NCBI GenBank assembly: GCA_031275485.1
Contig: JAISOS010000005.1
Coordinates: 1 to 37,155, forward strand
Source: Clostridiales bacterium
GTDB lineage: Bacteria; Bacillota; Clostridia; Christensenellales; JAISNN01
DNA: 37,155 nt
Reading direction: 5' to 3'
Every line of letters begins with the position of its first letter. The stretch's first letter is position 1. Positions 1 through 37,155 of this stretch are shown here, piece after piece. Under the pieces are notes generated by a model. The model was not told the DNA's origin. It worked only from the letters and a program-made list of their open reading frames with translations, and ran no database searches. A program made the translations under genes and the position numbers.

Positions 1-5
1 AACGT

Positions 6-43
6 AAAAACCCGCTCGCGCCTTAACCGTGGGCGGGTTTTTT
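6..43 (+). terminator. Rho-independent terminator of an upstream gene outside the window
   Basis: CCCGC (11-15) pairs with GCGGG (33-37). The stem is flanked by an A-run on the left and a run of six T on the right. The gene it serves would lie to the left of the window. Confidence 0.7.
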
Positions 44-270
44 GTCCGCTCCGCGTTGTTTTCGCGTTGTTTTTAAATTTAGTGTCAGCTTAGTGTCAAT
101 TTTTCAAGACGGCGGCACATAGCTATATTTTGTGGTTCTTGTGTGGTTAAAGTGCTATATATTGCGGTTTTGTGACAGTTCATTTTTTGTTAGAAAAATT
201 ATCATGAATTTTCAGAACGCCAAAATTAAAAAATATTGGTTTTCGGGGACTTGAAAACGGAAAATAATTC
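44..270. other. Intergenic stretch with no gene recognised
   Basis: AT-rich sequence without a credible ORF. The only structure seen is a short direct repeat, TTAGTGTCA twice at an 11-bp step near 79-99. No RNA gene or attachment site is recognised. Confidence 0.5.
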
Positions 271-273
271 GAT

Positions 274-306
274 AAAAAAAAGAGAGCGGACGGCTCTCTT
301 TTTTTT
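274..306. terminator. Bidirectional terminator hairpin
   Basis: AAAAAAAGAGAGC is followed after a short loop by GCTCTCTTTTTTTT, so each strand gives a stem ending in a T-run. It lies downstream of the minus-strand glycosidase (stop at 450) and could also end transcription arriving from the left. Confidence 0.75.
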
Positions 307-387
307 ATTGTCTAAGCGGCGGCGCACGGAAATCCGCCGACGTCGATTAAACGGTCTTGCGTTAAATTGATAAAGCTTTTTCGGAAA

Positions 388-441
388 TCGGCGCGAGAAA
401 ACCTTTTGAGCGCAAAAGGCTTTTCCCGGCATAATTTTTTT
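388..441 (+). repeat. Dispersed palindromic repeat, copy 1
   Basis: The core AACCTTTTGAGCGCAAAAGG is flanked by GCGCGAGAA and TTCCCGGCATAA. The CATAA flank faces the stop codon of the minus-strand glycosidase about 10 bp away. Confidence 0.8.
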
Positions 442-449
442 TAAAATTC

Positions 450-2168
450 TTATTCTATAATCTTTCCGTTTTTCAGGTTAAATTTCAGGATTTTCTTTTC
501 GCCGTTTTCGGTATAGTCGACGGTATAGATATTTTTTGAAAAGCCGACGCCGTTAACGATTATTTCGGCGTCGGAAAACATATATTTTAAAAATTCCTTT
601 TGCTCGTCGTTATAGCGGTTGACGTCGTCGGAAGTGAACAGCACGCCGCCCGTCATTTTAATCAGCCGCGCTATAAGCTTGCGTTGCTCGAACGAAAGGC
701 GTATATTATAGCTGCGGAGCAAAAAGACGTCGGGGTCGTTCAGGAACGCGCGTCCGTTGAGGTGGCGTCTGTTGAGACCGTTATGTATGGCGTTGCGCGT
801 GTTCACGTCCTCCCTGTGCGTTACCGCGCCGTACAAGCTTTGACTCCAGCTTAGCCCCATATCCGCGCCGATTCGCATATACTCGACCTTGTTTACGCAA
901 GGAATTATAGGAGCGCCGCAACCCAAAATCTCTTTTCCGCCCACGCATTCGCGGATAAAGTCCATCGCGTCGTACATACATTCGGCGCGCGATTTGCCGT
1001 TCAGCGGAACCGCGCTCGCGGCATAGAGAAAGTCAAGCTTTACGAGATCGTAGCCCCAGTCGTTCAGTACGGTATCGAATACGCGTTTTATGTGTCCGCG
1101 CACGGCGGGCAGATAGAAATTCAGCCCAAAAAAGCCGCCCCAGTTCGTGCCCATCACAATCGGAGAGCCGCCGGCATCTTTTATCAGCCATTCCGGATGC
1201 TCCGCCGCGACCTTCGAGTTGTGTTGCGCGGCGAGCGGCGCGAGCCAAAGCCCAGCCTTCAAGCCCTTTCCGCGTATTGCGTCGGCGATTGTTTTCATAC
1301 CGTTCGGAAATTTTTTATGATCTACCGAGAGCCAGTCGCCCACGGCGGTTTGATAGCCGTCGTCGATTTGAAAGGCGTTTATTTCGGGCGCGGCGGCGGT
1401 TAGCGCGTTTAAGTCGCGCAGTATGATTTCCTCGCTTATGCTTTGATAATAGTTATACCACGAGGTATAGCCCTTGAGCGGCTTTTTCGCGCGGAGCTTC
1501 GCGCCTAATCTATTGAAATATTCGTCGAAAACCTCGTCGTATCCGCCTTTTACGGTAAGAAGGGAAAAGACGTCGTAAGAACCGTCTACGACCGCGCCCT
1601 CGAGGTCCTTTTCCGCGTAAATTTTATCGTTAATCATATCGGCGTATATTACGGTATAGCCGGTTCTTTCGGCGAGCGAGCCGACGAGAGTGTAATCGTT
1701 ACCCTCTCTTATGTACGAGTAGGAAAGGCTGTGGAAATATCCGGAGCGTTTTCCGTATCTCGCGAAGCGGTAATCGCCGCCGTTGACAAAAATCGGACCG
1801 AGCGGCTTGGAGTCGTTTTTTCTCAGCAGACTTGAGCCGTTCATACCCGTCAGTCTCTGCCAAAATTGGAGCTTGCCGCCGTCGAGTCCCACAAGCCCCA
1901 GTCCGCGCATTTTATCGCTTTTGCGGTATTCGCGCGTATCCGTCCACGACTGATAGCCGTTGCCGAAAAAGCGCGTTTCGTCCGAAAAAGAGTAGTTCCC
2001 GCTCAGGCTTATATTTTTGATTTCGGTCGGCCGCGCCGTTTTCAGCGACAAATTAAAAACTCCGTTAGAAAAACTCCTTGTTATTTCGACGTCGCCGTTG
2101 GACTCGGCGGTTGTCCTTTCCGTACCGCCGACGGAATACCGAATGGAAAGCGGCGCGTTTTCAAACAT
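450..2168 (-). CDS. GH36-like alpha-galactosidase (clan GH-D glycoside hydrolase)
   Basis: This 572-aa protein resembles melibiase-type retaining glycosidases that release terminal alpha-galactose from raffinose-type sugars. An N-terminal beta-sandwich-like part (about 1-230) is followed by a TIM-barrel core with FQIDDGYQ (266-273) and VKLDFLYA. Asp379 in KLDF is the expected nucleophile. Asp436 in RIGADMGLSW is the likely acid/base. No signal peptide is seen, so it should act in the cytoplasm on imported oligosaccharides. It is shorter than the classic ~730-aa GH36 enzymes, and substrate specificity cannot be read from sequence alone. A ribosome site (AGAGG) lies just upstream of the ATG. 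It is monocistronic, with a repeat and a terminator downstream. A promoter about 370 bp upstream, possibly driving a small RNA, may also give it a long leader. Confidence 0.8.
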   Translation of the reverse strand: MFENAPLSIRYSVGGTERTTAESNGDVEITRSFSNGVFNLSLKTARPTEIKNISLSGNYSFSDETRFFGNGYQSWTDTREYRKSDKMRGLGLVGLDGGKLQFWQRLTGMNGSSLLRKNDSKPLGPIFVNGGDYRFARYGKRSGYFHSLSYSYIREGNDYTLVGSLAERTGYTVIYADMINDKIYAEKDLEGAVVDGSYDVFSLLTVKGGYDEVFDEYFNRLGAKLRAKKPLKGYTSWYNYYQSISEEIILRDLNALTAAAPEINAFQIDDGYQTAVGDWLSVDHKKFPNGMKTIADAIRGKGLKAGLWLAPLAAQHNSKVAAEHPEWLIKDAGGSPIVMGTNWGGFFGLNFYLPAVRGHIKRVFDTVLNDWGYDLVKLDFLYAASAVPLNGKSRAECMYDAMDFIRECVGGKEILGCGAPIIPCVNKVEYMRIGADMGLSWSQSLYGAVTHREDVNTRNAIHNGLNRRHLNGRAFLNDPDVFLLRSYNIRLSFEQRKLIARLIKMTGGVLFTSDDVNRYNDEQKEFLKYMFSDAEIIVNGVGFSKNIYTVDYTENGEKKILKFNLKNGKIIE

Positions 2169-2394
2169 AAAAAACCTCTTTTATTTAAAATTGAAAGCTA
2201 TGAATTTTCGTAACGAATAAACCCGCCGCGCGGCGTTTTTTATCGTGAAAATTTAAAATATTCTTAAAATTTATCCGAACGCTTTTTGCGGTCGTTCGTC
2301 GCGATATACCGAAGTCCGCGCTCAGAACCCGCGGCATATATAAATGTATGTACAGCGCGCGTTTTTCATTATTTTTTCCGCAATTAATATTTAA

Positions 2395-2530
2395 TCGTTA
2401 ACAAGAAAACACCTCGAAATCCACGAAAATCCCTCGCGAATGAGGCGTTTTCATTTATACGCGAGGGTGTTCTCGTTATTGCGCAACGCGCGGTTGCATT
2501 ATGAAAATTCAACTATGCGCATAAACTCTT
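2395..2530 (-). ncRNA. Candidate structured RNA B (or long structured leader of the glycosidase)
   Basis: A promoter at 2535-2563 should start a minus-strand transcript near 2528. The RNA contains a hairpin GCAAC/GTTGC (2483-2497). It then forms a long interrupted hairpin whose inner arms are CCCTCGCG (2431-2438) and CGCGAGGG (2460-2467). The outer arms are AACAAGAAAACACCTCG (2400-2416) and the stretch near 2463-2478. Part of the inner arm could instead pair with the outer one, so two folds are possible. No strong T-tract follows, so it may run on into the gene starting at 2168. No known family is recognised. Confidence 0.4.
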
Positions 2531-2534
2531 ATAT

Positions 2535-2563
2535 ATTATATCCTTTTTATAACGCAAAGTCAA
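2535..2563 (-). promoter_or_regulatory. Sigma-A type promoter for candidate RNA B
   Basis: On the minus strand, TTGACT (2558-2563) and TATAAT (2535-2540) are separated by 17 bp. This is a near-consensus promoter in a region without an adjacent start codon. Confidence 0.7.
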
Positions 2564-2589
2564 ACGATGCGTATGCTTAATAGCGTTGT

Positions 2590-2762
2590 TATTAAAATCC
2601 GACGGACCAAGCTTCGGATAACGGGTTTGCGCAAACGCCCGAACCGTATATCCGGCTTACGCTTTACAGGTGTTTGCGCCTTTATCATCATAGCCCTTTC
2701 TCTTATCTAAACCAAAACATTCCGCCGAACTCGGAAGCGTCAAGCTTAGTATTTTCACTTGC
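2590..2762 (-). ncRNA. Candidate structured RNA A of unknown family
   Basis: This minus-strand RNA of about 170 nt starts near 2762 after a promoter and ends at a short terminator-like hairpin (TCCGA/TCGGA then TTTT, 2594-2618). The 5' segment CTAAGCTT (2742-2749) pairs with AAGCTTGG (2607-2614), closing the structure. Inside, GCGCAAAC (2672-2679) can pair with GTTTGCGC (2629-2636). That same GTTTGCGC can also form a local hairpin with the following AAACCC. Other hairpins are TTCCG/CGGAA and AGCCG/CGGTT. I see no tmRNA, RNase P, SRP or standard riboswitch signature. Whether it is a stand-alone RNA or a riboswitch-like leader is unresolved. Confidence 0.5.
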
Positions 2763-2767
2763 TTATT

Positions 2768-2795
2768 ATTATATCGTTAAATTTTATGCGGACAA
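2768..2795 (-). promoter_or_regulatory. Promoter for candidate RNA A
   Basis: Minus strand TTGTCC (2790-2795), a 16-bp spacer and TATAAT (2768-2773). The expected start is near 2762. Confidence 0.55.
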
Positions 2796-2903
2796 CAAAT
2801 TTTCCTTATAAAAACCCGTCTTTTTAAGCACATAATTATAACGAAACAAAAAACGCATCTATTGTATAATAACAAATTATATATGACTTTTTTTCAAAGT
2901 GTA

Positions 2904-2933
2904 TTGACAAAGGATAAGATTATGTTGTATAAT
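2904..2933 (+). promoter_or_regulatory. Promoter of the Lys/Ala-rich membrane protein
   Basis: TTGACA (2904-2909), an 18-bp spacer and TATAAT (2928-2933), about 75 bp before the start codon at 3011. Confidence 0.75.
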
Positions 2934-3010
2934 ATATACGATAAACGGATGTTTTTCATTTTTCGGCGTTTCACGCCGCTTTCGTGCGTTTCGCGAATTA
3001 AAAAGAGGAT

Positions 3011-5062
3011 ATGATAAAAGCGAATCTTAAAGGATTAATATTTTCGGTAACGGTCGCGGCATGCGTTTTATCCGCGGTGTTTTTTGTCGCTCCCGGCGGC
3101 GCGTGCGGTTTTTCGTCGGCAACTGATACGGATACGTTTTCGGGCGGCGCCGCCGTTATAGCGGCAGATTCTGACGGAACGAAATTTGAGGAAATTATAA
3201 GGAATTCCGTAATCTTTAACAATACGGAAAGATATGTATACGCGCCGGACGGATTGATTAAGCCGTCGGTTTTAGCGGCGGAAAATGCGGACGGATACGC
3301 CGTAACCTTTATCGCTTGCGATACGGAAGGGCTTGTCCATGCGGGCAGGCATACCGTAGGATTTACCTTTCGTATTGAAAAAGCAACCGAAAGCTATGAT
3401 TTTACGGGTACGTACTATACGGAATACGTAATAGGTCCTATGCCGATAAAGTTTGAAATTAAACGCGAGGCGGGTAAAATTACCGTAAAAAATCCTTTGC
3501 CGGATACGCGTTATCGTTTGCTTTACGGCGGCGATGTCGGCGAATGGCAGACGGAACCCGTGTTTTACGGGCTTGACGATTCGGCGGAATATACCGTGGA
3601 AGCGATGCCGACGGGTTACGCCTCTACGGATTATTTACTCGACAGAACGAGTGTGCGGGCGGCGGCGATAAAAAACGAAATAATGATTTGGGCGATAGTC
3701 GCCCTTGCCGTCGCGGCGGCGCTCGCGACGGTTTTTGCGGCGTCTGGATTCAAAAAGAAGAAGACCGCGCCTTCCTCGCCTACGGGAATGGTTCCTTACG
3801 GACCTACGGTACCCATGCCGGGCTATTCCGTTCCGGGCTTCCCTTCGCAAACGCAAGGGCGAACGAAGAACGCGCAAGCCGCGAATAAGGGCAAAAAAAC
3901 GGCGCAAGCAAAGAGTGCGAATGCCGCAAAGAGCGCAAAGCCCGCTAATACCGCAAATGAAACGAAAGCCGTTGCGGCGTCTTTGAAATCCGTAAAGCCG
4001 ACCGCTTCGAAAGCGAAGCCGCAGGAGCGCGCGCAGGCTACTCCGGTAAAAGTCGAAAAAAATCAAAAAGCAGAGTCAAAAACCAATAAGTTGAAAGAAA
4101 GCAAAACTATGAAAAACGAACCGGCGCAAGCCGAATTTGCCGAGTACGAAAAAGCGTTGAAGACCGCGAAAGAGACTCGTGCGGCGGCGGCTTCGGCGGT
4201 AAAAGCCGAGCGCGAAATCGGTGAGCGCGAGTTGAAGAACGCGCGGGCGGGAAACGCCGTGAAAATAAAGGCGGCAAGAGCCGGGCAGGCGGCGGAGAGG
4301 CTTGCGATAAAGGACGCGAAAGCCGTGATCGCCAAGACGGTAAAGGATGCCAAAAAGGCCCGCGCAAAAACGTTAAAGAATATAAAAGCCGCACGTGCGG
4401 CGTTAATCAAGACGGAAAAGGCCAAACAGGCGGTCAAGGCGAAAGCGATAAAGGACGTCAAGACCGGGCAAGTCCGCGCCGTAAAGAACGCGAAAGCCGC
4501 CCAAGCCGCCCAAGCAAAAGCGATAAGGGCGGAGCAGCTTGCGCAAGGCAAAGCGATAAAAGCGGCGAAGACCGCGCAGGTCAAGGCGATAAAAACCGCG
4601 AAAGCGGCGGAAATAAAGACGGAAAAATCCTTTAAAAAAGCGAAAGTCATGGAAACCGCGCAGGCGAAAGCCGCGAGCAACGCGGAGGCCGCGTCGGTCA
4701 AAACGATACGCGCCATACGCGCCGCGTCCTTAAAGAGCGCGAGGAATACGGACCGCGCTCAGCCGAAAGCGGAAAAAGCCTATTCGTCAAAGCCGGTTGC
4801 GCAAGCCGTTTCGGGAAAAACGGCGGCATACGGAACGCAGACCTTTCAAGTGAACGCCTCCGCTTACGGAGTTCAATCCATACCGCTTCAAAACGCGCGG
4901 ATTTTGCCGGCGGCAGGCGGAGCTAAGCTCGACGTCAAATCCGTGTCGGCTGGAGGAAAGGATACGGGTTCGCTATTGTCGGCAAGCTTGCCTGTCGCGC
5001 CGCGTTACTCGGGCGGGAACGGAACCGAAAGGGTTTCCGCAACGGGCGGTAAAGCGAAATAA
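3011..5062 (+). CDS. Membrane-anchored protein with extracellular module and long Lys/Ala-rich cytoplasmic tail
   Basis: Not assigned to a known family. A signal peptide (about 1-32) leads to an extracellular part (to about 222). One transmembrane helix follows at about 225-245, ending in FKKKK. The rest is cytoplasmic by the positive-inside rule. Residues 255-285 are Pro/Gly/Tyr-rich. Residues about 285-595 are almost only Ala, Lys and a few polar residues, with irregular repeats such as KAIKAAKTAQV. They are probably helical and strongly basic, like TolA linkers or histone H1-like tails. Residues 57-150 begin with an IIRNSVIFNNTER motif that recurs just outside the membrane helix of the next protein, so the two are paralogous there. 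The tail might bind nucleic acid or an acidic partner; this is inference. The ribosome site GAGG sits only 2 bases before the ATG, which is tight. Confidence 0.75.
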   Translation: MIKANLKGLIFSVTVAACVLSAVFFVAPGGACGFSSATDTDTFSGGAAVIAADSDGTKFEEIIRNSVIFNNTERYVYAPDGLIKPSVLAAENADGYAVTFIACDTEGLVHAGRHTVGFTFRIEKATESYDFTGTYYTEYVIGPMPIKFEIKREAGKITVKNPLPDTRYRLLYGGDVGEWQTEPVFYGLDDSAEYTVEAMPTGYASTDYLLDRTSVRAAAIKNEIMIWAIVALAVAAALATVFAASGFKKKKTAPSSPTGMVPYGPTVPMPGYSVPGFPSQTQGRTKNAQAANKGKKTAQAKSANAAKSAKPANTANETKAVAASLKSVKPTASKAKPQERAQATPVKVEKNQKAESKTNKLKESKTMKNEPAQAEFAEYEKALKTAKETRAAAASAVKAEREIGERELKNARAGNAVKIKAARAGQAAERLAIKDAKAVIAKTVKDAKKARAKTLKNIKAARAALIKTEKAKQAVKAKAIKDVKTGQVRAVKNAKAAQAAQAKAIRAEQLAQGKAIKAAKTAQVKAIKTAKAAEIKTEKSFKKAKVMETAQAKAASNAEAASVKTIRAIRAASLKSARNTDRAQPKAEKAYSSKPVAQAVSGKTAAYGTQTFQVNASAYGVQSIPLQNARILPAAGGAKLDVKSVSAGGKDTGSLLSASLPVAPRYSGGNGTERVSATGGKAK

Positions 5063-5441
5063 ATAATTTTTCCGGACGCGGGCAAAAACGAAACGATGCG
5101 TTTTTTTCAAAACGGGACGGAAAACGATCTTCAAAATTTAAGTCATACGAAAGCATGCGTACGGAAGTTACCGTTTATTTGAAACGATAAAAACTAAATG
5201 CTAACGGGATAACGGAATATTACGGAAACGCATATAAGGGGAAGCGGCGCCGGGGTATGCGGAATTTATCGTTTGTTTTCGGGACGGAAAAAACACGGGG
5301 ACCGGAGCCGAAAGGCTTTGGCCGGCGCGCCGAAAAAGCCGCCGCGAAAAGGAAAAGACGGACGAAAACGGTTTTTGGGGTTTTCAGAGCGGAAAATTTT
5401 AAAAAAAATTAAATATTTTTAAAGAAAATTTAAAAACCGTA
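5063..5441. other. Intergenic gap between the two surface-protein genes
   Basis: No gene is seen. It contains a weak terminator just after the first gene and a GC-rich stretch (5300-5370) with short self-complementary pieces. The promoter of the next gene lies at its right edge. Confidence 0.5.
5084..5107 (+). terminator. Weak terminator-like hairpin
   Basis: AAAAACG (5084-5090) pairs with CGTTTTT after an 8-nt loop, and the T-run continues to 5107. The stem is A/T-rich and weak. Confidence 0.4.
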
Positions 5442-5470
5442 TTGACAAATCGCCTTTCGTGCTTTATAAT
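5442..5470 (+). promoter_or_regulatory. Consensus promoter of the MBG-repeat surface protein
   Basis: TTGACA (5442-5447), a 17-bp spacer and TATAAT (5465-5470). This is a perfect consensus and implies strong constitutive expression. Confidence 0.85.
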
Positions 5471-5599
5471 TGATTTACATAATGTCATTATAAACGGAGA
5501 AGTCCGTATTTTGGCTTGACGGGCAATATAAATTTGCGTCATAAGCGGTCCGTAAAACGGGGACGGCGTGTTTATTACAAAGAAACAGGAGTTGTATTT

Positions 5600-7843
5600 A
5601 TGAAAAAGTCAAACGGAAAACAGTTTAAAATGTTACTTTGCCTTTTAGTATGCGTATTCGGCGCTCTCGGTCTTTTGACCGCTTCGCTTGCCGTCGGCGC
5701 GGACGGAACCTCATCCGCGATTTCGGGCGGCGCGGGCGAAGGACCGGCGCTTGTTTCCGCGGCTGAGAGCGGTCCTATCGACGTATCGATCTCGAATCAT
5801 CCGTATGAAATAAGCTTTTCTTATTTGACCGCTTTTTCGACAATCAAGGACAAAATCGCGGAAGATTTGGGGGGCAGATTGAAAATAGTGAGAAAGGGGC
5901 TTACGGACGCGCAATATAGTTCAATTGCGGACGGTCTTGTTTTTAAGCTTGACGGAAATAGTTACGACGCGTCGTCCGTACCCGAGGTCAAGTGGAAAGA
6001 CGGCGAGGTTGCCGCGTATACCGGAAGTATAACCTTAGACGGATCGGTCGTAACTTTCGACGGCGAAAATTCTCCTTCCTACGATATTAAAATAACCGTT
6101 ACGCAATACGGGCTTACCCAAAGTAATATCGGCGCCGTGTCTAACGGCATTTACGACGGAACGCCGAAAACGGCCGTGATAAGTTTTGTTTTGAACAAAG
6201 ACGCGGCGAACGAAACTCCGATTGCGGATATTCAGGAATCCGATTACAACATCGCATATACGGACGCGACGACGGGTGATAGCAAGGATCCCGTTTATGT
6301 CGGCAAATACAGAGCGAAAATAGAAAGCATTGACAGCCTGAACTATAAGCTGGAAAGCGTTTTGACCGTCAATTACGAAATAGTACGGGGTAGCGGGGTC
6401 GACGCGGGAGCCGCCGTTACGGCAAGCGGGTTTACATACAACGGAAAAACGTTCGCCGAATCGAACGGATATATCGGCGCGAAATTCTCTATTGCCGGAA
6501 CCAAACCGGAAATAGAGCTAACCGATAACGCACACGGCTTTAAGGCGAGCGTGTCGAGCTATCAAATCTTAGAGGACGAAGCGATATCGCCGATAGCCGG
6601 AAACATATTCTATAACGTCGGGAGTTATAACGTGGATGTCCTGTTTACGTCGCCGAATTACGACGATTTTACGCTCGAGTTGATATATGAAATAGAAGCG
6701 GTTGCGGCGGAGGACGTGTTTTCCGAGGACATAATAAAGGATTTGGGAATCTTTGATTTGAGCGGCGGAACGCCGAAAATTATTTTGGAATATACCGGAT
6801 CGGAATACGAAAAAACAAATACTTCAGGAGCGCAATGGCAGTCGGACGCTATTCTCGCCGCAGCGGTTTCCAATAATTTTGACTTCGGAAAGTATAACGT
6901 CAAGTCTACGGTAAACCTGCCTAACGGCACCGTGTTGCGCGATATAGGAGAATACGACGCGGCGATCGTTTTTGAATCAAGCAACTTTATAGGTTTTGTA
7001 ACCGTAAGGGACGCGGTCGTTGAAATAGTCAAAAAGACGGTGCACATACCGACGACGGCGATAAGCGTCAAGTTTAACGGCGACGCGCAAATTCGTTATC
7101 CCGCCGTTTCTACGGGAATAGCCGGAGTCTTCGCTTCCGTCGAGGTAGTTTCCATAAAGGACAAAACGCAAGCCGAAGTCACCGAAATGATAAACGCGGG
7201 AACGTACACCGTCGTTTATAAATTAATGGAAAACGAGTTCGTTCAGGCGCAAGAGGCGGAGGTAAGGTTTACCGTCAGCAAGGGAACAAAAGAGGACTTA
7301 GAGGCGCTAATCAGAGAGAACGTAACCTTTAATAACCTTGAAAGAGAGTCCTATGACGGCGAGAACGCGTTCGCGCCGACGCTTTTGACGAATACTCTCG
7401 ACCCGAAATACGGGATCGTATTCGAGGGCGTCGAGTATAACGCCGACGAATTAAACGGAAACAAGGACGTTTATGTGATATTCAAGTTCAAAGCCGAAAA
7501 CTATTCCGTGGCTATACCTTACGAATATAAGGTACTCTACGAGGGCGGCGAATCTTCGGATGGTTGGGTAATCTTCGTCGTAATCGGCGCGGTTCTCCTG
7601 CTCGGCGGCGGCGGATATACGGCGGTTTATTTTGTGAGAAGGAGAAGACCAGTCAGGGTTGCCGCAAGCCCGTTGCGCAAGAGCGCGCCGGTTTATGCCC
7701 GGCCGAAACACAAACCGGCTTCCAAAGGACCGAGCGAGGCGTATTTAAAGAAATACCCTCCGGTTATCGCGCCTCCGCCCGTGCCTAAAAAGGCGCCGAC
7801 TTCGCCTAAGCTCAATATGCCGTCCGTCAAAAAGAACGATTAA
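5600..7843 (+). CDS. Surface protein with MBG/Ig-like repeats and C-terminal membrane anchor
   Basis: The start at 5600 is chosen over an upstream TTG because AGGAG lies 8 nt before this ATG and a normal signal peptide follows (about 1-36). The 747-aa product is mostly extracellular beta-rich sequence. Units begin with Y-x-G motifs: YDGTPKTAVISF near 184, YNGKTFAESNGY near 280, YTGSEYEKTN near 398 and YDGENAFAPTLL near 584. These resemble MBG/bacterial Ig-like domains. The module at about 564-652 (ALIRENVTFNNLER) matches the ectodomain of the preceding protein. One membrane helix (about 656-678) is followed by RRRR and a Pro-rich tail (PPVIAPPPVPKK). There is no LPxTG motif, so it is held by the helix rather than a sortase. 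Adhesin or cell-envelope interaction is likely but unproven. Confidence 0.8.
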   Translation: MKKSNGKQFKMLLCLLVCVFGALGLLTASLAVGADGTSSAISGGAGEGPALVSAAESGPIDVSISNHPYEISFSYLTAFSTIKDKIAEDLGGRLKIVRKGLTDAQYSSIADGLVFKLDGNSYDASSVPEVKWKDGEVAAYTGSITLDGSVVTFDGENSPSYDIKITVTQYGLTQSNIGAVSNGIYDGTPKTAVISFVLNKDAANETPIADIQESDYNIAYTDATTGDSKDPVYVGKYRAKIESIDSLNYKLESVLTVNYEIVRGSGVDAGAAVTASGFTYNGKTFAESNGYIGAKFSIAGTKPEIELTDNAHGFKASVSSYQILEDEAISPIAGNIFYNVGSYNVDVLFTSPNYDDFTLELIYEIEAVAAEDVFSEDIIKDLGIFDLSGGTPKIILEYTGSEYEKTNTSGAQWQSDAILAAAVSNNFDFGKYNVKSTVNLPNGTVLRDIGEYDAAIVFESSNFIGFVTVRDAVVEIVKKTVHIPTTAISVKFNGDAQIRYPAVSTGIAGVFASVEVVSIKDKTQAEVTEMINAGTYTVVYKLMENEFVQAQEAEVRFTVSKGTKEDLEALIRENVTFNNLERESYDGENAFAPTLLTNTLDPKYGIVFEGVEYNADELNGNKDVYVIFKFKAENYSVAIPYEYKVLYEGGESSDGWVIFVVIGAVLLLGGGGYTAVYFVRRRRPVRVAASPLRKSAPVYARPKHKPASKGPSEAYLKKYPPVIAPPPVPKKAPTSPKLNMPSVKKND

Positions 7844-7860
7844 AGAACGATTAAAGAACG
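7831..7860 (+). repeat. Short tandem repeat over the stop codon
   Basis: The 11-nt unit AAAGAACGATT occurs twice, and a third time in part, across the stop codon of the MBG-repeat gene. It looks like slippage duplication. Confidence 0.7.
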
Positions 7861-7880
7861 AAACGGTATTATCTTTACAA

Positions 7881-7922
7881 AACAACCGAAAGCCCCCTTT
7901 CAAAGGGGGCTTTCGGTTGTTA
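7881..7922. terminator. Strong terminator-type hairpin
   Basis: AACAACCGAAAGCCCCCTTT pairs perfectly with its complement immediately after, giving a 20-bp stem. The plus-strand 3' arm ends in GGTTGTT without a long T-run. It lies 38 bp after the stop of the surface-protein gene. Confidence 0.75.
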
Positions 7923-7959
7923 AAAAAAAGAGTTTTTCCGTTGGGTTTAAAATTAACTA

Positions 7960-8025
7960 TTTATGCGGGGAAAACCTTTTGTTCGCAAAAGGTTTTCCTC
8001 CCGTGTCCCTTTCCAAAAAATTTTA
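7960..8025 (-). repeat. Dispersed palindromic repeat, copy 2
   Basis: TTATGCGGGGAAAACC, the core CTTTTGTTCGCAAAAG, then GGTTTTCCTCCCG and the CCTTTCCAAAAAATTTTAA flank. The CATAA-side flank faces the preceding gene. Confidence 0.85.
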
Positions 8026-8199
8026 AGGCGCGTTTTGCCGATTCCATTGTAAGAGCGGGCTTTTTCTCCGCGCAATTTTAAAAAGAAAAAAATAAAGGCG
8101 TATAAGCGCGACGGACGGGTTTATACTATTAACGTGGATTTTTGCGGATTTTTGTTTTTCAAAAAAAGAAAGGACAAAGGCGCGGAAAAGGAGGAATTT

Positions 8200-8406
8200 A
8201 TGGAAGGTATCGTCGATTTTTTTACAAACGGCATTTGGGGAATTTTAGCCGCCGCCGTCGGTATAATAATTTATATCATTCCCACGATTATAGCTTTGTC
8301 AAAACGTCATTCCCAAAGAACGGGAATTATTCTCTTAAACATATTTTTGGGCTGGACCCTCGCGGGCTGGTTAGGCGCGTTTATTTGGGCTTTGGCAAAA
8401 GATTAG
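8200..8406 (+). CDS. Small superinfection-immunity family membrane protein
   Basis: The start at 8200 has a full AAAAGGAGG site 5 nt upstream; the longer reading back to 8134 lacks one. The 68-aa product has two hydrophobic helices (about 10-33 and 43-65) around a basic loop (SKRHSQRTG), with the NIFLGWTLAGW signature. This matches the superinfection immunity family (Pfam PF14373, named for phage T4 Imm). In bacteria the family is widespread, and a true role in blocking phage DNA entry has rarely been tested. It stands alone between two repeat copies, and no phage genes are near, so the immunity role here is only a family-based guess. Confidence 0.8.
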   Translation: MEGIVDFFTNGIWGILAAAVGIIIYIIPTIIALSKRHSQRTGIILLNIFLGWTLAGWLGAFIWALAKD

Positions 8407-8427
8407 CGGATGGATTTTCGTTTCTTT

Positions 8428-8490
8428 GGAATTTATACGGGGGGAGAACATTTTCTTAGGAGAAAAGGTTTTCCCCCCGTATAAATTTTC
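8428..8490. repeat. Dispersed palindromic repeat, copy 3 (symmetric ends)
   Basis: Both ends carry ATTTATACGGGG or its complement. It sits between convergent genes, with the stop of the small membrane protein on one side and ychF on the other. Confidence 0.8.
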
Positions 8491-8509
8491 AGAGACACGG
8501 AAAAAATCT

Positions 8510-9601
8510 TTAAACGTTAAATCTAAACAATATCACGTCGCCGTCGTTGACGATATAGTCTTTTCCTTCGCTACGAACCTTACCCTTTTCCTTTGCCGCC
8601 GCGAAAGAGCCGCATTCGACAAGAATGCGCCAATCTACGACTTCGGCCCTTATGAAGCCTTTTTCAAAGTCCGTATGGATTTTGCCCGCCGCCGCGGGCG
8701 CTTTGGTCCCGCGCTCGATTGTCCATGCGCGGGTTTCCTTTTCGCCGGCGGTTAGGTAGCTTATCAGTCCTAAAAGCCCGTATGCCGCCGTAATAAGTTT
8801 GTCGAGACCGCTCTCCGTAAGTTTCATTTCCCGCATAAAAACGGCTCGGTCGGACTCGTCCAGGCCGTTCAGCTCGTCTTCCAATTTCGCGCATACTACG
8901 ATGACTCCGCAACGCTCCTTTTCCGCGTATTCGGTCACGCGCAGAACCTCCGCGTTCGGAGGGGCGCCTATATCGTTTTCGGATATGTTCGCGGCGTATA
9001 TTACGGGTTTTAAGGTCAAAAGAAATAACGACGACGCGTACTCCCGTTCATTCGCGCTCATAGGCATTGCGCGGGCGGGTTTGCCTTCGTCGAGAAAACG
9101 CCGCGCGCGTTCCAAAAACTCAATTTCGGCGGCGTATTTTTTGTCGCCGGATTTGCTTTGCGTCCGCGCGCGATCCAACCGCTTGGAAACGGTTTCCGCA
9201 TCGGCGAATATCAGCTCCAAATTTATCGTCTCGACATCGCGGACCGCGTCCGTGCCGCCGTCCACATGCGAGACGTTTCCGTCATCGAAACAGCGCACGA
9301 CATGTACTATCGCGTCAACCTCGCGTATGTGCGATAAAAATTTGTTGCCCAAACCTTCGCCGCGCGACGCGCCCTTGACCAGCCCCGCTATATCGACGAA
9401 TTCTATTGCCGTGCGCGTGATTTGCTTGCTGTTGTATAGCGCGGCGAGTTTGTACAGCCGTTCGTCGGGTACGGGTACGACGCCGACGTTCGGCTCTATC
9501 GTACAAAACGGGTAATTCGCACATTCCGCGCCCGCTTTCGTTATTGCGTTAAAAAGAGTGCTCTTGCCCACGTTGGGCAAACCTACTATGCCTAATTTCA
9601 C
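8510..9601 (-). CDS. ychF: YchF-family ATPase (Obg-related)
   Basis: This 363-aa protein is a standard-length ribosome-associated P-loop NTPase of the YchF/OLA1 family, which binds ATP rather than GTP. The P-loop is GLPNVGKST (7-15), with the switch/G3-like DIAGLV (70-75) and NISEND (205-210) in place of the usual NKxD. A TGS domain fills about 280-363. The start is GTG at 9601. An in-frame TAA lies two codons upstream, and the family's N-terminus begins right at this point, so no other start is possible. The AAGAGG ribosome site directly abuts the GTG, which is unusual. It is monocistronic and convergent with the small membrane protein gene. Confidence 0.95.
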   Translation of the reverse strand: MKLGIVGLPNVGKSTLFNAITKAGAECANYPFCTIEPNVGVVPVPDERLYKLAALYNSKQITRTAIEFVDIAGLVKGASRGEGLGNKFLSHIREVDAIVHVVRCFDDGNVSHVDGGTDAVRDVETINLELIFADAETVSKRLDRARTQSKSGDKKYAAEIEFLERARRFLDEGKPARAMPMSANEREYASSLFLLTLKPVIYAANISENDIGAPPNAEVLRVTEYAEKERCGVIVVCAKLEDELNGLDESDRAVFMREMKLTESGLDKLITAAYGLLGLISYLTAGEKETRAWTIERGTKAPAAAGKIHTDFEKGFIRAEVVDWRILVECGSFAAAKEKGKVRSEGKDYIVNDGDVILFRFNV

Positions 9602-9633
9602 CTCTTAGGTACCGCCTTTTAAAAGATTATAAA

Positions 9634-9673
9634 TATGAATTTCCGCATCTTGCGAATATGTATGAATTTCCGC
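9634..9673 (-). repeat. Pair of 13-bp direct repeats upstream of ychF
   Basis: TATGAATTTCCGC occurs at 9634-9646 and 9661-9673, a 27-bp step, between ychF and its expected promoter region. It could be an operator or leader element; no regulator is identified. Confidence 0.4.
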
Positions 9674-9869
9674 GCCTTATTAATACAAATTAGAGCACCA
9701 TATAAACGCAAACTTTCAAGCCGCGTATTTGTCCGATTGAAAAGCCGCGCGGAATAATCGGAAAAACGGCGTTTGCCGACCGCCGCAAATGCGGAAAACA
9801 AAAATTTTATACGGTATATTTTAATTATAAATTAATATCATTTATTAGTAAAGAAAATTCAGGGGAATT

Positions 9870-10631
9870 ATGAAAATATTCGAAGCGTTTATTTTGGGGA
9901 TGGTCCAAGGGCTGACCGAATTTATCCCCGTGTCGAGCAGCGGACATCTTCTTCTCCTCGAAAAATTCGGGATAGGCTCCCCGTCCGTGTTTTTTAATCT
10001 TGCCCTCCACGCCGGAACGCTTGCCGCCGCGTGCGCGTTTTATCGCAAAAACGTCGTCGCAATCATAAAAAAGCCCTTTGGACGGGAAGGTTTATCGCTC
10101 CTTGCCGCCACTGCGGTTACGGGTGTTCTCGGGCTTTTCGCCGATTTTTTTTTGAACGATATTTTGGAGGGACGTTTTTTGGCCGCCGGTTTTATGCTGA
10201 CCTCCGTCATTATATTGTGCGCGGAAACCCTGCCGGATAAGAACAAACAGACGAACGGGATTTCTCCCGTCCGCGCCCTCGTTTGCGGACTGAGCCAGGG
10301 CATAGCGGTCATACCCGGTCTTTCGCGGAGCGGCGCGACTATATCGGCGCTTCTTTTTATGAATACCGATAGGGAAAAAGCCGCGAATTTTTCATTCTTG
10401 CTCTCTATGCCCGTTATTCTCGCCGGATTTATTTTGGAGGTTGCAAAAAACCGCGCTTGGAGTGCGGGCGCGCAGGAAATACCGCCCGTAATGGTCGGGA
10501 TGCTGACGGCGGCCGTAAGCGGTTTTTTCGCCGTAAAAGGCTTTGTGAAATTCTTAAAAAAAAGAAGTATGAAGAGCTTTGCGTATTACACGGCGGCGCT
10601 TGCCGCCGCCTGTCTTTTTTTTAGGTTATAA
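9870..10631 (+). CDS. uppP: Undecaprenyl-diphosphatase UppP/BacA
   Basis: This integral membrane enzyme dephosphorylates undecaprenyl diphosphate to recycle the lipid carrier for peptidoglycan and is linked to bacitracin resistance (EC 3.6.1.27). The family motifs are intact: QGLTEFIPVSSSGHL (13-27), LHAGT with His48, and PGLSRSGAT (149-157). At 253 aa with several hydrophobic helices it is close to the usual 265-275 aa. The ribosome site AGGGG lies about 4 nt before the ATG. It appears monocistronic, with a repeat copy starting 17 bp after the stop. Confidence 0.93.
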   Translation: MKIFEAFILGMVQGLTEFIPVSSSGHLLLLEKFGIGSPSVFFNLALHAGTLAAACAFYRKNVVAIIKKPFGREGLSLLAATAVTGVLGLFADFFLNDILEGRFLAAGFMLTSVIILCAETLPDKNKQTNGISPVRALVCGLSQGIAVIPGLSRSGATISALLFMNTDREKAANFSFLLSMPVILAGFILEVAKNRAWSAGAQEIPPVMVGMLTAAVSGFFAVKGFVKFLKKRSMKSFAYYTAALAAACLFFRL

Positions 10632-10647
10632 CGGAAAAATTTTTTTG

Positions 10648-10722
10648 AAATTTATACGGGGGGGAAAAACCTTTTATTCATAAAAGGCGTCTCCCCGTAC
10701 TCCTTTTTTCAAAGAAAACTTT
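10648..10722 (-). repeat. Dispersed palindromic repeat, copy 4
   Basis: TTTATACGGGGGGG, an imperfect core with CCTTTTATTCATAAAAGG, then CTCCCCG and CTCCTTTTTTCAAAG. The TATAC flank faces uppP. Confidence 0.8.
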
Positions 10723-10978
10723 ACCGTAGCCTTTGAAGACGGTAAGGTCGGCGAAGTATGTCTTAAAATCGTTTCTTACTATGCCGAACACGAATGAAAT
10801 TCCGGACGCGGCGCAAAGGCAGTCTATTTTTTTATAACGGTAAATCATTTCGGAATAGCGACGGTTACGCTTCCGGAAATCGCGTAAGATACGGAGGTTA
10901 GTAAAAATACGGTATCTTTTTTTGTTCGATTTTAATGAAACGGGTATAAAGTCTCTTTTTTAAACCGATAATTACGGT

Positions 10979-11350
10979 GTGAAAAAGAGGCTTTTTATTT
11001 TTGCCGTTTTGGCGGTTCAGCTTTTGTTCCGGCGGGGAGTCGGCTTGGAAAGTCTTTGCGCAAAGTTTCGGAACGACGAGGGTTATTCGTATTACGAATA
11101 CCTTGTGAGTGAAAACGGTTATGCCGAAATCGTGAGACTTACGTCTGGGCGGTCAATCTTCGAAATTGCCGAAAAGCTGCGCGTTCGCGTCATAAAGACG
11201 GAGCGGTTTTTCGATACGGAAATTCTGTTTGGATATGTTGTCGGATTAAACGGATTTTACGTACTCGACGGACGGCTGATAAACGTTCAAATAGCGGACA
11301 ATGGCGATTTTATCCTTATAGGTTCGCCGTATATCCCCGACGGATTTTAA
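10979..11350 (+). CDS. Small hypothetical secreted or membrane-associated protein
   Basis: This 123-aa product is not recognised. The GTG start has no clear ribosome site. A hydrophobic N-terminus (MKKRLFIFAVLAVQLLF) could be a signal peptide, although RR follows it. The rest is mixed charged and hydrophobic sequence with an EIAEKLRVRVIKTERF stretch and a beta-rich end. It is flanked by repeat copies with no operon partners. Codon use and G/C-rich third positions look like neighbouring genes, which supports coding, but function is unknown. Confidence 0.55.
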   Translation: MKKRLFIFAVLAVQLLFRRGVGLESLCAKFRNDEGYSYYEYLVSENGYAEIVRLTSGRSIFEIAEKLRVRVIKTERFFDTEILFGYVVGLNGFYVLDGRLINVQIADNGDFILIGSPYIPDGF

Positions 11351-11544
11351 TATACGGTCGCTATGAATCGGAAATACGGGTACGCGGCGTTATAAAAACG
11401 CGGGGATGGCGCCGCGCGCCGTATCGCGGCGGCTTATTTTGATTTTTTCCGTCCGTATTCGAAGTTTCCTTGTCGGTACGGCAAGCAAAGTTTTAAAAAT
11501 TGTTCAAATCTCCTCTTACGCCGATTGTTTTGAGCATCCGTAGA

Positions 11545-11612
11545 GCTTTTTGGAATGGGAGCGCGGGAAAACCTTTTGTGAACAAAAGATTTCCCCCCTG
11601 CATAATCTTAAA
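11545..11612 (+). repeat. Dispersed palindromic repeat, copy 5
   Basis: AGCTTTTTGGAATGGGAGCG leads into GCGGGAAAACC, the core TTTTGTGAACAAAA and CCCCCCTGCATAATCTT. The CATAA flank faces the downstream M23 gene. Confidence 0.85.
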
Positions 11613-11672
11613 AAACGAAAAACTTAAAAAACAAAAAAAATATAAAAATTTTTGAATAAATATATTCGAGCG

Positions 11673-11714
11673 GTCAATAATTAAGGCATTACTGTCGATA
11701 ATTAAGTTATTATT
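11673..11714 (+). promoter_or_regulatory. Two tandem 21-bp repeats upstream of the M23 gene
   Basis: GTCAATAATTAAGGCATTA and GTCGATAATTAAGTTATTA follow each other at exactly 21 bp, two helical turns, ending just before the ribosome site of the next gene. This looks like a paired operator or a repeat-containing promoter. The transcription factor is unknown. Confidence 0.45.
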
Positions 11715-11730
11715 AAAACGGAGGAAATCT

Positions 11731-12366
11731 ATGGCTAATTCAAATTTTTCGGAAAGGGTTAAGGGCTTTTTCAAAAAAAACTATTACTACGTTATTATAG
11801 CGGTATGTATCGCGGCTATCGGGACTGTGATAACGACGGCGGCGCTTAAATCCGGTAAAAATCCGGTAACCCCGCCAATCGACGAGCCCGATAAGCCGAG
11901 CACGGTGATTCCCGAAGACTCGGGAAAGGAAACGGATACTGCGCCCGTATACTTTCTTATGCCTTTAGAAGGCGCGACGGGAACGGGACTTGTCTACGAC
12001 GAGAACGAATTGCAGTATTCTGCAACCCTTAACCAATGGTCGGCGCATTACGGCGTCGACTACCTCGCGCCCGAAGGTACGGACGTGTTCGCCGCTTACG
12101 ACGGAGTGGTCGAGTCCGTCGTTACGAACGAAATGTGGGGAACAAAAATTGTGATTCTGCACGACGGCGGCATACGCTCGGTCTACGCTTGCCTCGGCGC
12201 GAACGTAGGCGTCTTAGAGCGGCAGAAGGTTGCGAAGGGTCAAAAAATCGGCGTCGTGTCGAATACGGGCTATCTCGAAGCCTCGCAAGGGTCGCATTTG
12301 CATTTTGAGCTGACGGCAGACGACAAAAATATCAATCCGGTCTCTTATTTCGAGGAGAATAAATAG
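11731..12366 (+). CDS. SpoIIQ-like membrane-anchored M23 (LytM-fold) protein
   Basis: This 211-aa protein has a short cytoplasmic N-terminus, one membrane helix (about 20-40), a Pro/Asp linker and a LytM domain (about 75-206). Metal-ligand motifs HYGVD (His106, Asp110) and HLHFEL (His189, His191) are present. However, the motif that normally reads Y-A-H-L reads YACL, so Cys154 replaces a catalytic histidine. M23 enzymes cut peptidoglycan cross-bridges. The size and single-anchor layout resemble SpoIIQ of spore formers, where the LytM fold can be structural. With one active-site residue changed, activity is doubtful. GGAGG lies 6 nt before the ATG. It could equally be a generic LytM regulator of cell-wall hydrolysis. 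Confidence 0.75.
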   Translation: MANSNFSERVKGFFKKNYYYVIIAVCIAAIGTVITTAALKSGKNPVTPPIDEPDKPSTVIPEDSGKETDTAPVYFLMPLEGATGTGLVYDENELQYSATLNQWSAHYGVDYLAPEGTDVFAAYDGVVESVVTNEMWGTKIVILHDGGIRSVYACLGANVGVLERQKVAKGQKIGVVSNTGYLEASQGSHLHFELTADDKNINPVSYFEENK

Positions 12367-13033
12367 GAACGGTATGCGGCAAAACGCAGTTTGACGCCCG
12401 TCTCGAACAGCGTTTCGAGACGGCGTCGGACGGTTTTTCGGAGATTATACGGGGTGATTTTTCGTTCACAAAAGATCATCCCGTATAATCTTTTTTTAAG
12501 CTCTTTTTCGCATGGGGTTTTCCGAAAAATTCCGTTTATAGTCGTTATAAAATATAGTTGCGCGAGCCGAACGCCGTCTTGTCCGCCGTGAGCGGCGAAA
12601 AAACCGTTTTGCGTATTGTTCTAATACAAAACCCCTTTTGTCTAAAAGGATCCTTTAATGCGCCGTTTGACAGTTTGCCACTCATCGTTCTCGGCGTTTA
12701 TACGGAAGTCGCAAAATGAAAAAGCGCGAATGCTCGCGTCGGCAAAGGCGATATTCGGGTAGCTCGCACCGACGCTGTCTAAGCGCGGCTTGTATAGAAT
12801 CCTCGATACCGTCTTCGGCGGTTTAATAGAACGATCTTAAAGGCGCGCCGTCGGAATCGGAACGGTGATGAAACGCGGCGCCTTTTGAAAACGGAACCGC
12901 GAGGTTCAATATGAAAATCGGTTTACTTTCACCAGGGTCGCTTTAATTTATCCGTAAATTAAATACGGGCGCCAAAGCCGTTTTACGGCGCGGGATTGAA
13001 CGGTTATAATATTTTAAATTCGGCTTTTGCGCG
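12367..13033. other. Large non-coding gap
   Basis: No credible gene is seen. It holds a hairpin CCGTCTCGAA/TTCGAGACGG (12398-12422) just after the M23 gene, then repeat copy 6. Some 540 bp of mid-GC sequence follow without a start codon, ribosome site or clear RNA fold. A fragment resembling half a repeat core lies near 12631-12650. Confidence 0.5.
12441..12497. repeat. Dispersed palindromic repeat, copy 6 (symmetric ends)
   Basis: GATTATACGGGGTGATTTTT pairs with AAAAGATCATCCCGTATAATC. The TGAT/ATCA change in both arms keeps pairing compared with other copies. Confidence 0.8.
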
Positions 13034-13062
13034 TTGACATTCGGCGTCCGCTATGGTACAAT
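13034..13062 (+). promoter_or_regulatory. Promoter of paaK with a ~330-nt leader
   Basis: TTGACA (13034-13039), a 17-bp spacer and TACAAT (13057-13062). The next start codon is at 13399, so the transcript would have a long leader. That leader contains GTCCG/CGGAC (about 13165-13188) and other GC-rich self-complementary pieces. No known riboswitch or T-box motif was recognised. Confidence 0.65.
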
Positions 13063-13398
13063 AAAAAAGCGGGATAAACGGGATAAAAAGATAGAAGAGT
13101 TTTAGGGTTTAGCGGGGGCGCGTCAGATTTGAAACGACGGTTGAGACTTAAAAAATAGCGGTCCGTTAAGAAGCGAAAAGGCGGACGGTCAGATCATTTC
13201 CGCGCGGAAGATAAGCTTTTTTTCGAAGCCGGAATATTTACGGGAATATCGGGTTTATTTTCACACTGGCAAGAGCCGCGGTATTTCGGAGCTCGGCGCG
13301 CATCGGCGAGTTAAGCGGAACCGTGAAATAACGCGGTAAAAATACGTTAAAGCCGCTAAACGGCGCGAGAGAACGAAACGGCGGAGGAGGAATATGAA

Positions 13399-14634
13399 AT
13401 GCGGATGACGGACGGGATCTTATGCGATATAAGAAAGACTGTGTCGCGCGCGAAAAACAGCCGCTTTTACGGCGGGCATTTTAGAGGCGTCGAGGCGGAC
13501 GACATAAAAACCGCAGAGGATTTTTTGAAGTTGCCTTTTACCGAGAAGGACGATTTGCGCGGCGCGTATCCGCTGGGCTTACAGGCGGCGGACGACGAGA
13601 AAATTGTCAGAATACACTCGTCGTCGGGAACGACGGGCGCGCCCGTCATAATTCCGTACACAAAAAAAGACGTGGACGATTGGGCGGATATGTTCGCGCG
13701 CTGTTACAGAACGGCGGGCGTTACGCCTCTTGACCGCGTGCATATCACGCCGGGCTACGGGCTTTGGACGGCCGGCATAGGCTTTCAGCTCGGCGCGGAG
13801 AGACTTGGCGCGACGGCGATTCCGATGGGTCCGGGGAATACGGATAAGCAACTGAAAATGATGGAAGATTTGAAATCCACCGTGCTGTGCGCCACGTCAT
13901 CTTACGCGCTCTTGCTTGCCGAGGAAATAGGGCGGCGGGGCTTGAAAGGGAAAATTAATATTAAAAAGGGCGTGATAGGCTCCGAAAGATGGGGTAAAAA
14001 AATGCGCGAGCGTATAGCGGGCGAGCTGGACGCGGAATTGTACGACATATACGGTCTGACCGAGATTTACGGACCCGGGATAGGCATAAGCTGCGGCTAC
14101 GAATGCGGCATACATATGTGGACGGACTATTTTTATTACGAGCTGATAGACCCCGGAACGGGCGAAAACGTCGAGGAAGGCGAAATCGGCGAATTGGTTA
14201 TTACTACGTTGAAAAAGGAGGGCGCGCCGCTCATACGCTATCGCACGCATGACTTGACGCGCGAGTTGCCGGGCGAATGTCCCTGCGGATGCGGCTTTCC
14301 GCGTATAGACGCCATAATAGGGCGTTCGGACGATATGGTGAAGGTCAAGGGCGCGATAATATATCCGGGTATGGCGGACGCCGTTCTCGCGGTCGTAGAC
14401 GGTGTTGGCAGCGAATATCGGATAACGATAGACAGACTGAACGGCAAGGACGTTTTGCGGCTGTTTTTTGAAACCGCACTGACCGACGGCGACGGGATCG
14501 GAGAGCTTGAAAAACGCGTCGAAACGGCGTTCAAAAGCGGGACGGGCGTTACGCCCGAGTCCAAAGCCGTGCCGATGGGCAGTCTGCCGCGCAGCGAGAA
14601 GAAATCCGCGAGAATTTTTGACAATAGGTATTAA
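13399..14634 (+). CDS. paaK: Phenylacetate-CoA ligase family protein (PaaK-like)
   Basis: This 411-aa adenylate-forming enzyme would activate an aryl acid, typically phenylacetate, with ATP and CoA. It has the P-loop-like HSSSGTTGAPVIIPY (about 73-87), the central YGLTEIYGPGI motif (about 219-229) and a C-terminal CPCGCGFPRI plus GRSDDMVKVKGA hinge segment, all typical of PaaK. It is slightly short for the family (about 430 aa). In gut anaerobes PaaK homologues work in aromatic amino-acid fermentation, often beside indolepyruvate oxidoreductase genes, which are absent here. GGAGGAGG lies 8 nt before this ATG. An ATG 5 nt earlier leads to a stop after four codons. A repeat follows the stop. 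Confidence 0.88.
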   Translation: MRMTDGILCDIRKTVSRAKNSRFYGGHFRGVEADDIKTAEDFLKLPFTEKDDLRGAYPLGLQAADDEKIVRIHSSSGTTGAPVIIPYTKKDVDDWADMFARCYRTAGVTPLDRVHITPGYGLWTAGIGFQLGAERLGATAIPMGPGNTDKQLKMMEDLKSTVLCATSSYALLLAEEIGRRGLKGKINIKKGVIGSERWGKKMRERIAGELDAELYDIYGLTEIYGPGIGISCGYECGIHMWTDYFYYELIDPGTGENVEEGEIGELVITTLKKEGAPLIRYRTHDLTRELPGECPCGCGFPRIDAIIGRSDDMVKVKGAIIYPGMADAVLAVVDGVGSEYRITIDRLNGKDVLRLFFETALTDGDGIGELEKRVETAFKSGTGVTPESKAVPMGSLPRSEKKSARIFDNRY

Positions 14635-14644
14635 ATTTTGTTTT

Positions 14645-14717
14645 GAAGGATTATGCGCGGAAAGCCTTTTGTTCAAAAAGGCTTTCCGCGCGCCCCCTTT
14701 TTCAAAAAACTTTAATT
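14645..14717 (-). repeat. Dispersed palindromic repeat, copy 7
   Basis: GGATTATGCGCGGAAAGCC pairs with GGCTTTCCGCGC around TTTTGTTCAAAAA. Then comes CCCCCTTTTTCAAAAAACTTT. Both arms changed together (GCGCGG/CCGCGC, AAAGCC/GGCTTT). The CATAA-side flank faces paaK. Confidence 0.9.
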
Positions 14718-14781
14718 TTTTATAACGCTAAATATGACGGCGCGCGCTTCGCCGTAACGACGGGAGGATAGAAACGGGAAA

Positions 14782-15312
14782 ATGAAAAAGTTTTTCACTG
14801 AATTTAAAAAATTCATAAGCAAGGGCAACGTTGTGGACCTCGCGGTCGCCGTCATAATCGGCGCGGCGTTCGGCAAAATCGTCACGAGCCTTGTGGACGA
14901 CATAATCACGCCGCTGACGTCTCTACTTATAGGCGGCATAGATTTTGCGGAATTGAAATGGGTTATAGTCTCGGCGGGCGAAACGACCGCCGAGATCGCG
15001 TTGCATTACGGGCGGTTTTTGAAGAATATTTTAGATTTTCTTATCATAGCGTTTTCTATTTTTGTGATTTTGAGATTCTACAACAAAGCCAAAGCGAACA
15101 TTCAAAAACAGTTTAACGAGAGCGAGCAACGGCTGAAACGACTTTTGTCGAATGACGGCAAAAAAGCCGCCGCCGAAAATAACGGCGCGGAAAACGCAAA
15201 AAGCGCGGCGGACGTGGAAAACGGGGAGCGAAAAACCGCCGCAACGAATGAAAATCTGGAGATTTTAAAGGAAATAAGAGATTTATTGAACGATAAATTG
15301 ACGAAAAAATAA
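14782..15312 (+). CDS. mscL: Large-conductance mechanosensitive channel MscL
   Basis: This pentameric channel releases solutes on hypo-osmotic shock. The N-terminal helix and TM1 are typical (GNVVDLAVAVIIGAAFGKIV, residues 15-34). TM2 lies at about 78-100 (NILDFLIIAFSIFVILRF). The C-terminal bundle helix ends the protein (EILKEIRDLL). At 176 aa it is longer than the usual 130-150. The surplus is an Ala/Asn/Lys/Glu-rich segment at about 128-160 (AENNGAENAKSAADVENG) between TM2 and the final helix. The ribosome site is weak: GGGAGG lies 14 nt before the ATG. It appears monocistronic. Confidence 0.93.
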   Translation: MKKFFTEFKKFISKGNVVDLAVAVIIGAAFGKIVTSLVDDIITPLTSLLIGGIDFAELKWVIVSAGETTAEIALHYGRFLKNILDFLIIAFSIFVILRFYNKAKANIQKQFNESEQRLKRLLSNDGKKAAAENNGAENAKSAADVENGERKTAATNENLEILKEIRDLLNDKLTKK

Positions 15313-15325
15313 GAAATTTGAAGAT

Positions 15326-15379
15326 TCCGAATTTTCATGATAAAATGCCGTCAGGTTTATTCGCAGCAAAAATTCGGAG
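15326..15379 (+). terminator. Inverted repeat after mscL
   Basis: TCCGAATTTT (15326-15335) and AAAATTCGGA (15369-15378) can pair across a 33-nt loop, with a T-run starting about 10 nt later. The long loop makes a terminator role uncertain. Confidence 0.3.
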
Positions 15380-15534
15380 ACCTCAAATTTTTTTAAAACG
15401 GACTTCTTGATAAATGAAGGCGGAGATTATCGTAATTGCCGTCCGGCGGCAGTTGAATTTAGCCGCGAGACAAGGCGTTTTTCATTAAAAATCTAAAAAA
15501 AATATAAGTTTTTTATTTTTTTTGTTGTTTTTAT

Positions 15535-15563
15535 TTGACATAAAGAAAAAATAGTGATAGAAT
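15535..15563 (+). promoter_or_regulatory. Promoter of the ybxF-rpsL-rpsG-fusA translation cluster
   Basis: TTGACA (15535-15540), a 17-bp spacer and TAGAAT (15558-15563). The first start codon is 345 bp downstream, so a long leader is expected. Confidence 0.75.
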
Positions 15564-15571
15564 AGCTAGTG

Positions 15572-15599
15572 CTTGTGTTATCGGATAGCACAGTTTTTT
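15572..15599 (+). terminator. Hairpin plus T6 at the very start of the ybxF leader (possible attenuator)
   Basis: GTGTTA (15575-15580) pairs with TAGCAC (15586-15591) and is followed by TTTTTT (15594-15599), about 5-30 nt after the expected transcription start. It could be an early attenuator or a 5'-stabilising hairpin. Further GC-rich pairing exists in the leader at 15805-15840. Confidence 0.45.
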
Positions 15600-15907
15600 G
15601 CTAATTGGGAGAACGGTCTTCAATGCGGCTTTTGCCGCCGCGCGCGTCGTTAATGCGCCGAACCGATGAAAAACACCCGTAAAAAGCAGGGCGATACCCG
15701 TAATCGGAAAAAACGGATTTTTTAAAAATTTTTTGTTTGGTAAATGCGTTTTTCTTGCCGATAACAAGCGGAAATAAAAATTAAGCCGCTGCGGCGCGGT
15801 TGCGCCGACGGTGTAAATAACGGCGGTCGGCGCGCATTGAGATTGACGCCGTTGTATACGGCGCCGGCTTGCTTTTATCGTTAAGTACGTGGAGATTGCG
15901 GTTATTT

Positions 15908-16171
15908 ATGAGTAACGACGAAATAAAAGATTTGGTTAGTACGTCTTCCGCGCTTGTCGGAGCGAGGCAGGTGGAGAAGCATATTATAAAGGACGCTTTG
16001 CGGTGTGTGATAGTGTCCTTCGACGCGGACGGGCATATTCGGGCGAGGCTTGCCGCTCTTTGCGCCAAGCATAACGTGGAACTCGTCGACGGACCGCCGA
16101 TGAACGAATTCGGGAGGCTTTGCGGCATAGAGGTCGGGGCGAGCGCTGCGGGAATCTTAAAGAGCCGCTAG
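15908..16171 (+). CDS. ybxF: L7Ae/L30e-family RNA-binding protein YbxF
   Basis: This 87-aa protein matches the small L7Ae-like family (Bacillus YbxF/RplGB) that binds kink-turn RNA. Family features are GARQVEKHIIKDALRCV (about 18-34), the FDADG segment, and a C-terminal GRLCGIEVGASAAGIL signature. The start at 15908 gives the usual family N-terminus, although GGAG lies 13 nt upstream, farther than normal. As in Bacillus, it precedes rpsL, but rpoC, normally upstream, is replaced by mscL. Because YbxF-type proteins bind structured RNA, the long leader may be an autoregulatory target; this is inference. Confidence 0.85.
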   Translation: MSNDEIKDLVSTSSALVGARQVEKHIIKDALRCVIVSFDADGHIRARLAALCAKHNVELVDGPPMNEFGRLCGIEVGASAAGILKSR

Positions 16172-16284
16172 TTTTTTCAATAACTGCGCGGCGGCAATTA
16201 AGCGGATTAAATATTTGGGGTTGAAATATTTTTCTTCAATACGATAGCATACATACGGTTTTATTTTTATTTGGGAGGGCTACA

Positions 16285-16683
16285 ATGCCAACAATCAATC
16301 AATTAGTTAAACGCGGGAGAGAAAAACAGACGTATAAGTCTAAGGCTCCGATTATGGACGCGTGTCCGCAAAAACGCGGCGTGTGTCTTTCGGTCACGAC
16401 GACCTCTCCGAAAAAGCCTAATTCCGCTTTGAGAAAAATCGCGAGGGTGCGCCTTGTCAACGGCTCCGAGGGTACGATCTATATTCCCGGAATAGGGCAC
16501 AATCTGCAGGAACACAGCGTCGTTTTGATAAGAGGCGGCAGGGTGAGAGATTTGCCGGGCGTAAGATACCATATCATACGCGGCACGCTCGATACGGCGG
16601 GCGTCGCCAAGCGCAAACAGGCTCGATCCAAGTACGGCGCGGGCAAAGCGGCGGCGGTCGCGGCGGCGAAGGGTAAGAAGTAA
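16285..16683 (+). CDS. rpsL: 30S ribosomal protein S12
   Basis: S12 sits at the decoding centre of the small subunit and is the target site of streptomycin resistance mutations. The sequence is fully typical: [28 protein letters not shown], the [10 protein letters not shown] loop and [11 protein letters not shown]. The wild-type lysines and proline of the streptomycin region appear intact. It ends in a short Ala/Lys extension (132 aa against about 124-140). GGGAGG lies 6 nt before the ATG. A repeat copy separates it from rpsG, and a TATAAT box in that gap (16921) suggests a possible extra promoter. Confidence 0.98.
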
Positions 16684-16708
16684 AAACGGGAAGCGGTTTT
16701 TTTGAAGG

Positions 16709-16785
16709 GAATTTTACGTAGGGGGAAACCTTATTTTGCGAAAAGGGTAATTTCTTTCCCGCATCCCTTTCCAAAAATTTTTTAC
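16709..16785 (-). repeat. Dispersed palindromic repeat, copy 8 (degenerate)
   Basis: ACGTAGGGGGAAACC, a damaged core with TTTTGCGAAAA, then TTTCCCGCATCCCTTTCC. It starts 26 bp after the rpsL stop, with the left flank facing rpsL. Confidence 0.7.
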
Positions 16786-16920
16786 CGATTTTTATTCTTT
16801 TACTTTAAACGGCGTCCGCATTAGACTGAGTTAAATTTTACGGTATGCCGGTCGGTCGCCATAAAACGAACGGTGTTTTGCGCAGAACCGTAAAGCAGAC
16901 AAGTTTGTTTGATTATTTAA

Positions 16921-16926
16921 TATAAT
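16921..16926 (+). promoter_or_regulatory. Possible extra promoter ahead of rpsG
   Basis: A perfect TATAAT at 16921-16926, about 95 bp before rpsG. The -35 region (AGACAA) is poor, so confidence is low. Confidence 0.3.
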
Positions 16927-16953
16927 ATAAGAAAAATTATAAAAGCGGCGTAG

Positions 16954-17490
<537 letters not shown>

Positions 17491-17517
17491 ACGTTGGGGC
17501 GCGTTTTGTCGTTTTTT

Positions 17518-17594
17518 TAGGAAGAGGATTTTATCTATGAGGAAACGTTTTGCAAACAAAGGGTTATCCTCTCCGCTCTTTCACAAAACCTTAG
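17518..17594 (-). repeat. Dispersed palindromic repeat, copy 9 (degenerate)
   Basis: AGAGGATTTTATC pairs partly with GGTTATCCTCT around a decayed core. The right flank CCGCTCTTTCACAAAACCTT matches the element's CTCC side. Arms have changed in step (AGAGGATAA/TTATCCTCT type). Confidence 0.6.
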
Positions 17595-17924
17595 CGGTTT
17601 TTCTATGGCTGTACGTAAATAAATAACGCTGCGGGCTTTAAAATAATGCGGCTTGTCGGCGCGTCAAAATTAAAAGACGCGTTTTCGGTAAAATTTGCGT
17701 TATGTCCGCGATAACGACGCTTTTTAACGCGTGAAAGGAGGCGTTTACAAACTATCGCCGCCGACGCGGCATCCGTTTTTTAACAAAGGATAATTAACGA
17801 AGAACGGCTTTTAACGCGGCGTCCGCTTTGGGAAAAAACGGGGGCTTGGCGGATAATGGCTTTCGCGCAAAAACGGTCGCGGCGATTAGTACGAATAGAA
17901 CCGTAAAAGTACTAAGGGCTTTAT

Positions 17925-17978
17925 TGGAAAGGGGTGCGGGGGAAACCTTTTCGACGAAAAGGTTTCCCCCGCATAATT
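17925..17978 (+). repeat. Dispersed palindromic repeat, copy 10
   Basis: TTGGAAAGGGGTGCGGGGGA, the core AACCTTTTCGACGAAAAGG, then TTTCCCCCGCATAATTT. The CATAA flank faces fusA. Confidence 0.9.
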
Positions 17979-18002
17979 TAGGAGAAAAAGGAACGCGACG
18001 TG

Positions 18003-18047
18003 GAATCTTTCCGACGAAAAGGCTTCCCCGCATAATTAGGAGAAACA
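18003..18047 (+). repeat. Partial repeat copy supplying the fusA ribosome site
   Basis: The right half of copy 10, from CCGACGAAAAGG through CCCCGCATAATTAGGAGAAA, is repeated about 61 bp later. In this second copy AGGAG (18038-18042) is the ribosome-binding site of fusA. Confidence 0.75.
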
Positions 18048-18052
18048 AGAAT

Positions 18053-20137
18053 ATGGCAAGAGAATTTTCTCTGGAGAAAACCAGAAATATAGGTATTATG
18101 GCGCACATCGACGCAGGCAAGACGACCGTCAGCGAACGGATCCTTTTCTACACGGGGCGGGTTCACAAAATAGGCGAGGTACACGAGGGCGCGGCGACGA
18201 TGGACTGGATGGCGCAGGAGCAGGAGCGCGGCATTACGATTACCTCGGCGGCGACGAGCACGGTGTGGAAGGAACACAGAATAAACCTCATAGACACTCC
18301 GGGACACGTGGATTTTACGGTCGAGGTCGAGAGGAGTCTTAGAATTTTGGACGGCGCGGTCGCCTTGTTTTGCGCGCGCGGCGGCGTGGAGCCGCAGTCC
18401 GAGGCGGTATGGCGGCAGGCGGACAAGTATCACGTGCCGCGCATAGCGTTCGTCAACAAGATGGACATCAACGGCGCGAATTTCTTTAACGTGGTGGATA
18501 TGATAAGGAGCCGTTTCAAGGTCAAGGCGGTGGCTATGCAGTTGCCGATAGGCAGCGAAAGCGATTTCCGCGGAGTTATAGACCTCGTCGCGATGAAAGC
18601 GACGATATATGAGGACGACTTAGGTCAGAAACAGGTTGTAACCGACATTCCCGCGGAATTAAAGGACGAGGCGGACGTTTTGAGGGCGGAGCTTTTGGAG
18701 GCGGTCGCGGACTTTGACGACTCCATTATGGAGAGATATTTGGACGGCGCGGAGGTTCCGGAGACGGACATAAAAAATGCCGTGCGCAAAGCGGTTTGCG
18801 CGATGAAAATCGTACCCGTATTCTGTGGCAGCGCGTATAAAAACAAGGGCGTGCAGAAGCTTTTGGACGCGGTTGTGGAATATCTGCCGTCGCCTCTCGA
18901 TGTGCGTCAAATCGTGGGAAGGATCGCGGGAACCGACGAGGAGACCGTGGTCAATTCCGACGACGGGGAGCCTTTCGCGGCGTTGGCGTTCAAGATTATG
19001 ACGGATCCTTTCGTGGGCAAGCTGGCGTTTATCAGAGTGTACAGCGGTACGCTCGACAGCGGCTCGTACGTCTACAATACGACTAAGGGTAAAAAGGAAA
19101 GAGTAGGGCGTTTGATAAGAATGCACTCGAACAACAGACAGGACATAGACAAGGTGTACGCGGGCGATATAGCGGCGATCGTCGGCTTGAAAGACACTAC
19201 GACGGGAGACACGCTTTGCGACGAAAAGCGGCAGGTTATATTGGAAAAAATGGAATTTCCGGACCCGGTCATAAGAATCGCGATAGAGCCTAAGACGAAG
19301 GCGAGTCAGGAAAAGATGGGTTTGGCCTTGGCGAAATTGGCGGAGGAGGATCCGACATTCAAGACTAACACGGACCAGGAAACGGGACAGGTTATAATAG
19401 CCGGAATGGGCGAATTGCATTTGGAGATTATCGTCGACCGTCTGCTCAGAGAATTCAAAGTGGAATGTAAAGTCGGTCAGCCGCAGGTCGCGTATAAGGA
19501 AACCGTTACCAAAGAGGTTCAAAAGGAAGGCAAATATATCCGTCAATCGGGCGGGCGCGGACAGTACGGACACTGCGTCATTATAATTTCGCCTAAAGAA
19601 CCCGGCGGAGGCTACGAGTTCGCGGACGAAATCGTGGGCGGCGTAATTCCTAAGGAATATATCGCGCCGATAAACAACGGAATACAAGAGGCGGCGAAAT
19701 CGGGCGTTTTGGCGGGCTACGAGACCGTGGACTTCAAGGTCAGACTGATAGACGGCAGTTTCCACGATGTGGACTCCTCCGAAATGGCGTTTAAAATCGC
19801 CGGCTCGATGGCTTTTAAGGAAGCGGCGGCGGCGGCGGGTCCAATACTCTTGGAACCCGTTATGAACGTGGAGGTAACGACGCCGGACGAATACTACGGC
19901 GACGTTATGGGCAGTATCACGGGCAGACGCGGCTCGATAAAGGGCTTCGAGATGAGGAACGGCGTGCAGGTCATAGAGTCGGAGGTTCCGCTGTCCGAAA
20001 TGTTCGGCTATGCGACGGCGTTAAGGTCGCTGACGCAGGGCAGAGCGAATTTCACGATGCTGTTCTCGCATTACAGTCCCGTGCCGAAAAATATAGCCGA
20101 GGGCATAAGAGGCAAGAGCAAAGGCAAGGAGGAATAA
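18053..20137 (+). CDS. fusA: Elongation factor G
   Basis: EF-G is the translocase GTPase of protein synthesis and also acts in ribosome recycling. At 694 aa it has the normal length. G motifs are AHIDAGKTT (17-25), DTPGH (81-85) and NKMD (135-138), with RGITI in switch I. Domains II-V follow with the expected LLREFKVE and RGRGQYGH-type segments (here GGRGQYGH). ATG 18053 is the real start because [15 protein letters not shown] is the family N-terminus and AGGAG is 10 nt upstream. Upstream in-frame sequence is repeat DNA. A stable hairpin (20212-20235) lies between it and tuf. Confidence 0.98.
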
Positions 20138-20211
20138 AACGGAATTCCTCCGAGCCTGAAAACATAACGGATGCGTAAGGCGCAAACGAAACTTCGCGGA
20201 GGCGTTAAAGA

Positions 20212-20235
20212 CGCGGCGGAAGTTTTTCCGCCGCG
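20212..20235. other. GC-rich hairpin between fusA and tuf
   Basis: CGCGGCGGAA pairs perfectly with TTCCGCCGCG around a GTTT loop. No T-run follows on the plus strand, so it is more likely a processing or stability hairpin than a classical terminator. Confidence 0.45.
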
Positions 20236-20437
20236 AAAAAAGACCGGATAATTCGGCAAAATCCCGCCGGCGGTTTCGGGCGGCGCGGAGTTCCGCCTTA
20301 TCGTTGAAAACGGGGACGGAAACTGCGGATGGTCAAAAAAGCGGGTAACTCGGTGAAAATCCGATAAAAATCCGAGAAAAATTTAAAATCGGCAAAAAAA
20401 ATACCTTAAAACAGTAGAAAATTTTTTTAAAATATAT

Positions 20438-20443
20438 TATAAT
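20438..20443 (+). promoter_or_regulatory. Possible separate promoter of tuf
   Basis: TATAAT at 20438-20443 in a very AT-rich stretch, 36 bp before the tuf start. The -35 is weak (TAGAAA). The 342-bp gap and hairpin after fusA fit independent tuf expression. Confidence 0.35.
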
Positions 20444-20479
20444 AATTTATGTTCACAGATTTAGGAGGGATATAAAAAG

Positions 20480-21685
<1,206 letters not shown>

Positions 21686-21724
21686 CCGATAATTTTCCGG
21701 AACCAAAGGGATTTTTATAAAAAT

Positions 21725-21757
21725 AAAGAACCGTTTGTTTTCGGAACGGTTCTTTTT
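21725..21757 (+). terminator. Rho-independent terminator of tuf
   Basis: AAAGAACCGTT pairs with AACGGTTCTTT around TGTTTTCGG, and the 3' arm runs into a T-tract. Confidence 0.9.
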
Positions 21758-21785
21758 TATTTCGCTTGGAGCTTGTTTAAAAAAA

Positions 21786-21850
21786 ATAAGCGGGGAAAAC
21801 CTTTTGTGAACAAAAGATTTTCCCCGCGCTCCTTTCCCAAAAACTTTAAG
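21786..21850 (-). repeat. Dispersed palindromic repeat, copy 11
   Basis: AAGCGGGGAAAACC, the core TTTTGTGAACAAAA, then GATTTTCCCCGCG and CTCCTTTCCCAAAAACTTTA. It lies 30 bp after the tuf terminator. Confidence 0.9.
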
Positions 21851-21967
21851 TGAAAGGGATATGCTATGCTCGTGTTGTCGCCGTAAAACGTTGCGGTCGA
21901 TTTTCGAAAACCGCCGAACTGCGTGTCCGAATTACCCTGAGTTATATCCGCAACGCTTCGCGTTTTT

Positions 21968-22096
21968 TTAATTGCCACAGCTTTTCGTGAACTTGGAGCC
22001 GTCGCATTTGACGCAGGTCTTTGGCGCTTGTCCGTTTTCGGCGGCGTGTTTTGTGCCGCAGTTGATACAGGTATAGGTTGCGCTACGATTTTTCAT
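21968..22096 (-). CDS. 42-aa Cys-rich (zinc-ribbon-like) small protein
   Basis: A short minus-strand gene. AAGGAG (22108-22113) precedes an ATG at 22094-22096 by 11 nt, and the frame ends at TAA 21968-21970. The product begins MKNRSATYTCINCGTKHAA and contains two CxxC pairs (C10/C13 and C28/C31) plus Cys40 near the end (FTKSCGN). The spacing fits a zinc ribbon or rubredoxin-like knuckle with a structural metal. Such tiny proteins often serve RNA, ribosome or redox functions, but nothing here decides that. It is convergent with tuf. Confidence 0.7.
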   Translation of the reverse strand: MKNRSATYTCINCGTKHAAENGQAPKTCVKCDGSKFTKSCGN

Positions 22097-22208
22097 ATAG
22101 GTAAGATCTCCTTATGATTTTTATTTTACTTATATTTTAAACTAAACGGACTTTTTTATACGCATAAAAGCTAACGGTAAACACGGAGAACTGGAAAGAT
22201 TTTTGGTA

Positions 22209-22277
22209 GGAGATTTGTGCGGGGGAACCTTATTCTTTGGAGAAAAGGCTTTTCTACGCGCCCTTTTCCAAAAGACC
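22209..22277 (-). repeat. Dispersed palindromic repeat, copy 12 (degenerate)
   Basis: AGATTTGTGCGGGGGAACC, a damaged core, then TTTTCTACGCGCCCTTTTCC. The TGTGC flank faces the small Cys-rich gene, which is on the other strand. Confidence 0.7.
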
Positions 22278-22418
22278 GGTATATTTTTTATGTTTATGAT
22301 AGGCTAAATTAAGGCGGGACTGATAAAGTAAAGACTCTCCTATGCTCATATTTTTAAAGGGAGATACGGATAAGTTTTTGAGGTGGAGAGGAAACTTTGT
22401 GCGGGGTTATTAAATTGC
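22278..22418. other. Non-coding sequence between repeat copies
   Basis: AT-rich sequence without ORF, promoter or fold that I can support. Confidence 0.4.
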
Positions 22419-22530
22419 CGAAAGTTTTTGGAAAGGGGCGCGGGAGAAAGCCTTTTTTCAAAAAGATTTCCACCGCGAAAACTTTCGCATAAAGGTTTCT
22501 CAGCGAGACCCTTTTTTCAAGAAAACTAAA
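22419..22530 (+). repeat. Dispersed repeat copy 13 joined to a partial inverted copy
   Basis: AAAGTTTTTGGAAAGGGGCG starts a plus-oriented copy that ends near 22477. It runs directly into a remnant that ends GACCCTTTTTTCAAGAAAAC, which matches the opposite orientation. Copy 13 therefore looks like two elements fused head to head. The GH31 ribosome site follows directly. Confidence 0.65.
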
Positions 22531-22547
22531 AATGGAGGCAAAAAAAT

Positions 22548-25055
22548 ATGGAACTTAAAGAAATTTACAAACCGAAAATCGACGCCGCGCCGAACGCGGA
22601 CGGCATAATTTCGGAAGGCGGCTTTCGTTTGACGGTTATTTCGGACGGGCTTTTCAGGGTGGAGATTGACGACGGGTGCGAATTTTTAAATTTGCCGTCG
22701 CAGAGCGTTTGGCGCAGAGACTTCGGTAAGACGGCTTTTAAAGCGGAAAGGCTCGGCGCGAAAATCCGCATAGAAACGGACAGGGCGGTTTTGATTTTCG
22801 ACAAGAGGCTGAATACGTTTAAGATTCTCTTGAAAGCGGAAAAAAATAGCGCGTCGGGTATGTTTTTAAACTGCGGCAATTTAAAGGGTACGCGGCGGAC
22901 TCTCGACGGCGCGGTAGGCGCGGTCAAGCTTGGGCGCGGCGTTATGTCGAAAAAAGGGATTGCCGCTTTCGACGACAAAAAGTCGCTCGTTCTCCGCGAG
23001 GACGGAATGTTGGAAAAGCGCGGCGCGTCAAGGCGTATGGATTTGTATATATTCGCCTACGGGAGCGACTATTCCGCCGCGCTCGTGAATTTTTACCGTC
23101 TGACGGGACAAAACCCTTTGCTACCGCGTTTCGCTCTCGGCAATTGGTGGAGCCGTTATCACGAATATACGGCCGAGGAATATCTTTCGCTTATGAAAAC
23201 CTTCCGCGACAACGGCATACCGTTTTCCGTCGCGACGGTTGATATGGATTGGCACGTTACCGACATTTCCAAGGAATACGGTAGCGGTTGGGCGGGTCAG
23301 ACGGGTTGGACGGGCTACACATGGAACAGAGAGCTGTTCAAGGACCCGATCGCGTTTTTGAAGGAATTGAAGGATGCGGGTTACAAGGTTACGCTGAACC
23401 TGCACCCGGCCGACGGCTGCCGCGCCTACGAGGATTACTACGGCGCGATAGCCGATTATATGGGCGTCGATAAGGAACAAAAGGAGCCGGTGCGGTTCGA
23501 TATGACAAATCCGCGTTTTATCAACGCGTACTTCGAGTTTTTGCACTATCCTTTGGAGCGCGAGGGAGTTGATTTTTGGTGGATAGATTGGCAGCAGGGA
23601 AAAAAGACCGCGGTAGACAATCTCGACCCGCTCTGGCTTTTAAATCACTATCACACTCTCGACAACGCCAAGAACGACTTGCGTCCGCTCATTCTCTCAC
23701 GGTATGCGGGTATAGGCAGTCACAGGTATCAGGTCGGCTTTTCGGGCGATACGTACATAAGCTGGCGTATGCTGAATTTTATGCCGTATTTTACGACGGT
23801 CGCGGCGAATATCGGTTTCACGTGGTGGAGTCACGACATAGGCGGGCATCATTTCGGCAAAAAGGACGGCGAGTTGTATCTGCGCTGGTTGCAATCGGGC
23901 GTATTCGGGCCGATAATGCGTCTGCACGGCACGAAGAACCGATTTATCGACAAGTCGCCTATGAAATACCGCGCCGACATAGCCGGATACGCCGTGAAAT
24001 TTTTGCGGCTCAGGCATAAATTGATACCGTACATATACACGATGAACTATCTCAGCCACGCGAAGGGCGAGCCGCTTTGCAAGCCTATGTATTACGCTTA
24101 CGGAAATCCCGAGTTTTACAAGAAAAAGTATAGAAATATCTATATGTTCGGAACGGAGCTCCTCGCCGCGCCGATTACCAAACCTGCGGACAAAGCGTCG
24201 AAAACGGGATTATCTTACGCCGAGGCGTTTTTGCCCGAGGGCGCGTGGACGGACATATTCACGGGGCGCGTCTATACCGCCGGCAAAGAGGGCGCGGCGG
24301 TGCGTATGTACAGGGATTTGGAAAGTATTCCCGTACTGGCGAAGGAGGGCGCGATTTTGATCACGGACGAAAAAGCCGAGACCGACACGTCCAACCCTTC
24401 GGATTTGCGCGTTACGCTATTTCCCGGGAGGGACAATGATTTCACGCTCTACGAGGACGACGGCGAAAGTATGCGCTATAAGGACGGCGCGTGCGTTACG
24501 ACGGAATTTTCTCTTCGCGGGGGAAGAAAAGACTTTACTCTGAAAATCAAGGCGCCCGAAGGCGACGTTTCGCTGATTCCGTCCGGCAGAAAATACGCCG
24601 TCGCGGTAAGGAACGCTCTGTCGGCGGACGTCTCCGCGCGCGTCTTGAAAGCAAGACACGAGATTTTCGCGCACGTCATGAAAATTGAGAGCGGGACTGC
24701 CGCAAATATTACGAAAACCGGAAACGAAACTACTGCGGACACGTTAAAATCGTTAAACGGAATTTCAGCGCACGCCGTTAAAGCCGGATGCGGGCTTTTC
24801 GCGGAAACGTATAAGAAAGACAGCGCGCTGGTTATAGAAATCGCGGGCGCGGACGCGTTTTCTGACATAGAAATCGTTTTTTCGAACGTCGTATACCGAG
24901 CGGACGACAAGGACGCCTACGTCTTTTCGGTCTGGGACCGCGTCGAGACGGACGTAACCAAAAAGAATATATTTTACAAGCTGTACAAGAGAAAAGGGAT
25001 AACGTTGCAAAGAGGACTGAAAAAAATAATCAAGGAAAAAGACTTTTTTAATTGA
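22548..25055 (+). CDS. GH31 alpha-glucosidase/alpha-xylosidase family enzyme
   Basis: This 835-aa cytoplasmic-type glycosidase has no signal peptide. The barrel starts at about 195 (LGNWWSRYHEYT). Asp347 in WWIDWQQG is the expected nucleophile, and Asp401 in VGFSGDTYISW is the acid/base. FTWWSHDIGGHHFG (424-437) and MRLHGTKNRF complete the active-site loops. It would cleave terminal alpha-glucosides or related sugars such as isomaltose or alpha-xylosides; specificity is not resolved. The C-terminal beta domain contains an unusual insertion at 691-756 made of six 11-residue units ending in Lys (ARHEIFAHVMK, TGNETTADTLK, SLNGISAHAVK and others). GGAGG lies about 9 nt before the ATG. It is monocistronic and flanked by repeats. 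Confidence 0.9.
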   Translation: MELKEIYKPKIDAAPNADGIISEGGFRLTVISDGLFRVEIDDGCEFLNLPSQSVWRRDFGKTAFKAERLGAKIRIETDRAVLIFDKRLNTFKILLKAEKNSASGMFLNCGNLKGTRRTLDGAVGAVKLGRGVMSKKGIAAFDDKKSLVLREDGMLEKRGASRRMDLYIFAYGSDYSAALVNFYRLTGQNPLLPRFALGNWWSRYHEYTAEEYLSLMKTFRDNGIPFSVATVDMDWHVTDISKEYGSGWAGQTGWTGYTWNRELFKDPIAFLKELKDAGYKVTLNLHPADGCRAYEDYYGAIADYMGVDKEQKEPVRFDMTNPRFINAYFEFLHYPLEREGVDFWWIDWQQGKKTAVDNLDPLWLLNHYHTLDNAKNDLRPLILSRYAGIGSHRYQVGFSGDTYISWRMLNFMPYFTTVAANIGFTWWSHDIGGHHFGKKDGELYLRWLQSGVFGPIMRLHGTKNRFIDKSPMKYRADIAGYAVKFLRLRHKLIPYIYTMNYLSHAKGEPLCKPMYYAYGNPEFYKKKYRNIYMFGTELLAAPITKPADKASKTGLSYAEAFLPEGAWTDIFTGRVYTAGKEGAAVRMYRDLESIPVLAKEGAILITDEKAETDTSNPSDLRVTLFPGRDNDFTLYEDDGESMRYKDGACVTTEFSLRGGRKDFTLKIKAPEGDVSLIPSGRKYAVAVRNALSADVSARVLKARHEIFAHVMKIESGTAANITKTGNETTADTLKSLNGISAHAVKAGCGLFAETYKKDSALVIEIAGADAFSDIEIVFSNVVYRADDKDAYVFSVWDRVETDVTKKNIFYKLYKRKGITLQRGLKKIIKEKDFFN
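24618..24815 (+). repeat. In-gene 33-bp repeat (six 11-aa units) within the GH31 gene
   Basis: Six consecutive degenerate 33-bp units encode 11-residue blocks with Ala or a small residue at position 7-8 and Lys at position 11. The frame is kept throughout. See the GH31 entry. Confidence 0.7.
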
Positions 25056-25087
25056 AACGAAACGGCGGGAGCGAGGGGATCTTTTGT

Positions 25088-25150
25088 AAGATTTAAGCGG
25101 GGGAACCATTTTCACAACAAGATTTTCCCCGCGCAATTTTCAAAAAGAAA
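25088..25150 (-). repeat. Dispersed palindromic repeat, copy 14
   Basis: GATTTAAGCGGGGGAACC, the core ATTTTCACAACAAG, then ATTTTCCCCGCGC and a short TTTTCAAAAAG tail. It starts 33 bp after the GH31 stop. Confidence 0.8.
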
Positions 25151-25214
25151 AAATTCCGCCGCGTCCGTTTTCTTTGATTTTCTTTAAAATTTAGAATTTT
25201 TTGCCGTATTATGT

Positions 25215-25243
25215 TTGACTATTATTTTATTTGCGTATATAAT
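25215..25243 (+). promoter_or_regulatory. Promoter of secDF
   Basis: TTGACT (25215-25220), a 17-bp spacer and TATAAT (25238-25243), about 100 bp before the start codon. Confidence 0.8.
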
Positions 25244-25344
25244 TATTTATACGTATTATTTTAGGTTTATATACGCCGGCTTTATCTCGCCCGGCGGTAA
25301 GGCGGTTATTTATTACGCTCGGTTTATTCGGAGGCTGAAAAAAG

Positions 25345-27846
25345 GTGTCAAAGAAGAAAGCAAAAATTCAATTGATAATATTGAGCATATTTATAGCGCT
25401 GTTCGGCGTATCGTGCGTTTTGCAGTTTCCCGCCGGCGATTACGACTATAAGGGTTTCGCGCATATAATCAAGCTCGGCTTGGATCTAAAGGGCGGCGTG
25501 TACGCCGTATTCGACGTAACCGAGAGCGACGCGACGGAGACCGCCGTCAACGCGACGATCGACAACCTGCAAAGAATGCTGTCGAGTAAGGGCTACACCG
25601 AGGCGAATGTCGTCAGACAGGGTGCGCAGGGCAATTATCAGATAAGAGTAGAGGTGCCCGACGTCGAGGATCCGCAGACGATTTTCGATTTGATAGGCAA
25701 TCCCGCTTATTTGGAATTTAAAATCCCCGTAGACGAGGATCCCGACGCGGAGCCTTACATTACGGGCAAGCACGTGACGGACGCATACGCGGGATTTGAT
25801 CCCGAAACGACTGCTCCCGTAGTCGTTTTGAAGTTAAACGCCGAGGGCGCGGAGTTGTTCAAGCAGGCGACGACGGACAGACAGGGCAACAAAATAGGCA
25901 TTTATGTCAACGGCAAGGAGATAGCCAGTCCGAACGTCGAATCGATTATAAGCAACGGCACGGCGACTATTACGGGCGTGGGTGACTACACGGCTTGTCA
26001 GGCGCTCGCGTTGCAGATACAGAGCGGCTCGTTCAGCGTCACGCTGGAAACCGTCGAGAACCGCGTGATAAGCCCGACACTGGGCGTAAACGCGATCACT
26101 ATGAGCGTCATAGCGGGCGCGATAGGTATTTTGCTCATCGTCGCGTTTATGCTGTTCTTTTACAGATTGTTGGGCGCGGCGGCGTCCGTCGCGCTTTCGG
26201 CCTACGTGGTGCTCACGATAATGGTTTTGGGCGTATTTCCGTGGGTTCAGCTCTCGCTCTCCGGTATCGGAGGTATTGTTCTCGGCATAGGTATGGCGGT
26301 GGACGCCAATATTATCATATTCGAGAGGATAAAGGACGAATACGAAAAGGGCAAGCCTATCCCCGCTTCGGTTAATATCGGCTTTAAACGCGCCGCGCGC
26401 GCGATTATCGACTCGAACATAACGACGATTATAGGCGCGTTAGCCCTGCTTCTGCTGGGTCCCGCGTCTCTGCAAAGTTTCGCGGTGACGCTTATGATAA
26501 GCATCGTGCTGTCATTATTTACGGCTCTGGTTCTGACGCGGCGCGTAGTCAAGCTGTTCCTCGTTTTGAACAACAAGAACGCCAAGCTTTACAACCTCAG
26601 AACCGAGAACGACGGTTTCGGCAAATTGCACAATTTCGTCGAAAAGGTTAAGAATTTCAAGATTACCGAAAAATACAAAAAATTGTTTATCGCTCCCGCC
26701 GCCGCCGTGCTTATAGCAGTCGTAATGTTCGCCGTATTTTCCATCGTCGAAAACGACGCGCTGAGGGGAATGAATTTGGGCATAGATTTTACGGGCGGAA
26801 CCATACTTTCAGTCGATTTGAGCGGTGTCGGCGGGCTTGACGTAAACGACGACGCGGTATACGGCGCGGAATCGGAATATATACGCGGCGTGGTTACGGA
26901 CGAGGGCTACAGAGTCAGTCTTATCCAAAGAGCGGACGGCAACGTTATTCAGGTCAGATACCAAAACGACGACGCGGACGGCAACGACAGAATAACCGCC
27001 GCCCTCTACGCGCATTACGGCGAGGAGTACGGCGAGGCGAGCGTAAGCGCTACGGACTTCTCAACCTATTTCATAAGCGCGTCGGCGCGTTCCGACCTCC
27101 TCTTGCAGGCATTGGGAGCGGTTGCCGTCGCTTTGCTTGCGACGTTGCTTTATATAGCGTTCCGTTTCAAGCTCCGCTACGGACTCGCGGCGGTGCTGGC
27201 TCTCATTCACGACGTGATACTGCTTGTCTCTCTGACGGTCATATTCCGCATACCGGTCAACGCCTCGTTTATAGCCGCTCTGGTCACGATTATCGGCTAC
27301 GCGATTAACGACGTCATAGTCATATTCGACCGCGTAAGGGAAAACATTTCGCTGCTTGAAAACAAGAGTAAATACGACCCGTTTAAGGTCGCGAACGTTT
27401 CGATAGGCGAGACCGCGACGAGAACATTGTATACTACCGTTACCACGCTTATTACAATCGTTATGCTCGCGATTTTGGGCGGAAGCACGATGAGCGAATT
27501 CGCCCTGCCGATTATAATCGGACTTTTAGTGGGTTTCTATTCCTCGCTGTTCGTCGCGCCGTCAATTTGGGCGCTGTTCATAAGAGACGAAATGAAACGC
27601 GCCGCCGTGAAAAAGCGCGCGAACGCGGATATTTCCACGCTGTCCTCCGTCGAGAAAATGAGTCTTGCGGCGGCGGGAACGGGAGGCATGTCGGCCGCCA
27701 TCGCGGTTGAGAACGTTCCGAACGGTGCGGATTTCGGCGAAACCGAAAAACCGACCGCCGACTCCGCCGCGAAAAACGAGAGCGCAGGATCCGCGGGAGT
27801 CAAGCGGCGATACAATTACGTCAGGAATTATAAAAAGAAAAAGTAA
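25345..27846 (+). CDS. secDF: Fused protein-export membrane protein SecDF
   Basis: SecDF uses the proton-motive force to help the Sec translocon complete export. The SecD half has TM1 (about 8-26), GLDLKGG (45-51), an extracellular domain, and a helix cluster with GMAVDANIIIFERIKDEY near 312. The SecF half begins near 475 with GMNLGIDFTGG and carries AINDVIVIFDRVREN near 652. A fused SecD-SecF is typical of many Bacillota. The last ~80 residues form a cytoplasmic Ala/Lys-rich tail ending KKKK. The start is GTG 25345, 9 nt after CGGAGG. A terminator separates it from recJ, so the two are probably not co-transcribed. Confidence 0.95.
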   Translation: MSKKKAKIQLIILSIFIALFGVSCVLQFPAGDYDYKGFAHIIKLGLDLKGGVYAVFDVTESDATETAVNATIDNLQRMLSSKGYTEANVVRQGAQGNYQIRVEVPDVEDPQTIFDLIGNPAYLEFKIPVDEDPDAEPYITGKHVTDAYAGFDPETTAPVVVLKLNAEGAELFKQATTDRQGNKIGIYVNGKEIASPNVESIISNGTATITGVGDYTACQALALQIQSGSFSVTLETVENRVISPTLGVNAITMSVIAGAIGILLIVAFMLFFYRLLGAAASVALSAYVVLTIMVLGVFPWVQLSLSGIGGIVLGIGMAVDANIIIFERIKDEYEKGKPIPASVNIGFKRAARAIIDSNITTIIGALALLLLGPASLQSFAVTLMISIVLSLFTALVLTRRVVKLFLVLNNKNAKLYNLRTENDGFGKLHNFVEKVKNFKITEKYKKLFIAPAAAVLIAVVMFAVFSIVENDALRGMNLGIDFTGGTILSVDLSGVGGLDVNDDAVYGAESEYIRGVVTDEGYRVSLIQRADGNVIQVRYQNDDADGNDRITAALYAHYGEEYGEASVSATDFSTYFISASARSDLLLQALGAVAVALLATLLYIAFRFKLRYGLAAVLALIHDVILLVSLTVIFRIPVNASFIAALVTIIGYAINDVIVIFDRVRENISLLENKSKYDPFKVANVSIGETATRTLYTTVTTLITIVMLAILGGSTMSEFALPIIIGLLVGFYSSLFVAPSIWALFIRDEMKRAAVKKRANADISTLSSVEKMSLAAAGTGGMSAAIAVENVPNGADFGETEKPTADSAAKNESAGSAGVKRRYNYVRNYKKKK

Positions 27847-27860
27847 AAAACGGTAAAATT

Positions 27861-27894
27861 AAAAAAATGCCTTTCGTCGCGGAAGGCTTTTTTT
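27861..27894 (+). terminator. Rho-independent terminator of secDF
   Basis: GCCTTTC pairs with GGAAGGC around GTCGC, flanked by an A-run on the left and TTTTTTT on the right. Confidence 0.9.
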
Positions 27895-27913
27895 GTAGGA
27901 AACGGCTTTAAGT

Positions 27914-30427
27914 ATGGATATAAGCTATAAAAAAAGGAAAACTAACGACGAAAGCCTCGTCGCTTCGCTTGCGGAAAGCACGGGGCTGTCAAGGCTTGCC
28001 GCCGACCTTCTCGCGTCGCGCGGGATAGAAACGGAGGAGGATGCGAAACGTTTTTTGAATCCTTGCGCGGCGGATTTTTTGGATCCGTTTCTGATGCCCG
28101 ATATGCGCGCCGCCGTCGAAAGGATAGAGCGTGCGCTCAAAAACCGCGAGAAAATAGTCGTCTACGGCGATTACGATTGCGACGGCGTTTCGGCGGCGGC
28201 GATTCTGTACGATTTTTTTAGGGATAAGACCGAGACGTCCTATTATATTCCGTCGAGGAAGGACGGCTACGGACTGAGCGCGGCGGCGATAGACAAGATT
28301 GCCGAGAGCGTGTTTCCCGATCTCATAATTACCGTAGACTGCGGCGTTACGTCCGTCGGGGAAGTCGAATACATAAAGGAGCTTGGAATCGACGCGATAA
28401 TCACAGACCATCACACGCCGCAGGACGCCCTTCCCGACGCGCCCGTGCTGAATCCCAAGGTCGGAGGCTACGGAAACGAGCTTTGCGGGGCGGGCGTCGC
28501 GCTGAAGCTTGTCGAGGCTCTCGCGGGCTTTAAGGAAGCCGAGCGTTATATGGATATAGCGGCGATAGCGACGGTGGGCGACATGGTGCCCCTAACTGGC
28601 GAGAACCGCGCTATAACCGCGCTGGGACTTGAAAAGATGAACGTGAAAAGCAATATACGGAAGGGCTTAAAAAACCTCTTTTCCAGCCTGAAATTGGATA
28701 AAATTACGGCGTCCGACATAGCCTTCACAATTGCTCCGCGTTTGAATGCCGCAGGGCGCATGGGGCTTGCGGACAGAGCGTTGGAGCTTTTGGTGTCCGA
28801 GGACTATTTCAACATCGAATGTCTTATAAAGGAGCTTAACGCGGACAACGCCGAGAGACAGACCCTGCTTTCCGACGTCACGGACGACGTCTACGAAAGA
28901 CTTTTAGAGGAGGATTTGAACGCGTCCCGCTGTATCGTTCTCGCCGACGCGAGGTGGGACGGCGGCATACTCGGTCTGGCGTGTTCGAAGACGGCGGGCG
29001 AATTCAACCGTCCCGCGCTCCTTTTCACCGAAAAGGACGGCGTTTTAAAGGGTTCGGCGCGAAGCGTAGAGGGCATAAACATATTTGAAGCGCTGTCTGG
29101 TTGCAAGGGGCTTTTTACGGCTTTCGGCGGACACGCGCAGGCGGCGGGCGTAAGCTTGCCGCGCGAAAATTTCGCGGCGTTCAAGCAAAAAATCAACGAA
29201 TATATGCGCAAATACGGAAACAAACCCTTTCTGCCCTCCGCAGTATACGACGCAGCGCCTAAGGAAAAGCCCGATTTGGAGACGGTCAGAGAATTGCGCG
29301 CGCTCGAACCTTTCGGCGAGGGTAATCCCCGTCCGGTGTTTTGGTTTAAAAACCGCGAGATGCGCTTTACGCGCATAAAGGGCACGTCGCATATAAAGGA
29401 GCGAAGCGGAACTTTCGAGACGGTCGGCTTTAATATGGCGGACGGCGCGGAGCTTCTAAACAGCCTCGCCGAAAAAAATCTGTTCGCGACGGCGGACTGC
29501 TGCGCGTACAATAACGCGGAGTACGTCAAAGCGGTCATACAATGCTGTTACGCCTCGCCGCCCGAGGAATGTTTCGACAAGGTTCGTCTTTTAGAAGCGT
29601 ATCTGTCCGCCGCTGCGGCGAACGGGCGCAATTTAATTGTTCAAAACGGCGAAGAAATAAACGGCGCGAATTCTCCTAACGGCGGGGACGGAAACGGTTC
29701 GCTTACCCAAAACGGCAATATCGCATGCGGCGCAAATTCTCCGAACGGTAAGGACGAAAGAGGTTCTCTTATTCAAAATGATAAAAATGCGGGAAAAAAC
29801 GTTTCCGAGCGCGTAAAACGTTTTGAAAAGGACGGCGTTTCCGATATAATAAAGGACACTGATGAGATTTACGGCACGGCGTTCGTCGCTTTCGACGACC
29901 GCACCGCCGCGGAATTTTATAAAAAATTCCGTTCCGAATGCGATAAATTACTGCTGTTTTGCTACCGTGCGCCGGAATCGCGTAATCCGTATAACCGCCT
30001 GTTTTTATCGCCTAAGGATTTAAGGTTCAATTATTACGGCAGGGTCGTCTATCTCGACAAGCCGCTTTTCGATCCGACGGCTTATTCGTCCGCGCGCGGA
30101 ATATTCGTCTGTAGCGGAGAGAATCCGTTAGACGGCGCGCTTAGGTCGATCGGTTTGAACGGCGAGCGCATAAGGGAGCTTTATATCCGCATACGCGGCG
30201 GCATAAACGGCGGCGCGGAGGGGCTTCGCGGAATTTATTCGCAGTCGGCGGGCGACAAAAAATTTTCATATACGGAATTTGTCGCGGCTTTCGCCGTATT
30301 TTACGAGCTAGGGCTTATAGAAACGGGTAAAAACGGCGTTAAACTGAACGAAAAAAAGACGGATTTGGAAAATTCTTCTGTATACCGTAAATGTACCCGC
30401 ACGGCGGACGGAGAAAGCGGAAAATAA
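27914..30427 (+). CDS. recJ: Single-stranded-DNA-specific exonuclease RecJ
   Basis: RecJ degrades single-stranded DNA 5' to 3' in recombination, mismatch and base-excision repair. DHH-family metal motifs are intact: DYDCDG (86-91), VDCG (141-144) and TDHHTPQ (164-170). The DHHA1 motif is GGHAQAAG (405-412). An OB-like domain follows. The 837-aa length exceeds typical RecJ (about 560-800). Part of the surplus is a Gly/Asn/Ser-rich insertion at about 577-635, with a 22-residue unit beginning GANSPNG occurring twice. The ribosome site is weak: AGGA lies 13 nt before the ATG. It lies between secDF and relA as in many Clostridia, but apt is absent. Confidence 0.95.
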   Translation: MDISYKKRKTNDESLVASLAESTGLSRLAADLLASRGIETEEDAKRFLNPCAADFLDPFLMPDMRAAVERIERALKNREKIVVYGDYDCDGVSAAAILYDFFRDKTETSYYIPSRKDGYGLSAAAIDKIAESVFPDLIITVDCGVTSVGEVEYIKELGIDAIITDHHTPQDALPDAPVLNPKVGGYGNELCGAGVALKLVEALAGFKEAERYMDIAAIATVGDMVPLTGENRAITALGLEKMNVKSNIRKGLKNLFSSLKLDKITASDIAFTIAPRLNAAGRMGLADRALELLVSEDYFNIECLIKELNADNAERQTLLSDVTDDVYERLLEEDLNASRCIVLADARWDGGILGLACSKTAGEFNRPALLFTEKDGVLKGSARSVEGINIFEALSGCKGLFTAFGGHAQAAGVSLPRENFAAFKQKINEYMRKYGNKPFLPSAVYDAAPKEKPDLETVRELRALEPFGEGNPRPVFWFKNREMRFTRIKGTSHIKERSGTFETVGFNMADGAELLNSLAEKNLFATADCCAYNNAEYVKAVIQCCYASPPEECFDKVRLLEAYLSAAAANGRNLIVQNGEEINGANSPNGGDGNGSLTQNGNIACGANSPNGKDERGSLIQNDKNAGKNVSERVKRFEKDGVSDIIKDTDEIYGTAFVAFDDRTAAEFYKKFRSECDKLLLFCYRAPESRNPYNRLFLSPKDLRFNYYGRVVYLDKPLFDPTAYSSARGIFVCSGENPLDGALRSIGLNGERIRELYIRIRGGINGGAEGLRGIYSQSAGDKKFSYTEFVAAFAVFYELGLIETGKNGVKLNEKKTDLENSSVYRKCTRTADGESGK
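29663..29794 (+). repeat. In-gene 66-bp tandem duplication within recJ
   Basis: Two 66-bp units start at 29663 and 29729 (GGCGCGAATTCTCC and GGCGCAAATTCTCC). They have diverged mostly at silent or conservative sites and keep the frame. Confidence 0.8.
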
Positions 30428-30749
30428 AAGAACAAAAAATAACCGAAAATAATAGGAGTAATTAAAAAGACGGTAAAAACGGCTGAAACAGTGGGAAACG
30501 GTAAAAAGCGGTGCAAAAGCGGTAAAACGATATATAGAACGATGAAAAAATGACGGGAGAAAACGATAGAAAAGCAATAAAAAAACTATGAAAAAACCGC
30601 AAAAAGACGAAAAAACGATTGAAAAATGATAAGAAACTACAAAAAAACAGTGAAAACGATAGAAAAGCAATAAAAAACGGCAAAAAACGATAACAAACAA
30701 TAAAAATCGCGGGCGGTACGCGCCGCGCGTTTTCCGAAAAGAAAAAATT
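30428..30749 (+). other. A-rich, purine-biased spacer with degenerate repeats
   Basis: This 320-bp stretch is almost devoid of C and T on the plus strand. It is built of short blocks such as AAAACGGT and AAAACGATAGAAAAGCAATAA. The latter block occurs twice, 93 bp apart (near 30559 and 30652). No ORF on the plus strand, promoter or terminator is recognised. The minus-strand Phe/Ser-rich frames are an effect of the base bias. Confidence 0.7.
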
Positions 30750-32909
30750 ATGGACTTCGACGCTTTGATTGAAAGACTGAAAAGCATTTACGGCAAGCGT
30801 GATTTTGAAAAAATCATGACTGCTTTTGAGTTTGCCGAAAAAGCGCACAGAGGTCAAAAACGCGCCTCGGGCGAGGATTATTTTGCACATCCCTGCGCCG
30901 TCGTTGACATTCTCATAGATATGAAAATGGATGTGACCACGGTAATGGCGGCGTTTCTTCACGACGTTTTGGAGGACACAGCCGTAACCGACGCGGAAAT
31001 GGCGGCGAAATTCGGCGGCGAAATCGTTACGCTAGTAAAGGGCGTAACCAAGTTCGACAAACTGAAATTCGCCAACAAAATAGACGAGGAGGCGGAGAAC
31101 CTCCGAAAAATGTTTTTGGCGATAGCCGAGGACATACGCGTCGTCATAATCAAGCTTGCCGACCGCTTGCATAATATGCGCACCCTTATGAGCAAGCCCG
31201 AGGAGAGCCGCCGTCACACGGCGATGGAAACTCTGGAAATTTACGCGCCGTTCGCGGGGCGTCTCGGTATGTCGCAGATTAAGGTGGAGCTCGAGGATCT
31301 CGCCATGTACTATCTCTATCCGATCGAGTACGCCGACCTCAAAGCGCGCGTGCAGGCGAAGCTGACCGAGCGGCAGGAATTTATAAACAAGGTCTGCGCG
31401 GAAATCAAAGTTCGCCTAAACGAGATGGAAATAGACGGCGACGTGTACGGCAGACCCAAGCATTTTTACAGTATTTTCAACAAAATGCGCCGACAAAACA
31501 AAAAATTCGAGGAAGTTTACGACCTCATCGCCGTCCGTGTCATCGTAAACAACATCAAGGACTGCTACGCCGTTCTGGGCGTCATTCACACAATGTGGAC
31601 GCCCGTCCCCGGCAGGTTCAAGGACTATATCGCGATGAAGAAGGCGAATAACTATCAGTCCCTGCACACGACCGTATTCACGAAGTTCGGCGCGCTTTTC
31701 GAAATTCAAATCCGAACTAGGGAAATGCACGAAATAGCGGAGTACGGCATAGCGGCGCATTGGAAATATAAGAATCCGAAAGCCTTAGACGACGCGGAAT
31801 ACGGCGAGCGGCTGAATTTCATAAAAGGCTTTATGGAGGCGGAGGTCAGTCTCACCGATAACAAGGAATTTTTGGACATCGTGAAGACGGACATAGGTCA
31901 GCACGAGCTTTTGGTATTCACTCCCAAGGGTAAGGTCGTAGACCTCCCCGTAGGTTCTACGGGCATCGACTTCGCCTACAATATCCACAGCGAGCTTGGC
32001 AACAAATGCGTGGGTATTAAGATCAACGAAAAAATGGTTCCAATAGAGACAAAACTTCAAAGCGGCGACGTCGTCGAGGTCCTGACCAGCGCGAATTCGA
32101 AAGGGCCTAGCCGCGACTGGCTGAAAATCGTGCGCACGACGGGCGCGAAGTCCAAAATACATCAATTCTTCAAACGCGAAATGAAGGATGAGAACATAAA
32201 AAAAGGCAGGGAAATGCTCGAAAGCGAGGCGCGCCACAAGGGCTATTCCTTTTCGGAGCTGCTTGTCGGCGGACGAGACGAAGTGATGAAGCGCTATATG
32301 TTCACATCCGACGACGATATGCTCGCCTCCGTCGGCTACGGCGGAATGAGTACCAAACAGATACTGTTCAAGCTCATAGAGCATTACAAAAAAGAAAAGA
32401 AAAACGAGTACAAGACCTTGGGCGCGGACGCCGCCCTGTCCGTCGATAAAAAGGACGCGGTCGGCGGCGTTATGATAGGCGGCTACAACGAAAAAAACGC
32501 GAGATTCGCGAGTTGCTGCAACCCTCTGCCGGGAGACGCCATCGTCGCTTATATAAGTAAGGGCAAGGGCGTGGCGGTGCACCGCTCGGACTGCTCCAAT
32601 CTCAAAGGGCTTGACAAAGAGCGCATACGCGCGGTCGAATGGCCCGCCGTCATCTCCCACGATCTTACCGCCAATATACGCGTTACCGTCTTGGACAGAA
32701 AGGGCGTTTTTTCCGAGATTTCATCGCTCATAAACGCACTCGGTTTTTCGCTCGATTCGTTCAGCGGAAGTCTGACGGGCACGGATGCGGCGGGCGTTGC
32801 CAAGGGCGATATAAAATTCACCGTCAAAATCAAAAGCATGGAAGAGCTGACCAGCCTGCTTAATAAGCTGCGAAGCGCAAAAGACGTTATAGACGCTCAA
32901 AGATTTTGA
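30750..32909 (+). CDS. relA: Bifunctional (p)ppGpp synthetase/hydrolase (RelA/SpoT homologue)
   Basis: This enzyme makes and degrades the stringent-response alarmone (p)ppGpp. The HD hydrolase domain is intact: His47 in YFAHPCAVV, HDVLEDT (71-77) and KLADRLHNMRT (about 135-145). The synthetase domain follows, with RPKHFYSIFNKM and GRFKDYIAMKKANNYQSLHT. A TGS domain begins near VFTPKGKVVDLP, and an ACT domain ends the 719-aa protein. Both catalytic halves look functional, so this is the long bifunctional Rel type of Gram-positive bacteria. No ribosome site is seen before the ATG, which lies directly after the A-rich spacer; translation initiation may be unusual. dtd, usually next, is absent. 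Confidence 0.96.
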   Translation: MDFDALIERLKSIYGKRDFEKIMTAFEFAEKAHRGQKRASGEDYFAHPCAVVDILIDMKMDVTTVMAAFLHDVLEDTAVTDAEMAAKFGGEIVTLVKGVTKFDKLKFANKIDEEAENLRKMFLAIAEDIRVVIIKLADRLHNMRTLMSKPEESRRHTAMETLEIYAPFAGRLGMSQIKVELEDLAMYYLYPIEYADLKARVQAKLTERQEFINKVCAEIKVRLNEMEIDGDVYGRPKHFYSIFNKMRRQNKKFEEVYDLIAVRVIVNNIKDCYAVLGVIHTMWTPVPGRFKDYIAMKKANNYQSLHTTVFTKFGALFEIQIRTREMHEIAEYGIAAHWKYKNPKALDDAEYGERLNFIKGFMEAEVSLTDNKEFLDIVKTDIGQHELLVFTPKGKVVDLPVGSTGIDFAYNIHSELGNKCVGIKINEKMVPIETKLQSGDVVEVLTSANSKGPSRDWLKIVRTTGAKSKIHQFFKREMKDENIKKGREMLESEARHKGYSFSELLVGGRDEVMKRYMFTSDDDMLASVGYGGMSTKQILFKLIEHYKKEKKNEYKTLGADAALSVDKKDAVGGVMIGGYNEKNARFASCCNPLPGDAIVAYISKGKGVAVHRSDCSNLKGLDKERIRAVEWPAVISHDLTANIRVTVLDRKGVFSEISSLINALGFSLDSFSGSLTGTDAAGVAKGDIKFTVKIKSMEELTSLLNKLRSAKDVIDAQRF

Positions 32910-32943
32910 GGTTTTGTTTTTGTTGCAAAATATGCGGCGAAAA

Positions 32944-32969
32944 ATCGCATTTAAACGGCTAAATGCGAT
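32944..32969 (+). terminator. Hairpin after relA
   Basis: ATCGCATTTA pairs perfectly with TAAATGCGAT around AACGGC. T-runs come only some 12-20 nt later, so a terminator role is possible but not clear. Confidence 0.4.
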
Positions 32970-33093
32970 CAATTCATCTATTTTTATGCTATTTTTTTTA
33001 ATTCTTTAAAAAAGCGGCGTACTAAGCGGTGTATGGCGGGTATTATATTAACGGGTTTTTAACCGTGTTAATTCGTATATGTTCCGAAATATT

Positions 33094-33170
33094 GAAGTTT
33101 TTTGGAAAGGGGCGCGGGGGAAAGCCTTTTGTTCACAAAAGGTTTCCCCCGCATAGTCTTTTAAAAAATA
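33094..33170 (+). repeat. Dispersed palindromic repeat, copy 15 (best-preserved)
   Basis: GAAGTTTTTTGGAAAGGGGC, then GCGGGGGAAAGCC, the core TTTTGTTCACAAAA, GGTTTCCCCCGCATAGTC. The CATA flank faces the MBL gene. Confidence 0.92.
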
Positions 33171-33189
33171 TGAAAATCCCTTCTCCCGA

Positions 33190-33241
33190 AAAAAGGAATT
33201 TGCAATGGAATCTATAAAAAGGAATTTGCAATGGAATCTAT
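33190..33241 (+). repeat. 26-bp tandem duplication of a ribosome site and start codon
   Basis: Copies 33190-33215 and 33216-33241 are identical. Each contains AAAGGA, ATG and the next codons. The first ATG (33205) opens a 12-codon frame that ends at TAA 33241-33243, overlapping the true start (33231) in another frame. Confidence 0.9.
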
Positions 33242-33956
33242 AACTGTTGTTAACGCGGTATTGTCCGAGAACACGTATATCGTGTACGACGCGGATACGT
33301 TGCGCGGTTTTCTAATCGACCCCGGATCCGACGGGCGGAAAATCGAAGCGGCGGCGGCGCGCAAAGGCGTCAAAATCGAGGCGGCGCTGCTCACGCACGG
33401 ACATTTCGACCACGCGCTCTCCGCCGCGTATTTTCAGGCGAAGGGCGTCAAAATATACGTAAGCAAGGCGGATGCGGACAAAATAGAGGGGCATAGCTTT
33501 GATATGAGCCGCTTTTTCGGCAGGGAGTTCGTTACTCTCACGGCGGATTGCGTATTTGATTGTGATTATTTAAACGGCTTCGATGTGAAAGCCGCCGGCG
33601 GGTCTTTAAACGTTTCCGATATGAAAAATACGGGGAAAGAGCGGGAATTTATGTCGGTTTCGGACGGCGGTTTTTTAAACGTTGCGGGTATGAAAGCAGG
33701 GGTTATTTATACGCCGGGACATTCCAGGGGAGGCGTCTGTTTTTATTTTGAAAAAGAGGGCGTTCTTTTTTCCGGCGACACGCTGTTTTCGGACGGCATA
33801 GGCAGGAGCGACTTTTCGGACGGCGATTTTTTGAAATTGAAGGAGTCTATAACCGCCAAGCTGTTTTCTTTGCCTGACGAGACGGTCGTCCGTCCCGGGC
33901 ACGGCGAAGCCACCGCGATAGGACTTGAAAAGCGCAATAAGACTTTGTTTTCATAA
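33231..33956 (+). CDS. MBL-fold hydrolase (glyoxalase II-like, YcbL/YqgX type)
   Basis: This metallo-beta-lactamase-fold hydrolase likely acts on thioesters such as S-lactoylglutathione-like compounds, but the substrate in such anaerobes is unknown. Metal motifs are THGHFDHALS (His56, His58, Asp60, His61), TPGHSRGG (His164), FSGDTLF (Asp183) and RPGHGEAT (His224), all intact. It has 241 aa against about 205-210 usually. The extra segment at about 115-155 contains two similar blocks 23 residues apart (GGSLNVSDMK and GGFLNVAGMK). The ribosome site AAGGA is 7 nt upstream and duplicated. It is the first gene of a likely unit with the DUF3781 gene and hemZ. Confidence 0.88.
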   Translation: MESITVVNAVLSENTYIVYDADTLRGFLIDPGSDGRKIEAAAARKGVKIEAALLTHGHFDHALSAAYFQAKGVKIYVSKADADKIEGHSFDMSRFFGREFVTLTADCVFDCDYLNGFDVKAAGGSLNVSDMKNTGKEREFMSVSDGGFLNVAGMKAGVIYTPGHSRGGVCFYFEKEGVLFSGDTLFSDGIGRSDFSDGDFLKLKESITAKLFSLPDETVVRPGHGEATAIGLEKRNKTLFS

Positions 33957-33989
33957 TATTCCGAGAATAAAACGAGCGAGTTAAACAAA

Positions 33990-34250
33990 ATGAACGAATT
34001 GGTTTTAAATGCGGAGAAGATCCACACGACGCTTATGGGCGCGGAAAGAATAAAAAGAAATCTGCGTTTGCCGGAGGTGGACGTAGACGGAGTCGTTGAA
34101 TTTTGCAAGGATAAAATCAAAGACGGACGGAGCCGTTTTTATAGGCGAGGGAAAAATTGGTATGTCGAAATCGAGGATATAATCATAACGGTGAACGCGC
34201 GCGCTTTTACTGTAATAACGGCGCACGGGGGAAATCGGCCGGGAGAATAG
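33990..34250 (+). CDS. DUF3781 family protein
   Basis: This 86-aa protein resembles DUF3781 (Pfam PF12636), a small family of unknown function in Bacillota. Features recalled for the family are the KIHTTLMGAERIKRNL segment (10-25), CKDKI, and a GKNWYVEIEDIIITVNARAF core followed by TVITAH. It has no signal peptide or membrane helix. It lies 33 bp after the MBL gene and 156 bp before hemZ, so it is probably co-transcribed with both. The ribosome site is poor (a GAG stretch), which suggests translation may depend on the upstream gene. Confidence 0.75.
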   Translation: MNELVLNAEKIHTTLMGAERIKRNLRLPEVDVDGVVEFCKDKIKDGRSRFYRRGKNWYVEIEDIIITVNARAFTVITAHGGNRPGE

Positions 34251-34406
34251 ATCGGAAATCTGCACGCGTGAAAGAAAACGGCGGCGTTACGGAAAAAATA
34301 CCGCCGGCACGGCGCGGGAAGTTTGCGAAAGAATTGGAAAGAATTGCAAGAGTCGATAAGAGTTTATGAAAGTTTTTATACGGAACAACGTCGGAGATAC
34401 GGAAAA

Positions 34407-36089
34407 ATGCTTTTAGTGTGCCGGGAGGAATTCGCGAACGAATTGCGGGAATTGATAAGAGCCTTTGAAAATGCGGGCGCGTCGGAGAAATTAGACGACT
34501 GCCGCGCGGAAATCGACTGCGTTTACGAAAACGGCGAATTGACCGCGAGGGTCGAATATTACCGCGCTTATAAGGACGAAAAACCGTCGGGGAAAACGGA
34601 GTATAACGGCGTTAACATAAACGGCGGATTGGCGGAAAAAACCGAATGCGGCAACGTTCAAAAAAGCGGCGAGGCGGCGGAAACGGAATACGAAAAAACG
34701 ACTCTTATTTTGCGCGAAGCGGCATGCGTCGGGGCGATCGAGGTTAAACGCAAGACGAAAAGAATGCTAAAAAGGATTTTTTACGACGCGCTCTCGAAGC
34801 TTACGGGAGAAAATCTGCCTTACGGCTCGCTTACGGGTATCCGTCCCACAAAACTCGCCTACGAAATTTTAGAAAACGGCGGCGGCTACGAATATGCGGA
34901 GCGGGAAATTTCCGAAAAACCCTCTTACGAAATTTTGAAAAAGAATCAGGACGGCGGCGGATATAAATACGCCGAGCGCGTTCTCGCCGAATATTTCCGC
35001 GTGTCGGAGATAAAAGCGCGCCTGATTACGGAAATTATAAAAAATCAGGCGGGAATTTACGAGAAAAATCCGACGCTTTACGACGTTTACGTAAATATTC
35101 CGTTTTGTCCTTCGCGCTGCTCGTACTGTACGTTTTTGACCGCAGACATAAAACGCGCCGCAGGACTTATCGAACCGTATACAGAATATCTTTTGCGCGA
35201 ACTGGATTTGGCGTTTGAAATCTCGGGCGGCGCGTGCAACGCGTTATATATCGGCGGCGGCACGCCCACTGCCGTAGACTGCAAAACGCTTGAAAAAATC
35301 TTAAAGAAGGCGGCGAAGTTTTCTTTCCGCGAATTCACGGTCGAGGCGGGCAGACCAGACACCGTAACCGCCGAAAATCTCGCTCTGATAAAGGATTACG
35401 GCGCGGCGCGAATCTCCGTCAATCCGCAGTCCTTCAACGAGCGGACGCTCGGCATAATCGGCAGAAGCCACGGCGAAAAACATATTTACGACGCGTTCGC
35501 GCTTGCGGAACGTTTCGGTTTTTCAATCAACGCGGATATAATCGCTATGTTGCCCGGCGAGAGCGTGGATGATTTTTTGTATACCGTAAACCGCGCGGCG
35601 GCGCTTGGACCGCAAAATATCACCGTGCATAACCTTGCGCTAAAAAGGGGCAGTGGCCTTGTTTCGAGCAATTTTAAGCACGGTGCCGCCGCGGACGCGG
35701 GCGGCGATAACTGCGGCGGCTTTGCCGGGCGCGTCGGCGGAACGGCGCGAACGGTTTCGACGGTTCAGACGCAAGCGGAGCTTATGACGGACGGCGCTTA
35801 CTCGCTTTTAAAGGATGCGGGTTATTCGCCCTATTATATGTACCGCCAAAAGTATATGTCTGGGAACCTTGAAAATTGCGGTTATGCAAAGCCCGGCTTT
35901 GCCTGCGCGTATAATATAGACGTTATGGAAGAAACTCACTGCGTTATGGCGGTCGGCGCTGGCGCGATTTCTAAACGCGTAACGTCCGGCGGCAAAATCG
36001 ACCGCCAAGCCAATATCAAAGACGTCAAGGGATATATGCAATGCTTTTCGGAATTATACGCTAAAAAGAGAAGGTTTTTTTCAGATTAA
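34407..36089 (+). CDS. hemZ: HemZ-family radical SAM protein (coproporphyrinogen dehydrogenase-like)
   Basis: This HemN-related radical SAM protein is annotated in Bacillota as coproporphyrinogen dehydrogenase HemZ, though its true reaction is uncertain. ATG 34407 (GGAG about 10 nt upstream) gives the family N-terminus MLLVCREEFANELRELIRAF. The alternative TTG at 34323 adds 28 unlikely residues. LTGIRPTKL (about 142-150) precedes the cluster motif CPSRCSYC (Cys234, Cys238, Cys241). Then come YIGGGTPTAV and YMYRQKYMSGNLENCGY. At 560 aa it is longer than usual (about 480-500). Surplus segments lie at about 60-97 (NGVNINGGLAEKTE), about 152-192 (YEIL-x-GGGY-YAER twice) and about 424-455. Confidence 0.9.
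   Translation: MLLVCREEFANELRELIRAFENAGASEKLDDCRAEIDCVYENGELTARVEYYRAYKDEKPSGKTEYNGVNINGGLAEKTECGNVQKSGEAAETEYEKTTLILREAACVGAIEVKRKTKRMLKRIFYDALSKLTGENLPYGSLTGIRPTKLAYEILENGGGYEYAEREISEKPSYEILKKNQDGGGYKYAERVLAEYFRVSEIKARLITEIIKNQAGIYEKNPTLYDVYVNIPFCPSRCSYCTFLTADIKRAAGLIEPYTEYLLRELDLAFEISGGACNALYIGGGTPTAVDCKTLEKILKKAAKFSFREFTVEAGRPDTVTAENLALIKDYGAARISVNPQSFNERTLGIIGRSHGEKHIYDAFALAERFGFSINADIIAMLPGESVDDFLYTVNRAAALGPQNITVHNLALKRGSGLVSSNFKHGAAADAGGDNCGGFAGRVGGTARTVSTVQTQAELMTDGAYSLLKDAGYSPYYMYRQKYMSGNLENCGYAKPGFACAYNIDVMEETHCVMAVGAGAISKRVTSGGKIDRQANIKDVKGYMQCFSELYAKKRRFFSD
34860..34991 (+). repeat. In-gene 66-bp duplication within hemZ
   Basis: TACGAAATTTT begins units at 34860 and 34926. Each encodes YEIL, then GGGY and YAER. 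The second is slightly longer (NQD added), in frame. Confidence 0.7.
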
Positions 36090-36114
36090 TGCGGAGGGAG
36101 ATTTTTTGTTTTTT

Positions 36115-36185
36115 TCAGATTACGCGGGGAAAACCTTTTGTGAACAAAAAGACTTTTATTCGCGCTCCTTTCAGAAAAACTTCGG
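36115..36185 (-). repeat. Dispersed palindromic repeat, copy 16
   Basis: GATTACGCGGGGAAAACC, the core TTTTGTGAACAAAA, a decayed right arm, then CGCGCTCCTTTCAGAAAAAC. It starts 26 bp after the hemZ stop. Confidence 0.8.
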
Positions 36186-36278
36186 TAATATATTTCAAAT
36201 TAGCTTCGCTTTACGAACAACGCGTAAAGCCGCCTTTTAAAAAGACGCGCCGCGCCGGGCGCGAGGAGTATTCTTTTT

Positions 36279-36337
36279 TGTTTATGCGGGAGAAATCTTA
36301 TTTGTAAAAAAAGACTTCTCCCGCATAAATTTTAAAA
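36279..36337. repeat. Dispersed palindromic repeat, copy 17 (symmetric ends)
   Basis: TTTATGCGGGAGAA pairs with TTCTCCCGCATAAA around a decayed core (ATCTTATTTG and AAAAAAGAC). The GAGAA/TTCTC change occurs in both arms. Confidence 0.85.
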
Positions 36338-36380
36338 TAAAAAACAACGTAAAATAAATTCACTTTTTTCAAAAAAACTA

Positions 36381-36408
36381 TTGACAAATTCGAATATTGT
36401 GATATAAT
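36381..36408 (+). promoter_or_regulatory. Promoter of the Tyr/Pro/Gly-rich membrane protein
   Basis: TTGACA (36381-36386), a 16-bp spacer and TATAAT (36403-36408). The start codon follows about 50 bp later. Confidence 0.8.
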
Positions 36409-36460
36409 GATTACGTTGATAATGAGTTATTGTTTAAGTTTGGCGCATTTCGGAGGGAAA

Positions 36461-37155
36461 ATGGATAATTCAAATCAAAATACTATGAATAAAGCCTGCG
36501 TCGGATTGCAGGGAATACCAGGCGGAGTCAGAAATACGACTTTGACGGTCAACGGTTACACGCGCGCTTTGAGCGGGGGATTTAACGTGCCTTACGGTTG
36601 CGGTTATCCGTATCCCGGCTATCCGTATCCCGCGCCCGATCGGGGAGTATACGGGAGCGGCGCGTATCCGTATCCAGGAGGCTATCCGGTTCAGCCTTAC
36701 GGCTATCCTTACTATTCTTACGGTTATCCGTACCCTCCGTATCCTTACGTTGTTTATCCTTATGCCGGCGGTTATCCGGGCGGCTGTTATTTTCCGCGTC
36801 CGGGATATCCCATAGCGGTGTCGGGTGCGCCTTTTTTGCCGGGAACGTCCGATAAGGCTCAATTTACCGCCGCGCATACGCAGACTTATGCCGTTCGGCA
36901 AGCGGTTGAGAAATCGGTTGAGGGCGATGAGGAGAGCGGTGCCGCCGTTGCGGCTTGCGCCGTAGGGGTTATTCCTAAGAAGAAAAAATCGGTAAGCGTA
37001 TTTGGTGCCGTTTTGGAAGCGTTTCTCGTCGTCGCGCTTTTCGGCGGTGCGTCGGCTCTGCTGTATTTTTCGAACGCCTTATGGTATGGGTACGCGATAG
37101 TCGTTTTCGCCGCTCTCCTCGTCTTTATTTCATATTCGGACCGCAGTAAGTTTTT
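36461..37155 (+). CDS. Tyr/Pro/Gly-rich protein with C-terminal membrane helices (truncated by window end)
   Basis: This frame is open for at least 231 codons and runs off the window, so its end is unknown. GGAGGG precedes the ATG. After about 45 polar residues (MDNSNQNTMNKACVGLQGI at the start) comes a region, about 46-120, of near-repeats such as GYPYPGYPYP and YGYPYYSYGYPYPPYP. A charged linker (about 130-185) with PKKKKS follows. At least two hydrophobic helices come next (AVLEAFLVVALFGGASALLYF and YAIVVFAALLVFIS). No family is recognised. Such Pro/Tyr/Gly-rich tails are flexible and often mediate self-association or envelope contacts. It is not a glycine-rich structural protein of a known named type. 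Confidence 0.75.
   Translation, partial: MDNSNQNTMNKACVGLQGIPGGVRNTTLTVNGYTRALSGGFNVPYGCGYPYPGYPYPAPDRGVYGSGAYPYPGGYPVQPYGYPYYSYGYPYPPYPYVVYPYAGGYPGGCYFPRPGYPIAVSGAPFLPGTSDKAQFTAAHTQTYAVRQAVEKSVEGDEESGAAVAACAVGVIPKKKKSVSVFGAVLEAFLVVALFGGASALLYFSNALWYGYAIVVFAALLVFISYSDRSKF

Follow-up and report, generated by a model that had tools for sequence, protein, structure and literature searches.

Duplicated in-frame inserts in housekeeping enzymes of a Clostridiales lineage and an 11.2-11.4-bp A/T rhythm in its inserts and spacers

Several housekeeping enzymes of an uncultured Clostridiales bacterium carry extra, repetitive, polar sequence, which raises the question of whether this sequence reflects adaptation of individual proteins or a process acting on the DNA of the whole lineage. 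The window analysed here is a stretch of 37,155 nucleotides, contig C13 of a draft genome of 2.03 Mb in 92 contigs. A preliminary description of the window attributed the extra length to internally duplicated in-frame inserts with a recurring 33/66-bp step and proposed a common expansion process. The features on which the question turns are as follows.

14782-15312: MscL gene, family confirmed by Pfam/NCBIfam.
15133-15261, plus strand: Asn/Ala/Lys-rich C-terminal linker of MscL, no period, length variable in relatives.
22548-25055, plus strand: GH31 glycosidase, 835 aa (PF01055).
24640-24860, plus strand: GH31 C-terminal insert region, 33/99-bp period.
27914-30427, plus strand: recJ, 837 aa (TIGR00644, 436.9 bits, over cut-off; DHH/DHHA1/RecJ_OB).
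29642-29803, plus strand: RecJ insert, aa 577-630, with a 66-bp duplication and predicted disorder.
33231-33956, plus strand: MBL-fold hydrolase, 241 aa (PF00753; alignment).
33576-33665, plus strand: MBL insert, aa 116-145, 69-bp lag, pLDDT below 50.
34323-36089, plus strand: hemZ, 588 aa (TIGR03994, 390.5 bits, over cut-off).
34584-34694, plus strand: HemZ insert 1, weak 45-bp period.
34875-34958, plus strand: HemZ insert 2, YEIL..GGGYEYAER duplicated at 66/75 bp.
35688-35774, plus strand: HemZ insert 3, Gly/Ala rich, without internal repeat.

Pfam/NCBIfam searches confirmed the family identities proposed for RecJ, HemZ, the MBL-fold hydrolase, GH31, and MscL. The interval of 29640-36089 originally assigned to the inserts holds for the first three but not for GH31 and MscL, which both lie outside it. 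The excess length is real. In alignments, the RecJ insert (577-635), the MBL insert, all three HemZ inserts, and the GH31 C-terminal insert are missing from same-genus and same-order orthologues, apart from the sister-species cases given below, and the full lengths of the MBL-fold hydrolase and HemZ compare with 190-210 aa in most relatives and about 473-508 aa in same-genus relatives, respectively. In AlphaFold2 models, pLDDT falls below 50 exactly at RecJ 577-630 and at MBL 116-145, with high confidence and an intact fold elsewhere in both proteins. MscL is the weakest case, as the length of its C-terminal linker varies across the order.

Internal duplication was assessed by comparing the DNA of each insert with itself against 300 codon shuffles. 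In the RecJ insert, 71 bp match at 72% identity with a lag of 66 bp (p<0.003), accompanied by a weaker 33-bp lag; in the MBL insert, 31 bp match at 84% with a lag of 69 bp (p<0.003). Lags of 45 bp in HemZ insert 1 (p=0.003), of 66 and 75 bp in HemZ insert 2 (p<0.003), and of 99 and 33 bp in the GH31 insert (p=0.017) likewise exceed codon-shuffle chance. The claim of duplicated inserts stands for these and fails for MscL (p=0.25), correctly described earlier as lacking an obvious period, and for HemZ insert 3 (p=0.94). In the MBL insert, GGSLNVSDMK is a degenerate copy of the native GGFLNVAGMK 69 bp downstream; the pair includes the conserved native segment itself, which indicates that the insert was seeded by duplication of adjoining gene sequence. 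One copy in HemZ insert 2 is apparently also a native conserved segment, which would place its origin in neighbouring gene sequence. In addition, a perfect 26-bp tandem duplication at 33190-33243 covers the MBL ribosome-binding site and start codon; it is recent and not a helical multiple.

Inserts of this kind could in principle derive from a dispersed in-frame insertion element, comparable to the Rickettsia palindromic elements/PARCELs, that spreads through genes, and many unrelated conserved genes do carry in-frame inserts. However, among 22 inserts compared, sequence is shared only in two short matches (24-27 bp) of low complexity, the inserts disagree in composition details and in length, and fold-back of the RecJ insert, the one checked, is unremarkable (z=0.44). 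We therefore consider such an element extremely improbable, a judgement that applies to the 58% of the genome sampled. A search against Rfam found no RNA families in the window.

To place the window in its lineage, statistics were gathered from about 1.19 Mb (58%) of its own genome (the window and L063-L142) and 0.53 Mb of sibling genomes. Controls were 1.34 Mb of Clostridia, consisting of RecJ neighbourhoods from 79 other genomes (L200-L278). The relatives compared are five same-genus species, with no second genus of the family in the sample, and RecJ identity to the nearest of them is about 59%. Genes were called mechanically (longest ORFs taken greedily, minimum 110 aa) and identically in all groups. 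At 45-80% identity, comparison of this genome with same-genus species gives 0.41 internal indels of at least 10 aa per 1000 aa, vs 0.04 in control pairs of the same identity range, an approximately 10-fold excess. They affect 14.3% of proteins vs 1.6% of control pairs (Fisher p=7e-7), and the difference persists in a matched set of genes having control homologues (4/16 vs 6/367, p=4e-4). Fifteen of the 17 internal indels fall on the side of this species. Duplications in the DNA of genes occur at 72 per Mb here and 113 per Mb in siblings, compared to 11 per Mb in controls (6-10 times the control level) and none in shuffled sequence. About 90% are in frame (56/62 here and 46/52 in siblings, whose list includes some overlapping loci that were removed for the lag tests below). 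These results bear out the proposal of an expansion process common to the lineage.

The inserts strike different genes in different species and are absent from most same-genus species and from other families. In the sister species G004, from which the sample is small, the MBL loop contains three near-identical tandem 45-bp copies (KTSEIRAADSKTDGD) unrelated to the insert of this species (L177/L147), showing that the same loop was hit independently. These 45-bp copies are among the most recent-looking expansions. The G004 RecJ has a 120-aa Asn-rich insert in its DHH domain and a 111-bp duplication in its linker. Different targets in each species and repeated events in one loop indicate a process that is repeated and loop-tolerant rather than gene-specific. 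The opposing idea, that every insert gives its enzyme a function such as partner binding, draws on the finding that prokaryotic low-complexity regions can be functional and conserved (PMC6821194). It is nevertheless very improbable here, given that the inserts are not conserved within the genus, that those in the same loop of sister species are non-homologous (MBL, RecJ), and that unrelated enzymes have a common polar insert composition of Gly/Asn/Ala/Glu/Ser/Asp/Lys. Both findings that would have spoken against a common process are lacking, as inserts are present elsewhere in the genome and same-length inserts are absent from relatives.

The expansion extends beyond genes. Spacer DNA, whose fractions under greedy ORF calling are overestimates yet comparable between groups, makes up 26% of this genome, 27% of the small G004 sample, 15% of G003, and 9% of controls. 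Low-complexity segments per 1000 genes number 297, 541, 149, and 126 in the same order, such that the most spacer DNA (26-27%) goes with the most low-complexity segments while G003 lies near the control level. In this species, the duplicated copies are 70-85% identical in DNA, which indicates old duplications. Recent perfect slippage as the main present-day process was ruled out by the rarity of perfect tandem duplications; genes have almost no long ones, and in spacers the 11-bp unit alone stands out (9 vs 1.3 expected). Loss of mismatch repair was also rejected as a cause, with MutS and MutL both present. As a separate observation, the MutL linker between the N- and C-terminal domains is expanded (about 100-150 aa) in two genomes (G000:C34:29985-31976 and G004:C82:25595-27592), which belong to the two species richest in inserts.

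The 33/66-bp step did not survive the wider sample. The shortest duplication lag in coding low-complexity sequence is 15 bp and the longest 147 bp; lags of 45 and 69 bp are the most frequent, 33 and 66 are not special, and the measured lengths ruled out the idea that inserts are multiples of 11 aa. About 11 bases make up one turn of the DNA helix, and the lags were tested for a preference for whole turns. Repeat domains named by eye (MORN, LRR, TPR, collagen-like, and InlB-type) and a CRISPR-like array were left out of these tests; the array, at L123 1-1267 (contig C62), has a 66-bp repeat-spacer period and mimics a repeat protein. Between spacer duplicates, lags concentrate at multiples of 11.2-11.3 bp (z of about 4). 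This holds for the 16 spacer cases whose G/C positions are 70% or more identical (p=0.003), which indicates that alignment of A-tracts alone cannot account for the matches. A preference for 11.2-bp multiples is present in the genes of this species (p=0.003), and sibling genes show no significant preference (p=0.3). For all coding lags the value is p=0.009, for a scan over periods p=0.07, and for high-identity coding copies p of about 0.06. A preference of duplications for whole helical turns is thus suggested rather than established.

The same rhythm runs through the base composition of the inserts. Two further features of the window are as follows.

30440-30710, no strand: spacer 3' of recJ, A-tracts about 10-11 bp apart (sequence; Tandem Repeats Finder).
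4494-4602, plus strand: repeats of 33 bp (11 aa), Lys/Ala tail of ORF 3011-5062 (Tandem Repeats Finder).

The DNA autocorrelation of 253 low-complexity segments of this genome is highest near 11, 23, 34, 45, and 57 bp and lowest near 6, 17, 28, 40, and 52 bp. Out-of-frame lags of 10, 11, 14, and 32 peak too, indicating that copying of codon units alone is not responsible. The Fourier peak lies at 11.4 bp (z=12 vs codon shuffling), and a signal with z of about 5-7 at 11.0-11.4 bp persists in synonymous shuffles that hold the protein constant. Shuffle tests detected no such A/T wave in control low-complexity segments, and the synonymous signal at 11.2 bp was not seen in the smaller sibling sample; in other CDS of this genome its ratio is 1.14. 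Relative amplitude at the peak is 1.75 in inserts, 1.58 in spacers (at 11.2-11.4 bp), and 1.38 in other CDS, compared to 1.19-1.25 in the CDS and low-complexity segments of controls; control spacers reach 1.44, yet at 10.4 bp. The wave amounts to 2.07x in segments of genes with detectable duplication and 1.26x (z=2.7) in those without, which links duplication to phasing. The earlier 33/66-bp claim is therefore better expressed as a DNA rhythm of 11.2-11.4 bp passed through the reading frame, with 33 and 66 among its in-frame multiples.

Because a hendecad of 11 aa corresponds to three turns of an alpha-helix, a 33-bp period could instead stem from alpha-helix geometry in amphipathic or coiled-coil inserts. 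Amphipathic helices give known short-range 10-11 bp signals (PMC4132750), and the Lys/Ala tail of ORF 3011-5062, with its 11-aa repeats, has the look of a coiled coil. This explanation is very improbable for the inserts at large, which are polar and Gly/Asn-rich; those of RecJ and the MBL-fold hydrolase are predicted to be disordered and do not follow the hendecad pattern, part of the signal persists with the protein sequence fixed, and the best period of 11.4 bp corresponds to 3.8 aa, not 3.6. ORF 3011-5062 itself has no Pfam match and is probably secreted or membrane-anchored, its tail possibly being a hendecad coiled coil.

Spacers and inserts resemble each other in their A-tracts. Spacer A-tracts lie 11, 22, or 33 bp apart about twice as often as in resampled sequence, A-runs reach 40 per kb in inserts and 39 per kb in spacers compared to 23 per kb elsewhere in CDS, and the words AAACGG/AAAACG are common to inserts and spacers. 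Plain capture of spacer DNA was not supported as a source of the inserts, which in 5-mer profile come no nearer to spacers than other CDS do. Co-directional spacers of this genome average about 375 bp, and their A-tracts are denser on the coding strand (21.5 per kb, compared to 14.9 on the other), with some arrays almost one-sided.

Another account would require no role for phasing. Relaxed selection, for example in a small host-associated population, may let loop insertions persist, the 11-bp rhythm being mere bacterial background. Such neutral accumulation is in keeping with spacers that are expanded as well and insert lengths that are not multiples of 11 aa, and A/T periodicity of about 11 bp is known in many bacteria and in E. 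coli is strongest in spacers (PMC516772). We find this account credible though unlikely, as the wave in inserts exceeds that of other CDS of the genome and is absent from control low-complexity segments, and spacer duplication lags cluster at 11.2-bp multiples.

The model that we favour, with a probability of roughly 0.6, combines tandem duplication into tolerant loops with genome-wide helical phasing as a DNA process of the whole lineage. Stretches of genes of about 15-150 bp, including native flanking sequence in at least two cases, would be duplicated in tandem, presumably when recurring A-rich words allow slippage or recombine through short homology. Those that survive would mostly be in-frame products within surface loops or linkers, and their copies would drift to polar Gly/Asn/Ala/Glu/Ser/Asp/Lys sequence. 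Judging from the statistical signal, which includes synonymous positions, the inserts are shaped by the same DNA-level pressure that phases spacer A-tracts at 11.2-11.4 bp. With A-tracts at every helical turn, whole-turn duplications may be favoured, either through A-rich homology or through selection that keeps phase, and in genes the in-frame near-multiples of 33, 45, 66, 69, and 78 would then recur. A stronger form, which we put forward tentatively and hold to be possible rather than probable, is that chromosome helical phasing steers protein evolution: whole-turn gene duplications and insertions would be preferentially made or retained, so that DNA geometry partly sets the loop lengths and amino-acid order of inserts.

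The observation itself is real and lineage-wide, and while its parts are ordinary, their combination is unusual. A lineage that swells genes and spacers by duplication offers many independent events for testing the effect of phasing on indels. It is also a warning that repeat-rich enzyme inserts may be DNA-level by-products, not adaptations or domains.

Plasmodium and Dictyostelium proteins carry Asn-rich inserts that are likewise polar, repetitive, disordered, loop-located, and derived from tandem duplication. PMC6821194 describes prokaryotic low-complexity regions and intragenic tandem repeats with these same properties and stresses conserved regions, whereas the present ones are species-specific, lie in housekeeping enzymes, and exceed related Clostridia about 10-fold. 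Rickettsia palindromic elements/PARCELs (PMC2996958) are similar in adding in-frame peptides to many unrelated genes, but here there is no common sequence, palindrome (checked in the RecJ insert), or fixed length. A further close parallel is bacterial 11-bp A/T periodicity (PMC516772, PMC4132750, PMC7537859), which agrees with our data in period, bases, strength in spacers, and partly in synonymous positions. E. coli spacers have an 11.2-11.3-bp A/T period (PMC516772), cyanobacterial coding regions show 11-bp periodicity at codon positions 1 and 3 (PMC4132750), and 11-bp phasing has been suggested to be under selection (PMC7537859). Within the limited open-access literature, we found no paper tying this periodicity to protein inserts, and literature searches relating indel length to helical phasing returned nothing. 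Atzinger and Lawrence proposed that, where periodicity is selected for, some indels may be more likely to persist than others, a proposal left untested (PMC7537859), and the possibility that helical phasing steers proteins is close to that effect. Unlike the 11-bp periodicity described in these papers, that of this lineage also marks lineage-specific protein inserts, above the level of the rest of the coding sequence.
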